Shown: positions 1 to 64,000 of the stretch, piece by piece
How the letters are laid out: each line of letters begins with the position of its first letter
Position numbering within the stretch: position 1 is the stretch's first letter
DNA from: Calothrix membranacea FACHB-236
Lineage (GTDB): Bacteria; Cyanobacteriota; Cyanobacteriia; Cyanobacteriales; Nostocaceae
Length of the DNA: 64,000 nt
Direction: 5' to 3'
NCBI RefSeq assembly: GCF_014696315.1
Contig: NZ_JACJPX010000005.1
Coordinates: 62,001-126,000 of the forward strand
Program-made: the position numbers and the translations under genes
The notes under the pieces: model-generated
The model's database searches: none
The model's input: the letters and a program-made list of their open reading frames with translations, nothing else
What the model was told of the DNA's origin: nothing

Positions 1-64
1 TGTCCATATAGCTTTTGGTGTCTTCCGCCTTCCGGCAATCCTACGCGGATAATAAATCGCGCTT

Positions 65-181
65 TTACTCGAAATCCCGACGACCGGGGTTACGAGCTGG
101 ATCGTTAGACAAGAATCCCAAGACGAAGATAGTTACAAAGAAGGCAACAACAATATAAACAACGATTTTTAAAGTAAGCAT
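65..181 (-). CDS. psbI: Photosystem II reaction centre protein I
   Basis: A 38-codon gene reading [15 protein letters not shown] at the start and ending in [12 protein letters not shown]. This is the signature of PsbI, the single-helix subunit at the periphery of the photosystem II reaction centre beside D1. Residues 4 to 25 form one transmembrane helix, followed by a short charged stromal (cytoplasmic) tail. Length equals the family norm of about 38 residues. The ATG at 181 is preceded on the minus strand by a TTGGAG Shine-Dalgarno about 9 bases upstream. It stands alone, with no other photosystem gene next to it. Identification rests on near identity to remembered PsbI sequences. Confidence 0.97.
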
Positions 182-504
182 CAGAGAAATCTCCAAAAGG
201 TATGAGAAACAGCAAATCTCTCTCTCGGTATCTGCTATGCAGAAAAGATAGCTCCTTTATATTACCCAAATCTCGTACCTTTTTTGGAGGACTCTATTGA
301 GACAGGTCGAGTGTTTGGTTGTTGTTGCTGTTGTTGTGTATCTATCTTTGAGATATTCCCAATCAAGAACTTGTGGACTCGCTACTCTTGTGACGTTTAC
401 TCACGCCTTAGGTTTCCATCTGTAAACAAAGAATTTGTTTGGTGTTTGGTGTTGGGTAATTAGTAATTGGTAATTGGTAATCGGAATTTCTTCCCTCATC
501 ACCC
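182..504. other. psbI upstream region with short heptamer array
   Basis: This gap holds the psbI leader (minus strand), a TTG/CTG-rich stretch near 315-340 and a four-unit heptanucleotide array at 454-481. An AT-rich TAATATAAAG stretch near 255-265 (minus strand) could be a -10 region for psbI, but no clear -35 is visible. No further gene was seen. Confidence 0.5.
454..481. repeat. Heptanucleotide tandem repeat (TGGTAAT type, 4 units)
   Basis: Four consecutive 7-bp units: GGGTAAT, TAGTAAT, TGGTAAT, TGGTAAT. This is the short tandemly repeated repetitive (STRR) class common in heterocystous cyanobacteria. It lies just downstream of the acyltransferase stop codon. Confidence 0.85.
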
Positions 505-1194
505 TCATCCTCTAACCTCCACCCCCTCACCTATACGGCTTTTAATCACTTTTGCCGGTATACCTACAGCTACAGAAAAAGGCGGAATATTTTTACTCAC
601 TACTGCGCCTGCACCAATGACACTACCTTTACCGATAGTGACTCCATCCAATACAGTTACTCCATGCCCTAGCCAACAGTCATTCTCAATGACGATTCCC
701 TGGCGAGTGATCCCTTGATTTCTAATTGGTTCGATCAGATCTGCAAAATTGTGATTATTCGCATATATTCCAGTGTGGGATGCAATCATGCAGTGCTTGC
801 CAATTCTGATATCCCCAGGGCCAGCAATACACACATTTGGCCCGATGAATGTTTCTTCATCAATATATATGGAAGTATTATCCAAAGAACCAATATCTAC
901 ATTGCGCTCAATTGCAACTTTATTTCCTAGATAAATTCTATTGTTATCGCCTCTGGCATCTATCCGCACACCTTTAAAGATAAATACATTCTTGCCGATT
1001 TCAATACAATCAGTGCCAAGAAATTCAACGCCATTTTGAATATAAACCTGACTATCTATACGAGCAAAGATACTACGATAAGCAAAGTTGCGTAATTTTG
1101 GGCCTAGTAGCAGTGAGGGAATTCCCCCTAGTAAACTTGTGGCAATAATTTCTTCTAAACGCTGAATTTTTGCTAAATATTGCTGAATTTTCAT
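505..1194 (-). CDS. Hexapeptide-repeat (LbH) acyltransferase
   Basis: A 229-residue protein with the left-handed beta-helix of the WcaF/CysE/LacA acyltransferase superfamily. Imperfect hexapeptide repeats run from about residue 55 to 215 (for example IGKNVF, IGPNVCI, IGKHCMI, IGKGSVIGAGAVV). NNHNF near residue 147 supplies the His expected for catalysis. The C-terminal GIPAKVI segment is typical of sugar O-acetyltransferases. The first 45 residues are helical. The likely role is acetyl-CoA-dependent O-acetylation of a sugar or polysaccharide, but the substrate cannot be read from the sequence. It has no operon partner; the exopolysaccharide cluster is more than 50 kb away in this window. Confidence 0.85.
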   Translation of the reverse strand: MKIQQYLAKIQRLEEIIATSLLGGIPSLLLGPKLRNFAYRSIFARIDSQVYIQNGVEFLGTDCIEIGKNVFIFKGVRIDARGDNNRIYLGNKVAIERNVDIGSLDNTSIYIDEETFIGPNVCIAGPGDIRIGKHCMIASHTGIYANNHNFADLIEPIRNQGITRQGIVIENDCWLGHGVTVLDGVTIGKGSVIGAGAVVSKNIPPFSVAVGIPAKVIKSRIGEGVEVRG

Positions 1195-2418
1195 GATTCA
1201 ATGTGTCTCTAATAGATTTTATTGGCTGGTAGGGATAATTTGTTATCACTGGATTTCGGGTTATGCTCATGCCATTTATCTTGAGTATTTCTCAAGCGCA
1301 GTATTGCCATAATTTTGAGCAGCAAAAATGCATATTAAGTAGTTAGCGCTCAAGCACCCACTACATCAACTGCAAAATTTGTTTAGTGAAGAGGAATATG
1401 CTGATTAAGCATCAGCTAACACATTGCTGATTTCTTATTGCTTATGCTTAATTTCAAAACCTGGTTTTTAGCAAAATGCTATGCAATACTCAAGATATAG
1501 CAAAATATCAATGTTAACAAAATTACATTTTTGATAATAATAGAATTCCTATGGAATGTTTTCATCCTAGTAATCACGGGCTAATAATGCCTAATAAAAC
1601 AACTCTATTTTTGGCACATTAGTTGTGAGAATTTACTGGTGGTCAGATCCCCGACTTCTTCAAGAAGTCGGAGAGCTAAAAACTCATCAAAAATAATGGG
1701 GAAGACCACTAGATTGAGGATTTCTATATACGCAAGCTAGCAAAACTTACATTTTACCTAAAATGTAATTATTGTTAAATAATTATGAGTATTTATGCCC
1801 TAGTAAAAATCTGCTAGGGTGGAGTATCTCCGACTTCAGCCATCACATTAAAATTAACCATCGGTGCAAACAAGTAAGCGCTTCCCCGACTACTATGACG
1901 GCTTTCTTGCAACGAATTTCTAGAGTATGCTGCTCTAATCATGTTGCACACAGATGTTACTTACAAAACAAAGCACTCTTGCTATTACATGAGTGGCTTT
2001 TCACAACAAGTGACCATCAATATAACATACTTTATTTTTATTTGGTTTCTATGAAAAATTAATTTGATGCTTGATTACTTGCTAAAAAAATAACAATATT
2101 AAGCTGTAATTTTCATCTTACGCTCATAGGAAGATTTATTTTATACAACAAAATAAAAATATTTCTAGTGTAGAATTTTACCTTTATTAATCCTTCAAAT
2201 CATGGCTCATATTTTAAAAATTAACTGAGCGCTTATACCTAACAATTTGTAAATCACCCGCCTGGATAACCCATTCGGGTGATGTGTACTCATCATTGGG
2301 CATTATACATTTTGAAGAAAACCTAGAGATTATTGGCTAGCAACGTAACTCTTCTCGCTAAGAGGGTAGATGTAAAGCAGCTTGTCAATGCCTAAACTTA
2401 GTGACAATTGTGATTTAT
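1195..2418. other. 1.2 kb gap without a convincing gene
   Basis: An AT-rich region with only a spurious reading frame (1772-2062). It contains the perfect palindromic repeat at 1651-1671. A possible hairpin has arms ATCACCCG at 2253-2260 and CGGGTGAT at 2276-2283, with a 15-nt loop, about 135 bp upstream of the next gene. No RNA gene was recognised. Confidence 0.5.
1651..1671. repeat. Dispersed palindrome (CCGACTTCTT/AAGAAGTCGG)
   Basis: Two perfect 10-bp arms around a single C. The related core GACTTCTTGCAGAAGTC occurs again at 28413-28429, so it is a dispersed palindromic element and not a gene-specific terminator. Confidence 0.75.
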
Positions 2419-2733
2419 ATGAAAGAAATTGTTGAACACGCTTTAACCACTGGCTATTTAAGTGTTGCAGCCCAAAATCAGATCCAATCGCTGCTTGCAA
2501 GTGATTATGACTCAGATGACTTAGATGCTTACATCATTTTACAGCGGGCTGTTGTGGCAGGTGATGTGAAAAAAGAAGCCCATCATCAAAAAGCTGCTGT
2601 TTCCTCTAAATCTAAAGATAAAGCATCGAATATCAAACTGGCTTATCAAGTTGCAGCTGAGCTTGCTTCTGTGGCTGCTATGGCTTTGAGTCTACCAAAA
2701 AGCACTAATGATTCTCCTTACTTTGGAGCATAA
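2419..2733 (+). CDS. Conserved-type hypothetical protein, small
   Basis: About 104 residues from the ATG at 2419; an in-frame GTG at 2401 would add six residues, and no Shine-Dalgarno decides between them. The N-terminal half (MKEIVEHALTTGYLS, then DLDAYIILQRAVVAGDV) is amphipathic helical. It resembles small uncharacterised cyanobacterial proteins I have seen, but I cannot attach a family name. The middle is Lys/Ser-rich and the C-terminus Ala-rich. There is no signal peptide or membrane helix. It stands alone, with gaps on both sides. Coding potential looks real from the regular amino-acid composition; function is unknown. Confidence 0.6.
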   Translation: MKEIVEHALTTGYLSVAAQNQIQSLLASDYDSDDLDAYIILQRAVVAGDVKKEAHHQKAAVSSKSKDKASNIKLAYQVAAELASVAAMALSLPKSTNDSPYFGA

Positions 2734-3264
2734 AATATTACATTATCTACTGTCGAAGGTAGCACATGTTACTTTATGGAAAAAAATAACAAGCAAAATT
2801 GCATGATAATAGTTTTTGGCGCAAGATTAACTATGTCTTAACCGAAAAATTTGTTAAAAAATAATTAAAAATTTAGTTTTTACTGGAACTAAAAGCAGAC
2901 TATTTTTAGCCGCATCCAGAAGCCGCGAAAGTGAGTGCAGAAAAGTGTTTAGCTCATCTAGGCTGTCTATTCAAGAATATTAAATAAATATAAATACTGA
3001 ACTAAATTAAATACACAAAGCAATCTTGATAGTGAGTCCGAAATCACAGGCAATAGTTAAGTTTTACGAGCGTCAGCAGCAACAAAACAAGACCACGTAA
3101 GATGAAAAATACTATATAGTGTAAACGTTAGGAACTATTATCAAGAATGATTCTCAATGCTTAACAAAGTCATAGCATTTTCACAAATGTAGTATAAAGA
3201 ATTGGCAACATTGGGTAAAGACAGTAAACAATAACCATAGCTACACTTGGAGTTTTGCCAACCT
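2734..3264. other. Upstream region of glycogen phosphorylase
   Basis: About 530 bp, AT-rich, with no reading frame or RNA motif that I can support. It presumably carries the glgP promoter; no strong -35/-10 pair was identified. Confidence 0.4.
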
Positions 3265-5829
3265 ATGCAGCCAATTCGTACATTTAACGTTTCTCCTTCT
3301 CTACCGCCGCGACTCGAACCGCTGCGGCGGCTGGCATATAACTTGCATTGGGACTGGAACGTTGAGAGTAAAGATTTATTTCGCCGCTTAGATCCCGATT
3401 TGTGGGAAACTAGCCATCATAACCCAGTCTTAATGCTAGGTACAATCAGCCAAGGGCGACTTTTAGAAGTTGTAGAAGATGAAGGCTTCTTGGCACAAAT
3501 GGATAGAGCTGCGCGTCAGCTAGAAGATTATTTACAAGAACGGTCTTGGTATCAAAAACAGCGCAGTAATTCACCTAAAGAATGCTACGCTTATTTTTCG
3601 GCTGAATTTGGCTTAGTAGATTGTCTACCTGTGTATTCGGGAGGCTTGGGGGTTCTCGCGGGGGATCACCTGAAATCTGCCAGTGACTTAGGGTTACCCC
3701 TAGTGGGCGTAGGGTTACTCTACCAACAAGGATACTTTGCTCAGTATCTTAATGCCGATGGTTGGCAGCAGGAACGCTATCCCATCAATGATTTCTATAA
3801 TATGCCTTTACACCTGGAACGTAATTCTGATGGTTCAGAATTGCGGATTGCCGTAGAATATCCAGGACGTAAAGTGTACGCCAGAGTTTGGCGGGTACAG
3901 GTGGGTACGGTGCCATTGTATTTGTTGGACACCAATATTGAACCCAACAACCCCTACGACCATGACATTACCGACCAGCTGTATGGTGGTGATATCGATA
4001 TGCGTATCCACCAGGAAATCATGCTGGGTATCGGTGGTGTGCAGATGTTAAAGGCTTTGGGGTATAAAGTTACTGCTTACCACATGAACGAAGGACACGC
4101 CGCCTTCTCCGCCCTAGAACGGATTCGGATGCTGATTCAGGAAGACGGGTTGCATTATGATGATGCTAAACAAGTAGTAGCTTCGAGTAATATTTTCACT
4201 ACCCATACCCCAGTACCAGCAGGGATTGACTTGTTCCCACCTCAGAAAATCTTAGACTACCTGAGATATTATGCAGATATCTTTGACTTACCTGAAGAAC
4301 AATTTTTAGGTTTGGGACGGGAAAATACTGGTGATTTATCTGCACCCTTTAGTATGGCGGTGTTGGCGCTGAAAATGGCGACATTTTCTAATGGTGTAGC
4401 CCAGCTGCATGGTGTGGTATCGCGCCAGATGTTTCAAGGATTGTGGAAGAAAGTTCCTGTTGAAGAAGTCCCGATCGCAGCCATTACTAATGGTGTCCAT
4501 GCGCGCAGTTGCGTAGCCAAATCTACACAGGAGTTGTACGATCGCTATTTAGGGCCCAACTGGTCATCAGCACCACCAGATAATCAGGTGTGGGAACGGA
4601 TGGACGCGATTCCTGATGAGGAATTGTGGCGCAATCACGAACGCTGTCGCTTAGACATGGTTTTGTATGTGCGAGAACATTTAGTCAAGCATTTACGCGA
4701 TCGCGGTGCGTCAGGTTCAGAAATTGCTCAAGCACAGGAAGTTTTAGATCCCAACGTTTTAACAGTTGGTTTTGCCCGTCGCTTTGCTACTTATAAGCGC
4801 GCTACTCTGTGGATGCGCGATTTAGAAAGAATCCGCCGGATTTTGCTAGCTGATAAAAACCGCAAAGTCCAATTTGTAATTGCTGGGAAAGCGCACCCGA
4901 AAGATATCCCCGGTAAAGAACTCATCCGTGATATCAACCATTTCATCCGCGAACAACATTTAGAAAAACAAGTTGTATTTGTTCCCAATTACGACATCCA
5001 CATCTCACGGTTAATGGTGGCTGGTTGCGATATTTGGTTAAATACACCCCGTCGTCCCCGGGAAGCTTCCGGTACTAGCGGGATGAAAGCCGCTATGAAC
5101 GGCTTACCCAATTTAAGCGTCCTTGATGGCTGGTGGGATGAAGCTGATTATGTTCGCACCGGTTGGGCGATCGGACATGGTGAAAATTACGAAGATCCCA
5201 ATTACCAGGATGAAGTAGAAGCCAACGCTCTCTACGATTTGCTAGAGAAAGAAGTTGTGCCATTATTCTACGATCATCGCGATGCTGATGGCTTACCCCG
5301 TTCTTGGGTTGCCAAAATGAAAGATGCAATTCGCCTGAATTGTCCATTTTTCAACACCGCCCGCATGGTGAGAGAATATGCTCAACGTGCTTACTTCCCA
5401 GCTAGCGATCGCTTCCATACCCTGACTGCTAATAATTATGCGCCAGCTAAAGAATTAGCCGCATGGAAAGCTAATCTTGGTGAACACTGGTTTAATATCA
5501 AAATCAAAGATATTGACGTATCAGCATCAGCAGATATTGAAGTTAACCAAACCGTTGCAGTCAAAGCCAAAGTAGATTTGGCAACTTTAACAAACAAAGA
5601 TGTCCAGGTAGAACTTTACCAAGGGGCCATTGATGCCAATGGTGATATAGTCAACGCTATCCCTGTGATCATGGATTACCAAGGCGAAGATCAACAGGGT
5701 TTAAGTGTTTACACCGCTAATATCATTTACACCATCTCTGGTTTACAAGGCTTGTCTTTGCGCGTGTTACCACAACACCCGCATTTGTCAAATCCTTACG
5801 AACCACGGTTAATTGCTTGGGCTGAATAA
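3265..5829 (+). CDS. glgP: Alpha-glucan (glycogen) phosphorylase, GT35
   Basis: About 854 residues from ATG 3265, preceded by GGAG at 3249-3252; an in-frame TTG at 3247 is a less likely start. It releases glucose-1-phosphate from glycogen using PLP. The PLP-lysine motif EASGTSGMKAAMNG is present (Lys near residue 608), as is the NGVHAR segment typical of the cyanobacterial/archaeal-type phosphorylase with an N-terminal DUF3417-like domain (LRRLAYNLHWDWN). Length fits this subclass. It stands as a single gene facing a convergent DUF429 gene, with a shared palindromic terminator between them. Its role is storage-glycogen mobilisation, typically in the dark. Confidence 0.95.
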   Translation: MQPIRTFNVSPSLPPRLEPLRRLAYNLHWDWNVESKDLFRRLDPDLWETSHHNPVLMLGTISQGRLLEVVEDEGFLAQMDRAARQLEDYLQERSWYQKQRSNSPKECYAYFSAEFGLVDCLPVYSGGLGVLAGDHLKSASDLGLPLVGVGLLYQQGYFAQYLNADGWQQERYPINDFYNMPLHLERNSDGSELRIAVEYPGRKVYARVWRVQVGTVPLYLLDTNIEPNNPYDHDITDQLYGGDIDMRIHQEIMLGIGGVQMLKALGYKVTAYHMNEGHAAFSALERIRMLIQEDGLHYDDAKQVVASSNIFTTHTPVPAGIDLFPPQKILDYLRYYADIFDLPEEQFLGLGRENTGDLSAPFSMAVLALKMATFSNGVAQLHGVVSRQMFQGLWKKVPVEEVPIAAITNGVHARSCVAKSTQELYDRYLGPNWSSAPPDNQVWERMDAIPDEELWRNHERCRLDMVLYVREHLVKHLRDRGASGSEIAQAQEVLDPNVLTVGFARRFATYKRATLWMRDLERIRRILLADKNRKVQFVIAGKAHPKDIPGKELIRDINHFIREQHLEKQVVFVPNYDIHISRLMVAGCDIWLNTPRRPREASGTSGMKAAMNGLPNLSVLDGWWDEADYVRTGWAIGHGENYEDPNYQDEVEANALYDLLEKEVVPLFYDHRDADGLPRSWVAKMKDAIRLNCPFFNTARMVREYAQRAYFPASDRFHTLTANNYAPAKELAAWKANLGEHWFNIKIKDIDVSASADIEVNQTVAVKAKVDLATLTNKDVQVELYQGAIDANGDIVNAIPVIMDYQGEDQQGLSVYTANIIYTISGLQGLSLRVLPQHPHLSNPYEPRLIAWAE

Positions 5830-5851
5830 ATTAAGTAAAAAGTAAAAGGTT

Positions 5852-5881
5852 AAAAGTTAAAAGAAATTTCTTTTAACTTTT
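5852..5881. terminator. Bidirectional A/T palindrome between convergent genes
   Basis: A perfect 30-bp palindrome (arm AAAAGTTAAAAGAAA and its complement) lies between the glgP stop and the convergent DUF429 gene, overlapping that gene's last codons. The stem is all A/T except one G-C pair per arm, so it is a weak factor-independent terminator candidate. Confidence 0.5.
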
Positions 5882-6628
5882 TACTTTGAACTTTTTACTT
5901 CCCTCTGGGATGACAATGTAACCAGTAGCGCGATCGCCTAACACTAAGTTACGTTGTTCACCCCAATACCACCAGTGTGCAGCTACATAAGCGCAGATGA
6001 GGCTATCTAATTTATCTTCCACAGCTTTTAGTGCTGCACCTGTGTGGGGAATTTCTGGTAAAAAAGAACTACTGAGAGTAGGAGAATGTAGCGGCGGTTC
6101 TAAAGTGGGCAAGATTTCCCCAATATAATTATAGAGTTTGAGCAGTTCTAAACGGCGATCGCCCAAGCGTCCTTTTTTGTATTTAAGAATTCGTTCTAAA
6201 TTGAATAAATGAACAATCGCCGGGTGGGGAAAAACTTCGATTTGATATCTACCGGGTTTTTGCGGTTCAATACTAGGTGCGTGTGCAAAACCGCGAGATT
6301 CTAATTCTAAGCCAAAGTTAACAGTGCGCTCTGCAAAAGCTAAACCCAAATTGGCTGGGTAGCATCCCGCATGATATTTACCAAAATATTTGTGAGTTAG
6401 TTTATCTGGTAATCGACTACCATCTGCATTGGGGATGAGAGTGGGTGCGTCTACACCGATTAGCGCTGGTTGCTCTGCTGGAACAAAAGTATCAATCCAA
6501 GTGAGAATATCTGCGATCGCTTCTTTTCTATTTAAATCTAGAAGTTGTAATTTACCATCAATTAATTCTAAACAACATAATCCGCTGGGTTGAGATTTCC
6601 AGCCTAAATCAATACCTAAAAATTTCAT
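5873..6628 (-). CDS. DUF429 family protein
   Basis: About 251 residues from ATG 6628; an upstream ATG (6694) would run into a dispersed repeat, so the shorter start is preferred. The N-terminus MKFLGIDLGWKS is an RNase H/actin-like first strand with the conserved Asp. A second conserved stretch, GVDAPTLIP, and the EVFPHPA motif identify DUF429, predicted to be a nuclease-fold family without established biochemical function. The C-terminus has ALKAVEDKLDSLICAYVAAHWW, characteristic of the family. It is convergent with glgP. Confidence 0.8.
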   Translation of the reverse strand: MKFLGIDLGWKSQPSGLCCLELIDGKLQLLDLNRKEAIADILTWIDTFVPAEQPALIGVDAPTLIPNADGSRLPDKLTHKYFGKYHAGCYPANLGLAFAERTVNFGLELESRGFAHAPSIEPQKPGRYQIEVFPHPAIVHLFNLERILKYKKGRLGDRRLELLKLYNYIGEILPTLEPPLHSPTLSSSFLPEIPHTGAALKAVEDKLDSLICAYVAAHWWYWGEQRNLVLGDRATGYIVIPEGSKKFKVKS

Positions 6629-6649
6629 CACTGATGATCTCATTATTGG

Positions 6650-6676
6650 GTAGGATGCGTTATTAACGCATCCTAC
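6650..6676. repeat. Dispersed palindrome (GTAGGATGCGTTA arms)
   Basis: Two perfect 13-bp arms, GTAGGATGCGTTA and TAACGCATCCTAC, around one T. The same arm type builds the ends of the MITE-like elements near 8.9 kb and 14.9 kb. It lies immediately upstream of the DUF429 start. Confidence 0.8.
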
Positions 6677-6722
6677 TTGGCATAAACATTTCAATATTTC
6701 GCAACTTATATTTAATTACAAA

Positions 6723-7673
6723 CTACGAATTAATCGCAAATTTATTTGTTGCTGCAATCAATGCACTACGTATTCCTGGTTCGCTCATCGAATGTCCCGC
6801 ATCTGGAACCACAATAAATTCTGCTTCTGGCCAAGCTCGATGTAATTCCCATGCTGATATCATTGGACAGACTACATCATAACGACCTTGAACAATTACA
6901 GCCGGAATATGCCGAATTTTATCAACATTTGAAAGTAATTGATTTTCTGATTCTAAAAATCCTTTATTGATGAAATAATGGCACTCAATCCGCGCAAAGG
7001 CTTCAGCAAAATCATTCTGCCCAAAATTTCGCATCAAGGCTGTATCAGGAAATAATCTACTAGTGCTAGCTTCCCAAATTGACCAAGCACGGGCTGCTTC
7101 TAATCTAATATTTGAATCTGGACTAGTCAATCGGTGATAATAAGCTGTTAATAAATCATTCCTTTCATCAATGGGAATTGGTTTAAGATATTCTTCCCAT
7201 GCATCAGGAAAAATATAGCTAGCACCTTCTTGATAAAACCAGCGTAATTCTTTTGGTCGCAGCATAAATATGCCACGTAAAATTAATTCGGTACAGCATT
7301 CAGGATGAGTTTGACTATATGCTAATGACAGAGTACTACCCCAACTTCCACCAAATACTGCCCATTTTTCTATTCCTAAATATTCCCGCAATTTCTTAAT
7401 ATCACTCACCAAATCCCAAGTAGTATTTTCTCGTAGTTCAGCATGAGGAGTACTTTTGCCACAACCACGTTGATCAAACATTATCAAGCGCCATTTCTCA
7501 GGATTAAAATATTGCCGATAAAAAGGTGGACAGCCACCACCAGGCCCGCCATGCAGTAAAACTATTGGTTTTCCTTGGGGATTTCCTGACTCTTCAAAAT
7601 AAATTTTATGTAATTCTGATACCTGTAAATAACCTTGTTTATAGGGTTCAATATGTGGGTAAAGTTCGTACAT
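6723..7673 (-). CDS. pip: Proline iminopeptidase (alpha/beta hydrolase, S33)
   Basis: A 316-residue cytoplasmic aminopeptidase that removes N-terminal proline. The oxyanion motif HGGPGGG is at 41-47, the nucleophile elbow GGSWGS has Ser110, the acid is in GRYDVVCP (Asp266) and the base is in GHSMSE (His294). The N-terminal YPHIEPYKQGYLQVS is the standard start of the bacterial monomeric enzyme. Length matches the family (310-320). It is followed downstream by the DUF429 gene on the same strand, with a repeat between them, so cotranscription is uncertain. Confidence 0.95.
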   Translation of the reverse strand: MYELYPHIEPYKQGYLQVSELHKIYFEESGNPQGKPIVLLHGGPGGGCPPFYRQYFNPEKWRLIMFDQRGCGKSTPHAELRENTTWDLVSDIKKLREYLGIEKWAVFGGSWGSTLSLAYSQTHPECCTELILRGIFMLRPKELRWFYQEGASYIFPDAWEEYLKPIPIDERNDLLTAYYHRLTSPDSNIRLEAARAWSIWEASTSRLFPDTALMRNFGQNDFAEAFARIECHYFINKGFLESENQLLSNVDKIRHIPAVIVQGRYDVVCPMISAWELHRAWPEAEFIVVPDAGHSMSEPGIRSALIAATNKFAINS

Positions 7674-7835
7674 TGCTATAGAATTTATATTTGATTATTA
7701 ATTATTGGAAAACCTCATAACGAGGTGATGGATTCTGAAAGTATCAAAGTACTGAGTAAGTCGGTGGAAACAAATCTCAGAAACGTAAATAGACTTGATA
7801 CTTTTACCAATGACAAATGACAGCCTTAGCTATCT

Positions 7836-8621
7836 TTAATTGCACCGCTCTACTGACATTATTGGTAAACCATCCTGAAACACTAGGAGTTGTCCTGGTT
7901 CCAAAATCGTCCAGACTTCATTGTCAGTCAGGGGGGTAGTGGCAATAATGGCGACGCGATCGCGTGGTGAAGTCAACTCGCGAAAATCCACTGTCATATC
8001 CTGATCGATTAAGTGAGCCGCTGCAAAAGGTGCTTGGCGTACTATATAGCTTAGTTTAGTGGAACAATAAGCAAAAAAGTGTTCCCCATCTGATAGCAAG
8101 TAGTTAAACACACCCTGCGCTGCAATCTCGGCAGTAACTTTACTGAGGATAGAATACAATTCCGCTAAAGGTGGTTTACCTTCAGGAAACTTTTGCCGCA
8201 AAGTTTCTAAGATAATACAAAATGCTTTTTCGCTATCAGTATCACCCACCGCTTTGTAAAAGCCCATATTCGCCGGATTAAAATCTGGTAAATTGCCGTT
8301 ATGAGCAAATACCCAATATCTACCCCAAAGTTCTCTTTGGAACGGGTGACAATTTTGTAAAGCGATGTCACCTTGTGTAGCTTTGCGAATATGAGCAATT
8401 ACGTGAGTAGAATGAATCGGATAACGGCGTACCAAATCTGCCACCGGTGACTTCACAGAGGCTTTAGCATCTAAAAAAATCCGACATCCTTTACCCTCAA
8501 AGAAAGCAATACCCCAACCATCGCAATGATCGTCAGTTCTTCCTCCCCTGGCAGAGAAACCTTCAAAAGAAAAACAGATATCTGTTGGGGTATTGCAATT
8601 CATTCCCAGCAGTTGACACAT
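7836..8621 (-). CDS. Class II glutamine amidotransferase (YafJ-like)
   Basis: About 261 residues from ATG 8621, chosen because cleavage of this Met exposes Cys2, the N-terminal nucleophile of class II (Ntn) amidotransferases (MCQLLGMNCN). Further family marks are GGRTDDHCDGWGIAFFE, AHIRKAT and FAHNGNLPDF. It has only the glutaminase-like domain and no synthase partner domain, as in YafJ/EgtC-like proteins; the acceptor substrate is unknown. An upstream in-frame ATG at 8696 would bury the catalytic Cys and is rejected. Confidence 0.88.
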   Translation of the reverse strand: MCQLLGMNCNTPTDICFSFEGFSARGGRTDDHCDGWGIAFFEGKGCRIFLDAKASVKSPVADLVRRYPIHSTHVIAHIRKATQGDIALQNCHPFQRELWGRYWVFAHNGNLPDFNPANMGFYKAVGDTDSEKAFCIILETLRQKFPEGKPPLAELYSILSKVTAEIAAQGVFNYLLSDGEHFFAYCSTKLSYIVRQAPFAAAHLIDQDMTVDFRELTSPRDRVAIIATTPLTDNEVWTILEPGQLLVFQDGLPIMSVERCN

Positions 8622-9422
8622 TGTAAAAACCCAGGGCTGCACTATGGAATTACAATACTTCAGATCGCTGCAAAATTTCTGGTGCGATCGCTTCAATCTT
8701 GGAATTTATCTTGCCTCTACGGATCTAGCAACTGGGGAAGATTCAGTGGCGCAGCAGCTTCAAGGCTTGCGGGTTGCGACTATCTTGGCTGCTAATGAAG
8801 AATCTTTCAAACCCTCTCCCTTGCCCTTTGCAACTTCAATGTGCTTTCTTATATGCTTAAGAGATAATTTATAAAGTAAACCTTAAATTGTAGGATGCGT
8901 TAGCAAAGAGTACGGCATCGACAAAGATGGTGCGTTACGGCTAAATTTTATTGTTTCTAAGTCCGAAATCTTTGCACAGCCGTAACACACCCTACTTAAT
9001 ATTTACTTTATAAATAGCCTCTAACAGCTTATGAATAAATACAGTTCGGTTAAGAAAATTATATTGATAACAAAACCAAAAAACTAGTTACTCAACAAAA
9101 AACAGAACAATAATTTTGGAGGGGGTTTGGGGGACGCAACCGTCACCCAATCGGGGGTTTGGGGGAGAATCCCCCAATTGATCTAGCTTTTTTAACAAGT
9201 GACAAATCAATTGCTCATAAGCTTAACCCAACCCTATTGGCTCATGAATCCTTGTGCCGAGAGATGCAGTAGTTCTGTTTGGCTCTTGACTTTTGACAAT
9301 CTTTGCTAAAAGAATATGACACGCAGCTTTAGTTGTAATTGAAATGAGGATGGCGCTTGCAGTTTTATAATTGATAGAGAATTGGGATACTCAACTTTTT
9401 GTTTGGAGTTTGCTTTTAAATT
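8622..9422. other. Repeat-rich gap upstream of the phycobilin lyase gene
   Basis: About 800 bp holding a MITE-like element (8857-9024) and two copies of GGGGGTTTGGGGGA (9121-9134 and 9153-9166). The reading frames here are antisense or repeat-derived and not supported. The last 60 bp before 9423 contain GGAG in the lyase leader. Confidence 0.5.
8857..9024. mobile_element. MITE-like element with long terminal inverted repeats
   Basis: A 168-bp element. Its left end contains ATTTATAAAGTAAA followed by GTAGGATGCGTTA. The right end reads, on the opposite strand, TTAGAGGCTATTTATAAAG followed by GTAGGGTGTGTTA. There is no coding capacity. The inner block 8935-8998 recurs in inverted orientation at about 14830-14893. 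This is the structure of a non-autonomous, transposase-mobilised repeat. Confidence 0.65.
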
Positions 9423-10055
9423 ATGGATGCAATGGAGTTTTTTGAACTAAGTACTGGTAGATGGCGATCGCAACGCACGACACACCACCTAGCCTTCAAG
9501 AGATCTGAAGCTGGAGAATCCGATATTCATGTTCAAGCCCTTGCTGCCGACGATCCTAAAGTGATCGAGATTTGCCAACTCCATGAGGTTGACCCCAAGT
9601 TGGCCATCGGTGGTGCTTTTGTGTCTTGGCAAGGTGCAATGGGATGGGATAAAGAAGATGAGAACCACGAAGGTTCCACAGTATTTTCTCTGATTCCTGA
9701 TATTGATAATCCCCGTCAAGGATCGCTGCTGCGAGAACGAGGCTATGCAGAAATTGTCCCAGTAGCAGGACGCTATCACATGGATGATGAAGATGCATTA
9801 GTCTTGATCACCGAATATGAAACCATGAGTTCGATTGAGAGATTCTGGTTTGTCAGTCCTAGCATCAGGATGCGAACCAGTACAGTCAAAAGATTTGGTG
9901 GTTTTAGCACCGCCACATTCTGTACCGAATTCAGAGTTGCAGATGCTTCAGAGGTTCCTTCTAACCAGGATGAAGCTAACCTCTCAAATCCGACTTCCGA
10001 TCAGATAAACAATGCGGCTGAACCCAGAAAACACTTCTCCTTCTTCGGTTGGTAA
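9423..10055 (+). CDS. cpcS: Phycobiliprotein chromophore lyase, CpcS/CpeS family
   Basis: A 210-residue lipocalin-fold lyase that attaches phycocyanobilin (or a related bilin) to a cysteine of phycobiliproteins. The N-terminus FFELSTGRWRSQRTTHHLAF is the family signature, followed by the YAEIVPVAGRYHMDDEDALVLITEYETMSS-type beta-barrel and RFWFVSPSIRMRTS. The C-terminal 40 residues (after about 170) are a low-complexity extension beyond the usual 170-190 residue core. It overlaps the next gene by 44 bp and lies upstream of the CpcL linker, which supports a role in phycobilisome assembly. The CpcS subtype and target subunit are not decidable here. Confidence 0.88.
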   Translation: MDAMEFFELSTGRWRSQRTTHHLAFKRSEAGESDIHVQALAADDPKVIEICQLHEVDPKLAIGGAFVSWQGAMGWDKEDENHEGSTVFSLIPDIDNPRQGSLLRERGYAEIVPVAGRYHMDDEDALVLITEYETMSSIERFWFVSPSIRMRTSTVKRFGGFSTATFCTEFRVADASEVPSNQDEANLSNPTSDQINNAAEPRKHFSFFGW

Positions 10056-10623
10056 ATTAATCTTCACCACCAGCACCGATCCCTTTACACGAGGGTTAGA
10101 TTATCTCTATGGAGTTAGAAGTCTAGCTCTTGATGCAGAGATGATCGATGTGGTGTATGATCTAGAAAATCGTAAATCTCTGTGTGTCTGGATCTGCGAA
10201 CATATTGATGCGGTGAACCAACAACTGGAAAAGTGTCTTCAGGCTTGCCATGATTGTTTTCACCCTTGGGAGCAACCTACGATTCAAATTTTTGCTGCTC
10301 CCATTGCTCAATCTTTTGGGATTGATGCCCTCTGCAATCTTCAGACAAATCCTATTACCATCCTCATAGATGTGGGAAGAGTAGTGCCGGCAGACTGGTT
10401 GGCATTAGTAGTCCATGAATATGCTCATGCTCATGCGGGTTCTCCCGGACATCACGAGCAATTTGCGCGATCGCTCTCTCACCTCTGCCTGGGATTGGGT
10501 ATTGCGCCCCCCCCTTTACAACCTGGTATGGAATCTTACCTGCGGTTTTATCCTGATTGCCGTCCCACTCACAACCCATTAGCATTTTGGCGAGGAGAAT
10601 CAGGGACTGCTAACGAAAACTAA
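10012..10623 (+). CDS. HExxH-motif protein, possible metallopeptidase
   Basis: A 203-residue protein overlapping the end of the lyase gene by 44 bp in a different frame, so the two are likely translationally coupled. Residues 135-139 read HEYAH, a zincin-type HExxH motif, followed by a third His at 141 and further His at 147-148 (GSPGHHEQF). The motif sits in a hydrophobic helix (DWLALVVHEYAHAHAG). Cys residues cluster at 58-82 (CVWIC, CLQACHDC). There is no signal peptide or membrane helix, so it should be cytoplasmic. I do not recognise the family; peptidase activity is inferred only from the motif. Confidence 0.75.
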   Translation: MRLNPENTSPSSVGKLIFTTSTDPFTRGLDYLYGVRSLALDAEMIDVVYDLENRKSLCVWICEHIDAVNQQLEKCLQACHDCFHPWEQPTIQIFAAPIAQSFGIDALCNLQTNPITILIDVGRVVPADWLALVVHEYAHAHAGSPGHHEQFARSLSHLCLGLGIAPPPLQPGMESYLRFYPDCRPTHNPLAFWRGESGTANEN

Positions 10624-10932
10624 TATCCCATCACTATTTAATCAGGGGCAGCGAGCAGGGGGAAGAACAATCTTGCTCAGTCCAGAGATTGGGATAATTT
10701 ATGGTTTGGATAGAGATAAGCAAAATTACCTATAAAGTGTTAAAAATTATTGCTTTATCTCGCAAATCACAGGATGAATCTACCAAACAAGATTATTCTG
10801 AATTTTGAAATTCCGAATTTGGATAGCAGTCAATTGGCTGCGAATTAGAAGCTGCGGTTATCGAGTGCGACTCAAATCGATCAACCAATGCTGTACTTTT
10901 TCATGTCAGCTAATAGCGTAAAGGTGTTTATC
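10624..10932. other. Upstream region of cpcL
   Basis: About 310 bp, AT-rich. AAGG at 10921-10924 is the Shine-Dalgarno for the ATG at 10933. No other gene or repeat was seen. Confidence 0.4.
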
Positions 10933-11658
10933 ATGTCGATTCCTCTGTTGGAGTACGCTCCTTCATCTCAAAATCAGCGTGTTGTTAGCTTTGAGATCCC
11001 TGGTGATGAACAACCCAGAATTTACACAACCGACAATCTGCCATCAGCTACTGAAATGGATGTTTTGATTTTGGCAGCTTATCGGCAAATTTTTCATGAA
11101 CAGCAAATGCTGTCTAGTAATCGCCAAATCATTCTAGAGTCTCAACTAAGAACAGGAATGATCACCGTTAAGGAATTTATTCGCGGATTGGTTCTATCCG
11201 ATTCCTTTAGACGGCTGAATTACGATGTTAACAACAATTACCGCTTTGTAGAAATCTGTGTACAAAGGATTTTAGGGCGGACAATTTATAGCGATCGCGA
11301 AAAATTTGCTTGGTCAACTGTTCTTGCTACTAAAGGTATAGCAGGCTTCATTACAGAGCTGCTCAATAGTGAGGAATATCTCGAGAACTTTGGTGATGAT
11401 ACAGTTCCTTACCAACGGCGGCGGATTTTACCCCAGCGTTCTCAAGGCGAGTTACCCTTTGAACGCATGGCACGCTACGGCACTGATTATCGTGATAAGT
11501 TGCCCAAGAGAGGCTATCAGCCCTTTACTTTACAAACATTCCTACGTAGTCCTAACAGAGATTTGGTGTTATTGACCATCGGTTCTGGGCTGGCTTTGAT
11601 AGCAACCTTATCTTTGCTCACCTACTTTGGCTTGTTCCCACAAATTGGCCCGTACTAG
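10933..11658 (+). CDS. cpcL: CpcL-type membrane-anchored phycobilisome rod linker
   Basis: About 241 residues from ATG 10933, with AAGG 8 bases upstream; the ATG at 10888 is rejected for lack of a ribosome site and poor N-terminal similarity. Residues about 20-155 are a phycobilisome linker domain (PBS_linker_poly), with DVLILAAYRQIFHEQQM, FIRGLVLSDSFRRLNYDVN and RFVEICVQRILGR. Residues about 211-235 are a transmembrane helix (DLVLLTIGSGLALIATLSLL). A rod linker ending in a membrane helix instead of a core-binding tail defines CpcL (CpcG2). CpcL tethers core-less phycocyanin rods to the thylakoid, chiefly serving photosystem I. Two bilin/assembly-type genes precede it on the same strand. Confidence 0.9.
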   Translation: MSIPLLEYAPSSQNQRVVSFEIPGDEQPRIYTTDNLPSATEMDVLILAAYRQIFHEQQMLSSNRQIILESQLRTGMITVKEFIRGLVLSDSFRRLNYDVNNNYRFVEICVQRILGRTIYSDREKFAWSTVLATKGIAGFITELLNSEEYLENFGDDTVPYQRRRILPQRSQGELPFERMARYGTDYRDKLPKRGYQPFTLQTFLRSPNRDLVLLTIGSGLALIATLSLLTYFGLFPQIGPY

Positions 11659-11875
11659 GGGTTTTTAACTGACAAAAATTTCTTGGCAAGGGGGCAGGGA
11701 GCAGGGAGCAGAGGCAGAAAAGTAAAATATTATCTGAGTAAATTGGATAATTTATTTTCTTCCAAGTCTCTGAAAAAATATCCCTTCGCTGCTTACCCAA
11801 ACAGTTATGCTGTATGGATTGAGATAGGGAATTTTCAACTCTTTCTCCCTTTCCCCCTGCACCCTGCTTCCCTGC

Positions 11876-13024
11876 CTATTTTGTTAATCTCTGTAAAACC
11901 TGCCTTAAAACGATCGCAGTCCAATCTACATCTGCTGCGGTTGTTTCTCGTCCCAATGTCAACCGAATTCCGCCCAAAGCAGCTTTTTCTGAATAACCCA
12001 TTGCTAAAAGTATTGGGCTAGGGCTAAGTTTCCCACTATGACAAGCTGCACCAGCACTGATACCAATTCCTGCTAAATTTAATTGCCGGACTATAGTTTT
12101 ACCGCTAAGTTTTTCGCCATCGGCAGATTCTAAACAAAAACTCAGGTGATGGGGTAAGCGATGCTCGAAATCGCCTGTGGGAATTAAACCAGGTATATCG
12201 CTTAATTGGGCAAATAAGCGATCGCGTAATTTAATTAATCGTGGTGTTTCTAGAGAAATTTCTTGCGCTGCGAGTTCAGCAGCTACGCCAAAACCAGCAA
12301 TTACGGGTACAGCTTGTGTTCCAGAACGTAGTCCCCTTTCTTGTCCACCACCACCAAACAAGGGTATTAACTCTACACCAGGACGCACATACAAAGCGCC
12401 CGCGCCTTGTGGCCCATATATTTTATGACTAGATAAGCTCAGTAAATCTACAGGCAATATTTCTACATCAATAGACAAACGTCCTGCAGCCTGTACCGCA
12501 TCTGTATGGAATAACACTCCATGATTGCGGGTAATAGTTCCCAGTTTGGCGATCGCTTGGACTGTACCAACTTCACTTTGTCCGTAAATTATCGATACCA
12601 AAACAGTATTAGGACGCAATGAGGTTGTTAAATCTTGGGGGTTAACTCTACCTTTTGCATCCACTGGTAAACGAGTCACTTCCCAACCCCACATTTCCAG
12701 CAACCGCACCGTTTCTGAAATTGCCGAATGTTCAATACTAGAAATAATGATGTGTTGTGGCACAGCATACAATCGAGCCACACCCATAATTGCTAAATTA
12801 TCTGCCTCAGTGCCACCAGAGGTAAAGACAATTGATTCTGGAACCGCAGCATTAATTAATCCCGCCACTTGGATTCTGGCTTGTTCCAAAATTGTCGCCG
12901 CCCGGTTTCCCCACTCATGTAAGCTGGAAGGATTGCCCCACTGTTGAGCGAGAACTTTTTCCATAACTGCGATCGCTTCTTTTCGGGTGGGAGTAGTAGC
13001 ACTGTAATCTAGATATATTTGCAT
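11876..13024 (-). CDS. Cysteine desulfurase, NifS/IscS family
   Basis: About 382 residues from ATG 13024; an upstream start at 13078 would be coded by a tandem repeat. It mobilises sulfur from cysteine through PLP. SSHKIYGPQG carries the PLP Lys201, IEHSA carries His99, and SAGAACHSG holds the persulfide Cys328. The N-terminus MQIYLDYSATTP is the standard class V aminotransferase start. The short loop around Cys328 is of group I (IscS/NifS) type. No nif or isc genes adjoin it, so a housekeeping iron-sulfur or tRNA thiolation role is likely. It is convergent with cpcL. Confidence 0.93.
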   Translation of the reverse strand: MQIYLDYSATTPTRKEAIAVMEKVLAQQWGNPSSLHEWGNRAATILEQARIQVAGLINAAVPESIVFTSGGTEADNLAIMGVARLYAVPQHIIISSIEHSAISETVRLLEMWGWEVTRLPVDAKGRVNPQDLTTSLRPNTVLVSIIYGQSEVGTVQAIAKLGTITRNHGVLFHTDAVQAAGRLSIDVEILPVDLLSLSSHKIYGPQGAGALYVRPGVELIPLFGGGGQERGLRSGTQAVPVIAGFGVAAELAAQEISLETPRLIKLRDRLFAQLSDIPGLIPTGDFEHRLPHHLSFCLESADGEKLSGKTIVRQLNLAGIGISAGAACHSGKLSPSPILLAMGYSEKAALGGIRLTLGRETTAADVDWTAIVLRQVLQRLTK

Positions 13025-13045
13025 AGCGAGGGATTGGGGACTAGA

Positions 13046-13073
13046 TAATGGGTAATGGGTAATGGGTAATTGG
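13046..13073. repeat. Heptanucleotide tandem repeat (TAATGGG, 4 units)
   Basis: Three TAATGGG units and one TAATTGG unit directly upstream of the cysteine desulfurase start codon. It is an STRR of the same type as at 454-481. Confidence 0.85.
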
Positions 13074-13269
13074 AACAAAGAAGACAGAAGAGAAGTAATT
13101 TAATAATTCTTGACCAATAACTAATGAAAAAAATGATTCATCTACTGTCCCCAGTTCATAATTATGACTACCTATATTGTCACTCTAGTCAGTATCGCAG
13201 GATTTGAAAAACTCCCATTAAGTTTAAGATTATTTGGGTAATATTTTCTTTGTTCCAATTATTTTCTTC

Positions 13270-14742
13270 TTAACAGCGTTGCAACTGTGTTAACAACACC
13301 ACGATCTCATCAATTGCTTGCCGTAAATTGCTAACTGGCTGTTCGCTTTGATTTACCATAATACTGAAAACCAAAGGCTCATACTTAGCTCCATTGACAT
13401 ATCCTGATAGGGAAACTGCACCAGTTAATGTTCCAGTTTTTGCTTGTACAATTCCTTCCGCAGGAGTGTTGCGAAAGCGATTTTTTAAAGTACCGCTTTT
13501 CCCCGCCACTGGTAAGGAAGCGCGATAAATAGCTGCGCTTGGTGTTTTGGCTATTAAACGCAAAGTTTGTACTAAAGCTTCAGGAGATATTAAGTTGCGG
13601 CGTGATAAACCAGAACCATCTACTAACAAATAAGTTGTAGGGTCAACTCCTAATTGAGTTAAACTCTTTTTGAGAACTTCTAAGCCACTATCAGCAGTAT
13701 TTTTATTTTGAACTCTGGGCTGTTTGATAGCTAATGCTCTGAGTAAAGCCTCAGCATAAAGATTATTACTATCTTCAAGAGTTACCTTAATTAACTCAGA
13801 TAAAGGCGGTGAATCTACCGCCGCAATTTCCTGCTGATTACTACCACCATTTAGTACTAATGTTTGTCCTAAAGTAATGTTCTGTTTTGCTAATACAGTC
13901 CGAAAACTGCGTAAAAAGTAATAATTAGGATCAACCACAGGTAAGGTAACTAAATAAGGTTGAGAATCTGCTGATAATTGTCCTTGAATCCGCAATACTG
14001 TTCCTGTTAAATCGCGGGTAATATTAATATTATTCGGTTGATTTTTGTTGACTGTGGTTGATTGATTAACTATCCGCCACCTTGCCGCTTCATTCTGATC
14101 ATTCCAGGTAATTTGTAAAGGTTTACCAATAGTTTGGGGGATAAGTTTAATACTAAAAATATTTTCATTTAACATAAAGCTGCCAATGGGCGCACCATAA
14201 TCTGACTGCACATCTTCCCATTGCCAAGTTGGATTAACTATATCTCCTTGAATATAACTATCATCAGCAATTAATTGTTTAATTTGAGTAATACCTTTTT
14301 TTTGTAATTGCTGGGCTAATGCTTGCAATTGGGTATTTCCCAAGCTTGGATCTCCTCTACCAACAACACGCAAAACTCCATTAGCATTCTGATAAATAGA
14401 GGTACGAATACGGAAATTTGCACCTAATTGTTGCAAAGCCGCAGCAGTTGTCAAAACTTTTGTATTAGAAGCGGGAGTAAAATATTTTTGAGCATCTCGG
14501 CTGTAAAGTGTTTGCCCAGATGACACAGGTTGTACTAATATTCCCCAGCGTACTCGATTAAATACGGGACGATTGATTACAGTATCTATAGATTTTCCTA
14601 GCTGGTTAGGACAAATTGCTTTGGTGGTAGATGCTGGTGCTACTGGTGTTGGTGTTTGGGCTGTAGCTGCTTTTAGGGTAATGCTAATCTGAGTACCGAC
14701 AAACAGTAACATTAAACCAACAGTAATTTTTTGATTCATCAT
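13270..14742 (-). CDS. dacB: D-alanyl-D-alanine carboxypeptidase/endopeptidase (PBP4, S13)
   Basis: A 490-residue low-molecular-mass penicillin-binding protein. It has an N-terminal signal peptide (about residues 1-29, ending ATAQ). The active-site SxxK is ASNTK (Ser92, Lys95), the second motif lies in DGSGLSRRN, and the KTG triad is in KTGTLTGAVSLSG near the C-terminus. The insert between SxxK and SxN (about residues 150-330) is typical of peptidase S13. It acts in the periplasm, trimming or cleaving peptidoglycan cross-links. It is a single gene on the minus strand, with a repeat cluster upstream. Confidence 0.93.
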   Translation of the reverse strand: MMNQKITVGLMLLFVGTQISITLKAATAQTPTPVAPASTTKAICPNQLGKSIDTVINRPVFNRVRWGILVQPVSSGQTLYSRDAQKYFTPASNTKVLTTAAALQQLGANFRIRTSIYQNANGVLRVVGRGDPSLGNTQLQALAQQLQKKGITQIKQLIADDSYIQGDIVNPTWQWEDVQSDYGAPIGSFMLNENIFSIKLIPQTIGKPLQITWNDQNEAARWRIVNQSTTVNKNQPNNINITRDLTGTVLRIQGQLSADSQPYLVTLPVVDPNYYFLRSFRTVLAKQNITLGQTLVLNGGSNQQEIAAVDSPPLSELIKVTLEDSNNLYAEALLRALAIKQPRVQNKNTADSGLEVLKKSLTQLGVDPTTYLLVDGSGLSRRNLISPEALVQTLRLIAKTPSAAIYRASLPVAGKSGTLKNRFRNTPAEGIVQAKTGTLTGAVSLSGYVNGAKYEPLVFSIMVNQSEQPVSNLRQAIDEIVVLLTQLQRC

Positions 14743-15275
14743 ATAGTACGTAAAACTATTAGATAATAATACAATTCAAAATTCCAAATTCCAAAAATCA
14801 GATTTTTTAAGTATTGCTTATTAAATCTTAAGTAGGGTGTGTTACGGCTATGAATGGATTTAGAGCTTAGAGACAATAAAATTTAGCCGTAACGCACCGC
14901 TGCGTGGATGGTGCGTTAGGCGTTAAAATAATTCTTTCGTGACAAATCATATTGGTAATGAGCGCCTAACACACCCTACAGTAATTGGATTTTTACTTTA
15001 TAAATAACCTCTAAGGGAAGCCGTAGCGCGTCTACAAAAATCAAAATTCTAAATTAAGAAAACTCAGATTTTTTAAGTGTTCCTTAGATAGGATATTGGC
15101 AGAATTTTGGAAAATTGATATTAAAATTCAATCGGCAACCGTCATTATTTAAATAAAAAGCTCATGATTAGCAATTTAAAAGCTATCATGAGCTACACAC
15201 TTGAGTAATCTGCAATTGAACAAATGAATTAACTGATTATTCAGGTAAATCCTGCCTAATCAAAAGGCCAAAGAA
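14743..15275. other. Gap holding a MITE-like repeat cluster
   Basis: No gene. It holds the repeat element at 14828-15014, flanked by near-identical direct repeats (CAGATTTTTTAAGT at about 14802 and 15065). Confidence 0.55.
14828..15014. mobile_element. MITE-like repeat, relative of the 8.9 kb element
   Basis: It starts with AAGTAGGGTGTGTTACGGCT and ends with CACACCCTAC followed by TTTACTTTATAAATAACCTC. The right end matches the right end of the 8857-9024 element, and the block 14830-14893 matches its core in inverted orientation. A second internal pair (GTGCGTTAGGCG / GCGCCTAACACACC) suggests a nested or composite element. It has no coding capacity. Confidence 0.6.
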
Positions 15276-15743
15276 TTATTCATCGTCATACTCCGTTTCA
15301 TCTTCTTCGCCAAAAATCTCGTTGATAATCTGTTGTGCGCGTTTGTCAGAAATATTTAAGTCTTCTTGCAGGCTAGAAATATAATCTTGCTCAGAATCCG
15401 GTATTTCTTCATCAATCCCTACTACCAACAGCGCGGTAATGTAAGCAGCCTCGCAATAATCCTGATCTGGTAAAGAATCAATCGCTTGTGCTAATAAATT
15501 CTCTGGTTCTGTTGAATCTAGCAAGCTATAAACTTTGTCTGTCAAGTTTCGGTAGTCTTCATCAGAGTAATTTTCAAATTGGGAAATCCCACCTAGCATT
15601 TCACTCAAAGCATACTCTTCTTCTATAGTGATGCCTTCACCATCTGATGCTGCGGACAAAAGTCCAATAACTGCGATCGCAACTTCTGGTTCTAAAACTA
15701 CTGAACTACTAGTACGGCTTTTGCTTACATTGGGTTTAATCAT
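15276..15743 (-). CDS. TerB-like (tellurite resistance TerB family) protein
   Basis: A 155-residue acidic helical protein. After a polar start (residues 1-15), EPEVAIAVIGLLSAASDGEGITIEEEYALSEML gives the TerB-type helical metal-binding-like fold with conserved Asp/Glu. A second repeat-like half follows (AAYITALLVVGIDEEIPDSEQDYISSL). The last 15 residues are nearly all Asp/Glu. Related cyanobacterial proteins carry the name without demonstrated tellurite function. No other ter genes are nearby. Confidence 0.75.
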   Translation of the reverse strand: MIKPNVSKSRTSSSVVLEPEVAIAVIGLLSAASDGEGITIEEEYALSEMLGGISQFENYSDEDYRNLTDKVYSLLDSTEPENLLAQAIDSLPDQDYCEAAYITALLVVGIDEEIPDSEQDYISSLQEDLNISDKRAQQIINEIFGEEDETEYDDE

Positions 15744-15930
15744 AATTAACCTTTAAAAATCCCGTGATTGCTGGGCAATTTATCTTTTATTGCTGATGGC
15801 GCATCTTGGGAAACCAAGAATTTTGTATTTCATACCAGAAATGCTACACACAGCTGCTTGAAAGTTATGGTTCCCACGAAAATCGCAAAAATCTCAACAT
15901 TTGTGATTTTTCTGAAAATTTTTTCGCAAA

Positions 15931-15961
15931 AAAAAGCAGGGGATATTATCCTCTGCTTTTT
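15931..15961 (-). terminator. Rho-independent terminator downstream of ilvB
   Basis: On the minus strand the stem GCAGAGGAT/ATCCCCTGC (one mismatch) is followed by eight T residues, 60-90 bp beyond the acetolactate synthase stop codon. The A/T flanks extend the stem, so it may work in both directions. Confidence 0.75.
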
Positions 15962-16019
15962 CAAACGCTTGGCGCGTCTCTAATTTAGAAAGTTCACCAC
16001 TCAGTACTCACTACTGTAT

Positions 16020-17909
16020 TTATAGTTTTGTACCGCACTCAGAACAGAAGTTATGGGTAGGTAGGTTTTTAGAACCGCAGTTGCTACAGTAAACGGGTTC
16101 TGTAGATGTTTTTGGTGATTGCTTGGGTAAGCCAATCATTTGGGCGTTGTTTTTACCTGGCGCTACCATTGGATAGCAGTTTTCATCTCTGGTAACGCGC
16201 ACATCTACAACTACAGGGCCATCATGAGCCAGCATTTCGGCGATCGCATCCTGGAGTTCTTCCCGTTTGCGAATCACCATGCCTTTAATACCATAGGCTT
16301 TGGTTAAATACTCAATATCTGGCATTCCTACTTCCATGTTGGAGCAGGAGTAACGCTCACCGTAAAAGGCCTGCTGCCATTGGCGTACCATTCCCTGCCA
16401 ACCGTTGTTGAGAATTACAGTCTTGACATTTAGACCATATTGTGCAAGCGTACCTAATTCTTGCAAACACATCTGGAAACTAGCATCGCCACTGATACAG
16501 ATGACTTCTTCATCAGGGAATGCTGCTTTTGCGCCCATCGCTGCAGGTACACCAAAACCCATCGTTCCCAAACCAGCGCTAGAAATCCAGCGTCGGGGGC
16601 CATTCTTGAGGAATTGTGCTGCCCACATTTGATGTTGACCAACATCTGTGGTGTAGAAAGCGTTGGGTGATTGGCGACTGAGTTCGACAATTACCTCTTG
16701 GGGGGAAATGCTATCAGGATACTGGGGTACAACTAGGGGGTAGTCTTCACGCCAACGGTTAATCAGGTTCAACCATTCTTGGTTCTGGTTGGGTTTAGCT
16801 TTTGTACCTGTGTGTTTGCAGCGACGCAGCAAGTCACTTAAGACATTCCGCACGTCACCAACAATGGGTACTTCTGGAACGCGGTTTTTCCCAACTTCGG
16901 CGGGGTCGATGTCGATGTGAATGACTTTCGCTTTGGAAGCAAATTCATCTAACTTCCCGGTTACACGGTCATCAAATCTCGCACCTACACAAATCAACAA
17001 GTCGCAATCAGTGACAGCAAAGTTAGCGTAGGCTGTGCCATGCATCCCCAACATACCCAAAGCTAGGGGATGATGTTCGTCAAAAATCCCGATTCCCATC
17101 AAAGTGGTGGTAACGGGGATATTGAATAACTCAGCTAGTTCCTTAACTTCTTCGTGTGCCCCAGATGCGATCGCACCACCACCGACATACAATAGCGGTC
17201 GGCGGCTTTCGCTAATTAACTGAATTGCCGCATTAATCTGGCGGGGATTTCCCTTAACAGTGGGACGATAGCCGCGTAATTTTACAGAACCAGGTTCTAC
17301 TGGTACATAGTCAAATTCTTCTAAGGCTACATCTTTAGGCACATCAATTAACACTGGCCCTGGTCTGCCGGTGCTAGCAATGTGGAATGCTTCTGCCACA
17401 ATGCGGGCCATATCTTTCGGATCACGCACTACATAAGAGTGTTTGACAATTGGTAGGGTAATACCGTAAATATCAGTTTCTTGAAATGCATCTGTACCAA
17501 TTGCGGCCCGTGGTACTTGTCCAGTCACCACAATCATGGGGATTGAGTCCATGTAGGCGGTAGCGATACCTGTGACCAAGTTAGTCGCCCCTGGGCCAGA
17601 AGTACCAAAACACACTCCTACCTTACCTGTAGCACGGGCGTAGCCATCAGCTGCATGAGAAGCACCTTGTTCGTGGCGCACAAGAATGTGCTTAATACCA
17701 CTTGTGGCTTCCACCTTGTACAGGTCATCGTAAATTGGCAAAATTGCGCCACCGGGATAACCAAAAATATACTCAACACCGTGACGCTGGAGGCTGTCCA
17801 AGAGGGCGAACCCACCGGAGGCCCGTTGCGGCGTTACCACAGTCTTGATTGTATTAGGCTGGGTGTGATTCTCGGTTTGGGGGGGACTGATTCGGGAAGG
17901 CGATCGCAC
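16020..17909 (-). CDS. ilvB: Acetolactate synthase large subunit with C-terminal zinc ribbon
   Basis: About 629 residues. The GTG at 17909 is preferred because AGAGG lies 7 bases upstream; an in-frame TTG at 17915 would be too close to that site. It makes acetolactate/acetohydroxybutyrate for branched-chain amino acids using ThDP, FAD and Mg. The catalytic Glu lies in [18 protein letters not shown], and the ThDP/Mg motif starts at GDASFQM and ends in LNN. The last 24 residues form a zinc ribbon (CSNCG, then CSECG, with 10 residues between the Cys pairs) that the standard enzyme lacks. The regulatory small subunit gene (ilvH) is not in the window. Confidence 0.94.
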
Positions 17910-18300
17910 TGTCAAACCTCTGAGAATAGCTAAGTTAATGCTTGGATTCTGTAATTAAGATTTCATTTTAATAGAAAAGTTTAATAAAATCCTTAATATT
18001 CATATCTAATTTTCCCATCAGCTTAGGCCATAGGAAGATAATTTGTCTGGAATTGTTGACAAAAGGGATTGGGAATTAGGGATTGGTGACTAGGGACTGG
18101 GTATTAGGGATTGGGTAATCAGAAATAGTTATTATGTATTGGGGATTGGGTAATTAGAAATAAGAAATAGTAAATAACGATTTTTAACACTAACTAATAG
18201 TATTTTCCTAAAATTAACTGTCTTAAAAATATTGCTCAATAAAAATACTAAATCCTAGTACCCAGTCTCCAGTCCCCAGTCCCCAGTCCCCAATTCCCAA
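17910..18300. other. Intergenic region with two heptamer arrays
   Basis: It holds the ilvB leader, a degenerate GGGATTG/GGGTATT-type repeat run (about 18060-18160) and a CCAGTCC-type heptamer run (18261-18299) that reaches the stop codon of the MFS gene. No gene was seen. Confidence 0.6.
18261..18299. repeat. Heptanucleotide tandem repeat (CCAGTCC type)
   Basis: Five successive 7-bp units of CCAGTCC and variants, ending against the stop codon of the neighbouring MFS gene. It belongs to the same family as the long array at 40954-41058. Confidence 0.8.
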
Positions 18301-19563
18301 CTAAATCACGTCTTGCAATACGCGCCGGGTATTTTTCCAAGCCCAAACACCTACAGCCGCTACTATCACGCTCATGGCTACTAGGACAACACGCAACCCA
18401 AGCATATCAGTTAACGGCCCAGTAATTGCTAATGGTAAGGATAAGGCAATATTCACCGCATGATTCTGGAAGCCAAATACTTTACCATGCATTGTGGGTG
18501 GTGCTTGTTGTTGGATTAAAGTTTGCATCGGTACGCCTATTAAGGAAGCACCTACACCCAATAAGGCACAAAGTATCAACGCCAATAAAAGGTTGTGGGT
18601 AAAAGTAAACACGCCTAAAACTAGCGCCATCAGTAAAAAGCCAATTAAGGGTAAGGGCTTGCCGTGCAATTTTACACCCCAGTGACCCAAAATCCCCGCA
18701 CCTAAAACCATACCAACTCCTGCTGCTGCTAAGAAAAAGCCAAACTGCTTTTCTTTTAAGCCAAAGTCTGCTGCTAATCTAATTGTCAGCACTGTTAACG
18801 CAGCAAAGACACAATATAAGGTAACAAGTTGCAGCATGGCATTTAACACCAGGCGGTTTTTCTTCAGATAGCGCAAACTCTCTGTAAATTCCGACCACAG
18901 ATGAGTTGAAGCCTGATGCTCATGATTTGGCTTGTGTTCTTTAAACTTAATCGGCTGCATAATTGCACCCGATAACAGATAAAGCCCACTCACTATCAAT
19001 TCTTGACCGTATTCCTCTCCCAAAAAATCTTTCGCCCAGCTTAACATTGGCTCTCCAATAGCAAAGCCAACGATTAAGGCTCCCATCATTGTGCTGCTAA
19101 ACAGGGCATTCGCTGCCATTAAATTCTCCCGCTTTACCAACAGGGGAATAGCAGCTTGTTCCGCCGGGGCAAAAAACTGCGTCACTGTTGATATAGCAAA
19201 AGTTAGTATCAAAAGAATCAGAAACTCTCGTGGTAAAAACGGAATCAACAACGTTAATAAACCACGTACCACATCCGAGCCAACCATGATTAGCTTTTTG
19301 GGAAGGCGGTCAACAAAAATGCCACCCGCAGAACCAAACAAAATGGCTGGTATTGTAAAAGACACCATCAATGTTGAGTACATTGAGTTTTCTGCCAATC
19401 CTGGTGGCGGTGGGTAGTTTTCCAGCAGGGCAATCATCAAAACGAAGAATACCTTATCTGCTAACTGGGAAACCAGTTGCCCAATCCACAGGAGCATAAA
19501 AGCACGGTTTTTTAGCAGTGCGCCAAACCCGTTATTAACAGCAGCAGGTTCCGTTGGAAACAT
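18301..19563 (-). CDS. MFS transporter (EntS/MFS_3-like)
   Basis: A 420-residue inner-membrane protein with about 12 hydrophobic helices. The N-terminus NRAFMLLWIGQLVSQLADKVFF and the loop GGIFVDRLPKKLIMVGSDVVRG are MFS motif A-type features of the EntS-like exporter subgroup. A mid-protein hydrophilic loop (KFKEHKPNHEHQASTHLW) separates the two six-helix halves. The substrate is unknown. It is a single gene flanked by repeat-rich gaps. Confidence 0.85.
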   Translation of the reverse strand: MFPTEPAAVNNGFGALLKNRAFMLLWIGQLVSQLADKVFFVLMIALLENYPPPPGLAENSMYSTLMVSFTIPAILFGSAGGIFVDRLPKKLIMVGSDVVRGLLTLLIPFLPREFLILLILTFAISTVTQFFAPAEQAAIPLLVKRENLMAANALFSSTMMGALIVGFAIGEPMLSWAKDFLGEEYGQELIVSGLYLLSGAIMQPIKFKEHKPNHEHQASTHLWSEFTESLRYLKKNRLVLNAMLQLVTLYCVFAALTVLTIRLAADFGLKEKQFGFFLAAAGVGMVLGAGILGHWGVKLHGKPLPLIGFLLMALVLGVFTFTHNLLLALILCALLGVGASLIGVPMQTLIQQQAPPTMHGKVFGFQNHAVNIALSLPLAITGPLTDMLGLRVVLVAMSVIVAAVGVWAWKNTRRVLQDVI

Positions 19564-19757
19564 TTGACACTAAGTAATGGGGACTAGGGTAGATGGGAGT
19601 AGGGGAGTGGGAGCAAGGGCAAGGGGGCAGGGGGCAGGGAGAATAGGTGTATCCTCACCCTGATCATCTTCCTCATCCCTCATCCTCCTTATTTTTATCG
19701 CTCCTTTGGAAAATTTTCCCTATTTCTCACTCCCCTTTGCCCAGTTTATTTTCCGGA

Positions 19758-20360
19758 CTATTTTTCTTCATAGCGCTTTAATAGCAGATGCACAAAATCA
19801 GAGGCACTTAAGCGATCGCTCTTTTGGTACAATCCTAAGGACTGTTCTGTTAACACCCCTTGTACAGTTTGGGGCGATCGCCAAATGGATAAATGGTCAA
19901 CAGTCGGTTCTGCATAGAAGTTACTTTGCCCACTACCCAATAAAGACGAACTCCAATGGGTGAAATAATCATGGCTCATTCGGTGAATGGGAAAATCACC
20001 CCATAGTGGCACACCCCATCCATCTACAGCAATAAAAGCTTTGACTTTACCCCCTAAAAGTTGCCACCACCGCGCTGCCATAATTGCTCCAACTACACCA
20101 GCGCTAAAGCTAATAAAGAACACGGGCGATTCTAACCTATTATTCAGGCAATTGTGTAAAAATTGTAAAATATGGAAGGGTGATAAAGTCAGTACACCCT
20201 GCTCTGGAAAAATCAGTATATTATTGCCTGAATTTTGAGCAACTGTGCGACAGCCCCTTGGGCCCAGCGCTTCTCTATCGCAATTTAAATTTAAGCATCC
20301 AGAAATAAAACTTTCAGTCAAATCTGGCTCATGGATTCCAGGGCAAATAAATATGTTCAT
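19758..20360 (-). CDS. Hypothetical protein, possible alpha/beta hydrolase fold
   Basis: A 200-residue soluble protein. MNIFICPGIHEPDLTESFI resembles the first strand of alpha/beta hydrolases, and FFISFSAGVVGAIMAARWW looks like a nucleophile elbow (S-F-S-A-G instead of G-x-S-x-G). His residues that could act as base are present near HDYFTHW and TVDHLSIW. I do not recognise a named family; similar proteins occur in cyanobacteria, to my memory. Catalytic function is an inference from the elbow only. The flanking gaps carry no operon partner. Confidence 0.65.
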   Translation of the reverse strand: MNIFICPGIHEPDLTESFISGCLNLNCDREALGPRGCRTVAQNSGNNILIFPEQGVLTLSPFHILQFLHNCLNNRLESPVFFISFSAGVVGAIMAARWWQLLGGKVKAFIAVDGWGVPLWGDFPIHRMSHDYFTHWSSSLLGSGQSNFYAEPTVDHLSIWRSPQTVQGVLTEQSLGLYQKSDRLSASDFVHLLLKRYEEK

Positions 20361-20733
20361 CTATATAGTCTCTGGGTCAGAGCTAGGGTTTAGCAATGCT
20401 CACCCTTACTTGTTATAAATACAACATTAATATTTTAAGCAATCCCTAAGAATTTGGCTCCAGCCAAAAGTGCTGAATTTTATGAGGTTCGCTAGCTGTT
20501 GGCTGTTGATGGTTAACACCGAACCAAAAAATGTGCAATTTACCTAAGCCTTGATTAATTTAGGTAAATTTTCTTGTCTAGATCCTAACGGCAGAGGTGT
20601 GAGAAGCGATGCCTCGTTATGATATTTGTAACTATCCTATCCCCTGGGGTGGGATTTTATTTTACTCAGCCGGGAAATAATCAATTATTTCTTTGATACT
20701 TCTCTCCATTCTGGTTATATTGAGGAACTCACT
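20361..20733. other. Divergent intergenic region, no gene seen
   Basis: It separates the divergent hypothetical and ferrochelatase-like genes and presumably holds both promoters. GAGG at 20722-20725 serves the GTG start at 20734. No repeat or RNA motif was recognised. Confidence 0.45.
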
Positions 20734-21843
20734 GTGGTAGCCACGCCGGAAAAAGTACAACATACCCACGAGCAATCATCACGTCAAGACAGAGTAGCCG
20801 TATTGCTCATGGGCTACGGCGAAGTCGAAAGCTACGAAGATTTCGCTAACTATAACGAACAGGCTTTAAATCTACTGACAGCAAAATTTGCACCAGTCCC
20901 TACTTGGATTTACCCACCCCTAGCAAAGCTTTTGGCGTTATTTGACCGTCATGAGTGGGGACATACCCATCACGATTTTATTTCCCCACATAACGCTATT
21001 TTTGAACAGCAACGTGCTGGAATTGAAAAGCTGTTACAAGAAAAATGGGGTGAAGGCGTTCAAGTTTTCAAAGCTTTTAACTTCTGTGCGCCTTTTTTGC
21101 CTAAACAAGTTTTGGCAGAGATTAAAAACCAAGGCTTCGACAAAATTCTGATTTATCCCCTGCTAGTGGTTGATTCTATCTTTACTAGTGGGATTGCGAT
21201 CGAGCAGGTAAATAACGCCTTAGCTGAGTTGGCTGAGGGTGATGAACATTGGGTAAAAGGAATGCGCTACATTCCTTCTTTCTACAACGAGCCAGCTTAC
21301 ATTGATTTGATGGCGCATTTGGTAGAGGAAAAAATTAATGCTGACTTAGCAGCAACCTACCTACCTTCTCAAATTGGGATTGTGCTGATGAATCACGGCT
21401 GTCCCCACAAGGCGAAAGGCTTTACCTCTGGGATTGTCGAAAGCCAAGCACTGTATGACTTGGTACGGGAAAAGCTGATTAATAAGTATCCTTTAATTTC
21501 TGTCGGTTGGCTAAACCATGACACACCGCTAATTGAATGGACACTACCCAACGCCGAGCAAGCTGCTAATAACCTGATTCAATTGGGTGCCAAAGTAATA
21601 ATTTTCATGCCGATTGGTTTTGCGACGGAAAATCACGAAACTTTATTGGATGTCCATCACATTATCCATGCTATAGAGAAAAAGCATCCCGATGTAGATT
21701 ATGTGCAAATGGCTTGTGTGAATGATCATCCAGAGTTTTTGGAGATGGCTGCACAATGGGCTGACGATCATATTACTGCCTTAAGATCAGAGGAAGCAGT
21801 AACCGTTAATCCTCACCTAGATGGACATCACCATCATCATTAA
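20734..21843 (+). CDS. Ferrochelatase-like protein with His-rich tail
   Basis: A 369-residue protein starting at GTG 20734, with GAGG 8 bases upstream. It belongs to the ferrochelatase (HemH) superfamily: the first strand is VAVLLMGYGE, the His motif is LMNHGCPHKAKGF (His221, matching the SAHG..P of HemH), and FATENHETLLDVHH holds Glu302 in place of the HemH SEHxETL element. It lacks the C-terminal chlorophyll-binding-like helix found in cyanobacterial HemH. It ends in five consecutive His residues. Divergence from HemH in the first motif suggests a paralogue, perhaps a metal chelatase with another substrate. No haem genes adjoin it. Confidence 0.8.
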   Translation: MVATPEKVQHTHEQSSRQDRVAVLLMGYGEVESYEDFANYNEQALNLLTAKFAPVPTWIYPPLAKLLALFDRHEWGHTHHDFISPHNAIFEQQRAGIEKLLQEKWGEGVQVFKAFNFCAPFLPKQVLAEIKNQGFDKILIYPLLVVDSIFTSGIAIEQVNNALAELAEGDEHWVKGMRYIPSFYNEPAYIDLMAHLVEEKINADLAATYLPSQIGIVLMNHGCPHKAKGFTSGIVESQALYDLVREKLINKYPLISVGWLNHDTPLIEWTLPNAEQAANNLIQLGAKVIIFMPIGFATENHETLLDVHHIIHAIEKKHPDVDYVQMACVNDHPEFLEMAAQWADDHITALRSEEAVTVNPHLDGHHHHH

Positions 21844-21890
21844 TTAGCAGAGAAAGTTTTTAAAGCCAGAAGAACGCACAGAACAGTCCA

Positions 21891-21985
21891 TACTAATCGG
21901 TTAAGCGTTTTGAAACCAAAATTGGTTTCGGGTTAAGGGTTAAAGGTTTTTTCTTTCCCTTTTCCCATTCACCTTTTTCCCCTTA
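21891..21985 (+). repeat. Dispersed ~95-bp repeat, copy 1
   Basis: Landmarks are CGGTTAAGCGTTTTGAA, then CCAAAATTG, GGGTTAAGGGTTAAAGG and a T/C-rich tail. The same order of landmarks appears on the minus strand at 28433-28536. Non-coding. Confidence 0.7.
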
Positions 21986-22052
21986 AGCGACAAGTATTAA
22001 GAGTACAGTTTATTTGCGTTCTTCTTTTTTATGCCTAGTACCGCAAGGCGGA

Positions 22053-22073
22053 ATTCAAAATTCAAAATTCAAA
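22053..22073. repeat. Heptanucleotide tandem repeat (ATTCAAA, 3 units)
   Basis: Three perfect ATTCAAA units, an STRR of the cyanobacterial type. Confidence 0.85.
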
Positions 22074-22182
22074 ATTAAGACAGAGTAAGCGTTTTGTTGA
22101 TTTTGTAGACGCAAAGCGGCTTCCCGTAGGGTATAGTCTGTTTATTTACGCCGTGCTGTACTAGAAGCTTCTTTGCAAGATT

Positions 22183-22872
22183 TTAGGGTAAATCGCCAAA
22201 CTGTTCTCGATAACGAGAAAGCAGCGCTTCAAGTTCTGCGGCGCGTTGGCGTTCTTGTTCGGCTTGTGCTTCAGCTTCTATACGTTTATCAGTTTCTTGT
22301 TTGAGTGCTGCAATCAATTCATCAGTTACCAACAATTTTTCACCATTATCTAGGCGATAAAAACCAATCAATTTACCTTCTACGGTTAGACGTAGTTGTA
22401 ATACTTGGCTGCAACTATCGGTAATTGGCTCATAAATATCTCCTCTTAAGCGATAACCTTGCAGCTGTTGTGTAATCCATTCGCCTTTGGGATCAAATAA
22501 CCAATATTCTTCTACTTCTAAGCCTTCATAAAGATTTTTCTTAGTGGTTTTGTCTTCTTCTTGAGTTCCTTTAGAGGTAAATTCAAAAATTACCTTGGGT
22601 ACCTGTTTTTCTTCCCAAATTTTGTAGTTATCCCGTCCCCCAGGTTCAACGTCATAAATAACCATGACATCAGGTGCAACTCTTAATTTGGGGAAACCTT
22701 GTGCATAATACAAGAATTGATTGGCTAAAACTGTGGCGCGACGACCTTGAAGAAACTGTCTGAGAACTTCTAGAGTAGTTAAAATTGCATATAAATGGTC
22801 ATAAGTTTCTGCCACAGGTTCTCCATCGCTGCTGGGATAAATAATTTCTGATGTAGAGATAGTGGTGGTCAT
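22183..22872 (-). CDS. Uma2 family (DUF820) endonuclease-fold protein
   Basis: A 229-residue protein of the Uma2 family, very abundant in cyanobacteria, with a PD-(D/E)xK restriction-endonuclease-like core. PDVMVIYD supplies the Asp, PKVIFEFTS the Glu, and downstream Lys residues follow in the helix KTTKKNLYEGLEVEEYWLFD. The C-terminal 45 residues (KQETDKRIEAEAQAEQERQ) form a coiled coil, as often seen. DNA cleavage is not proven for the family. It lies 64 bp downstream of the tamB stop on the same strand. Confidence 0.88.
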   Translation of the reverse strand: MTTTISTSEIIYPSSDGEPVAETYDHLYAILTTLEVLRQFLQGRRATVLANQFLYYAQGFPKLRVAPDVMVIYDVEPGGRDNYKIWEEKQVPKVIFEFTSKGTQEEDKTTKKNLYEGLEVEEYWLFDPKGEWITQQLQGYRLRGDIYEPITDSCSQVLQLRLTVEGKLIGFYRLDNGEKLLVTDELIAALKQETDKRIEAEAQAEQERQRAAELEALLSRYREQFGDLP

Positions 22873-22936
22873 ATAGCCACATTGAAGACTTTATTTGTCT
22901 ATTTTAGTTAAAATTGCATCTTTCTGTCTGTGTAAC

Positions 22937-25900
22937 TCAAAATCGTGTTTCATATTCAATAACAGCGCGTCCTTCATCTCCTAAATTTGTAGCACCACGC
23001 ACACGCACTTCGTCATTTAAACGATAAATTACGTTATAAAGCAAGGGTTCATTGCTTGCAAATACACGCGATAAAGAAACAGAGAAGTTATTAGATATAT
23101 CAAATACGCCTTCTGCAGCTAAACCGAGTACAGAAACATTGGTATTTCTATTAGTTACAAGTGTGGGGAATAGCCGTAATTCACTTAAGCCGATAGTTTC
23201 ACCAATTTGGCTGATAGTACCTTGCAAGTTGGAGAAAACTGCTGAACCAGCTATATTAATTAGTCCCAAGGTTGCGTCACCTTGCTGTAAATTGTTGAGA
23301 ATCGAACCTCCCAGTAAAGCAACGATTTCGGCTCGATTACGGCGAGGTTCGCTAGTTAGTACCAAATTATCGGATAATTCGCTGGCTGGGCCTTTGGCGA
23401 TCGCACGAATGCGAACTGTGTTTAATGTACCAAAGTTGATTGCAGAAATATCTTGAATTTCGCTAGATATGGGTGAAGTTCGCCCTAAACTGCGAGTTGC
23501 TTCTGGGACAAAGGCTACTAAGCGTACATCTAATGTGGGATCGAAACCACGACTGGGGGTAAATAGTGCGGTTTGTTCGTAACCACGCTCTAAGGTAAAT
23601 TGGGAGGTAAATAAATTTATCTGTCCTCCCCGCAAGCGAACTTCTCCTTGGGGACGAGGTTTAGCCAGGGTTCCGTTGAGAGTAATATCACCCTCCGCGA
23701 CAAAGCTAAATAGCGGTTGACGGGTAACGCGCACATCGTCGGCTAAAACTAGCTGTAAGTTGGCAAATTCTATCGGTATTTTGCTTGTATTTGTGGTTGT
23801 GGGTGTTGTGGGGGTACTATTCGCTGTTGTTTCTGGTGTTGTGACTGTAAATTCTTGGGAATTTGCTGGCTGGGAAGTTGTATTGCTGACAGCTGCGGCG
23901 TTTCCTAACAATACTTCACCATCATTGAGTTGAATTCTCCCGCCGAGTTGGGGTGCAAATGCTGTTCCGGTAATTACAGCATTACCGTTGACTGCGCCTT
24001 GATATAAGTCTTGAAAATTCAACTGCAAGTTTTGCAATGAAACAGTGAGGGGATTGCTAGCGGCTTGCTGTTGGGCGTTTTGACTAGCGAAAATAGGGAG
24101 AATACCTGCGGCTGTTAATTGTCCGCGACTGAATTCTGCTTGTAGATTATCGACAATTAAGCGATCGCCTGCAAACTGTGCTGTACCTGTAACATTTGTT
24201 AATGGTTCTGTCAGGCTTTGCACATTAATCGTGGCATTATTAATTGTGGCTATGCCAGTGGTTTCTGGTCTATCTAATGTTCCTTGAACTTGGACGTTGA
24301 CTTGTCCTTTACCATCTACCCATTTGACTTGATTATTCAACAGATTTAATAACGCCAAGCCTTCATTTTGCACGTTAGCTTGAATGCTAATACTTGGATC
24401 TGGCTCGACGGATGTAAAAGGTAATTTGGCAGGAATACTACCATTAATTTGAATTGGTTGTGTAGCAGTCACTAAAATATTGCTGCCAAAATTTAACCTG
24501 GCATCGTTATAGTTAAAATTAACTTGGGCAGACTGTAGAGATTGATTATTTAAGCTGCCATTTACTAAAGCTAATTCCCCTACAGCTTGGGGATTATTTA
24601 AATCTCCTGATAATGTCGCATTGGCATTAATATTTCCCTCAACATCTATAGGTAATTGCGGGAAGAAAGGTTTAATATCTGCTAATGCTAAATTTTGAAC
24701 TTGTGCTTGTCCAGATAATGCTTGCTGGCTTAATTTTCCGGTAAAAGCGAGGATGGAATTATTGAAATTAACTTGCAGAGGTTGTAGGGTTAAATTGCCA
24801 TTTTCAAAATTGCCGCTAGCGACAACTTGATTAATATTATATTTGCCCCATACCCAATTATTACCAGTAAAATTAAAGCCGATATTTAAGCCAGAGCGTA
24901 AAGAACCTGTTACGCCAATATTGCCGCTAATTAATCCTTGTAATTCTTCTAAACTGGGAACGCGTTCAGTTCGTTGTTCCTGGGTTCTTGCTTGAGTGAC
25001 TTGGCTTTGAATTTTGGAGAGATAATCTATTTGCGCTAATAAATTGGTATTGGGTAAACTTACAGGCTGAGTTTGTAAGGCTTCCGCACCAGCTAGTTTC
25101 GGAGGCTGCAAACCAGTGCGTAAATCTTGATAATTGTATATATTCAGTGTGGAGAGTAAATTTTCAATTCTGGTTTGGTCAAAGCTAACTGTAAATTGTA
25201 AGGGGTTATTGAGTGAAGTTGGTAAAATCCCACTAAGTAAATAGCGATTTTGTCCTTGAATCAGTTCCCCATTAGTTAAATTAAAGTTGCCATTCCCATA
25301 ACTAATATTGCCGCGAAATTCATCTGCTTGGATTCTGCCAATTCTCGGTTGAGCTACGGCGACATTACCGACTAAGCTATAATCTGTTAAATTAACTGTT
25401 AAATTTCCTGATAGTTGCCCGTTGATGGTGCCTAAATTCGCATTAGCAGGCAGGAAGCCTTTCGCTAAAGATATAGGGAAATCTTGGACATTAACTGCTA
25501 AATTATCTCCGACAGTATTGCCAGTAGCAATTGTGCCATCGCGCCTAATATTAAATGCAGTGGGGCGATTATTTGCACCTAAAGAAAAGGCAATTTGGTC
25601 TTGTCTACCAGTAACTTGAAATTGCGTTCCCTGTCCGCCTTGATAACTGACATTTCCAGTTAAGACAGGGTCAAATGCTAAACCATTGATGGCGAAATTT
25701 TCTAAGCGAATATTACCGTTAGCAATTGGGGTAGTGGGCGTACCAGCAACTTGTCCGTTAAAATCTACTCTCCCCGCCAAAGCAATGTTACCCGGAAGCT
25801 GAATTGGCAGACTTTGCAGATTGTAATTATCTGCCTGGACATTAAGATTTAACCCAGTAATTTGAGGAGTAGGTTGCAACGCTACAGCAATATCTCCAGA

Positions 25901-28177
25901 TGCCCGCAAGCCGGGTGCGGTGGCTTGGGCAATTTGTAAACGTTGCCCATTCCATTGAAATTGGGCAGTGAGTGGTTGTGTGAGTGCCGCTAAACCTTGG
26001 GAAAATCTGACATTACCTGCGGCTACAATATTTTGCGGTTGGAAGGAAGCCGTGGTTCCCGCTACTTGCACATCACCATTTAACCGCCCGCGCAAATTTT
26101 GTGATAAATTATTTAATTGAATTTGGGAAATAGTGGCTATAGCTTGCCAGTTGCCATTACTCAAATTGATATTTCTGACATTAACGCTTCCCCTAGCTAA
26201 ACTCAACCGCGCCTGTCCCGCCGCTTGAATATTAGCTAAAGCAAAAGAATTCGTATTACCAGAAACCTGTATATTACTATTAGCAATTTGTCCTTGAACA
26301 TTGGGGGCAAATTGATTGAGTTGAATGCCAGAAGCATTGGCTACAGCTTGCCACAGACCGTTATTTAAGCGGATATTATTGAGGTTAACTCTCCCGCCTG
26401 CGACATTTACATTAGCTTGTCCAGAAGCTTGAATATTTGCTAACTGGAAAGATTTTGTAGTTCCAGATAAATTAAATTCCCCGTTTAAATTACCCTGAAA
26501 TTGCTTTGGTAAAGCCGCATTCGCATTATTTGGATTGCTAGTAGCTTGAGCTAAACTCTGGAGAGGAACTTGATTGGCATCCACAAAAGCTTGCCAGCGA
26601 TCGCCTACAAGTTTTCCTCGCGCTGCAACTGTCCCCCCCGCTACCTGAAAAACTGTATTCTGGAACTGAATAATTCCCTTATTGATTGCTAATTCAACTT
26701 TCCCCGGATAAGTCGCAATTGGTGCTTGGACTTGCACCAAGGTTCGCAAATTCGCTAGAGTTCCAGATACTTGGGTATTTGCCGAGACTGTACCAATGCG
26801 AATATTCGGAGTATTGATATTATAAGTTTGGGCTAATGCATCTCCTGGTAGGCTTTGGGCTTGTAAATTGATCGCAACTTCACCCTGCTTACCTAACCCA
26901 ACTCGACCGTTACCTGTAATTTCTCCCCCTACCGTTGGGGTAGCTTGAATCTGAGAAATCACAATTTCCTGCGGTGTTCCTCGAAATTGGGTGCTAATTT
27001 TCTCAAAATTCACACGGTCAATCACCGCAGGTTTAATTGTACTCACCGCACCTGTAACTACAGGCTTGGGAATTGCACCTTGTAACTTAAAATTGGCGGT
27101 GAAATCTCCAGCCGTGGTGACGGGGAGTTTAATGTTAAAGGTTTGTAAGAGATTTTGCGCGCTAACAGCTTTGATATTCGCGGTGACATTATAACCAGTT
27201 TGGGTATTGACCGAGCCATTAATTTGCGCCGGGATATTACCCAAATTGGTAGATATATTTTCCAGCGCCACCTGCGTACCCTGGAATTGTAATTTCCCGT
27301 TGATGTTAGTTAATTTATTAGGAAAATTATTAACTTGTGCCGTAACTTGATTAACGTTAACTATGCCAAAAACCGTTGTTTTAGGTTGTTTCGGTTGAAA
27401 TTTAACTGTTAAATTGCCATCCACAGTCCCCGATGGTAAAGTCACAGGTGACTGGACTAATTGCGTCAGCGTTGCTGCTGCCAAATTGCTAGTATTGATT
27501 TGCAGCGTCGTTTCGGTAGTTTTGGTGAGACTGTCTCCCGAAATTTGCAAACTACCACCATTCACAGGTTGAGTAGTAGCATCAAAATTAATCCTTTGAT
27601 TTTGGTCTAATAACCGCGCTACACCATTCAGTTGATTAAACCCAACATTCACCCTTGGTTTATTGGCTGGGGTATAGGGAGACAAAACCAAACCGCCATT
27701 TTGCAAGCGAAGTGTCTCTAATTCAGTGGTAATAAAACCCTTCTTTTCCTGGGTAGCAGTATTAATTTTCGTAGAAACCCAACGCCCTTGCTGATCCTGT
27801 TCAATATAAACAGCAGGCTGAATTAAAGTCACATTGAGCTTTAAAGTCCGGTTAAAAACTAATAGCCAAGGGTCAAATCCCACATCTACCGCTTGTGCTA
27901 CCAGTCTATCTGGATCTGTCGTAGTTGCAGGAATTGTTGTATTACCAAAACGCAGGCTATTTGGCGAGAAGCTTTGAACTGCACCTAAATTTACAGGTCT
28001 TCCCAGCAATTCTAAAAGATTGCTTTCAATTAATGGTACTAACTTTTCATGAATAAAGTTATTAGCCCACCAAATACCCCCAAGAATCCCTGCGAGTAAA
28101 ACTACTCCCAAAGCTATGCTGCCACGACTGAGTAACAGCAACCACAAACGCCGATTAGAATTAGGAGAGCGTGTCAT
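22937..28177 (-). CDS. tamB: TamB/DUF490 translocation and assembly protein (Tic236 homologue)
   Basis: A 1746-residue protein with an N-terminal signal anchor (LWLLLLSRGSIALGVVLLAGILGGIWW, residues about 11-37). A very long repetitive beta-strand region follows (LxLxNGxLxxQAxxxGLxL-type units, Asn/Gln-rich), forming the hydrophobic groove of AsmA/TamB-like proteins. The C-terminal TamB domain (about 1300-1746) ends in VRGATNLGDEGRAVIEYETRF, the expected end for docking to an Omp85 barrel. It spans the periplasm between the two membranes, moving lipids or assembling outer-membrane proteins; the plastid homologue is Tic236. No Omp85 gene adjoins it. Confidence 0.93.
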   Translation of the reverse strand: MTRSPNSNRRLWLLLLSRGSIALGVVLLAGILGGIWWANNFIHEKLVPLIESNLLELLGRPVNLGAVQSFSPNSLRFGNTTIPATTTDPDRLVAQAVDVGFDPWLLVFNRTLKLNVTLIQPAVYIEQDQQGRWVSTKINTATQEKKGFITTELETLRLQNGGLVLSPYTPANKPRVNVGFNQLNGVARLLDQNQRINFDATTQPVNGGSLQISGDSLTKTTETTLQINTSNLAAATLTQLVQSPVTLPSGTVDGNLTVKFQPKQPKTTVFGIVNVNQVTAQVNNFPNKLTNINGKLQFQGTQVALENISTNLGNIPAQINGSVNTQTGYNVTANIKAVSAQNLLQTFNIKLPVTTAGDFTANFKLQGAIPKPVVTGAVSTIKPAVIDRVNFEKISTQFRGTPQEIVISQIQATPTVGGEITGNGRVGLGKQGEVAINLQAQSLPGDALAQTYNINTPNIRIGTVSANTQVSGTLANLRTLVQVQAPIATYPGKVELAINKGIIQFQNTVFQVAGGTVAARGKLVGDRWQAFVDANQVPLQSLAQATSNPNNANAALPKQFQGNLNGEFNLSGTTKSFQLANIQASGQANVNVAGGRVNLNNIRLNNGLWQAVANASGIQLNQFAPNVQGQIANSNIQVSGNTNSFALANIQAAGQARLSLARGSVNVRNINLSNGNWQAIATISQIQLNNLSQNLRGRLNGDVQVAGTTASFQPQNIVAAGNVRFSQGLAALTQPLTAQFQWNGQRLQIAQATAPGLRASGDIAVALQPTPQITGLNLNVQADNYNLQSLPIQLPGNIALAGRVDFNGQVAGTPTTPIANGNIRLENFAINGLAFDPVLTGNVSYQGGQGTQFQVTGRQDQIAFSLGANNRPTAFNIRRDGTIATGNTVGDNLAVNVQDFPISLAKGFLPANANLGTINGQLSGNLTVNLTDYSLVGNVAVAQPRIGRIQADEFRGNISYGNGNFNLTNGELIQGQNRYLLSGILPTSLNNPLQFTVSFDQTRIENLLSTLNIYNYQDLRTGLQPPKLAGAEALQTQPVSLPNTNLLAQIDYLSKIQSQVTQARTQEQRTERVPSLEELQGLISGNIGVTGSLRSGLNIGFNFTGNNWVWGKYNINQVVASGNFENGNLTLQPLQVNFNNSILAFTGKLSQQALSGQAQVQNLALADIKPFFPQLPIDVEGNINANATLSGDLNNPQAVGELALVNGSLNNQSLQSAQVNFNYNDARLNFGSNILVTATQPIQINGSIPAKLPFTSVEPDPSISIQANVQNEGLALLNLLNNQVKWVDGKGQVNVQVQGTLDRPETTGIATINNATINVQSLTEPLTNVTGTAQFAGDRLIVDNLQAEFSRGQLTAAGILPIFASQNAQQQAASNPLTVSLQNLQLNFQDLYQGAVNGNAVITGTAFAPQLGGRIQLNDGEVLLGNAAAVSNTTSQPANSQEFTVTTPETTANSTPTTPTTTNTSKIPIEFANLQLVLADDVRVTRQPLFSFVAEGDITLNGTLAKPRPQGEVRLRGGQINLFTSQFTLERGYEQTALFTPSRGFDPTLDVRLVAFVPEATRSLGRTSPISSEIQDISAINFGTLNTVRIRAIAKGPASELSDNLVLTSEPRRNRAEIVALLGGSILNNLQQGDATLGLINIAGSAVFSNLQGTISQIGETIGLSELRLFPTLVTNRNTNVSVLGLAAEGVFDISNNFSVSLSRVFASNEPLLYNVIYRLNDEVRVRGATNLGDEGRAVIEYETRF

Positions 28178-28412
28178 CTCTCATCCTCTGATCCTTTGTA
28201 GGCTTGGTCAATAAATCAACCATCCTACGGTTTTTTCAGTATTAGCTACTTGGCATTGCTGAGTAAGCAGGTGAATTTTGTTTTCCACAACGGTAAAAAT
28301 AATTGACCTTTAGCTTGAGGAAATCATCTCAATTCCTACTCAAATTCAGAAATGCCGTTACTTTTAAGTATTTTCCCACGTAGTGAACACAGGTGATTGT
28401 AGAAACACAATA

Positions 28413-28429
28413 GACTTCTTGCAGAAGTC
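28413..28429. repeat. Dispersed palindrome (GACTTCTTGCAGAAGTC)
   Basis: Relative of the 1651-1671 palindrome, with arms GACTTCT and AGAAGTC. Confidence 0.7.
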
Positions 28430-28432
28430 GGG

Positions 28433-28536
28433 AAAAGGTTAAGGGGGAAGGGGGAAAGGGAAAAAAAACCTTTAACCCTTAACCTTTTCCCCAAAGGCAA
28501 TTTTGGGTTCAAAACGCTTAACCGAGTAGTCTTACA
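28433..28536 (-). repeat. Dispersed ~100-bp repeat, copy 2
   Basis: Read on the minus strand it gives CGGTTAAGCGTTTTGAA, CCAAAATTG, GGTTAAGGGTTAAAGG and a T/C tail, as in the 21891-21985 copy. Confidence 0.7.
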
Positions 28537-28780
28537 ACATATTGTGCTTTTCAAGCTGTGTTGTACTTAGGTAGAAAGAGCTATAAATTACTGCTTTATT
28601 TAGACTGCCTTAAAAAACTGATTCTAAAATCATCTCTGCGATAGATTGTAATGCCAGCAGAGGATGGATTTTGCATTTTATCCTTGGTTGCTAGTTGTAA
28701 TTTGCAATTACTTAGATTAGTATTTTTGCTTATTTGGATAGTATGATTTATTACTAAATATTTACTATTTCTTTCAATAC

Positions 28781-28908
28781 GAGACTTACGCAAAAATAAC
28801 GTAACTCCGTCATTACGAGCGATAGCAAAGTAATCTCCCCTGAGGCTGGGATTGCTTTCCTACACTTCGTTTCGGTCGCAATGACATGATCGGCGTTGCG
28901 TAAGTCTT
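28781..28908. mobile_element. MITE-like element (GACTTACGCAA ends)
   Basis: A 128-bp segment bounded by GAGACTTACGCAA (28781-28793) and TTGCGTAAGTCTT (28896-28908). The interior has a CATTACGAGCGATAGC / CGGTCGCAATGAC repeat arrangement common in bacterial dispersed repeats. It has no coding capacity. Confidence 0.6.
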
Positions 28909-29016
28909 ACAATATACAAGCGTGTGTTAGGCACATAATATCAATATCATCATGTCACAAAATAGCTAATCTATTTTTTCAAAATGGTATTATGGCGGTT
29001 CCTAGAGTGACTGTTT

Positions 29017-29199
29017 TTAATGCCCTAGCGAGTCCCTGACGTTGCTTTGCACATCGGGAGCATTATTTTTTGTGAGCTTGACATATTTATTTCCATCCAC
29101 AGAATCGATATTGCCAATATGCGTGTCCGATGCTCCTGATAAACCGCCTGGGCCTTCTGCATAAACTGGTAGATGTTCTTTAAGCTGTGATACGTCCAT
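29017..29199 (-). pseudogene. DUF2171-like protein, C-terminally truncated
   Basis: Sixty residues: MDVSQLKEHLPVYAEGPGG, then HIGNIDSVDGNKYVKLTKNNAPD. The start and the IGxIDxVDGxxxKLTKxxxPD core match the PRC-barrel-like DUF2171 stress proteins. In the family the core continues with a HHxIPxxWV segment and ends about 20 residues later. Here the sequence after APD turns into VQSNVRDSLGH and stops, and no other frame restores the missing part. It may be a decayed gene or a shortened paralogue. A GAGGTACAAA stretch precedes the ATG as a possible ribosome site. Confidence 0.5.
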
Positions 29200-29587
29200 T
29201 TTGTACCTCGTAATTAAGTTTGTAAAAAATCTGACCTCGCTCCTGCTGGTTCGTTTTATCTATGAGCAGGTAAGGTTTTAGACAAATTCACTAATTACGA
29301 TAGTTACATTCATAAAGACGTGCTTCGTTCTCCAGACAGATGGTATTGTACTGGTATCAGTACTTCAAATGGCATACAGATGAGCTTTGTTCGTAGGGAA
29401 AATTGTTCTCTACGGATGTACTTTGTTTACCTAAAAATGTTTTATTTCTAAAATTCAAGATAATTAAGTTCAATCAAAAATTAGAAACAATACCCTGTAC
29501 AATTCTTAGTTAGATTTAATAAATCGATGCGACATAAAAGACAACCTGTTTAACTTTACTGCTGAGATGCTCCATAGGTATCAGGGT
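29200..29587. other. Divergent intergenic region, no gene seen
   Basis: An AT-rich spacer between the truncated DUF2171-like gene and a small plus-strand gene. There are short imperfect repeats (TTCGTTCTC, TTGTTCTCT) but no motif that I can name. Confidence 0.4.
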
Positions 29588-29797
29588 ATGATTTCTCTAG
29601 ATTATGATTCCATTCATCATGTAGATGAATTGCTGAGACAAATCAGGATTAAAGAAAGTCAATTAAAAATCGCACAAGAATCTAATATGGTCTACACAGC
29701 TCAAGCATTAGAAAAGCAAATATTAAAACTACAACAAAATTTATCAGAATCGCGAGACCCTGAAATTCATGCTTTGATGAGTTTGTTAGATGATTAA
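29588..29797 (+). CDS. Small hypothetical coiled-coil protein
   Basis: About 69 residues from ATG 29588, with CAGGG just upstream; an ATG at 29567 would add seven residues. The chain is helical and charged (HHVDELLRQIRIKESQLKIAQESN, then LEKQILKLQQNLSE), predicting a short coiled coil, and ends MSLLDD. No family is recognised and there is no membrane segment. The start-to-stop composition looks like a real protein, but no homologue is named here. Confidence 0.5.
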   Translation: MISLDYDSIHHVDELLRQIRIKESQLKIAQESNMVYTAQALEKQILKLQQNLSESRDPEIHALMSLLDD

Positions 29798-29844
29798 AAA
29801 TTCTGGTTGAGCAAATTGCACCAAATCAAAACTCAGACAGAAAA

Positions 29845-30522
29845 TTACGCAGACCTCAGCAGCTCGTAAGTACCACCACGTTCGAGGGCGCGCTGATAAG
29901 CTGGACGTGCGTGAATCCGATCCAGAAACGCCATGAGATTGGGGCGGCTAGCATTCAGTTTTGCTAGGGCATCAGCTGCTTCTAGAGGAAAGCTCACTTG
30001 GATATCTGCAGCCGTGAATTCATTGCCAGCAAACCACGTGCTTTTTTGCAGTTCCTCCTCTAGATAATCTAGGTTTTGCGTGATCTGCGGCCCTAGAAAA
30101 GAACTTTTGACACGTCCTGCGATCGCTCTGGCTATGGGCCTGGCAAAAAAGGGCATTGGCTCATGCTCGATGCGCTCAAAAATCAGCTGAAACACCAGCA
30201 ACGGCATTGCTGAACCTTCTGCATAATGCAACCAATAGGTATAGCGTACTCGTTCTGGCGTATCCGACGGTGGAATCAGCCTGCCGTTACCATAACGTCC
30301 CACTAAATACTCAATAATGGCACCAGATTCCGCTAGGGTAAGCGCACCGTCGGTAATCACTGGCGACTTACCAAGTGGATGCACCTGGCGTAGGGAAGCT
30401 GGAGCCAGCATAGTTTTTGGATCGCGTTCGTAGCGCTTGATTTCATACTCTATGCCGAGTTCCTCCAACAACCAGAGTATACGCTGAGAACGCGAGTTAT
30501 TTAGGTGATGGACAGTAAGCAT
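29845..30522 (-). CDS. Glutathione S-transferase
   Basis: About 225 residues from ATG 30522. The N-terminal thioredoxin-like domain (MLTVHHLNNSRSQRILWLLEELGIEYE, then PLGKSPVITDGALTLAESGAIIEYL) carries the cis-Pro and the ESGAI glutathione-binding stretch. The C-terminal helical domain ends with FTAADIQVSFPLEA, the conserved N-capping box. The candidate catalytic Ser is in NNSRSQR. It is cytoplasmic, with unknown substrate. It lies downstream of the DUF2214 gene on the same strand, with a dispersed repeat in the 160-bp gap. Confidence 0.9.
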   Translation of the reverse strand: MLTVHHLNNSRSQRILWLLEELGIEYEIKRYERDPKTMLAPASLRQVHPLGKSPVITDGALTLAESGAIIEYLVGRYGNGRLIPPSDTPERVRYTYWLHYAEGSAMPLLVFQLIFERIEHEPMPFFARPIARAIAGRVKSSFLGPQITQNLDYLEEELQKSTWFAGNEFTAADIQVSFPLEAADALAKLNASRPNLMAFLDRIHARPAYQRALERGGTYELLRSA

Positions 30523-30557
30523 CAAATTATTCTCTGAGCAGTACAGTGTGAAACTAA

Positions 30558-30603
30558 TACCAATTCAAATAATGTTTGCGACACATCTATTATTCTAGAG
30601 GGC
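30558..30603. repeat. Dispersed repeat (CAAATAATGTTTGCGACA), copy 1
   Basis: 46 bp nearly identical to 45199-45245, with shared landmarks AATTCAAATAATG, TTTGCGACA and TTCTAGAGGGC. Confidence 0.75.
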
Positions 30604-30682
30604 GAACAATGATTGTGCCGTTGCGATTATCTTTGGTGAAATTTGTACAATCCTGTATGCTGATCGAGAATTTGGATGTTGT

Positions 30683-31153
30683 TTAATTAGAAATACTGGA
30701 GAACACTCCAATTCCTCTTGCCATAACAACCGCCAGCAAAGGAATTAAAGTAAACCCAAATAACTCTCCCCTAATCATCCAAGAAATTCGCTGTACCTTT
30801 GCTAATTCCAAACTTGGGGTTTTGCCATTGCGTAAATCTTTAATCCAAGACAAAAAAGAGAAGGTGGGATATAAAGACAGCAAACTTACCAAGATAAAAA
30901 TGCTCACCTTCATATAGAAAACCGAATTGCTGAGATAGTAATCGGTTCCTTTGCCAAAGTAAACGACTCGCAGAATCCCTGTAATCAGAATCATTGTGGC
31001 AGATAAGCCATAAACTGCATCAGCCATGACAACTTTCCAGGCTGACTCTAGGCTAAGATCCTTCTTCAAAAATTGGCTTTCCACAATCAAAGCGCCAAAA
31101 GCCAGCATGAACCCTAAGTAATGCAAATAAGCTGCGATCGCACTTCCCCACAT
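30683..31153 (-). CDS. DUF2214 family membrane protein
   Basis: A 156-residue protein with four hydrophobic helices (about 5-24, 46-64, 80-99, 130-150). AAYLHYLGFMLAFGALIVESQFLKKDL with its His, and RVVYFGKGTDYYLSN, are the marks of DUF2214, an uncharacterised inner-membrane family that may bind haem through conserved His. An arsR-type regulator lies on the opposite strand 287 bp away, so the two may share a control region. Function is unknown. Confidence 0.82.
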   Translation of the reverse strand: MWGSAIAAYLHYLGFMLAFGALIVESQFLKKDLSLESAWKVVMADAVYGLSATMILITGILRVVYFGKGTDYYLSNSVFYMKVSIFILVSLLSLYPTFSFLSWIKDLRNGKTPSLELAKVQRISWMIRGELFGFTLIPLLAVVMARGIGVFSSISN

Positions 31154-31291
31154 CGATTTTTATCCGTTATCGCTCAATTTGAACTGCAATAAAACATAGC
31201 AAAGCTGCATGTTGGAATAGGTAATCAACGCCACGTCATTGCTCGAGGGTTGCTTTTAACATGATTTTGCTACGTTATTTAATATAGCTAA

Positions 31292-31310
31292 TTAACTATA
31301 TAACAGTTAA
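31292..31310. promoter_or_regulatory. Inverted repeat in the DUF2214/arsR divergent region
   Basis: TTAACT-N7-AGTTAA in an AT-rich stretch (31292-31297 and 31305-31310), about 130 bp upstream of the arsR-type gene. It is a candidate operator only by position and symmetry. Confidence 0.35.
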
Positions 31311-31439
31311 ATTTTCATGAATAGAGAAAATTCTCTTTGTGTGAGTAGCGATTCCCTTCGGGATAGCTCCGCTTCACGCACTGGAGCAATATTTTCTAGT
31401 TCACAATAAAGGTAGATTACCCTTATCGAACTCTGATTG

Positions 31440-31763
31440 ATGCCAACCTTCACTGCTACCACTCCCCATTTAATTGTTGCCGGCTTTCATGCGCTTTCCG
31501 ACCCCTTAAGGATTAGCGTGTTGGAATTGCTGCGACAGCGAGAACTTTGTGTATGTGATTTATGCGATGCTTTGGAGGTGAGTCAATCAAAGCTTTCCTT
31601 TCATCTCAAAACCTTAAAGGAAGCTGGCTTAGTTAAATCACGCCAAGAAGGGCGCTGGATTTATTACAGCTTAAATTTGCCACAATTTAACGTTTTAATG
31701 GAGTATTTAGCAGATTTCCAAAATCAGAGTTTAATTGTGCCTACCCGTTCTTGCTGCGATTAG
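31440..31763 (+). CDS. ArsR/SmtB family metalloregulator
   Basis: A 107-residue winged-helix repressor. ATG 31440 is preferred over the TTG at 31437. HALSDPLRISVLELL is the first helix pair, ELCVCDLC is the ArsR-type alpha-3 thiolate site, and VSQSKLSFHLKTLKEAGLV is the recognition helix, followed by the wing REGRWIYYSLN. The C-terminus has an extra Cys pair (RSCCD). In the family, As(III), Sb(III) or another soft metal releases it from DNA. It is about 7 kb from the arsenic island and divergent from DUF2214, so its target is open. Confidence 0.9.
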   Translation: MPTFTATTPHLIVAGFHALSDPLRISVLELLRQRELCVCDLCDALEVSQSKLSFHLKTLKEAGLVKSRQEGRWIYYSLNLPQFNVLMEYLADFQNQSLIVPTRSCCD

Positions 31764-31772
31764 AACAAGGTA

Positions 31773-33026
31773 TCAGTTCCCAGGTTTTTTGGGAGCCTCA
31801 TAGTAATTTATTTGTCCTGAACCACTAAGAGCAGTAATATTGCTGTCTGAGATATTGAAGGTGTTCGAGTACTGTTGCTGTGGAGAACTGACATCCTCAG
31901 ATTTAGCAGGAGATTGAGGATTTACTGTTTGCGCTTCAGCTAGAGGTGTGGTTTGCTCTTGTTGGGGAATGATACGTGCTGCAATTGGCGCTATATCTTC
32001 GTCACCAAGACCTAAAATTTGCTGTAACTTTTTTAATTGACTGCGAGTATTTTCACTTACAATCGGTTCTTGTTGAACTACCTCAACTAGTACCTGTTCA
32101 TACTGTTGTAACTTCTTTTTGTACTCCCGATAAGGTTGCAAAACCTCAGTTTCAATGGCGCTGATTTCCTCTGGATGCAATCCCAAACTTTCGCCAAATG
32201 CATCTAAGACTTTTCTCCCTATAAAAGAAATCTCTCCTTGGCTAGCGTAAGCTTCAACTTCTTTGCGATATCTCAACTTGGCATCGCCTACAGGAGCTTG
32301 AGCCAGTATAATTTTGTACCCTTCTTTAACTGCATAGATTTCTGGTTTCATGGCTGGTGCTGCTGCTTGCACTTTGTTTTTGGCATATTCATGCAACTCA
32401 TCTACAGAAATTACACCATCACCATCTCGATCCGCCATTCCGGTTTCAATACCTTCAACTAGATAGCGGGTATAAATTGACAACTCTGAGCCTTGCTGCT
32501 CAAATGAATACTGAGTTGAAGTAGAAGAGGTGAGAATCACTCGCCCTTCTCCACCTAGTTGAGTTTTGATATCAACAGCACCGTCATCTTTAGCTAATAA
32601 ACCCTCAGCAAACGCGCCACTAAAGCAACAATCAAGAATTACAACTTGGCGTTTTGAGCGGCTGTTGCTCATAATGTCATGGACAAAACTAGCAGCAACT
32701 GCTGTGGATTTGCGGAGTGCGCCGCGTTCGTCTTTGCGTGTCAGGCGTGTTGCAAAGTAAAGCCTACCCGCATCATCTTTAACGCCATGTCCCGAGAAAA
32801 ACAACAACACTAAGTCATCTTTAGCACGACCAGAGAAGAAAGTTTCAATCGCCTCTTGCATTTCCAGAGGATCGGGATTGTGGAGGATTTGGATATCTGA
32901 AAAATTGCCGATTTCTGGATGTTGTAAAATACGCTGTATTGCCAGCACATCCTTTTCAGCCGCAGGTAGAGCAGTTAAACCAGGCTGATACTGACTTACT
33001 TCAATGAGCAGTGCTAATTTTGCCAT
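31773..33026 (-). CDS. Caspase-like (metacaspase, C14) protease with EF-hand loop
   Basis: A 417-residue protein. Residues 1-240 form a p20/p10-like caspase domain with FFSGHG (His80) and LDCCFSG (catalytic Cys probably 134). A perfect EF-hand loop, DRDGDGVISVDE (199-210), lies in the p10 part, implying calcium control. Residues about 250-350 are a helical domain with the LQQILGLGDEDI-type segment frequent in cyanobacterial multidomain proteins. After a Pro/Gln linker comes the C-terminal motif ITALSGSGQINYYEA (397-411), also present in the pentapeptide protein at 36.4-38.4 kb. It lies 75 bp downstream of the trypsin-like gene on the same strand, so both may be one operon. Confidence 0.9.
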   Translation of the reverse strand: MAKLALLIEVSQYQPGLTALPAAEKDVLAIQRILQHPEIGNFSDIQILHNPDPLEMQEAIETFFSGRAKDDLVLLFFSGHGVKDDAGRLYFATRLTRKDERGALRKSTAVAASFVHDIMSNSRSKRQVVILDCCFSGAFAEGLLAKDDGAVDIKTQLGGEGRVILTSSTSTQYSFEQQGSELSIYTRYLVEGIETGMADRDGDGVISVDELHEYAKNKVQAAAPAMKPEIYAVKEGYKIILAQAPVGDAKLRYRKEVEAYASQGEISFIGRKVLDAFGESLGLHPEEISAIETEVLQPYREYKKKLQQYEQVLVEVVQQEPIVSENTRSQLKKLQQILGLGDEDIAPIAARIIPQQEQTTPLAEAQTVNPQSPAKSEDVSSPQQQYSNTFNISDSNITALSGSGQINYYEAPKKPGN

Positions 33027-33101
33027 TTTATTAACGATAAATTTATCAATAATTTGGGGATGAGTGACGATGCGATCGCCACTTGCTGATCAAATTTAAA
33101 T

Positions 33102-36100
33102 TTACTGCTGTTTGGAGATTTTAATGGGTGGTGAGGGGAAGCAGGTTGCTTGTCCAACAATCTTACCAGGCTTGCCGTTGACAAGGTTACGCACATTTTT
33201 GTCGTCATCTAGCCGCCAGTAACCAACCAAGTCTTTTTCTTTACCCGTCAACCGTCGGGACATATTGGCTTTAATCTCATCTTGAGTACGGGCTACTTTC
33301 CAGAGTCGGACATCAGCGATCGCCACACTATAATAAATCTCTTTTTCTTCTTTGCAACCAATTTTGAGAGGTTCTGTAAGTTGTGGTAAAGGCCCTGTAA
33401 ATAAACCAATACTCTTGGCTTTCCCAGCAAAAATAATAGTTTGAGATTGTCCTTCTACTACACAGTCCTGAATTCTACCGTCAATGTATATCGAAATTTC
33501 TCGCGATTGATTATCCCAAGTAAAAGCAACATGATGCCATACCTGATCCTGTGGAGCATTTTCTTTTGTATAAACGGTAGTTTTTTCAGAGGAATTTTTC
33601 AAAAATACACGAATTTTGCCGTTGTACCAAGATAGAGAATAGCCATTTTTCTCCCTATCAACTCTACTAACAATCACACAATTACCAAATTTGTGTTTCA
33701 ACCAAGCTTCAACAGTAATTAGTTCATTGACATTGAGACTTTCATCATTGCCACAATCTACATAATTGTTTTTATCATCAAATTTTAAAGACGATGGTAA
33801 TAGGGGAGCAGGAAAGTTAGATTGGCGTAACCATTTTGGCTCTCCATATATTTCTAAAACCTGATGATTATTTGTAGATATGAGACTATTTATTTTATCA
33901 CCCCTACCTTCTTCAAATTGCCACTGACTAATCAGAACATTCTTCTCATCCTTTAAGCAAACTTTAGCGATCGCACCTCTAAATAAACTCCACAAATTAC
34001 CTTTACAGGGAAAATCTGGAATAGAAAAATTTTTATTTGAGTAGCCCCCAATAATTATCGGGCTACCTTGAGTGATATCAATATTTAAGGCTGTATTTTT
34101 GGTTTTATGTTGAATTATTCCCAAATTTTGATTAGCTGTTTTTTGGCACAAATTTAATTTACTGGAATGTCCGTTAATTTGAATATCTATTTTTAAATTT
34201 TCATTTTCTTTTCTATAAGTTATATTGATTTGATTAAATTCACCAAAATTAACTACTTCTTCAGTCTCATAGTCATAAGACTGAATTACAGTAATCAATT
34301 TCTGCGTCAGCGGCCCACAAACACCATCTGGTTTCAGTCCAAAATCTTTTTGAAATTGCTTTACAGAATTGCATGTTTCCTTAGTATAAACACCATCCAA
34401 TTGACCATTATAATAATCAAGATTCATTAACAATTTCTGAAGACCTTTGACTATTTCTCCTTGACTGGGATTTTCAGTAACAGGAATTTTTAAATTATTT
34501 TTTTCATAAGGTAGCTGATCAAGATCATCATAGTTAAGTTCATATAAACCTAAAAAGGTAATTTGGGAATTTAAATAATTTAATATTTGCGAATCTATAT
34601 CACTAATATCTTTTGTAGGGTCAAACTGAATATTTTTTTGCAGATTTGCTACGTGTTGTAATGCATTTTTAGTAGCATCATCATATCTACCATTCACGCA
34701 AATATTATAGCTAAGAATTTTCAGAATACTTTGCAGATTAAATATAAATTCTTGCGCTCTAATGTCTTCTTGAGGTATTTCTAGCGGTAGAGTTGGGAGT
34801 GTATACATTTTTCGAGAAAAAATAATTTTTCCTTGTTTGTTTATATATACTCGTAAAGCATCATACCCCAGCGTTGCTATACAGTTATTAGAAAAAGCTT
34901 GGTAGAACTTGCTAAATACTGTACTCTCAACTTCATTAGAGTAAGGACAAATCAAAGCCTCAATGCTAAATCCATTACTAAATTGAGGCTGCTCAAGGAA
35001 TTGACAATCTTCCGTATTCTTTAAAAGAATATAATCATTAAATCCATCTAATTCGATAGCAAATGCTAGAGGCGGATTATTTAGCTGTTCCGAGGTAATC
35101 ACAAAGTCTTCAATAAAGTTTCTGAGTTTCCGATAATGAAAACTCTTTTTCTTTAAATCTTCAACTATGCGACAAATTCTGATTCCTTGTTGAGCAATTA
35201 TTTCAACTTGATGATTTTGCTCGTCTTCTTGAGCATCTTTAGGTACGGCTGCATGATGTAATGCTACTGCTTCCCATTTACTATTAACAACTAAACCGCC
35301 AGAAGAACCATAATCAGAATCTACTTTATATCTGAGAAAACTTTTATATAAGCCATTCTCAATAACTTTATTATTACTGATATCTATCTTTTTTTGTTTA
35401 CCTTTAGGATGGTGAACAATAAATATATTATCACCACTATTTGTTTCTTTACCTAACTTAGATAAAAGCTCTAAGTCTTCATAATTGAGATTACTTTCTA
35501 TCTCTGGGGTTAATCCAGGAAAAATATTGAGTTCGTTTTCAATCAACTGAATCCAATCAAAGTAATACCCAGCTTGTCTAGTAAACATACTAGATTTTAG
35601 TTGTACAAGCGTGTAATCTAAACTTGGCTCATTTACAAATAAGATTTCTGGATCTAACTCATAATCTATAGTTTGCTGCGTATAACCCAGAGTATCTTCA
35701 ATGTAGTTAAATTGGGCAACACACTGACTAGCTATTTTTTTATCACTGATCACGTGATTATTAGTAATTAAATGAGTAACACCTACTAAAAATCCAGTTC
35801 CTATGGGAATAGGATTGAGAACAGACATTTGGCTTTCAGAAATATTTTTTAGCTTTTCTAAGTAAAACAGACCCTTTAACGGCTCATCAATTGGTGCTTC
35901 ACTTTCAAGAAATATTTTATTAAATGTCTCATCTGGCATAGAAAATATTTCTTTGATTTTTGCTGGTTGATTAAAATTATTATCATCCCTTCTTTTCTCA
36001 ATCTCCTGCTTAATAGATTCTAGAAAATCTTGAAAATCCTTAAGAGGAAAGAATCTAGCAATTCGACATACAGCTAAACTGCGTTTCATCCCCACCTGTA

Positions 36101-36344
36101 GAGAGGAAACGGGTAGAATATCTCGCTCATCAGAGCCTACGGAAACTGATGACTTTTGATTATTGAGCAAGCGCAATCTTTCTTTAACAATTGCTAAAAT
36201 TTTGTCTTTATCTTCTAAATCCAGGTTGCTTAAAAAATCTTGTTCTTCAGGTATACCAGAGAGGAATCTCCACCCTCCCAATCCCCCTTGTTTAATCCAA
36301 TTTACTTGAGTAAGCAAAGTCAACAAATTAGCACTACTTTTCAT
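33102..36344 (-). CDS. Trypsin-like protease with LamG and peptidoglycan-binding domains
   Basis: About 1080 residues from ATG 36344, with AGAGG just upstream; ATG 36359 is an alternative. Residues 1-120 are a helical N-terminal module. Residues 175-395 form a trypsin-fold protease with triad His197 (ITNNHVI), Asp243 (SLDYTLVQL) and Ser348 (YGSSGG). A LamG-like jelly roll begins at 425, is interrupted by two peptidoglycan-binding-like repeats (about 525-590 and 630-690; GLQKLLMNLDYYNGQLDGVY), and resumes at 695-820. A second complete LamG spans 850-1070 (WHHVAFTWDNQSREISIYIDG). There is no signal peptide, so it is probably cytoplasmic. It is upstream of the caspase gene and divergent from the pentapeptide gene. 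Confidence 0.85.
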   Translation of the reverse strand: MKSSANLLTLLTQVNWIKQGGLGGWRFLSGIPEEQDFLSNLDLEDKDKILAIVKERLRLLNNQKSSVSVGSDERDILPVSSLQVGMKRSLAVCRIARFFPLKDFQDFLESIKQEIEKRRDDNNFNQPAKIKEIFSMPDETFNKIFLESEAPIDEPLKGLFYLEKLKNISESQMSVLNPIPIGTGFLVGVTHLITNNHVISDKKIASQCVAQFNYIEDTLGYTQQTIDYELDPEILFVNEPSLDYTLVQLKSSMFTRQAGYYFDWIQLIENELNIFPGLTPEIESNLNYEDLELLSKLGKETNSGDNIFIVHHPKGKQKKIDISNNKVIENGLYKSFLRYKVDSDYGSSGGLVVNSKWEAVALHHAAVPKDAQEDEQNHQVEIIAQQGIRICRIVEDLKKKSFHYRKLRNFIEDFVITSEQLNNPPLAFAIELDGFNDYILLKNTEDCQFLEQPQFSNGFSIEALICPYSNEVESTVFSKFYQAFSNNCIATLGYDALRVYINKQGKIIFSRKMYTLPTLPLEIPQEDIRAQEFIFNLQSILKILSYNICVNGRYDDATKNALQHVANLQKNIQFDPTKDISDIDSQILNYLNSQITFLGLYELNYDDLDQLPYEKNNLKIPVTENPSQGEIVKGLQKLLMNLDYYNGQLDGVYTKETCNSVKQFQKDFGLKPDGVCGPLTQKLITVIQSYDYETEEVVNFGEFNQINITYRKENENLKIDIQINGHSSKLNLCQKTANQNLGIIQHKTKNTALNIDITQGSPIIIGGYSNKNFSIPDFPCKGNLWSLFRGAIAKVCLKDEKNVLISQWQFEEGRGDKINSLISTNNHQVLEIYGEPKWLRQSNFPAPLLPSSLKFDDKNNYVDCGNDESLNVNELITVEAWLKHKFGNCVIVSRVDREKNGYSLSWYNGKIRVFLKNSSEKTTVYTKENAPQDQVWHHVAFTWDNQSREISIYIDGRIQDCVVEGQSQTIIFAGKAKSIGLFTGPLPQLTEPLKIGCKEEKEIYYSVAIADVRLWKVARTQDEIKANMSRRLTGKEKDLVGYWRLDDDKNVRNLVNGKPGKIVGQATCFPSPPIKISKQQ

Positions 36345-36425
36345 ATAACCTCTATTCATATAAAATGTTATTTTTTAGCTTTATAGTATATATTAATACA
36401 ATCTAGCTAAACTAATAGCATTGTT

Positions 36426-38432
36426 ATGCATAATACTAATAAGCAGAGTCTTCACATAAAAAAAGTTCCTGGTCGAATATATGTACAAGAAAACCTGGAA
36501 ACTGATATGGGTAGCGTAATAGCAGGTCAAACTACCTATAGCAAAATTATATTAATTTTATCTGTAATTTTTATTTGTGTTTTGTTAAGTATTATATCGG
36601 GATATTTGGGTGCAATTACAAGCCTATATATCAGTGTAGACACTCAACTGCGTTTAGGGTATTCACTGATGACGCTCGTTTTGGTTAGCTGGTTTTTGAC
36701 CACAATTTATCAGGGTTGGAGTCGAAGTATATTGTCAGTCATCTTAGCAATATTCTTAGCTATAACAGGAGCAAATATACTCGCGGGAATGAATCAATTA
36801 AAACTACCTGAACAGTTTTTCTTTGCAACTTCAGTATTGATAGTTGTAGGACTAGTGATATGTAACGCTTGCTTCTATTTTTTTCGTTTTACTGCTGCCT
36901 TATTTGATGTTTTACTACCTAAACACCACTGGGTATGGATGGCTTCTAGATTTGCTAGTGCTTTAATTAACATTTTGGCAGCAAAAATTGGCTCGGATAT
37001 AGGATTCTTTGCTGCTAAAACCAATGGTGATTGGCTCCAAGATATTTTGCCAAAATTACCAGAAACAGAACAATTAGCTCTAACTATAATTGCTATTTTA
37101 AGTGGAATTTTATTAACTTTAATACTTACCCTAAGTAGCTGGTGGGTTAATTATCACCAAAATGTACCTTGGCGGTATCCTGATTTACTACGTTCCTGGG
37201 TATTAGCTGTTGGTTCTTGGTGTGGTACTTCTTTCCAAAACTTAGATTTAAGCGGAGTAAATTTTCGCAAAGCTAAGTTAGCGAACACTGACTTGCGAGC
37301 CAAAAAACTTTATCGCACTTGTTTCCAAGGTGTCACCGGATTGGAAAGAGCTAGAGTTGATAGCCGCTATATGGATTTAGAAAATCCTCAAGTCCAAAAA
37401 CTTTTAACTCACGGATATTCCGAAACAAAGGACTTGCGTGACCTCAATTTGCGAGGAGCTTATTTGCAAAATGCAGATTTACGTCAACTAGATTTTACTG
37501 ATACCGATTTGACTGGCGCAGATTTACAAAATGCAGATTTGCGAGGCAGTATTTTGGTGCGAACTCAAGTTATTGGGGTAGATTTTACTGGCGCAAATTT
37601 AACGGGGATTTGTATTCAAGATTGGAGTGTGAATAGCCAAACTAATTTTACGAATGTGGAATGTGAATACATCTATCGCAAATTAAATGACAAAGGCGAG
37701 CCAAGCGATCGCTATCCTTTAGAAGGGCAGAGTTTTGCACCCAGAGAGTTTGAATCTCTGTATCAAGAAGTGGGTAATGTTGTGGAATTAGTTTTTAAAG
37801 AAGGTGTTAACTGGCGAGCTTTTGCCTTTACTTTACAAAAGCTACAAATAGAAGATGATGGACTAGGATTAGAACTCAAGGGTATTGAAAGACGGGGCGA
37901 TTTGTGGGTAGTGAAGGTGAAGCATAATGAGAACGCACCCAAAGAAATTGTCGAACAGCGCCTTAATGGTCTTTACCCCGAAATGCTGAATCTGCTGGCG
38001 ACAAAAGAACAACAAATTAATAAGCTATTAGGTATTGCCGCAGATCAAGCAGAAGCTTTAAAAGGTTATAGTAAACAGCCTTTTGGTAATCATTTTTTCA
38101 TTACTGGTAGTACTATTACCAATCTCGCTGGCTCTGGTCAAATTGATTACGATGAAGCAGCTGATCAAGTTCGCAGCATTGTTGCTCATGGTAGTAATTT
38201 AGATGCAGCCCATGCCAAAGCTCAAAATCTCTTAAATCAACTGCAAGGACAGAGTGTCGCTACTACCTCGGATCAACAAGCAGAACTCATCCAACAAGTT
38301 ATTCTCACTGAAGCCAATAAAGATCCTTTTTTCAAGCAGTTTTTGCTGCAACAAGGTCAGCAAATTACTACCACAATGCCAGAAAGTGCGATGAATAAAG
38401 CTATGCAAGCCGCAATCGCTCAACTCAGGTAA
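36426..38432 (+). CDS. Membrane pentapeptide-repeat protein
   Basis: A 668-residue protein with five hydrophobic helices in the first 240 residues (about 41-66, 78-96, 102-120, 132-154, 218-240). Pentapeptide repeats follow at 272-395 (A(D/N)LxG type, for example LRGAYLQNADLRQLDF), forming a right-handed quadrilateral beta-helix. Residues about 415-545 (FESLYQEVGNVVELVFKEGVNW onward) are a domain frequent in cyanobacterial pentapeptide proteins. At 554-578 lies ITNLAGSGQIDYDEA, shared with the caspase C-terminus, followed by a Gln/Ala-rich helical tail. It is divergent from the trypsin-like gene, 81 bp from the start preferred for it, so a common control region is likely. Confidence 0.82.
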   Translation: MHNTNKQSLHIKKVPGRIYVQENLETDMGSVIAGQTTYSKIILILSVIFICVLLSIISGYLGAITSLYISVDTQLRLGYSLMTLVLVSWFLTTIYQGWSRSILSVILAIFLAITGANILAGMNQLKLPEQFFFATSVLIVVGLVICNACFYFFRFTAALFDVLLPKHHWVWMASRFASALINILAAKIGSDIGFFAAKTNGDWLQDILPKLPETEQLALTIIAILSGILLTLILTLSSWWVNYHQNVPWRYPDLLRSWVLAVGSWCGTSFQNLDLSGVNFRKAKLANTDLRAKKLYRTCFQGVTGLERARVDSRYMDLENPQVQKLLTHGYSETKDLRDLNLRGAYLQNADLRQLDFTDTDLTGADLQNADLRGSILVRTQVIGVDFTGANLTGICIQDWSVNSQTNFTNVECEYIYRKLNDKGEPSDRYPLEGQSFAPREFESLYQEVGNVVELVFKEGVNWRAFAFTLQKLQIEDDGLGLELKGIERRGDLWVVKVKHNENAPKEIVEQRLNGLYPEMLNLLATKEQQINKLLGIAADQAEALKGYSKQPFGNHFFITGSTITNLAGSGQIDYDEAADQVRSIVAHGSNLDAAHAKAQNLLNQLQGQSVATTSDQQAELIQQVILTEANKDPFFKQFLLQQGQQITTTMPESAMNKAMQAAIAQLR

Positions 38433-38549
38433 TCGAAAAAGTGCGATCGCCACAAAATTTCGGTTAGGGGAGAAGGGGAAAACGTGAAAGGGTAAATTCT
38501 CACCTGTCCACTGTTCTCAAAGCATCGCTGTCATAACCTCTACTAATAC

Positions 38550-38565
38550 ATCAACTTTTTTTGAT
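38550..38565. promoter_or_regulatory. ArsR-type operator 1 (ATCAA-N6-TTGAT)
   Basis: A perfect ATCAA-CTTTTT-TTGAT inverted repeat, matching the half-site pattern I recall for the Synechocystis ArsR operator. It lies about 98 bp upstream of the pstS-like start. A second copy lies at 38603. Confidence 0.65.
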
Positions 38566-38595
38566 GAATTTTTGTGTATAGTCTCCTAACTGCGA

Positions 38596-38625
38596 TTGAC
38601 ATATCAACTTTTTTTGAAATGATAT
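38596..38625 (+). promoter_or_regulatory. Arsenic operon promoter with ArsR-type operator 2
   Basis: TTGACA at 38596-38601 is a -35 match, and TGATAT at 38620-38625 a weak -10 with 18-bp spacing. Between them lies ATCAA-CTTTTT-TTGAA (38603-38618), one base short of operator 1. A repressor bound here would block the polymerase. Confidence 0.6.
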
Positions 38626-38662
38626 AGACATACCCTCAATATCACCTCTATCGGTAATATCA

Positions 38663-39724
38663 ATGAACGCAGCAGCAAAGCAATTAGCGATCGCGTTTGG
38701 GATGTTAGCTTTGGTATCCAGTTGCGCCACCACATCCAATCCATCAACGCAGACTCAGCAGTCGCAGCAAGTAACAGAAGTTGCTGATTCTACAAAAGTC
38801 ACAGCGATTAAGATAGATGGTTCTAGTACCGTATATCCCATTACCCAGGCGATCGCTAAAGAATTTCAAACCACCAAGCAACAGAACAAATCAGATGTCA
38901 TAGTTAACTTCTCCGGTACTACTGGGGGATTTGAAAAATTCTGTGCGGGAGAAACAGATATTAGCAACGCTTCTCGACCGATTTTGAAGTCAGAGATGGA
39001 AGCCTGTAACAAAAATGGCGTGAGGTACTTTGAGTTACCCATCGCTTTTGATGCGCTAACTATCGCCGTTCATCCCCAAAACAATTGGGCAAAAGACATT
39101 ACCGTTGCAGAATTGAAAAAGATTTGGGAACCTGCGGCGGAAGGTAAAATCACCCGATGGAACCAAGTGCGTGCATCCTGGCCCGATCGCCCTTTGAATT
39201 TATATGGTGCTGGTAAGAAATCTGGTACTTTTGACTACTTTACAGAAGCAACTGTTGGTAAAGTCAGAGCTAGCCGCAACGACTACACAGCTAGCGAAGA
39301 TGATAACGCTTTAGTAGAAAATATTAGTAAAGACCCTAATGCTTTAGGTTACTTTGGTTACTCATATTACGAAGAAAACCAAAGTAAATTAAAAGCCGTA
39401 GCAGTTAACAACGGTAAAGGTGCAATACTCCCATCACGGCAAACAGTAGAAAAAGCCCAATATCAACCGCTATCCCGACCTTTGTTTATTTATGCCAGCT
39501 TTGAGTCTTCCCAAAAGAAACCAGCGCTAAGAGAGTTTTTAGATTTCTACCTCAAAAATGCACCGAAAACAGCAATTGCGGTAGGCTACGTACCTTTACC
39601 AGAGGAAGCTTACAACCTCGATTATGTTCACTTCAACAAAGGCAAAGTAGGCACAGTATTTGAAGGTGAAGCAGAATTAAACCTGACAATTGGTGAATTG
39701 CTGCGGAAACAAGCCAAATTCTAA
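38663..39724 (+). CDS. PstS/SphX-family periplasmic oxyanion-binding lipoprotein
   Basis: A 353-residue substrate-binding protein. The N-terminus carries a signal peptide with lipobox LVSSC (Cys21). [43 protein letters not shown] and [10 protein letters not shown] are the phosphate-contacting segments of the SphX/PstS family. No PstA, PstB or PstC genes accompany it. It is the first gene behind ArsR-type operators and precedes GAPDH, arsJ and acr3, so it is probably arsenate-responsive and may favour phosphate uptake or discrimination under arsenate. This role is inferred from context. Confidence 0.85.
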
Positions 39725-39847
39725 GAAGTTTTTTAGCTGATTTCCAACATTAAAAACTCTGCAAGCTGACTCTGCGTTGAAAACAGCTAAGAAGTGCAAT
39801 GAGCAATCTGCAAGTTTTGTAGAAATTTAGATATTGGTAAGAACATA

Positions 39848-40864
39848 ATGACAGTTCGTGTTGCTATTAACGGATTTGGTAGGATGGGACGGCTAGCTCT
39901 GCGAGCAGCTTGGGGTTGGACAGAACTAGAATTTGTCCATATTAACGAAATAAAAGGTGGAGCCGAAGCTGCTGCTCACTTACTCAAGTTTGATTCTGTT
40001 CATGGACGTTGGACACCAGAAGTAGAAGCACAAGGCGATCGCGTTCTGATTGATGGTACACCCCTGAGCTTTAGCGAGTATTCCCAGCCAGGTGAAGTTC
40101 CTTGGGAAGAATTAGGTATTGATTTAGTGCTGGAATGCTCCGGCAAATTTAGAACTCCTGCAACCCTGCACCCATATTTCAAGCGGGGAGTACAAAAGGT
40201 AATTGTGGCTGCTCCCGTTAAAGAAGAGGCCCTGAATATTGTCATGGGAGTTAACGATCACCTCTATCAGCCCGATCAACATCATCTATTAACAGCAGCC
40301 TCTTGCACAACCAACTGTTTAGCTCCCGTTGTAAAGGTAATTCACGAAGGTCTAGGTATTAAGCATGGAGTAATTACCACAATCCATGACAATACCAATA
40401 CTCAAACTATCGTTGATGCTCCTCATAAAGACTTACGTCGCGCCCGTGCTACCAGCTTATCGTTAATTCCCACATCAACGGGATCAGCAACAGCGATCGG
40501 GCTAATTTATCCCGAACTCAACGGTAAACTCAATGGTTTAGCCGTGCGAGTCCCACTGCTCAATGCTTCTTTGACAGATTGTGTCTTTGAAGTTGTGCGT
40601 CCTACCACAGTTGCAGAGATTAACAGCTTACTCAAAGCGGCTTCCGAACAAGCACCACTAAAAGGAATTTTGGGTTATGAAGAACGTCCTTTAGTATCTA
40701 TCGACTACAAAGACGATCCTCGTTCCTCAATCATCGATGCCCTCTCCACAATGGTTGTAGATGAAACCCAAGTCAAAATACTTGCCTGGTATGACAACGA
40801 ATGGGGCTACGCCAACCGCATGGTTGAACTCGCTCGTAAGGTGGCTTTGAGTTTGAAGAAATAG
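39848..40864 (+). CDS. ArsJ-associated glyceraldehyde-3-phosphate dehydrogenase
   Basis: A 338-residue type I GAPDH with the NAD-binding start [18 protein letters not shown], catalytic Cys153 in SCTTNCLAP and His180 in TIHDNTNTQ. Its position directly upstream of arsJ marks it as the arsenate-dedicated paralogue. In the known pathway it uses arsenate instead of phosphate to form 1-arseno-3-phosphoglycerate, which ArsJ exports and which decays outside to arsenate. Length and motifs are complete. Glycolytic and photosynthetic GAPDH copies would lie elsewhere in the genome. Confidence 0.9.
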
Positions 40865-40925
40865 AGTCAAGAGTCAAAAGTCAAGAGTCAAGAGTCAAGA
40901 GTCAAGAGTCAAAAGTCAAAAGTCA
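40865..40925. repeat. Heptanucleotide array (AGTCAAG/AGTCAAA, 8 units)
   Basis: Eight complete 7-bp units in register starting right after the GAPDH stop codon, then a partial unit. It is an STRR. Confidence 0.95.
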
Positions 40926-40953
40926 TTACAGATTTCTCCCTCATCCCCCTGCT

Positions 40954-41058
40954 CCCCAGTCCCCAATCCCCAATCCCCAATCCCCAGTCCCCAATCCCCA
41001 ATCCCCAGTCCCAAATCCCCAATCCCCAGTCCCCAATCCCCAATCCCCAATCCCCAAT
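40954..41058. repeat. Heptanucleotide array (CCCCAAT/CCCCAGT, 15 units)
   Basis: Fifteen 7-bp units, 10 CCCCAAT, 4 CCCCAGT and one CCCAAAT, ending nine bases before the arsJ start codon. It replaces any Shine-Dalgarno sequence for arsJ. Confidence 0.95.
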
Positions 41059-41067
41059 CCCCATCTC

Positions 41068-42330
41068 ATGGCTTCTACTACAGCTTCTAGCGCTAATTTC
41101 AAAAACTATATTCTAGTTACACTCGCCTACTGGGGCTTTACCTTGACAGATGGTGCCCTGCGAATGCTGGTGTTGCTATACTTCAACAACATTGGCTATA
41201 CCCCAATACAAATCGCGTTCCTGTTTCTGTTCTACGAAGTCTTTGGAGTTGTTACCAATTTCTTAGGTGGTTGGATTGGCTCGCAGTTAGGGCTTAAAGT
41301 GACACTTTATACTGGCATTGGGCTACAAATTTTCTCTCTGGCTATGCTTTCATGGCTAAATCCAGACTGGGTACAGTGGCTTGCAGTCCTCTATGTAATG
41401 GTGGCTCAGGCATTTTCTGGTATTGCCAAAGACTTAACAAAGATGAGTTCTAAGAGTGCTATTCGGTTGGTAGTACCCCAAGATGCTCAGTCATCTTTGT
41501 TCAAGTGGGTAGCGGTACTAACTGGTTCCAAAAATGCCCTGAAAGGAGTTGGTTTCTTTGTTGGTAGCGCACTTTTAGCTTCAGTTGGCTTCGTTAATTC
41601 CCTCTGGATTATGGCAGGGGCGTTGTCTTTGATTATGTTCACTGGGCTAATGCTGCCTAAAGGTATGGGCAAAATCAAGAAGAAAGTTAAATTTAGCCAA
41701 CTCTTTTCTAAAAGCCAAGAAATCAATATTCTCTCTGCTGCCCGATTCTTTCTGTTTGGTTCTCGTGATGTCTGGTTTGTAGTAGGCTTACCAGTATTTT
41801 TACGTACTGTTTTGGGATGGTCATTCTATCAAGTTGGTGGCTTTTTAGCTTGTTGGGTAATTGGCTACGGTGTGATTCAATCCTTAGCACCAACGCTGAT
41901 CCAGCGATTTGGTTCTGGTCGTCCACCACAAGCTAAAACCATTCAGTTTTGGACATTTACCTTAACCGCCGTACCAGCTGCGATCGCCCTTTCCCTGCAA
42001 TTAGGTATACCCGCAAATATTGCGATCGTTGGCGGATTGCTAATTTTTGGCGTAGTATTTGCCTTTAATTCAGCAGTTCACTCTTACCTAGTGTTGGCAT
42101 TTACTGATGATGACAAAGTAGCGCTGAATGTTGGGTTTTACTATATGGCTAACTCTGGCGGTCGATTGGTAGGAACTGTATTGTCTGGTTTGGTATATCA
42201 GCTTTTTGGTTTAGTTGGCTGTCTGTGGACATCGATGTTTTTTGTACTTGCAGCTGCAGTAGTTTCACTGAAGTTACCCAATCCCCAACCAAGCAAAGCA
42301 ATCGCCTGGAAAGCCGGAGACGGAGATTAA
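41068..42330 (+). CDS. arsJ: ArsJ organoarsenical (1-arseno-3-phosphoglycerate) MFS exporter
   Basis: A 420-residue 12-helix MFS protein. [36 protein letters not shown] and [15 protein letters not shown] are characteristic of ArsJ. It exports the unstable 1-arseno-3-phosphoglycerate produced by the adjacent GAPDH, giving arsenate resistance. The ATG follows a repeat array with no ribosome binding site, so translation may depend on coupling or on an unstructured leader. It is followed after 50 bp by acr3 on the same strand. Confidence 0.92.
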
Positions 42331-42380
42331 AAAACTTGATGGGGATAGGAACAACGTGCTATTAATTCAGGTTTACATTC

Positions 42381-43532
42381 ATGAGTACACATTCGCAAGC
42401 TAATAAAGCCTCTACACAAGCAGGTAGTAATCTCAGTTTTTTTGAAAGATACCTAACTATTTGGGTATTTTTATGCATTTTAATCGGCATCGCCTTAGGA
42501 AGATTATTTCCTAAAATAGCAGTAATTCTAGATGCAATAAGTGTCTATCAAGTATCAATTCCCATTGCTATATGTTTGTTTTTCATGATGTATCCCATCA
42601 TGGTAAAAATTGATTTTACTCAAGCAGCAAACGCTATTCGCGCTCCTAAACCTGTAATTCTCACATTAGTTGTAAACTGGCTAATTAAACCATTTACGAT
42701 GGTAGTATTTGCTCAGTTCTTTCTAGGATGGCTATTTCGTCCGTTAATTACAGGTAGCGAATTAATTCATGGTAGTGAAGTAACACTCACAAATTCTTAT
42801 ATTGCTGGGACAATTTTATTGGGTATTGCTCCTTGTACAGCAATGGTATTGCTGTGGGGCTATCTTTCCTATGGTAATCAAGGTCACACCTTGGTGATGG
42901 TAGCAGTTAATTCTCTGACAATGCTATTTTTATATGCACCTTTAGGCAGGTGGTTACTAGCAGCAAATGATTTAACAGTTCCGTGGCAAACAATAGTTTT
43001 ATCGGTGCTAATTTATGTCGGCTTGCCATTAGTAGCAGGAATGTATAGCCGTTACTGGATTTTGAAACATAAAGGTAGAGATTGGTTTGAGAGAATATTT
43101 TTAAAATATCTCAGTCCCATTGCCATTACAGCATTGTTAATTACTTTAGTTTTGCTATTTGCATTTAAAGGAGAATTAATAGTTAATAATCCCTTACATA
43201 TCTTGTTAATTGCTGTACCGCTATTTATCCAAACTAATTTCATTTTTTTAATTAGTTATGTCATAGCCTTAAAACTCAATTTATCTTATGAAGATGCTGC
43301 ACCCGCAGCATTAATAGGAGCCAGCAATCACTTTGAAGTTGCGATCGCAACAGCTGTAATGCTATTTGGTTTAAATTCTGGTGCAGCACTTGCAACAGTA
43401 GTAGGCGTTTTAATCGAAGTCCCAGTTATGTTGATGCTAGTGGAATTTTGCAAACGAACAGCAGCTTGGTTTCCACGAGAACCAGAAAAGGCAACATTAC
43501 GAGATCCCCGTTGTGTCAGTTCTTTCCATTAA
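42381..43532 (+). CDS. acr3: Arsenite efflux permease Acr3
   Basis: A 383-residue inner-membrane permease of the bile/arsenite/riboflavin transporter (BART) family with about 10 helices. The conserved [16 protein letters not shown] segment has the essential Cys152, and [19 protein letters not shown] carries the conserved Glu. It expels As(III) made by ArsC. It is the last gene of the pstS-like/GAPDH/arsJ/acr3 run. The N-terminal 20 residues are polar and variable. Confidence 0.95.
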
Positions 43533-43777
43533 TTTTAATTTTCAGGTAACAGAATTATCAACATATAGGATTCCTATTTGATTTTTGAAAAAATGATTTG
43601 ACTAGAAGCTTGCTATACAAAGGCTTCTTTCTCAGTATACTTAGCAAGATTCAAGTAGGATTCCTATATATAGGTACAACAATGTTGCACCCTAAAAATT
43701 ATCTCAATTTGAGGTGAGCTTTAAATCAACTACCTCAAATTGAATTACGAATTAGTAATTACCAATTTTTAATAGTC

Positions 43778-44125
43778 TCATGAATTTTGCTGAGGTAACG
43801 CTAAAGCATTTCGCAAAGCTTCAATCCGTTCCGGTACTAGCCGATAGTAAATCCAAGTACCGCGTCTTTCTTTAGCGAGTAACCCTGCTTCATACATCAC
43901 CTTCAGATGATGACTGACTGTAGGCTGTGATAAACCCAAAGGTTCTGTTAATTCACACACACAGGCTTCACCTTTTGGTTGATTGGCGATGAGACTCAGC
44001 AATTGCAGCCGGGATGGATCTCCCAATACGCGAAAGATAGCTGCTGTTTGAGCCGCTACGTCAGGCTTAAGGAAGCCTGACAACACTGATTGACAGCAAG
44101 TAGACAGTTGTTGATGAAAGTTCAT
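43778..44125 (-). CDS. arsR: ArsR family arsenic-responsive repressor
   Basis: About 115 residues from ATG 44125, because the longer frame to 44212 runs through the operator repeats. It is a winged-helix protein with FRVLGDPSRLQLLSLI, the thiolate-bearing EACVCELTEPLGLSQPTVSHHLKVMYEAGLL recognition region and the wing ERRGTWIYYRL. There is an N-terminal Cys pair (STCCQS). CxC in the alpha-3 helix fits As(III) sensing. It is divergent from arsI, with inverted repeats covering both start regions, so it should control arsI and itself. Confidence 0.93.
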   Translation of the reverse strand: MNFHQQLSTCCQSVLSGFLKPDVAAQTAAIFRVLGDPSRLQLLSLIANQPKGEACVCELTEPLGLSQPTVSHHLKVMYEAGLLAKERRGTWIYYRLVPERIEALRNALALPQQNS

Positions 44126-44130
44126 ATCTA

Positions 44131-44197
44131 TATATTGACAGCTATCAATATATGCGGCAATATATTGATGTATATAAATATTGATGAGTGTCAATAT
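44131..44197. promoter_or_regulatory. arsR-arsI operator region, overlapping inverted repeats
   Basis: Two ATATTGA-N6-TCAATAT palindromes (44132-44151 and 44178-44197) flank a nested ATCAATATAT-N6-ATATATTGAT palindrome (44144-44169). TTGACA at 44135-44140 with CAATAT 17 bp later could be the arsI promoter; TTGACA also occurs on the minus strand at 44188-44193. This would allow joint control of the divergent genes. Confidence 0.7.
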
Positions 44198-44224
44198 AAC
44201 GTAAATCGACAAGGGTTTAAATTT

Positions 44225-44680
44225 ATGTCAGTTCTGAAAACTCATGTGGCTTTGAATGTTACCAATATTGAGAAGTCAGTAGCATTTTACCGAGCCATGT
44301 TTGGCGTAGAACCTATGAAATATAAGGCTGACTACGCTAAATTTGATATTCCCAACCCTGCTTTAAACCTGACATTGAACTTAACTGATAGTGTGCAATC
44401 AGGCGGTGCATTATCTCATTTAGGTGTGCAGGTAGAAAGTACACAAGAAGTAGAAGCATCTATCAAACGATTTGCTGATGCTGGATTAGCCTTATTTACC
44501 GAAGAAAATACTAACTGTTGCTATGCTTTACAAGATAAAGTATGGGTGACTGATCCTGATGGTAATCGCTGGGAAGTATTTGTAGTGAAGGTGGCAGATA
44601 CAGCACCAGAGGAGAATATTGCAGCTAATGCTAATTCTTCAGAAGTAGCACCAGTTTTGAAAAAGCCTTGTTGTGCTTAA
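44225..44680 (+). CDS. arsI: ArsI C-As lyase (VOC family)
   Basis: A 151-residue extradiol-dioxygenase-like (vicinal oxygen chelate) protein from ATG 44225; the longer frame starts inside arsR. Fe(II) ligands are probably His7, His65 and Glu117 (THVAL, SHLGVQV, WEVFV). The vicinal Cys98-Cys99 (NTNCCYALQDK) binds trivalent organoarsenicals, as in ArsI. It demethylates methylarsenite or trivalent roxarsone-type compounds. The C-terminus ends KKPCCA, another Cys pair. A strong hairpin follows before arsC. Confidence 0.93.
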   Translation: MSVLKTHVALNVTNIEKSVAFYRAMFGVEPMKYKADYAKFDIPNPALNLTLNLTDSVQSGGALSHLGVQVESTQEVEASIKRFADAGLALFTEENTNCCYALQDKVWVTDPDGNRWEVFVVKVADTAPEENIAANANSSEVAPVLKKPCCA

Positions 44681-44706
44681 AAAAGCGATCGCTATGCATA
44701 TATAAA

Positions 44707-44741
44707 AAATTTAGAGCAGTAATTAATGCTGCTCTAAATTT
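44707..44741 (+). terminator. Hairpin between arsI and arsC
   Basis: A perfect 13-bp stem (AAATTTAGAGCAG with CTGCTCTAAATTT), 9-nt loop and short T/C tail, 27 bp beyond the arsI stop. It may terminate arsI transcription or attenuate read-through into arsC. Confidence 0.65.
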
Positions 44742-44767
44742 CTTCACAAAGAATAACCAGAAGTATC

Positions 44768-45172
44768 ATGAAACGAGTCATGTTTATTTGCAAGCATAAT
44801 TCCCGCCGTTCCCAAATGGCAGAGGGTTTTGCACGCACTTTCGGAGAAGGAAAAATTCTGGTCTCTAGTTCCGGTTTAGCCGCTAGTGAGGTAGATCCCG
44901 TGACTGTAGAAGTGATGTCAGAAATTGGAATTGATATCAGCAATCAAACTTCTCAACCTTTAAGTGACTTCAATCCTCAAGATTATGATGCTGTAATTTC
45001 TTTATGTGGTTGTGGCGTAAACTTACCGCAAGAGTGGGTATTACGCGAAGTCTTTGAAGATTGGCATCTTGACGATCCCGAAGGCGAATCAATTGCTACC
45101 TTTCGTCGCGTTCGCGAAGAAGTCAAGCAAAGAGTCGCGAATTTAATTGAGACTCTGAATGCAAAAGTTTGA
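44768..45172 (+). CDS. arsC: Arsenate reductase, cyanobacterial ArsC
   Basis: A 134-residue low-molecular-weight phosphatase-fold reductase. The P-loop FICKHNSRRSQ holds Cys8, and SLCGCGV holds Cys80 and Cys82, the same triplet as in the Synechocystis enzyme that uses glutathione/glutaredoxin for As(V) reduction. DPEG supplies the conserved acid. It feeds As(III) to Acr3. It sits behind the arsI terminator-like hairpin. Confidence 0.94.
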   Translation: MKRVMFICKHNSRRSQMAEGFARTFGEGKILVSSSGLAASEVDPVTVEVMSEIGIDISNQTSQPLSDFNPQDYDAVISLCGCGVNLPQEWVLREVFEDWHLDDPEGESIATFRRVREEVKQRVANLIETLNAKV

Positions 45173-45198
45173 ATCTATGGTGTCAATCCAAAATTTAA

Positions 45199-45300
45199 TA
45201 CTAATTCAAATAATGTTTGCGACATATCAATATATTCTAGAGGGCAAGGCAGTGCCTTGACCCTACCATCTGGCGCATTCTTTTTTCAAATTGGTATAAA
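45199..45300. mobile_element. MITE-like repeat, relative of 30558-30603
   Basis: It begins TACTAATTCAAATAATG and ends CAAATTGGTATAAA, giving imperfect inverted ends. The first 47 bp match the 30.56 kb copy. An internal hairpin (AGGGCAAGGCA / TGCCTTGACCCT) lies at 45240-45264. Confidence 0.6.
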
Positions 45301-45366
45301 ATCTAAAATCCAAAATTGTATGACAAGCTTGTTAAAATCAGGCGACACCAATAAAGAAAATAGGCA

Positions 45367-45594
45367 ATGCAAAAAAAAGTTAAAGTTAAACCTAATTCCA
45401 AACAGCAAAAAATTGAAGAACAAGCTGATGGGAGTTTGAATGTACATTTAAAATCTCCACCAGTAGATGGAAAAGCTAATGAAGAGTTAATTAAACTACT
45501 AGCTGAAAAATTTAATGTACCAAAATCTTATATCAGGATTAAATCTGGTGCCACTTCTCGGCAAAAATTGGTAGAAATTGACACTGAAACTTAG
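45367..45594 (+). CDS. DUF167 (YggU) family protein
   Basis: A 75-residue cytoplasmic protein. [34 protein letters not shown] and [14 protein letters not shown] are the three conserved segments of DUF167. Length is at the short end of the family (75-100). Function is unsettled. It is a single gene between a MITE-like repeat and a convergent GST. Confidence 0.92.
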
Positions 45595-45734
45595 TATTTT
45601 ATGCCATGCATGAAAGTCTCAATGGTTTTTTACTCAGCACTCAGCACTCAGCACTTTTAAATCAGTGGTCAGTTAACAGCGATTAATTGAAAGTTAACCT
45701 CTGTTAACTGATAACTGGTAAAAAACTCATACTG

Positions 45735-46346
45735 TCATTCTTGGTGAATGGTTATATATCCAGGTTGAGATTTAACACGTTCTATCCAAGCTTGGATAGC
45801 AGGAAATTGGGTTAAATCAAAACCACCTTCATCCGCTACATGGGTGTAAGCAAACAAAGCAATATCAGCAATAGTATAGCGATCGCCCACAAAAAAGCTG
45901 CGATCGCTTAAATGATTTTCCATCACCTTTAAGGCAGCATAACCCTTTTCACGCCTAGATTTCATTGTTTCTTGGTGTTCTTCAGGCTTGCCTAAAATAG
46001 AGATTAAAAATCTTGATGTGGCAATAAAAGGTTCATGGCTATTTTGTTCAAAAAATAACCATTGCAGCACCTGAGCGCGCAGAAACCTATCATAAGGTAA
46101 AAATTCTGTGCCTTCACTTAAATACAGCAAGATAGCATTTGATTCTGCTAAATATTTCCCGGGTTCAATCTCCAAAAGGGGAATTTTACCGTTAGGATTT
46201 TTACTCAAAAATTCGGGTGTTCGAGTCTCGCCTTTAGTGATATTGAGTTCAATTCTCTCAAATGGCATACCGATTTGCGTCAAGAGAAGACGAATCTTAT
46301 AGCCATTACCTGAAGGTAAAAAATCGTACAGCCGCAATGTTTCCAT
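45735..46346 (-). CDS. Glutathione S-transferase
   Basis: A 203-residue protein with a thioredoxin-like N-domain (RLYDFLPSGNGYKIRLLLTQIG, NPNGKIPLLE, ESNAILLYL) and a helical C-domain (DRYTIADIALFAYTHVADEGGFDL). Ser12, or the SGNGYK region, is the candidate catalytic site. The substrate is unknown. It is the second of three GST-fold genes in the window. Confidence 0.92.
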   Translation of the reverse strand: METLRLYDFLPSGNGYKIRLLLTQIGMPFERIELNITKGETRTPEFLSKNPNGKIPLLEIEPGKYLAESNAILLYLSEGTEFLPYDRFLRAQVLQWLFFEQNSHEPFIATSRFLISILGKPEEHQETMKSRREKGYAALKVMENHLSDRSFFVGDRYTIADIALFAYTHVADEGGFDLTQFPAIQAWIERVKSQPGYITIHQE

Positions 46347-46546
46347 GCCAAAAATATAATAGGGAATATGATCGAAAGGAGGGGTTTAAAATACAATATC
46401 TTACCAAATGATTTTCAAAAAACCGGATATTTTTTTATTTATATTCAGCATCAGAGTGAAAATAGAATTATCTGAAGAAATAAAAAAATATCGATGATTG
46501 ATCAGATTTATACGTCTAATTTTAATCTGCGATCGCCAATAAAACT

Positions 46547-47230
46547 ATGTGTGGAAGATTTACTTTAAAGCAGACAGCCGCAGCATTAGCTCAAGCTTTT
46601 GAGTTAGAAACAGTGCCCGATTTAGCAAGGCAATATAACATTGCACCTACGCAAATGGTAGCAACAGTGCTATGTAAACCTGAAAGTGATCGGCGAGAAT
46701 TTCAGCAGTTATGTTGGGGGTTAATCCCCTCATGGTCAAAAGATCCCAGCATAGGGGCCAAACTCATCAATGCTAGGGCAGAAACTGTTGCAGAAAAACC
46801 CTCTTTTCGTTCAGCCTTTAAGCATCGGCGCTGTTTAGTACTGGCGGATGGCTTCTATGAATGGCAAAAAAAACAAAACAAAAAACAGCCATTTTATTTT
46901 CGTCTTCAAGATGAAAAACCCTTTGCTTTTGCTGGTTTGTGGGAGAGATGGCAATCTTCTTCAGGAGAAGAAATAGCTTCTTGTACCATTTTGACCACAG
47001 CAGCGAATGAATTACTCGAACCCATCCACGATCGCATGCCTGTGATTCTGGCTCCTGAAGATTACAATCAGTGGTTAGACCCTCAAACACAAAGCTATGA
47101 AGTACTAGAGCCGCTATTACGTCCTTATCCAGCCGCGTCAATGACTAGCTACCCAGTTAGCACCTTAGTCAATAAACCTCAGCACAATAGTCCAGACTGT
47201 GTTGTGCCAATCAACGATAACAATATCTGA
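46547..47230 (+). CDS. SOS response-associated peptidase (YedK/HMCES)
   Basis: A 227-residue protein of the SRAP family. Cys2 (MCGRFT) forms a thiazolidine cross-link with abasic sites in single-stranded DNA, shielding them. Supporting motifs are NIAPTQ, WGLIPSW, NARAETV, RRCLVLADGFYEW and the catalytic His in HDRMPVIL. Length is standard. It is a single gene. Confidence 0.94.
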   Translation: MCGRFTLKQTAAALAQAFELETVPDLARQYNIAPTQMVATVLCKPESDRREFQQLCWGLIPSWSKDPSIGAKLINARAETVAEKPSFRSAFKHRRCLVLADGFYEWQKKQNKKQPFYFRLQDEKPFAFAGLWERWQSSSGEEIASCTILTTAANELLEPIHDRMPVILAPEDYNQWLDPQTQSYEVLEPLLRPYPAASMTSYPVSTLVNKPQHNSPDCVVPINDNNI

Positions 47231-47449
47231 CAAATTTAGTTAAATTAGTTATTAACTATACGGATGGCAAAATTACCAGGTGGATATAATTCGCGGCTCC
47301 CCCCTTTCATCCGGTTGGCTTTAGAGGGAAAATAAGAGTGTTCGCCTATGCCCACAGGACGTAGAGAATTATTATCGCGTCTCAACAACGGCTAAACAAA
47401 CTCTCCGGGCATTGTTCACGCCAATAGCTGCAATCTCACAGAGGCAAAT

Positions 47450-47971
47450 ATGCCAAGAACCCAGAAAAACGATAACTTTATTGACAAATCCTTTACAGTC
47501 ATGGCAGATATCATTCTCAAGATACTGCCAACTAACAAAAAAGCTAAAGAAGCGTTTGTTTATTATCGAGATGGCATGTCGGCCCAAGCAGAAGGCGAAT
47601 ATGCTGAAGCCTTAGACTACTATCAAGAAGCACTCACACTAGAGGAAGATCCCAACGATCGCGGCTATATCCTCTACAATATGGGCTTAATCTATGCCAG
47701 CAACGGCGACCATAACAAAGCTTTAGAGTTGTACCACCAGGCTATTGAGTTAAACCCACGCCTACCCCAAGCCTTAAACAACATCGCCGTGATTTATCAC
47801 TACCAAGGCGAAAAAGCCAAAGAAGCTGGGGATCATGACGGTGGTGAAGCTTTGTTTGACCAAGCTGCAGACTATTGGATTCGCGCCATTCGCATGGCTC
47901 CCAATAATTATATCGAAGCTCAGAACTGGCTGAAAACCACTGGGCGATCGCAAGTTGATATTTTCTTTTAG
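47450..47971 (+). CDS. ycf3: Photosystem I assembly protein Ycf3
   Basis: A 173-residue TPR protein, with [24 protein letters not shown] at the start and three TPR units through about residues 35-145 ([58 protein letters not shown]). It ends GRSQVDIFF, as usual. It acts on the thylakoid to assemble PsaA/PsaB with small subunits. The following gap of 87 bp before gatC consists of two tandem-repeat types. Confidence 0.96.
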
Positions 47972-47976
47972 CCACA

Positions 47977-48054
47977 AGTCAAGAGTCAAGAGTCAAAAGT
48001 TATTGACCCTTGACCTTTTACCCTTTGACACTTTGACACTTTGACACTTTGACC
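47977..48054. repeat. Two tandem arrays between ycf3 and gatC
   Basis: Three AGTCAAG/AGTCAAA heptamers (47977-47997) and four CTTTGACA/CTTTGACC octamers (48023-48054). The second array ends four bases before the gatC ATG and leaves no room for a Shine-Dalgarno. Confidence 0.9.
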
Positions 48055-48058
48055 CAAA

Positions 48059-48349
48059 ATGATTGATCGCGATCTAGTCCATAAAGTAGCCCTGCTTGCT
48101 CGTTTAGAATTAACCTCAGAAGAGGAGGAGCAATTCACCACTCAACTAGGAAGTATTCTAGATTACATAGAGCAGTTAAGTGAGCTCGATGTCAGTAATG
48201 TATCCCCTACCACCAGGGCTATTGATGTCAGCAATGTGACACGAGAGGATGAATTACAACCCTATCCTGACCGAGAAGCCATTCTCAACTGTGCGCCTGA
48301 ACAAGAAGGAGAATTTTTTAAAGTACCAAAAATTCTTAATGCTGAGTAG
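48059..48349 (+). CDS. gatC: Asp-tRNA(Asn)/Glu-tRNA(Gln) amidotransferase subunit C
   Basis: A 96-residue subunit of the GatCAB transamidosome that makes Gln-tRNA(Gln). The N-terminal [38 protein letters not shown] is the standard helical hairpin. The C-terminal tail reads [16 protein letters not shown]. It stabilises GatA. gatA and gatB are not in the window. Confidence 0.96.
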
Positions 48350-48610
48350 TCATTAGTTATTAGTCATTAGTCATTTGCTAATGACTGGTACTCAATTAAA
48401 AGATTAATAATAGAAGAATTTTAAAACAGACGAGGGTATTCAAGAAGTGTAAGACAGAGAATTCAGGCTATGCATTAGGGCGCATAATAGAATTTTGCTT
48501 AAACACCCTTACTTTCATTTAACTTTTATTTAATAAATAAGTTTTAGTCTGGTTTGAGATTTCTGCCAAAGCCTGAATCTAAAATTCAACATTGTTATCA
48601 GGAGATACTT

Positions 48611-49606
48611 ATGGGTTTGGGAATCCTCAAAGATGGTAAGTGGGTGTCTGAACGCGATCAAGAAGATTCGCAAGGGAAATTTATCCGGCCATCAACTACC
48701 TTTCGTAATAAGATTACAGCAGATGGCTCTAGTGGATTTAAAGCTGAGTCAGGGCGCTATCATTTATATATTTCTTGGGCTTGTCCTTGGGCGTGTCGTA
48801 CTGCAATTCTCCGTCAGTTAAAAGGACTGACAGATGTAATTGGGTTATCAGTAGTTGGTGCAGAAATTGATCAAAATAGCTGGGAATTTAATGATGAACC
48901 AGGCGCAATTCCTGATACAGTTAACAGCGCTAATTATCTATGGCAAATTTATCTAAAAGCTGATCCCAACTATAGTGGAAGGGTAACAGTTCCAGTTTTA
49001 TGGGATATCAAAGAAAAGACAATCGTCAATAATGAATCTCGCGAAATCATTCGGATGTTTGATACAGAATTCAATGATTTTGCTAAAGCTGATGTTGATT
49101 TTTATCCTCAAGATTTACAAAATATAATTGACGAAACCATTGATAAAATTTATCAACCCATAAATAACGGTGTTTACCGGGCGGGATTTGCCACTACTCA
49201 ATCAGCTTATGATGAAGCGGTAACAGAATTATTTGCAGCACTCGATTACTGGGAACAAGTATTAGACAAGCAGCGCTATCTCTGCGGCGATAGAATTACT
49301 GAAGCTGACTGGTGTATGTTTACTACCCTATTTCGCTTTGATGCAGTTTATTATGTGCATTTCAAATGCAACTTACGGCGAATAGTGGAGTATCCTAATC
49401 TGTGGAATTATCTCAAAGAACTCTACCAAGTGCCGGGAGTTAAAGAAACTTGTAATTTAGACCATATCAAACGGCATTATTACCGTAGTCATACCAAGGT
49501 TAACCCGACGCGTATTGTACCCAAAGGGCCGTTGATTGATTTTGATACACCACATAACCGCGATGCCTGCGGCGGTTCGCTTCGCGACCAACGCATCCCT
49601 GTTTGA
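48611..49606 (+). CDS. Glutathionyl-hydroquinone reductase (YqjG/Ecm4, GST xi)
   Basis: About 331 residues from ATG 48611, with AGGAG seven bases upstream; an in-frame TTG at 48554 is rejected. YISWACPWACRTAILRQLKGL has the catalytic CPWA motif of xi-class GSTs. HLYIS, VNNESREIIRMF and DRITEADWCMFTTLFRFDAVY complete the family pattern. It reduces glutathionyl-hydroquinones. The last 13 residues (CGGSLRDQRIPV) are encoded by a dispersed repeat, so the C-terminus may be an insertion-derived extension. A hairpin terminator follows. Confidence 0.92.
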   Translation: MGLGILKDGKWVSERDQEDSQGKFIRPSTTFRNKITADGSSGFKAESGRYHLYISWACPWACRTAILRQLKGLTDVIGLSVVGAEIDQNSWEFNDEPGAIPDTVNSANYLWQIYLKADPNYSGRVTVPVLWDIKEKTIVNNESREIIRMFDTEFNDFAKADVDFYPQDLQNIIDETIDKIYQPINNGVYRAGFATTQSAYDEAVTELFAALDYWEQVLDKQRYLCGDRITEADWCMFTTLFRFDAVYYVHFKCNLRRIVEYPNLWNYLKELYQVPGVKETCNLDHIKRHYYRSHTKVNPTRIVPKGPLIDFDTPHNRDACGGSLRDQRIPV

Positions 49607-49621
49607 TCTGCTTTTTGGTGA

Positions 49622-49639
49622 AGCCCGCCTTTGCGGGCT
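49622..49639 (+). terminator. Hairpin terminator after the hydroquinone reductase gene
   Basis: AGCCCGC and GCGGGCT arms of 7 bp around a CTTT loop, preceded by TTTTT; it lies between convergent genes. A long T tract on the plus strand is missing. Confidence 0.6.
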
Positions 49640-49667
49640 AAATTACTAAATCATCTTACCAAGCTGC

Positions 49668-50057
49668 TTATTTAGGCACAGAAAAACCAGCTTTTTCTGC
49701 CGTTGCTGTATCTTTAAAGCAGATATCAGGTTTAACTTTGGCATAATCAGGCGATTTGGCAATGTGGTAAATATTACCTCGCTTTTTGGTAATCTTACCT
49801 TTAATTGGTGCATTACTAGGACAAGCTGTTTCCCCTTCAGGCTTGACACCTAGCTTTTGTGCATCTGCAGGAATTACAGTTTGATTTGCAGATGTTGCAG
49901 TTGCACTTTTAGCCGTAGGTTTCGTTTGAGAAACAGCAGTAGGATTTTCAGTATTGCTAGCAGATTCTTCCGCTTTTTGACCACAACTTGCTAGCATTAA
50001 AACAGTTAATAAAGTTAGCCCAATACCAAATTGACGAGCCGATATTTGAGTTTTCAT
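49668..50057 (-). CDS. Lipoprotein with sunset-type domain
   Basis: About 129 residues from ATG 50057, with GAGGAG about 11 bases upstream; ATG 50075 is an alternative. Signal peptide with lipobox LMLASC (Cys25). A Ser/Thr/Ala-rich linker follows (residues 26-75). The C-terminal 50 residues (CPSNAPIKGKIT, then GNIYHIAKSPDYAKVKPDICF, ending AEKAGFSVPK) match the small sunset/nuclease-associated domain with conserved Cys, His and AGF. It is exported and lipid-anchored. Its role is unknown. Confidence 0.8.
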   Translation of the reverse strand: MKTQISARQFGIGLTLLTVLMLASCGQKAEESASNTENPTAVSQTKPTAKSATATSANQTVIPADAQKLGVKPEGETACPSNAPIKGKITKKRGNIYHIAKSPDYAKVKPDICFKDTATAEKAGFSVPK

Positions 50058-50167
50058 TGACAGTCTGCTCCTCATAAAAATAGCTAATCAATTTTAGATT
50101 TTAGATTTTAAATTGTTTAAATCTTCAATCCAAAATTTAAAACCTAAAATTTGCACAAAAAACAATA

Positions 50168-50518
50168 CTAGCCAACGGCTACTTCATCAGTTACAACATC
50201 AGTAGCACCACTAACTCCACCAGCTATTTCTACCAATTGATTTAAAATGTCTTGATCAGGTACTTTTCCTTTTAAAACTACCGTACTGCCTAACTGAGCA
50301 ACATAAATTGTACTAATTTCATCAAATCGAGAATCTTCATCAAAAGCTAACGCAACTCTTTTTGCTAAACCACTTTGGTCGTATTCTCCATTTAGTCCCA
50401 CTCGCTCAATAGGGATGCTTTCGCCACCAGAAGAGTTCTCAGCCACTAAAGTTGGCTCAGGGTTCACTTGAGCATCTTCTGGTTTTTCCATACCAAAGAG
50501 TCTTTGTAACCAACCCAT
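50168..50518 (-). CDS. BON domain protein
   Basis: A 116-residue protein. The first 45 residues are variable, starting MGWLQRLFGMEKPEDAQ. Residues about 45-113 hold a BON (OsmY-like) domain with LAKRVALAFDEDSRFDEISTIYVAQLGSTVVLKGKV and LVEIAGGVSGATDVVTDEV. BON domains bind phospholipid or ligands. There is no signal peptide, so it is probably cytoplasmic or membrane-surface. It lies 110 bp upstream of the lipoprotein gene on the same strand. Confidence 0.88.
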   Translation of the reverse strand: MGWLQRLFGMEKPEDAQVNPEPTLVAENSSGGESIPIERVGLNGEYDQSGLAKRVALAFDEDSRFDEISTIYVAQLGSTVVLKGKVPDQDILNQLVEIAGGVSGATDVVTDEVAVG

Positions 50519-51232
50519 AACTGTATTATCTCCTATGCAAAATTTCGGATTTACACAAGTATTTTAACTTGCTTGATATTTAGATGATTATAAATAATCT
50601 TATTTACAAAAATGCTGAAAAAATAATATAGAATTTAAAACATACTCTGTACAACATTAGATTAACTAAGTAGAGAATAGCTAATCAAGATAATTATTTA
50701 TAGCGTTTCCTAGTCTAGTGGATGACAAATTTATCGGCGTTTATCTGTCTTGAAAAGTTTTGCGCCGGGAGACCCGGACGCGCAACGCCAGTTGCTTTAT
50801 GCCGGGGAACCCGTCCACCGCACTGGCTCAACTTTTCGCTGCGTTTATCCTTTCCCATCCCTGTGGAACGCTACGCGAACAGCAGTTAATTTTTTATTGC
50901 TGTACCTCACCAATATGGGAAGCGCTATAAACTATTTTGTATAGTATATAAATTTCCTCATTTCTTGCCTGAAGAAGATGTTATAGCTTCAGCTAGGCTC
51001 AACACTCGCCTGAAAGAATAATGAGTTACTAGGGTTTATGTAGCTTTTAACTCCCTAGTACCAGTTGATCCACTTATCAATGCTCTCAACTATGTTAGTT
51101 TTCTTTGATCCTTGACCTTACCAGGAACATTTAACACCAAATTCCAGACAAATAACTGAGGTGCGTTTGTAGATTTGTTAACGCACCTCAATTTATCATA
51201 GGTATCGGAGCACTCTTGAGGGATTGAGGACA
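50519..51232. other. 0.7 kb gap with a GC-rich dispersed repeat
   Basis: No supportable gene. At about 50750-50890 there is a GC-rich repeat unlike its AT-rich surroundings (GCGCCGGGAGACCCGG, GCCGGGGAACCCG and GGAACGCTACGCGAACAG), of a type I recall from Nostocales intergenic DNA. It can fold through CCGGG/CCCGG pairs. The rest is AT-rich; GAGGA at 51227-51231 serves the TPR gene. Confidence 0.55.
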
Positions 51233-51946
51233 ATGAAGCTGAACAACCAACTTAAAACAGTATGTGTTCAACCTCTTGGTTACTTAACACTGAGCATGAT
51301 AACGACAATTATTAGCGCGCCATCAGTGTTAGCGGTAACATTGCAAAATTCTTTATATTCCCCAGAACAGTCTGCTGAAAGACTAACTCCACAGCGCAAC
51401 CTCAACATTAAAGAGCAAAGAATCGCACAGCTTCAGCAGCAAGACTCAGTACTCCAAGAGCGATCGCAGTTTATTCAACAATCCAATGCTTTGTACAGTC
51501 AAGGAGATTTCAAAGGAGCAGAGGAAAGTCTACGTAAATTTCTCAAACGGTTCCCTGAAGACGCATTTGGTCACTACCAGCTTGGAAATGTATTATTTCG
51601 ACAAGAAAGGCTAGAGGAAGCAATTAACTCTTACCAAGAAGCTATTCGTCTTAAACCCAAATATGCCCTAGCTTATAATGCGATCGGTATTGTCTACGCT
51701 AGCCAAAGCCGCTGGGATGAAGCTATGAGCGAATATCGCAAAGCTTTGGAAATTAATGCTGATTATGCCGATGCATTAACAAATTTAGCACTAGCATTGT
51801 TGCAAACAAATAAACGAGATGAAGCTTTAATCTCACTCAAAAAAGCTATAAATATTTTCAAATCACAAAACAGAAACGAAAAAGCTTACCAAGTTGAACA
51901 AATTTTGCAAAAGATCCAAAATTCCGAGAATCCAGGTCTTTCATAA
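51233..51946 (+). CDS. Exported TPR protein
   Basis: About 237 residues from ATG 51233, which has GAGGA immediately upstream; a TTG at 51224 is rejected. Signal peptide about residues 1-36 (LGYLTLSMITTIISAPSVLA). A Gln-rich coiled-coil segment (about 55-85) precedes at least three TPR units (AEESLRKFLKRFPEDAFGHYQLG, AINSYQEAIRLKPKYALAYNAIG, AMSEYRKALEINADYADALTNLA). It is periplasmic or secreted and probably a protein-interaction scaffold. It lies beside the exopolysaccharide cluster but on the opposite strand. Confidence 0.85.
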   Translation: MKLNNQLKTVCVQPLGYLTLSMITTIISAPSVLAVTLQNSLYSPEQSAERLTPQRNLNIKEQRIAQLQQQDSVLQERSQFIQQSNALYSQGDFKGAEESLRKFLKRFPEDAFGHYQLGNVLFRQERLEEAINSYQEAIRLKPKYALAYNAIGIVYASQSRWDEAMSEYRKALEINADYADALTNLALALLQTNKRDEALISLKKAINIFKSQNRNEKAYQVEQILQKIQNSENPGLS

Positions 51947-52182
51947 CAGCAAATGCACTCTTTCATGAGTCGTAGTTCAAGAGTTAATAGTAATCTTAAA
52001 AGAGTGCTTTGAATTAGCAATAAGCATTGGTGATATCTTTATAAGATTACTATAGCTAAAACAATAATTCAGTTTTTTCTGAATAGGAATAGTCACGGAA
52101 TATATATACAGATCTTATCCAGATTAACAGTTGCATAAAGAAAGTTTGATATTGCAATTTTGTGAAATAAATTCACTTTTTA

Positions 52183-53331
52183 TTAACCACTTACCCTAAA
52201 TATTTTATGCCTTAATAACTGATAGCCATAACCAGAAGAGTGAGCTACTGGCATCGTTAGTAAAGCTACTCCACAGCAAAACCAACGGCTTAGAAAAGAT
52301 GGTATTTTATCTTCCTCACCTCGCCAAATTTCTTCCTTAAAGGCGTGACGCAATTTCCAGGTGATACGACCACTTTCTAAAAACGGTAATAAAATCCCTA
52401 GTAACACTAATGTTTCTATAGGTAGCTTTAAATTAGGGAATAATAAATCAACTAATAACATTAAGATACTAATAGAAATTACCAAAAACGGAATGGCTCC
52501 TCTAATGTGCAAATTATTTGAGTGTTTAATAGTTGTTGTGTAGCGACCACAACCATATTTGAAGTATTGAATACACAAAGATTGCCAATTTTTTCTGGGA
52601 TAGTACCAGGCACGAATTTTTGAACTAATGTAGACTGCTGGAGAATTTTGATTAGCTAATTGACAATTTACATCAGAGTTTGGATTTGGAAAGCTTGAAT
52701 TATGCAATGCATATGCTTGTAATCTCAAATTTAACTCAGAATCTTCATTTGGAGTAGCTTCAATACAATAGCCGGATAATTCTAATAAAACTTTTTTCCA
52801 AAAACATCCTAAGTAAACGGTTTCAGCATAACCGTTATAATTTGGATCTCTGTATTTTGCACCTCCACTACCTAGCGGACTCCGGGAAGCTAGAGCAATT
52901 CCGGCTTGAAATGGAATTTTAGCAACAAAACGTTGTGCTCCACCAACATTGAGCGCACCCGATGCTAATAAAGCTTCTACACATTTCTCTACATAGTCAG
53001 ATGCATAGTCTGAATGAGCATCAGCTCGAAGAAAAATATCTCCTTTAGATTCTTTTAAAATTAAATTAAGTCCTGCCGCTTGAATTTTTAAGGGATTATC
53101 TATCAGCTTAATTCTAGAATCTTCCGTAGATAATTTTTTTACTATCTCTTGAGTATTATCAGTACTGCCACCATCAGCTACTATAACTTCTATTAAATTT
53201 TCATAAGTATTTGATAAGAAGGTTTTAATGATGGGCTCTATATGTAAGGCTTCATTATAAGCAGGAATAGCAATAGAAATACTAGGTCTTTCACATAAAC
53301 TTTGATTCATATATTGACGTTGTTCTAGCAT
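52183..53331 (-). CDS. Glycosyltransferase family 2 (ExoA-like)
   Basis: A 382-residue GT-A enzyme. SISIAIPAYNEALHIEPII, VIVADGGSTDNT and LRADAHSDY (DxD-like) define the nucleotide-sugar site; AETVYLGCFWKKVLLELSGY and TPNEDSELNLRL follow. Two or three C-terminal hydrophobic helices (about residues 285-325 and 350-365) anchor it at the inner membrane. It is similar in plan to succinoglycan ExoA. It is the last gene of the minus-strand exopolysaccharide run. Confidence 0.9.
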   Translation of the reverse strand: MLEQRQYMNQSLCERPSISIAIPAYNEALHIEPIIKTFLSNTYENLIEVIVADGGSTDNTQEIVKKLSTEDSRIKLIDNPLKIQAAGLNLILKESKGDIFLRADAHSDYASDYVEKCVEALLASGALNVGGAQRFVAKIPFQAGIALASRSPLGSGGAKYRDPNYNGYAETVYLGCFWKKVLLELSGYCIEATPNEDSELNLRLQAYALHNSSFPNPNSDVNCQLANQNSPAVYISSKIRAWYYPRKNWQSLCIQYFKYGCGRYTTTIKHSNNLHIRGAIPFLVISISILMLLVDLLFPNLKLPIETLVLLGILLPFLESGRITWKLRHAFKEEIWRGEEDKIPSFLSRWFCCGVALLTMPVAHSSGYGYQLLRHKIFRVSG

Positions 53332-53365
53332 AAATAAAAAATTGCCTAATTATTGCTAATGGTAT

Positions 53366-54631
53366 TTAAATAAAAATCAGCATTAACCAAGGGATTGCAA
53401 TACTTGCAATAGAATTAAAATACAACCAAGACAGGCCCATCATGTAAGCCAAAATTTTATATATTGGAATTTTATGCTTATACTGGCGAATAGATACTTT
53501 CCAGTACATCCAATGAAAATATAAAAGCGCTATAAAACCAGGAAACCCAAGTTCAGAGGCAACATGACCTCCATAGGAATTTGACCTACTAACAGTTCTT
53601 AAATTATTAAAACCACCAAATATATCATCCCAGGAAATTAAAAAAGTATTTTCAAAGCTACCTACACCTGCACCTAGAGGAAATAGCTTTAAGCAATTAT
53701 AAGAAGTTAAAAACTGTATAAGTCGAAGATCCCCAAGATTAGCGGCTATAATAGCTATCATTTCTATAGGGTTTTGCACAGAAAATAAGTCATTATCATA
53801 CACAGTATTCAAGAAATCCGTGACTCTATTCTCTGGAGCAAAATAATTTAATAAAAATGAAATTAATACTACTGTTAGTATTGATAATGAAAGCGGAATA
53901 ATTAAAGAGATAAAAGCTTTAATTATTAATAAAGGATTAAAAAAATTAATTTTTAGTTTTAGCAACCCATAGAAAATTAATAATAAAAATAAATTACTAA
54001 ATAAGACGAAAGAACGGCTAAACAAAGCAACACAACCAATCATTAATAAATTTAAGTATAGGTTTCTCAAAGTTATCTTTTCTTTTCGATAAAAAAAGAT
54101 AGATAAAAAGGCAAATAAAATAATTGGATATGTGACACTACTAGGCTCGGTTGCTAATGATTGTACACCTCTCACGTCATCAATAACATTTGATGAAAAT
54201 CTGCTAATAAGTAAACTTAATAAATCATTTGGTACAAGAAATGGAACAAACTGTTGAGCAAATGCCGTTATAAACCATAAAAAAGTTGTTATATTTAAGA
54301 CAATTGGAGATATTAAATTTTTATAACAATCAAAAAAAATAATAACTGAAATAGGCGGTAGCAATATACCAAGAGAAGTTATATAATTTATCAAATCTGT
54401 ATCGCTATTAAACAGTGGAGACCATGCAAAAGAATAAATTATTATAATAATAATTAATGGATATAAAAATTGCAGTTCTTTAGGAATTCTTTTAGTGATA
54501 ATTAAATATATTGAAACTGGAAAAGTTAATAATCCTGAAGATGGATCAACTTCCCCAAAAGGAAGTTGTAGAAATCTAATATAAGGATTTAATGCGATGA
54601 AAAAAACAAGGTTTACATAAAATAAAAGCAT
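53366..54631 (-). CDS. Wzy-like polysaccharide polymerase/O-antigen ligase-type membrane protein
   Basis: A 421-residue protein with about 10-11 hydrophobic helices and a large hydrophilic loop (about residues 275-345; YDNDLFSVQNPIEM, LFPLGAGVGSFENTF, SRSNSYGGHVASELG). The GxGxGSFxN-type motif and the His/Glu in GGHVASELG are usual in Wzy/WaaL-type polymerases. Low sequence conservation is normal for this family. Base composition is strikingly A/T-rich. The role is inferred from topology and from neighbours (flippase, glycosyltransferases). Confidence 0.78.
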   Translation of the reverse strand: MLLFYVNLVFFIALNPYIRFLQLPFGEVDPSSGLLTFPVSIYLIITKRIPKELQFLYPLIIIIIIYSFAWSPLFNSDTDLINYITSLGILLPPISVIIFFDCYKNLISPIVLNITTFLWFITAFAQQFVPFLVPNDLLSLLISRFSSNVIDDVRGVQSLATEPSSVTYPIILFAFLSIFFYRKEKITLRNLYLNLLMIGCVALFSRSFVLFSNLFLLLIFYGLLKLKINFFNPLLIIKAFISLIIPLSLSILTVVLISFLLNYFAPENRVTDFLNTVYDNDLFSVQNPIEMIAIIAANLGDLRLIQFLTSYNCLKLFPLGAGVGSFENTFLISWDDIFGGFNNLRTVSRSNSYGGHVASELGFPGFIALLYFHWMYWKVSIRQYKHKIPIYKILAYMMGLSWLYFNSIASIAIPWLMLIFI

Positions 54632-54687
54632 GATAAACTTATTGCCAAATATGTTTTTGCATTAATTCTTAATTAATCAAATAAAAT

Positions 54688-55731
54688 TTATTCGCCAAAT
54701 ATAACATTTGCAACTTTTTGCCAGCAGAAAGTATCTCTCGACAAACTAGCTATCTCATCTAAATTCCAAAATTTGGATAATCCATATTCAATAGCTTCTG
54801 CAATTGAATGCTCATTCATATCAACGAATAGTGCTAATCTTGAATCAACAAATGGTGCAATACCACAGCTTTTAGGGATAATTATCGGAGTGCCACATGC
54901 AAGAGCCTCTACATAAGTAAATCCAAAAGGTTCTTCTGGATTAAGAGAAATAAATAGTTTGGAACGAGAATACATTTCAACAATTTTTTCTTTATCAAGG
55001 TATCCATGATAAATTATGTTATCTAGGGATTTTTCTCGCAATTTCTGATGAGACTGTAAATTATCTTTTAAGGCTCCAATTAAATGGAAATTAATTTGTT
55101 TACCACTCTTATTATGTATAAGAGCTAAAGCATTAAGTATCAGCATTAAACCTTTTGTTAAACAAATTCTGCCAACATAAAGTAAGTCAATGTCTCGCTG
55201 AGAAAAATCTTTAATGATAGGCTGTTGAAAAGCTTTAGGGATTCCCCAAGGAACCACTGCAGAATTCTTAACCCCAAAAATTCTATTTATACTGGCAGTA
55301 AGATAGCTATTTGCTATAGATGTTTGAGTACATCTATATCCAATTATATTGGACAAATTACCAATAATAAATTGTAATAAACTTGCCTCTAAATTACCAA
55401 ATCCATGAAGAATATGAATTTTTCTCGTGCTGTGAATTAATGGAATAATCAAAGAGTAATATACATTAGATATGGTAATATCTATTTTATTTTTATATAA
55501 AAATTTAATAAATGTATAAATGTCTTTTGGAAGAAATAACGTAATCACAGAGTCTGAAGTTAATCCGCTCAGGAAATTACTACTATTTTTTGGGTTCGTT
55601 AAAGTTACTATACAAATAAAATAGCCTTTTTGTTGCAAAATATCGGTAAATTCTTCTATAAAAGTAGTAACGCCGCCTTCTTGAGGAATTGGCCCAAGTA
55701 TTATAGAAACTTTTCTAGAATCTGCTATCAT
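54688..55731 (-). CDS. Glycosyltransferase family 4
   Basis: A 347-residue GT-B enzyme. The acceptor-side N-terminal start is VSIILGPIPQEGGVTTFIEEF. The donor-side motif is DLLYVGRICLTKGLMLILNAL, and the E-x7-E element is EEPFGFTYVEALACGTPIIIP. It is a cytoplasmic or membrane-peripheral retaining transferase adding a sugar to the exopolysaccharide unit. It is A/T-rich like its neighbours. Donor and acceptor are unknown. Confidence 0.9.
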   Translation of the reverse strand: MIADSRKVSIILGPIPQEGGVTTFIEEFTDILQQKGYFICIVTLTNPKNSSNFLSGLTSDSVITLFLPKDIYTFIKFLYKNKIDITISNVYYSLIIPLIHSTRKIHILHGFGNLEASLLQFIIGNLSNIIGYRCTQTSIANSYLTASINRIFGVKNSAVVPWGIPKAFQQPIIKDFSQRDIDLLYVGRICLTKGLMLILNALALIHNKSGKQINFHLIGALKDNLQSHQKLREKSLDNIIYHGYLDKEKIVEMYSRSKLFISLNPEEPFGFTYVEALACGTPIIIPKSCGIAPFVDSRLALFVDMNEHSIAEAIEYGLSKFWNLDEIASLSRDTFCWQKVANVIFGE

Positions 55732-55773
55732 TATTTATGTTTAGATTATTAATTAAATTCAATAGGTCTTTCT

Positions 55774-57123
55774 TTAATTGACAAATATGAAACTAATAAA
55801 AGATATTATTATAAATAACGATATAGGAACTAGTAAACAAGATACAAGGATATGAAGAGGAAGATTTAATTTTTTGAGCGCAACCACAGGCAAAAACAGT
55901 GTTCCTAAATAGCCAATATTACCACAAACTGCACCTAACAAACCTAAATGTACAGAACCTAAAGCAATAAATATCAAAGATAATAAACCAAACGACAATT
56001 GATTAAAAGCAGATATTGCGACATCTTTTGTTGTAAAAAGAATAAAATATCCAGGTGCATTTAAAGAAATTAGGGTTGTGATTAATATACATATTTGAAA
56101 AATTTTAATGTTGGTTAAATTTACAGATTCCGGCATCAAGAATTTTATAATTAAGTTAGCAAATATTAAAATAATAGAGCCTATAGCAATTGCGACTAAT
56201 GCATTAATTTTTATGGCTTGTTTGACTTTTTCTTGTAATAAAACTTTATTAGAATCTGGGTCTACTACTAAATTGCTAATTGTAGGAATTAAAGGCTGAA
56301 CAACTAATGCTGAAAAGGAAGTTGTTGCGCTGGCAATATCAAACATAGTTGCATATATTCCTAGGTTCGTGGAACCTAATAAAGAACCAACTATGAGGCG
56401 ATCGCCTCGTGTAAAAAAACTACGTCCTAATGTCGTAATCCAGCTCACTAAACTATAGTTAACTATTTCCATTCCTCTTTGCGGATTCCAAAGCGGTTTA
56501 ATTCTGTGATTCTTCGTGAGTAAGACTATAACCCAAATATGACCTAACAAAGTAACTACACCAATCAATGCTTGCCATTTTGCTAGTGCAACTACTTTTC
56601 CTCCTGACCAAGCCAAAGCCATCCATCCAACAGTTAAGAATATCCACTGCAAAGTAGCCAATGCACTCATGAATTTATACTGTTGGTAAGCTTGTTCTAT
56701 TCCGATAAAACATTGCTGTAGTAGCTGTGCCCATACTGCAATTGCACCAATTTGTATAGCCTGTACAACCTGCTGCTGCTGGAAGATGTTTAACTTGGGA
56801 AAAATACGAGTCAAGGCTTCTCCACCTATCCCAAGAGATAAGGCAGCAATAGTTGCTAAAACTAGCATTGCTGTAATTATAATTGTCAATGTTTGAGATA
56901 GCCCTCTAATATCTTTTTTGGCTAAATCTTGAGAGACGAAAACTGTTGCCGATACAGGTAAACCCACCTCTGCCAGAACTATAAAGCTTAAAATAGAAGA
57001 AACTAAAGCCCATACACCATATTCTTCCAAACCCATTAAACGAATTAGAACTGGAATAGATATAAAGCTGAGTCCAGCTCTAAATAATCCTGGGATAACG
57101 TTGTATAGCCCATTTTTTAGCAT
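55774..57123 (-). CDS. Oligosaccharide flippase (Wzx, MATE-like)
   Basis: A 449-residue protein with 12-14 helices. YNVIPGLFRAGLSFISIPVLIRLMGLEEYGVWALVSSILSFIVLAEVGLP is the classical polysaccharide flippase start (GLxxYG-type motif). It moves lipid-linked repeat units across the inner membrane for Wzy. It lies 9 bp downstream of the FkbM methyltransferase gene and 42 bp upstream of the GT4 gene, so cotranscription is very likely. Confidence 0.92.
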   Translation of the reverse strand: MLKNGLYNVIPGLFRAGLSFISIPVLIRLMGLEEYGVWALVSSILSFIVLAEVGLPVSATVFVSQDLAKKDIRGLSQTLTIIITAMLVLATIAALSLGIGGEALTRIFPKLNIFQQQQVVQAIQIGAIAVWAQLLQQCFIGIEQAYQQYKFMSALATLQWIFLTVGWMALAWSGGKVVALAKWQALIGVVTLLGHIWVIVLLTKNHRIKPLWNPQRGMEIVNYSLVSWITTLGRSFFTRGDRLIVGSLLGSTNLGIYATMFDIASATTSFSALVVQPLIPTISNLVVDPDSNKVLLQEKVKQAIKINALVAIAIGSIILIFANLIIKFLMPESVNLTNIKIFQICILITTLISLNAPGYFILFTTKDVAISAFNQLSFGLLSLIFIALGSVHLGLLGAVCGNIGYLGTLFLPVVALKKLNLPLHILVSCLLVPISLFIIISFISFIFVN

Positions 57124-57132
57124 ACAATCAGA

Positions 57133-57978
57133 TTAATTTTTTGCTTGTTTGGAAGATGCATATGGGTGATCAGTTAATCTAGCAATATAATTGGATACAC
57201 CACGAAAGTACTCTAAGTCTTCATAGTACTCTTGAATTTCTAATAGTTTACCCCCTGGTGTGATTCTATAAATTTCAAATCCTTTTTCTTGGAGTAAATG
57301 CCAAAAATCTCTAAAAAAAGTTCTGGAGTTAATATTACCAGACCCAAATTCAAAGGACATAGCTCCTATTTTGTTTTCATTTAGGGACTGAGATGCACCC
57401 AGTAAAGCTTCCATTTCATGACCTTCTATATCCATTTTCAGAAAATCTACAAATTCAATTGAATAATCTGCAATTACTTTATCTATTGTTGTAATGCTTA
57501 CACTATATTTTTGATATTTATAATCTTTAAATCGCCCATCTTTTCGCTGATACAAAGATGCCGAACCATCAGTCTGAGAAGATGAGTAAAGATAGGTAAT
57601 TCCTTCCGTTTTACCTATAGCACAAGGAATCAATGTACTATTAGGCAAATTCAATTGCTGAATTTCCAGTATACAAGTCTCCGAAGGTTCAAATTGAAAT
57701 AATTGAGCATGAGGCTGAAATTTCAATATTTGACTCGACCACAACCCTACATTTGCACCAACATCAAATACTACTGGATACTGTCTATAGATATTACTTA
57801 ATGCCGCCTCAACTTCTTCTTCAATGGAATTACTACCTGCACCCTTACCAAGTAAAAAAGCCAGGTAAGCCTCTATGTAGCGAGATGGTTTATAGAATAA
57901 TTTTGAAGTCAAAATTTTGCTAAGAGGTACAGCGAAAGATTTACCAATATAATTAAGTTTAGATTCGTATAATTTCAT
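57133..57978 (-). CDS. FkbM family SAM-dependent methyltransferase
   Basis: A 281-residue protein. VVFDVGANVGLWSSQILKF is SAM motif I, FQFEPSETC carries the motif II acidic residue, and VDFLKMDIEGHEMEALLGA is the FkbM-specific segment. It probably O-methylates a sugar of the exopolysaccharide. The first 60 residues are helical and basic. A long hairpin precedes it in the gap after the wzc-like gene. Confidence 0.9.
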   Translation of the reverse strand: MKLYESKLNYIGKSFAVPLSKILTSKLFYKPSRYIEAYLAFLLGKGAGSNSIEEEVEAALSNIYRQYPVVFDVGANVGLWSSQILKFQPHAQLFQFEPSETCILEIQQLNLPNSTLIPCAIGKTEGITYLYSSSQTDGSASLYQRKDGRFKDYKYQKYSVSITTIDKVIADYSIEFVDFLKMDIEGHEMEALLGASQSLNENKIGAMSFEFGSGNINSRTFFRDFWHLLQEKGFEIYRITPGGKLLEIQEYYEDLEYFRGVSNYIARLTDHPYASSKQAKN

Positions 57979-58024
57979 CTTATTTGTTATTTAAAAACAA
58001 AATTCCTATCATGAATTAGTCATA

Positions 58025-58062
58025 TATTATTGATAATTATTCAGGAAAAATTATCAATAATA
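58025..58062. other. Perfect 14-bp A/T hairpin upstream of fkbM
   Basis: Arms at 58025-58038 and 58049-58062 (TATTATTGATAATT and complement) with a 10-nt loop lie in the 267-bp gap between the kinase gene and the methyltransferase gene, both on the minus strand. It may attenuate transcription or mark an RNA processing site. Confidence 0.5.
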
Positions 58063-58245
58063 AGTTATTACTCAAGTCACATAAATTTGAATTTATACCA
58101 AGTCGCAACTCGTGGCAACATATGGATTCACATAACCCATAATCACAAAGCTATCCTATATCTAAAATTTCAAAGGATATTAATCGACACAATACAAATT
58201 CAACCTATGAATAAAGTTATTTAAAAATTTCATTTTTCATGCTTG

Positions 58246-60438
58246 CTAAATACGAATTTTGGGCACATTCACTTCTACTTTGCCATTTTTATCCTTATCT
58301 TTTGCTCCGTAATAGCTCTTCGCATAGTAGCCACCGTAACTACTCTGAGCAGTCACACCATTAGCTACCATGCCCAGAACTTGATGACCAGACTGCTCTA
58401 ACAGTAGCTTACTAGCATTTACCGATGCAGCGTTAGCGACACCGGGACGCACAACCAACAAAATCCCATCTACTAACTTGCCTAACATTAGTGCATCAGC
58501 AACTACAGTCAAAGGTGGACAGTCGATAATTACAAAGTCATATTCTTTGGTTGCTTGTTGAATAAATGTAGCAATGCGTTGAGAATTTAAAAGTGCAACG
58601 GGGTTAGGTGGAATTGTCCCAGCAGTAATAATATCTAGAGTCATCAAAGCTTCTTTGGCCGTAGTTTGCCACTCAGCTTGACCCACTAAAATATTACTTA
58701 GCCCTACAAGATTGTTTTGTTCCCAAATTTTATGCTGACGGGGGCGACGCATATCTCCATCTACTAATAATACTCGCCGTCCTAGTTGGGCTACTGCTAC
58801 TGCTAAGTTAGCAGCAACAAAGGATTTACCCTCGCCAGGAATTGAACTACTGAGCGCAATAACTTTCAGCATCTTATCAGAAATGCTGAAACTCAAATTA
58901 GTTTGCAGCATCTCAAAAGCTGATGACACAGGCGAATAGGGATTGTTGAGTACAGGTAATTCTTGTTCGCCCTCACCTTCAGTATTTTTATCTTTTTCAG
59001 ATAATGGAATTGCACCCAGCAAAGGATATTCCAAAATTCGCTTGGCTTCTTCCACTGTCTTGAGAGAATTATCAATAGATTCCAACACCAACGCTGTACC
59101 TGCACCCAAGACAATGCCTAATAATCCTCCTAAGGCCAAGTTCAAAGGGATAACTGGAGAAACAGACTTATCAGGAACTAAAGCTTCAGAGATGATCCGC
59201 GCATTACCAACATTTTGGTTTTCTACGACTTCAACTTCCTGTAATTGCTTTGACAGTTGTTCATATGTAACTTGTGCTACCTTCAACTGTCGTTGTAGCT
59301 GTAGCTGTTGCTGCTCAAGCCGGGGTAAGCTATCCAATCGCTCTTTGTTTACTATAAATGTCTGCTGTAATTCCGCTACTTGGTTAGCTAATGCTAAATG
59401 TTCGACTTCCGACTTAACTAACTCTTCAGTTAAAGTCTGCTTGAGTTTGCCGATTTGCAAATTCTGCTCTGGCATATACTCAGAATCACCTATAGTTTGA
59501 GCAACTCTCCCTTCCAGTTGCTTTCTTAGGGCTATTTCTTTCCTCTCTAAATTGATAATTGTCGGGTTATCTTCTGTAAAACGAGTTTGCGCCACTGCTA
59601 ACTCGTCTTGCACTTTTTGGTATTCTGTCAGTACTTGCTGTACGGCAGGAGATTGGCTTAATGTTGTGAGTTCCACAGCTTTTTCACTACTCAATTGCAT
59701 TTGATTTTGCAAAGATTGAGAGCGAGTTTTTGCTGCTGTGAGTTCACCTTGGGTTTTGGTAATTTCTTCTGCTAAATCTTTTAGCGCTTCTACCCCAACT
59801 TTAGCTTCAACATCGAGCGCTATTACTTTATTTTTTTCTTTAAATCGGCGTAAGGCCAATTCAGCTTTCAAAACTCTTGTTTCAACTTCCGGCAATTGCT
59901 TAGTTAAAAATTCTCTTGCAGATCTAGCCTCTGCACGGTTAGTGCGAACATTACTTTCTAAGTAATATTCCATTAGGGAATTAATAACAGTAGCAGCTTC
60001 TTGAGGATTTGTACTTCGGTAAGAAAGCTGCATGACATCGGTTCCGCGGATAGTCTTAAGTTTAAGTATTTTGAGAAACTTTTCGATTGTGAGCGGTTTA
60101 CCCCATTGATCCTTGAGATTAAGGCTGGTAATAGTTTTTTGGACGATAGGGTTTGAGCGGACTACTTCTGCTTCTGTATCCACTGGATTGCTGAGGTTGG
60201 TCAGACCGCTGAGTTCTCCTACCTGTGCTGAAATACCTGTGAGTGATGAGACACCATTCTGCTTGTCGAATAAGAGTTTGGCTTGCGATTCGTAGACTGG
60301 TTTTTGGAGGAAGGTGACTAGGGTTGTCAAGCCAAACACAGAGCCAATGACAACTGTGGTTACTGGCCAACGCCTTTTTATAATTGTCCAGTACTGTTGG
60401 ACATCAATCACGTCACGCTCTTCTTGCTTAGTAGGCAT
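58246..60438 (-). CDS. wzc: Polysaccharide co-polymerase/tyrosine autokinase (Wzc-like)
   Basis: About 730 residues from ATG 60438; ATG 60510 would add 24 unrelated residues. The N-terminal Wzz domain has a first transmembrane helix (TTVVIGSVFGLTTLVTF, about 27-43), a long periplasmic coiled coil (about 170-420) and a second helix (LGGLLGIVLGAGTALVL, about 444-460). The BY-kinase domain carries Walker A in SSSIPGEGKSF (near 534-538), Walker A-prime in LLVDGDMRRP and Walker B in VIIDCPP. A C-terminal Tyr cluster (SSYGGYYAKSYYG) is for autophosphorylation. It controls chain length of the exported polysaccharide. It is the first gene of the minus-strand run. Confidence 0.94.
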   Translation of the reverse strand: MPTKQEERDVIDVQQYWTIIKRRWPVTTVVIGSVFGLTTLVTFLQKPVYESQAKLLFDKQNGVSSLTGISAQVGELSGLTNLSNPVDTEAEVVRSNPIVQKTITSLNLKDQWGKPLTIEKFLKILKLKTIRGTDVMQLSYRSTNPQEAATVINSLMEYYLESNVRTNRAEARSAREFLTKQLPEVETRVLKAELALRRFKEKNKVIALDVEAKVGVEALKDLAEEITKTQGELTAAKTRSQSLQNQMQLSSEKAVELTTLSQSPAVQQVLTEYQKVQDELAVAQTRFTEDNPTIINLERKEIALRKQLEGRVAQTIGDSEYMPEQNLQIGKLKQTLTEELVKSEVEHLALANQVAELQQTFIVNKERLDSLPRLEQQQLQLQRQLKVAQVTYEQLSKQLQEVEVVENQNVGNARIISEALVPDKSVSPVIPLNLALGGLLGIVLGAGTALVLESIDNSLKTVEEAKRILEYPLLGAIPLSEKDKNTEGEGEQELPVLNNPYSPVSSAFEMLQTNLSFSISDKMLKVIALSSSIPGEGKSFVAANLAVAVAQLGRRVLLVDGDMRRPRQHKIWEQNNLVGLSNILVGQAEWQTTAKEALMTLDIITAGTIPPNPVALLNSQRIATFIQQATKEYDFVIIDCPPLTVVADALMLGKLVDGILLVVRPGVANAASVNASKLLLEQSGHQVLGMVANGVTAQSSYGGYYAKSYYGAKDKDKNGKVEVNVPKIRI

Positions 60439-61157
60439 AAATAATATCCCGAAAAACCAAATATCCATTAGGCTGGCGCTGTTTTCTATGCCAACACAAT
60501 TAACTACCAAACCAAATTAATCGAGGATGGCTAGTCTTGCTATGAATCAGAAATATGTTCCAAATACTCTGAGCGGAAATTCTCTCTCAAATGTCCTGAT
60601 TCCCAAAACGTCCCGATTATTCTATACTAATTCCTGTTCTTTATTCACCATAAATACTATGTTTGTGAAAGTCATTGGTATTTATAAGAACATTTTATCC
60701 TAAAATAGTCAACAGATAAATATTACTGATTAAAAACTCATAATTCTAATAATATTTATACTTAAACTTGACTAAAAATAATCGGTAAAGCACCCGTTAC
60801 ATAGAGGCAGAGGCTCTGTGTAATAAGTATATACCTTGACACAAAAATATCTATAGAAAAGCTACTAAGAAATTACAAGTTATGTAAACTAATTGTTATA
60901 AAAATAACTCTATCTATGTTAAATTTGTTTGTAATTTTTCTTTGTAATTAAAGGGACTAGTTATTATCCCTGAAACACTTAAAATACTCTTAAACGGAAA
61001 CTGAGCTAATCAACTTTGCCAAATTTGTAGAGGAAAATTGGCAACTGGCAATCAATCCTTTAATTCGATGAATACTCAGGGTTAAGCATATTTAAGCAGC
61101 AAAAATCTACTACCTATAGCTCGTTTACTTCGGAATTAAGAGTAGTATAAAATATTT
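60439..61157. other. Divergent control region of the exopolysaccharide cluster
   Basis: About 720 bp, AT-rich, between wzc (minus) and the sugar-transferase gene (plus). Both promoters must lie here; no operator repeat, JUMPStart-like element or RNA gene was recognised. Confidence 0.45.
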
Positions 61158-62576
61158 ATGTTCAATATACCATTTCACACTTACAGGGGAAGCGTCCAAT
61201 TAATTACAATCCCACGCTTCATGCCTGTATTACTTTTGGTAGGAGATATTTTTGGTCTAGTTGTCTGTTTAGGAGTTGCTTTTTGGTTGCGCCTAGGTCA
61301 GGCAATTGCAGGGTTTGATGGAGTAGTTTGCGGATTTATGCTGCTGGTACTGGCAGGTCTTTATCTTGCAGATACTTATCATCCCGATACACAAGTAGCA
61401 GGTTTGCGTGCTCCTGCGCGTATCCTAATAGTTAGTTTCATAGTTGCTGCTATTACTTCTACCCTAATTTACATAACTGGAACTTGGGGACAGCATCCGT
61501 TGCTAGGAAGAGGCATTTTGCTAGTCAGTTTGGGAATATTTACCATCTGGGCGGTGATTTTAAGATTATGGGCAGTTAAGTGGTTGCGATCGCACGCCGA
61601 GCAAAGTCAGTGGTTGATGCTGGGAGGTGGCGAGAGTGGGATGAAATTTGCCCAAATGTTCCTAGAACATAACCCATTAGGGCGCTTGGTAGTACTTGCG
61701 GAAGCTAGTCAAGACATAGCTGAATTAGCAAAAACAGAATCGCATCTGAGTTACGGTGGTGGACTGAATAACTTACCTGCTTGGATGCAGCAGCCTTTGT
61801 CAGGGGTAGTAGTTGCAACCCCAAAGGATTTTTCTGATATCCAGGTACAGCAGTTGATGCAACTCAGGCTGCAAGGTATTCCGACTTACAGGTTACCAGA
61901 TATTTGCGAAACTCTATGGTATAAACTTCCTTCATCAGTGCTGGAAGATAGCTGGTTAGCTTTTAGTGCTGGCTTTAACCTAGTACCTGGTGGTATAAGT
62001 TTGAAGGTGAAGGGGGTCATAGACCTAATATTGGCAAGCCTATTACTGATATTTTTATTTCCCTTGATGCTATTGGCAATGCTGGCTATCAAGTTGGATA
62101 GTCCGGGCCCAATTTTTTACAGTCAAGTACGCACAGGGTTATACAGTAAACCATTTAGGGTTTACAAATTTCGGTCTATGTATCAAGATGCTGAGAAGCG
62201 GGGTGCACAATGGGCAAGCCAACGCGATCCGCGAATTACCAGGGTAGGGTATTGGCTGCGAGTTTTACGGATTGACGAACTACCACAGATTTTTAATGTG
62301 TTGAGGGGAGATATGAGTCTAATTGGCCCTCGTCCTGAACGACCAGAGTTTGATATTAAACTCAAAGAAGCGATTCCATATTATGAACTACGTTATTTAG
62401 TCAAACCTGGAATTACTGGTTGGGCACAGGTACTTTATCCTTACGGTGCTTCAGTTGAGGATGCTGCCCAAAAGCTAGCTTACGACCTCTATTACATTAA
62501 AAATTATTCTTTATGGTTAGATATTGCGATCGCCTTTAAAACTGTCAGGGTCGTTTTGTTAGGTAAAGGTAGATGA
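61158..62576 (+). CDS. Polyprenyl-phosphate sugar-1-phosphate transferase (WcaJ-like)
   Basis: A 472-residue initiating transferase. Four N-terminal helices (about 20-145) lead to a CoA-binding-like domain (WLMLGGGESGMKFAQMF), then a fifth membrane helix (DLILASLLLIFLFPLMLLAML) and the bacterial sugar transferase domain with KFRSM, LRIDELPQIFNVLRGDMSLIGPRPE and KPGITGWAQV. It attaches the first sugar phosphate to undecaprenyl phosphate, starting the repeat unit. It overlaps galE by 4 bp (ATGA), so the two are translationally coupled. Confidence 0.93.
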   Translation: MFNIPFHTYRGSVQLITIPRFMPVLLLVGDIFGLVVCLGVAFWLRLGQAIAGFDGVVCGFMLLVLAGLYLADTYHPDTQVAGLRAPARILIVSFIVAAITSTLIYITGTWGQHPLLGRGILLVSLGIFTIWAVILRLWAVKWLRSHAEQSQWLMLGGGESGMKFAQMFLEHNPLGRLVVLAEASQDIAELAKTESHLSYGGGLNNLPAWMQQPLSGVVVATPKDFSDIQVQQLMQLRLQGIPTYRLPDICETLWYKLPSSVLEDSWLAFSAGFNLVPGGISLKVKGVIDLILASLLLIFLFPLMLLAMLAIKLDSPGPIFYSQVRTGLYSKPFRVYKFRSMYQDAEKRGAQWASQRDPRITRVGYWLRVLRIDELPQIFNVLRGDMSLIGPRPERPEFDIKLKEAIPYYELRYLVKPGITGWAQVLYPYGASVEDAAQKLAYDLYYIKNYSLWLDIAIAFKTVRVVLLGKGR

Positions 62577-63652
62577 AAACGAAAGTATTAGTAACTGGCG
62601 GTGCAGGTTATATTGGTTCCCATGTCGTGCGCCAATTAGGGGAAGCTGGTTATGATGTGGTGGTGTACGACAATTGTTCTACAGGTTCACCCAAAGCCGT
62701 ACTAAATGGTGAGTTAATTATTGGTGATTTAGCAGATACAGACCGTCTTTACCAAGTTTTTGCCAAACACCGATTCAGTGCAGTGTTGCACTTTGCTGCT
62801 AGTTTAATTGTACCAGAATCAGTTGCTCACCCTCTTGACTACTATAGTAACAACACACGTAATACTCTAAATTTATTACGGTGCTGTAACGTTCTAGACG
62901 TTAACCAATTTATTTTTTCTAGTACAGCCGCTGTTTACGGAGAACCAGAAGAAAACCCAGTTACCGAATCTACACCTACTTTACCGATTAACCCCTATGG
63001 ACGCTCAAAGCTGATGAGTGAATGGCTGATTCAAGACCACAGTTTAGCGTCTCGACTGCGATATGTAACTTTGCGATATTTTAATGTAGGTGGTGCAGAT
63101 CCAGGTGGGCGACTGGGGCAAAGTTTACGTAATGTAACACACTTAATTGCAGCCGCTTGTAATGCAGCACTTAAACGTCAGCCGGAAGTAAAAATTTTTG
63201 GCACAGATTTTCCTACTCCTGATGGGACGGGAATTCGGGATTATATTCACGTTGAAGACTTAGCCGCTGCCCATGTGGATGCTTTACGCTATTTAGAAGC
63301 GGGTGGAGAAAGCCAAACTCTCAATTGTGGCTATGGCAAAGGCTACAGTGTGCGCCAAGTGATTGAGAGAGTAAAGGCAATTTCTGGTGTAGACTTCCCT
63401 GTGATTGAAGCTGAACGTCGTCCTGGAGATCCAGCTTGTGTGACAGCTTGTGCCGATAAAATCCGTCGGGTATTGGGTTGGCAACCCCAGTATAATGACT
63501 TGGATACCATAGTCCATACAACTTTGGCTTGGGAAATGCAACAAGAAAATCTGCGTTCGGTAACAGGAACTAGGCAGAAGCTAGTATTAATTAATAAGGA
63601 AAGACCTGTAAGATCTAAAATTGCTGAAATTGCTTATCGGCTACCACAGTAG
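62573..63652 (+). CDS. galE: UDP-glucose 4-epimerase
   Basis: A 359-residue short-chain dehydrogenase/reductase enzyme. The NAD site is VLVTGGAGYIGSHVVRQLGE, and the catalytic Ser/Tyr/Lys are in FSSTAAVYGE and NPYGRSK. GTGIRDYIHVEDLAAAHV and RRPGDPA are typical of GalE. It supplies UDP-galactose for the exopolysaccharide. The last 30 residues (after AWEMQQEN) are a basic extension beyond the usual 325-340 residue length. Confidence 0.94.
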   Translation: MKTKVLVTGGAGYIGSHVVRQLGEAGYDVVVYDNCSTGSPKAVLNGELIIGDLADTDRLYQVFAKHRFSAVLHFAASLIVPESVAHPLDYYSNNTRNTLNLLRCCNVLDVNQFIFSSTAAVYGEPEENPVTESTPTLPINPYGRSKLMSEWLIQDHSLASRLRYVTLRYFNVGGADPGGRLGQSLRNVTHLIAAACNAALKRQPEVKIFGTDFPTPDGTGIRDYIHVEDLAAAHVDALRYLEAGGESQTLNCGYGKGYSVRQVIERVKAISGVDFPVIEAERRPGDPACVTACADKIRRVLGWQPQYNDLDTIVHTTLAWEMQQENLRSVTGTRQKLVLINKERPVRSKIAEIAYRLPQ

Positions 63653-63706
63653 AGTTGCATTAATCAATGTAGAAGAAGGCTGATGGAAACTTTGAGTACC
63701 AGCAGT

Positions 63707-64000
63707 TTAATCAGATGCGGGTAGCAGATAAATTGCCCCAGAGATTAATGTCAGAATTACGGAAACCCAAAATGCAGTTATGGCTGGGATTTGCCAATCT
63801 GCTGATAAGGGTGCAATTAAAAGTGCGATCGCAATAATTTGACTAACGGTTTTGAGTTTACCCCAAATATTCGCCCCGGTAATTTGAGTTTGATTCACCC
63901 GCCAACCTGCGATCGCTAGTTCTCGCGCCAAGATGAGAAACACTCCCCAAGCGGGGACTTTACCTAATTCAATCAACACCATTAACGGCGCAAGTACTAA
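63707..64000 (-). CDS. pgsA: CDP-diacylglycerol-glycerol-3-phosphate phosphatidyltransferase, C-terminal part
   Basis: Partial gene running off the right edge; 97 residues of its C-terminal end are seen. LIELGKVPAWGVFLILARELAIAGWRV matches the PgsA segment following the catalytic CDP-alcohol motif, which lies outside the window. Two membrane helices follow (IIAIALLIAPL, AFWVSVILTLISGAIYLL). It makes phosphatidylglycerol phosphate, the route to PG, which is essential for photosystems. It is convergent with galE. Confidence 0.88.
   Translation of the reverse strand, partial: LVLAPLMVLIELGKVPAWGVFLILARELAIAGWRVNQTQITGANIWGKLKTVSQIIAIALLIAPLSADWQIPAITAFWVSVILTLISGAIYLLPASD

Follow-up and report, generated by a model that had tools for sequence, protein, structure and literature searches.

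Which partner could control a caspase homologue in a cyanobacterium, and through what kind of connection? To our knowledge the activator of these enzymes is unclear, and we know of bacterial amyloid signalling only in association with NLRs. The question is raised by a locus of Calothrix membranacea FACHB-236 that lies in the window, i.e. the whole 64,000-nucleotide stretch of DNA that was analysed. A preliminary description had recognised a metacaspase-type gene, a trypsin-fold protease gene and a divergent membrane pentapeptide gene, here termed the hub, and all three open reading frames are present as described. The coordinates likewise give the 75 bp gap between the caspase and protease genes. 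Protease and hub do diverge, but their start codons are 66 bp apart and not about 80 bp.

31773..33026, minus strand: caspase open reading frame, the effector (417 aa; open reading frame list, Pfam, NCBIfam)
33102..36359, minus strand: trypsin-like protease open reading frame (1085 aa; open reading frame list, Pfam, predicted model)
36360..36425: intergenic stretch of 66 bp from which protease and hub diverge (coordinates)
36426..38432, plus strand: hub, the membrane pentapeptide protein open reading frame (668 aa; open reading frame list, Pfam, predicted model)
31777..38542: the three genes as one unit, the stretch that a genome of the same genus (L229) lacks at its homologous site

The unit of about 6.8 kb sits between arsR and pstS and is missing or decayed in relatives, where empty sites and one decayed copy were found. 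The same three-gene set recurs in other genomes, which places it beyond chance, and one copy of the module resides on a conjugative plasmid; judging from the sequences, the module is gained or lost in one piece. The preliminary description had also noted that an NTPase gene is lacking, and a Pfam scan of 10 flanking genes of the window found none among them.

What had been missed is a motif of about 25 residues, NxFxIxxSxIxxLxGSGxIxY, which is common to the tail of the caspase and the hub.

31785..31871, minus strand: coupling motif, effector copy NTFNISDSNITALSGSGQINYYEA, in the caspase C-terminal tail (motif searches)
38082..38171, plus strand: coupling motif, hub copy GNHFFITGSTITNLAGSGQIDYDEA (motif searches; three short strands in the model)

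Genome-wide searches matched caspase and hub, both at 1.7e-24 or better; after these two, nothing convincing followed in the genome, the next best matches standing at E 0.9 and 1.6. A survey of 388 genomes, in which at most 21 candidates were scored per genome and matches at E <= 1e-9 were taken as strong, returned 28 such matches with E-values down to 1.5e-18, divided into 14 hubs and 14 effectors. All of them are hubs or C14, CHAT or TIR proteins, with no NLR among these 28, and the motif is near-exclusive to hubs and effectors. For 11 of the 14 hubs an effector gene lies no more than about 12 kb away on their own contig; two further hubs sit at or near contig ends, with their effectors encoded on a different contig, and one of those effector matches is weak (2.9e-4). 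The motif occupies N-terminal, C-terminal or internal positions in unrelated enzymes, and its region has no Pfam match at E <= 0.1. In the AF2 monomer model of the hub it is predicted as three short strands between helices (block pLDDT 76-87). Cognate identity of paired hub and effector motifs is 0.559 versus 0.534, a value reached in 9 of 20,000 permutations, and neither the Mantel test (r 0.014, p 0.44) nor its partial form (-0.14, p 0.84) shows a correlation; locus-specific co-divergence of the pairs is weak. Viral copies of motif or hub, which might serve as decoys, were sought in viral_contigs, where none of 284 and 560 pattern stretches was confirmed by tblastn.

The three proteins have distinct architectures. 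The window caspase combines a C14 domain with a His-Cys dyad (SGHG / DCC, both catalytic residues kept) and is thus an orthocaspase, i.e. a prokaryotic C14 protein. It matches the NCBIfam model caspase_w_EACC1 (NF047832) at 2.1e-51, with 174.4 bits against a cut-off of 140.

32334..33020, minus strand: Peptidase_C14 domain, residues 3-231 (Pfam 4.3e-19)
32379..32438, minus strand: EF-hand-like DxDxDG loop, residues 197-216, a possible Ca2+ site (Pfam, below cut-off)

A below-cut-off EF-hand-like match also occurs in L070. Among the effectors the catalytic Cys is retained in 29/29 and the His in 26/29, and the CHAT part has no catalytic His in two of the three double-enzyme effectors.

The protease carries the triad motifs NNHV / LDYT / GSSGG, its predicted structure resembles the V8 and FAM111A proteases, and no signal peptide that would mark it as secreted was seen on inspection by eye.

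35259..35801, minus strand: Trypsin_2 domain, residues 187-367, with H/D/S triad (Pfam 5.4e-12)
34299..34463, minus strand: PG_binding_1 domain, residues 633-687 (Pfam 4.2e-17)
33474..33779, minus strand: best LamG / concanavalin-like stretch, residues 861-962 (Pfam Laminin_G_3 1.7e-18)

The triad is conserved in 27 of 28 aligned trypsins, the remaining one being a broken open reading frame. At E <= 1e-20, and with the window included, all 14 trypsin loci are divergent to a hub-family gene, a pairing evident in the sequences that marks the divergent protease as the hub's apparent dedicated partner.

The five-helix membrane protein of the preliminary description is recovered as five hydrophobic, TM-like stretches within residues 41-235 (Kyte-Doolittle window), followed by pentapeptide repeats (Pfam Pentapeptide, 9e-20) and a soluble C-terminal arm.

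36534..37160, plus strand: membrane-helix region, residues 37-245 (predicted model, hydropathy)
37212..37655, plus strand: pentapeptide beta-helix, about residues 263-410 (Pfam, model, fold search)
37671..37925, plus strand: alpha/beta domain without a Pfam name, residues 416-500 (model; block pLDDT 57-71 over residues 441-500)
37941..38060, plus strand: long helix, residues 506-545 (model; 534-550 at pLDDT < 50)
38148..38426, plus strand: C-terminal helical bundle, residues 575-667 (model)

Matches listed by the fold search are nearly all pentapeptide-repeat structures, with no gasdermin among the 50 listed. The hub C-terminus is matched in 149 of 291 genomes. Among 20 motif-less hub relatives, none has a separate trypsin, CHAT, C14 or TIR gene in the fetched stretch. 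A second shared tail, followed across 13 genomes, links the motif-less hubs L144-L147 with the CHAT proteins L081 and L131.

The neighbourhoods strongly support the earlier proposal of a joint function for the three genes. Of 30 named hub loci, the trypsin gene is present at 22 and a third gene with the motif at 23, or at 24 when L133 is counted, whose motif gene sits just outside its fetched stretch; since the genes adjoin so often, the rarity that would have spoken against a joint function is not seen. The idea of a two-protease cascade at the core fares less well, because the third gene of the 24 loci is a C14 caspase in five cases only, a CHAT protein in 18 and a CHAT-TIR fusion in one. 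What stays constant is the hub together with the motif and, in most loci, the trypsin, so the cascade is one variant within a wider family. The same motif is found on C14, CHAT, TIR, CHAT-TIR and trypsin-CHAT proteins, and the fewest changes on the hub tree are five of enzyme class and ten of architecture. A plain TIR protein serves as putative effector in another genome (L059), with no trypsin beside it, and in L148 a hub-CHAT fusion lies beside the same trypsin. Trypsin and motif are separable, because the trypsin also accompanies L144-L148, five hubs that lack the motif or are fused; L071 has hub and trypsin with no motif effector nearby. Motif sharing, effector exchange and hub-effector fusion can all be read from the sequences.

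Several known systems invite comparison. Dyrka et al. reportedly described NLR-associated bacterial amyloid signalling in 2020, with the families BASS1-10. Passages in PMC7889193, PMC8086366 and PMC12261475 depict BASS as adjacent genes with a common short motif and a CHAT or TIR effector side, in filamentous bacteria including cyanobacteria. The window resembles this arrangement in the short motif shared by adjacent genes, in the CHAT and TIR effectors of its relatives and in its cyanobacterial host. It differs in that the partner is a membrane pentapeptide protein with no NLR seen among the 10 flanking genes, that a trypsin-like protease is usually the third member, and that effectors include C14 caspases and double-enzyme fusions; this comparison is with published descriptions of BASS. 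Pfam includes an EACC1 model, which has no match in the three genes and the 10 flanking genes. Parts of Kaur et al. (2020; PMC7159879) describe a two-gene membrane system of caspase and EACC1, a domain that has one TM helix. The likeness lies in a membrane protein paired with a caspase that passes the EACC1-associated model, whereas the hub combines pentapeptide repeats and the motif with five TM-like stretches. Membership was rejected, the gene 5' of the caspase being the trypsin and the membrane gene a five-TM pentapeptide protein. Models for EADs are included in Pfam and NCBIfam, and neither found an EAD in the three proteins. In sections of PMC7159879 and PMC8195603, EADs appear as mostly alpha-helical, small homotypic adaptors, with one core system recruiting TIR, caspase and trypsin. 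Exchange of C14, CHAT and TIR around a constant motif is similar, homotypic binding being putative here; in contrast, the window motif has about 25 residues and predicted short strands, and the flanking genes scanned include no NTPase. Gasdermin systems and nuclease-protease systems of bacteria, to judge from abstract beginnings, encode proteases with a membrane or toxic executor, whereas coupling in the window would run through a common motif, and no gasdermin or nuclease was identified; gasdermin membership seems improbable, given the 50 fold-search matches listed for the hub. PADLOC returned single-gene resemblances only (generic caspase, RT-Protease, ThsB-like TIR, CHAT) and nothing for the hub. 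Pentapeptide repeats as fused accessory domains of cyanobacterial orthocaspases are mentioned in portions of two reports (PMC8283722, PMC7475262), the former with 11 such entries in its domain table, for 473 orthocaspases. Titles and abstract beginnings of the open-licence papers listed in the searches yielded no description of such a hub-effector motif pair.

The reading that we favour, and hold to be reasonably probable, is a three-part, NLR-free and membrane-anchored conflict or cell-death module, coupled by a homotypic and probably amyloid-like motif, with the trypsin most likely in an upstream licensing role. We infer the amyloid nature, self-assembly, trigger, order of events and killing, while the kinds of effector suggest a role in cell death or conflict. 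The motif on the soluble C-terminal arm of the hub recurs in a separate effector enzyme. A trigger would cluster the hub, whose motifs could then nucleate a homotypic, probably beta-arch or amyloid-like assembly that draws in the effector and activates it by proximity; the active effector would damage the cell by proteolysis, or by NAD+ loss or signalling in the case of TIR. The trypsin-like protease would most likely license this step by cutting hub or effector, and the window copy may add its LamG and PG-binding parts to that role. Tentatively, the module may even belong to a signalosome class of its own, a membrane amyloid switch that works without an NLR, with the hub as templating receptor, a lectin-armed trypsin-like protease as its licensing factor, and caspase, CHAT, TIR or fused enzymes as plug-in effectors, the CHAT parts without His looking as if they were a scaffold for a new enzyme.

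That the neighbourhood is merely locally conserved, and the motif likeness a product of chance or gene conversion, is scarcely credible: the paired motifs lack Mantel correlation, as this would predict, but the 388-genome survey already contradicts it with its E-values, its unrelated enzymes, its even split between hubs and effectors and their co-location. Regulated proteolysis without killing, in heterocyst or stress development or in membrane protein quality control, seems distinctly improbable. Pentapeptide proteins such as HetL function in heterocyst differentiation, and the hub matches the HetL model, over the repeats only (50 bits; cut-off 260). Oxidative stress is the subject of an orthocaspase study (PMC7889975). 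Against this, patchy presence, empty and decayed sites, the conjugative-plasmid copy and the TIR swaps fit conflict better.

The polarity might also be reversed, with caspase, CHAT, TIR or trypsin on the sensor side and the hub as a BELL- or gasdermin-like membrane executioner that is released or seeded by the enzyme. Bacterial gasdermins go together with proteases, and the hub has its five TM-like stretches. Furthermore, in the published bacterial systems the motif connects NLRs with BELL proteins, for which membranes are the presumed target, according to a passage in PMC7889193. We nevertheless regard this reversal as improbable, in that most systems described in the consulted parts of PMC7159879 and PMC8195603 use CHAT, TIR and caspase as effectors, and motif-less hub relatives are widespread, those inspected having no adjoining enzyme gene. 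Rather unlikely, if somewhat less so, is that the homotypic motif is an ordinary folded, clamp-like dimerisation element which forms a stoichiometric hub-effector complex at the membrane. The predicted position of the strands between helices would suit such a clamp, and the L148 fusion indicates that plain tethering can substitute for the motif; however, a stretch of about 25 residues with a Gly/Asn/Ser pattern, placed in tails or linkers as an exchangeable tag, resembles the amyloid signalling motifs presented in portions of PMC7889193 and PMC8086366.

Overall, the locus supplies a named membrane partner for a caspase together with a 25-residue coupling element, and the natural C14, CHAT and TIR swaps and the natural fusion provide evolutionary controls. 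A constant tag on exchanged enzymes suggests a switch for cell death or defence that has so far escaped recognition and operates without the usual NLR sensor. If this is true, motif-templated death signalling would reach systems without an NTPase, and Nostoc-type cyanobacteria would offer a compact system in which to test regulated cell death.

The preliminary description had placed a C14 caspase, a trypsin-like protease and a divergent membrane pentapeptide protein (the hub) side by side, and open reading frames together with Pfam matches confirm this gene set:

31773-33026, minus strand, C14 caspase
33102-36359, minus strand, trypsin-like protease
36426-38432, plus strand, hub, the divergent membrane pentapeptide protein

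In the caspase the His/Cys dyad is in place and an EF-hand-like loop is recognisable (Pfam, below the cut-off); the protein scores above the threshold of the NCBIfam model for caspases associated with EACC1, the membrane partner of a described caspase two-gene system. The protease keeps its H/D/S triad and carries PG-binding and LamG domains (Pfam), and the model of its residues 1-470 (mean pLDDT 71.5) has FAM111A and V8-type proteases as nearest folds. In the hub model (mean pLDDT 81.9, pTM 0.59), membrane helices are followed by a pentapeptide beta-helix, a low-confidence alpha/beta domain that has no Pfam name, a long helix and, at the C-terminus, a helical bundle.

One motif of about 25 residues, NxFxIxxSxIxxLxGSGxIxY, occurs both in the tail of the caspase (NTFNISDSNITALSGSGQINYYEA) and in the hub (NHFFITGSTITNLAGSGQIDYDEA), where it is modelled as three short strands. 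A two-row profile of the motif finds the caspase and hub sites at 1.7e-24 and 4.2e-27 in the 8.8-Mb genome of the window and no third good site there, the next-best matches lying at E 0.9 and 1.6. Scoring at most the best 21 candidates per genome, beyond which more matches may exist, a motif-only survey of 388 genomes returned at least 28 matches at E <= 1e-9 in 15 genomes, namely 14 hubs and 14 effectors (separate motif-bearing enzymes). For 11 of the 14 hubs an effector is encoded on the hub's own contig, no more than about 12 kb away; the hubs of genomes G182 and G051 are at or near contig ends with the effector on a separate contig, and this survey found no effector for the partial hub of G034. 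Two effectors had no visible hub, one on a 4-kb contig (G326) and one in G214. Nine weaker matches (2.9e-4 to 0.035) comprise the G051 effector, a CHAT protein at 2.9e-4, and eight short partial matches. Peptidase_C14 loci number 21 in the window's genome, with the motif on only one.

The C-terminal 275 residues of the hub are matched in 149 of 291 genomes of the class (E <= 0.001, at most the best eight candidates per genome scored). Hub tails were inspected at 29 loci outside the window, where the 12 best-scoring carry the motif, the copy at L038 being degenerate. Thirteen motif hubs were fetched with their flanks, two of them near-identical (L060 and L061); a trypsin gene is divergently adjacent at 9/13 and a second motif-bearing gene lies close by at 9/13 (eight CHAT, one TIR), or 10/13 counting L133, an effector just beyond the fetched stretch of L057. 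A scan of genome contigs gave 30 named hub loci, overlapping with the 13 in several genomes, from Nostoc, Scytonema, Fischerella, Microcoleus, Argonema and others; trypsin is present at 22/30 and a motif-bearing third gene at 23/30 (24/30 with L133). Six have no such third gene: L075 is a 4-kb contig, the hub stands at a contig end in L092, is partial in L087 and broken in L096, L095 has a hub-like protein without the motif, and at L071, where hub and trypsin are both present, no motif effector was found nearby. The hub itself is cut, broken or off the contig in L093, L094, L097 and L098.

Trypsin matches at 1e-10 or better occur in 21 of 291 genomes, and at E <= 1e-20 every locus (14/14, window included) has the gene divergent to a hub-family gene. 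These include L144-L147, whose hubs bear a different tail in place of the motif, and L148, where a CHAT domain is fused to the hub C-terminus, a direct sign that hub and CHAT belong together. None of the seven weaker loci fetched (L149-L155, a set without G084:C87) has a full hub; a small pentapeptide protein lies some kilobases away at two of them, and the weak trypsin locus of G099 adjoins a motif hub. The partnership is not universal, trypsin being missing near the hub at some motif loci. As a control we took 20 motif-less hub relatives, the next 16 with a locus identifier in the hub C-terminus ranking plus those of G212, G123, G191 and G097, omitting G224, whose trypsin-bearing locus (L147) had been fetched earlier; a separate trypsin, CHAT, C14 or TIR gene was found near 0/20 in the fetched stretches, a few of them short at contig ends. 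On 18 motif loci the profiles recovered the effector in 18/18 and trypsin in 17/18 (all but L059), a partly circular figure as several loci supplied profile rows. One control relative (L188:7209-9431, G129) is itself a fusion, with a CHAT-like domain at the N-terminus, and its tail is of the KYDLRG type in place of the motif. The motif-less, trypsin-bearing hubs of L144-L147 share a second tail (GGDV...LSGQVTN plus helices), which recurs on two motif-bearing CHAT proteins (L081:7769-8173, L131:473-886) and elsewhere in the window's genome (G000:C77:104982-105329, G000:C108:40218-40559), and may represent a further coupling module of this family.

The third genes at 24 of the 30 named loci are of several kinds: window-type C14 (two), C14 of other architecture with an internal motif (three), CHAT (18) and a CHAT-motif-TIR protein (one). 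Across the analysis, CHAT calls rest on Pfam for 13 proteins and otherwise on our own profile; the CHAT domains of L133 and L157 were missed by Pfam and found with that profile (1e-68, 6e-87). A hub tree (27 proteins, motif excised), made by a quick method and including one long branch (L059) and two hub-effector pairs split across contigs, requires a minimum of five changes of enzyme class and ten of architecture, with C14 effectors in two separate places. Among 29 motif-bearing C14/CHAT effectors the catalytic Cys is kept in 29 and the His in 26, the exceptions being L133 (CHAT-TIR fusion), L157 (trypsin-CHAT fusion) and L083 (a CHAT protein of Microcoleus); both dyads are intact in the C14-CHAT fusion L130. 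The latter (L130:9983-13060, G214) is a C14-motif-CHAT protein of 1025 aa with a 668-aa CHAT protein downstream, without a hub within the 20 kb fetched or a second strong motif match in that genome. In Microcoleus vaginatus HSN003 (L083:4151-7065) three CHAT genes in a row adjoin trypsin and hub; the one with the motif is that without His, and its two neighbours are intact. The conjugative plasmid pMIC7113.01 of Allocoleopsis franciscana (L157) carries a hub, a divergent trypsin and a trypsin-motif-CHAT effector, adjoining genes for a CU044_2847-family protein and an ATP-binding protein, neighbours which suggest a larger conflict island.

Co-divergence of the partner motifs is not convincing. 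Over 25 pairs, with one near-duplicate dropped, cognate motifs showed a small identity excess (9 of 20,000 permutations as high) and no Mantel correlation. By eye, and as anecdotes, both motifs of L083 are one residue short, and TGAG is common to both motifs in the L088, L091 and L062 pairs.

In the window the unit lies between arsR and pstS, and seven relatives were compared at the homologous pstS. DNA of L229 (same genus) and L230 (same family) matches the window through arsR and resumes just before pstS, the 6.8 kb between being absent; in L231, L233 and L234 a gap of roughly 115-140 bp separates arsR from pstS, and arsR was not found beside pstS in L232. At the same site another member of the genus (L228:11318-11860, G390) retains a relic in which part of the trypsin 3' end is fused to the caspase C-terminus; the motif is intact there and the hub deleted. 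The stretch between caspase domain and motif (window caspase residues about 250-350; 31977-32279, minus strand), which has no Pfam match, is also retained there. The unit of Nostoc carneum NIES-2107 (L069) adjoins arsR and is 95% (caspase), 91% (trypsin) and 90% (hub) identical to that of the window; pstS was not found in its fetched flank. Judged from these alignments, the three genes are a unit that comes and goes, each case being either a gain or a loss.

The sharing of the motif between partners, the exchange of effectors and the natural hub-CHAT fusion together make it very probable that the motif acts as a coupling element. Two reports (PMC7889193, PMC8086366) describe amyloid signalling motifs of about 20 residues with a beta arch and polar residues, common to neighbouring genes, the effector among these being of CHAT or TIR type; by this resemblance, coupling could proceed via amyloid-like templating. 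Activation of a partner proenzyme by a trypsin-like protease has a reported precedent (PMC12799240). The module would work in a similar fashion to the signalosomes of NLR-associated bacterial amyloid signalling (BASS), but the partner there is an NLR, and since none was found for the window module, among the ten flanking genes scanned, it falls outside BASS as defined. The kinds of effector (C14, CHAT, TIR) and the mobility of the unit suggest that it may serve in cell death or defence.
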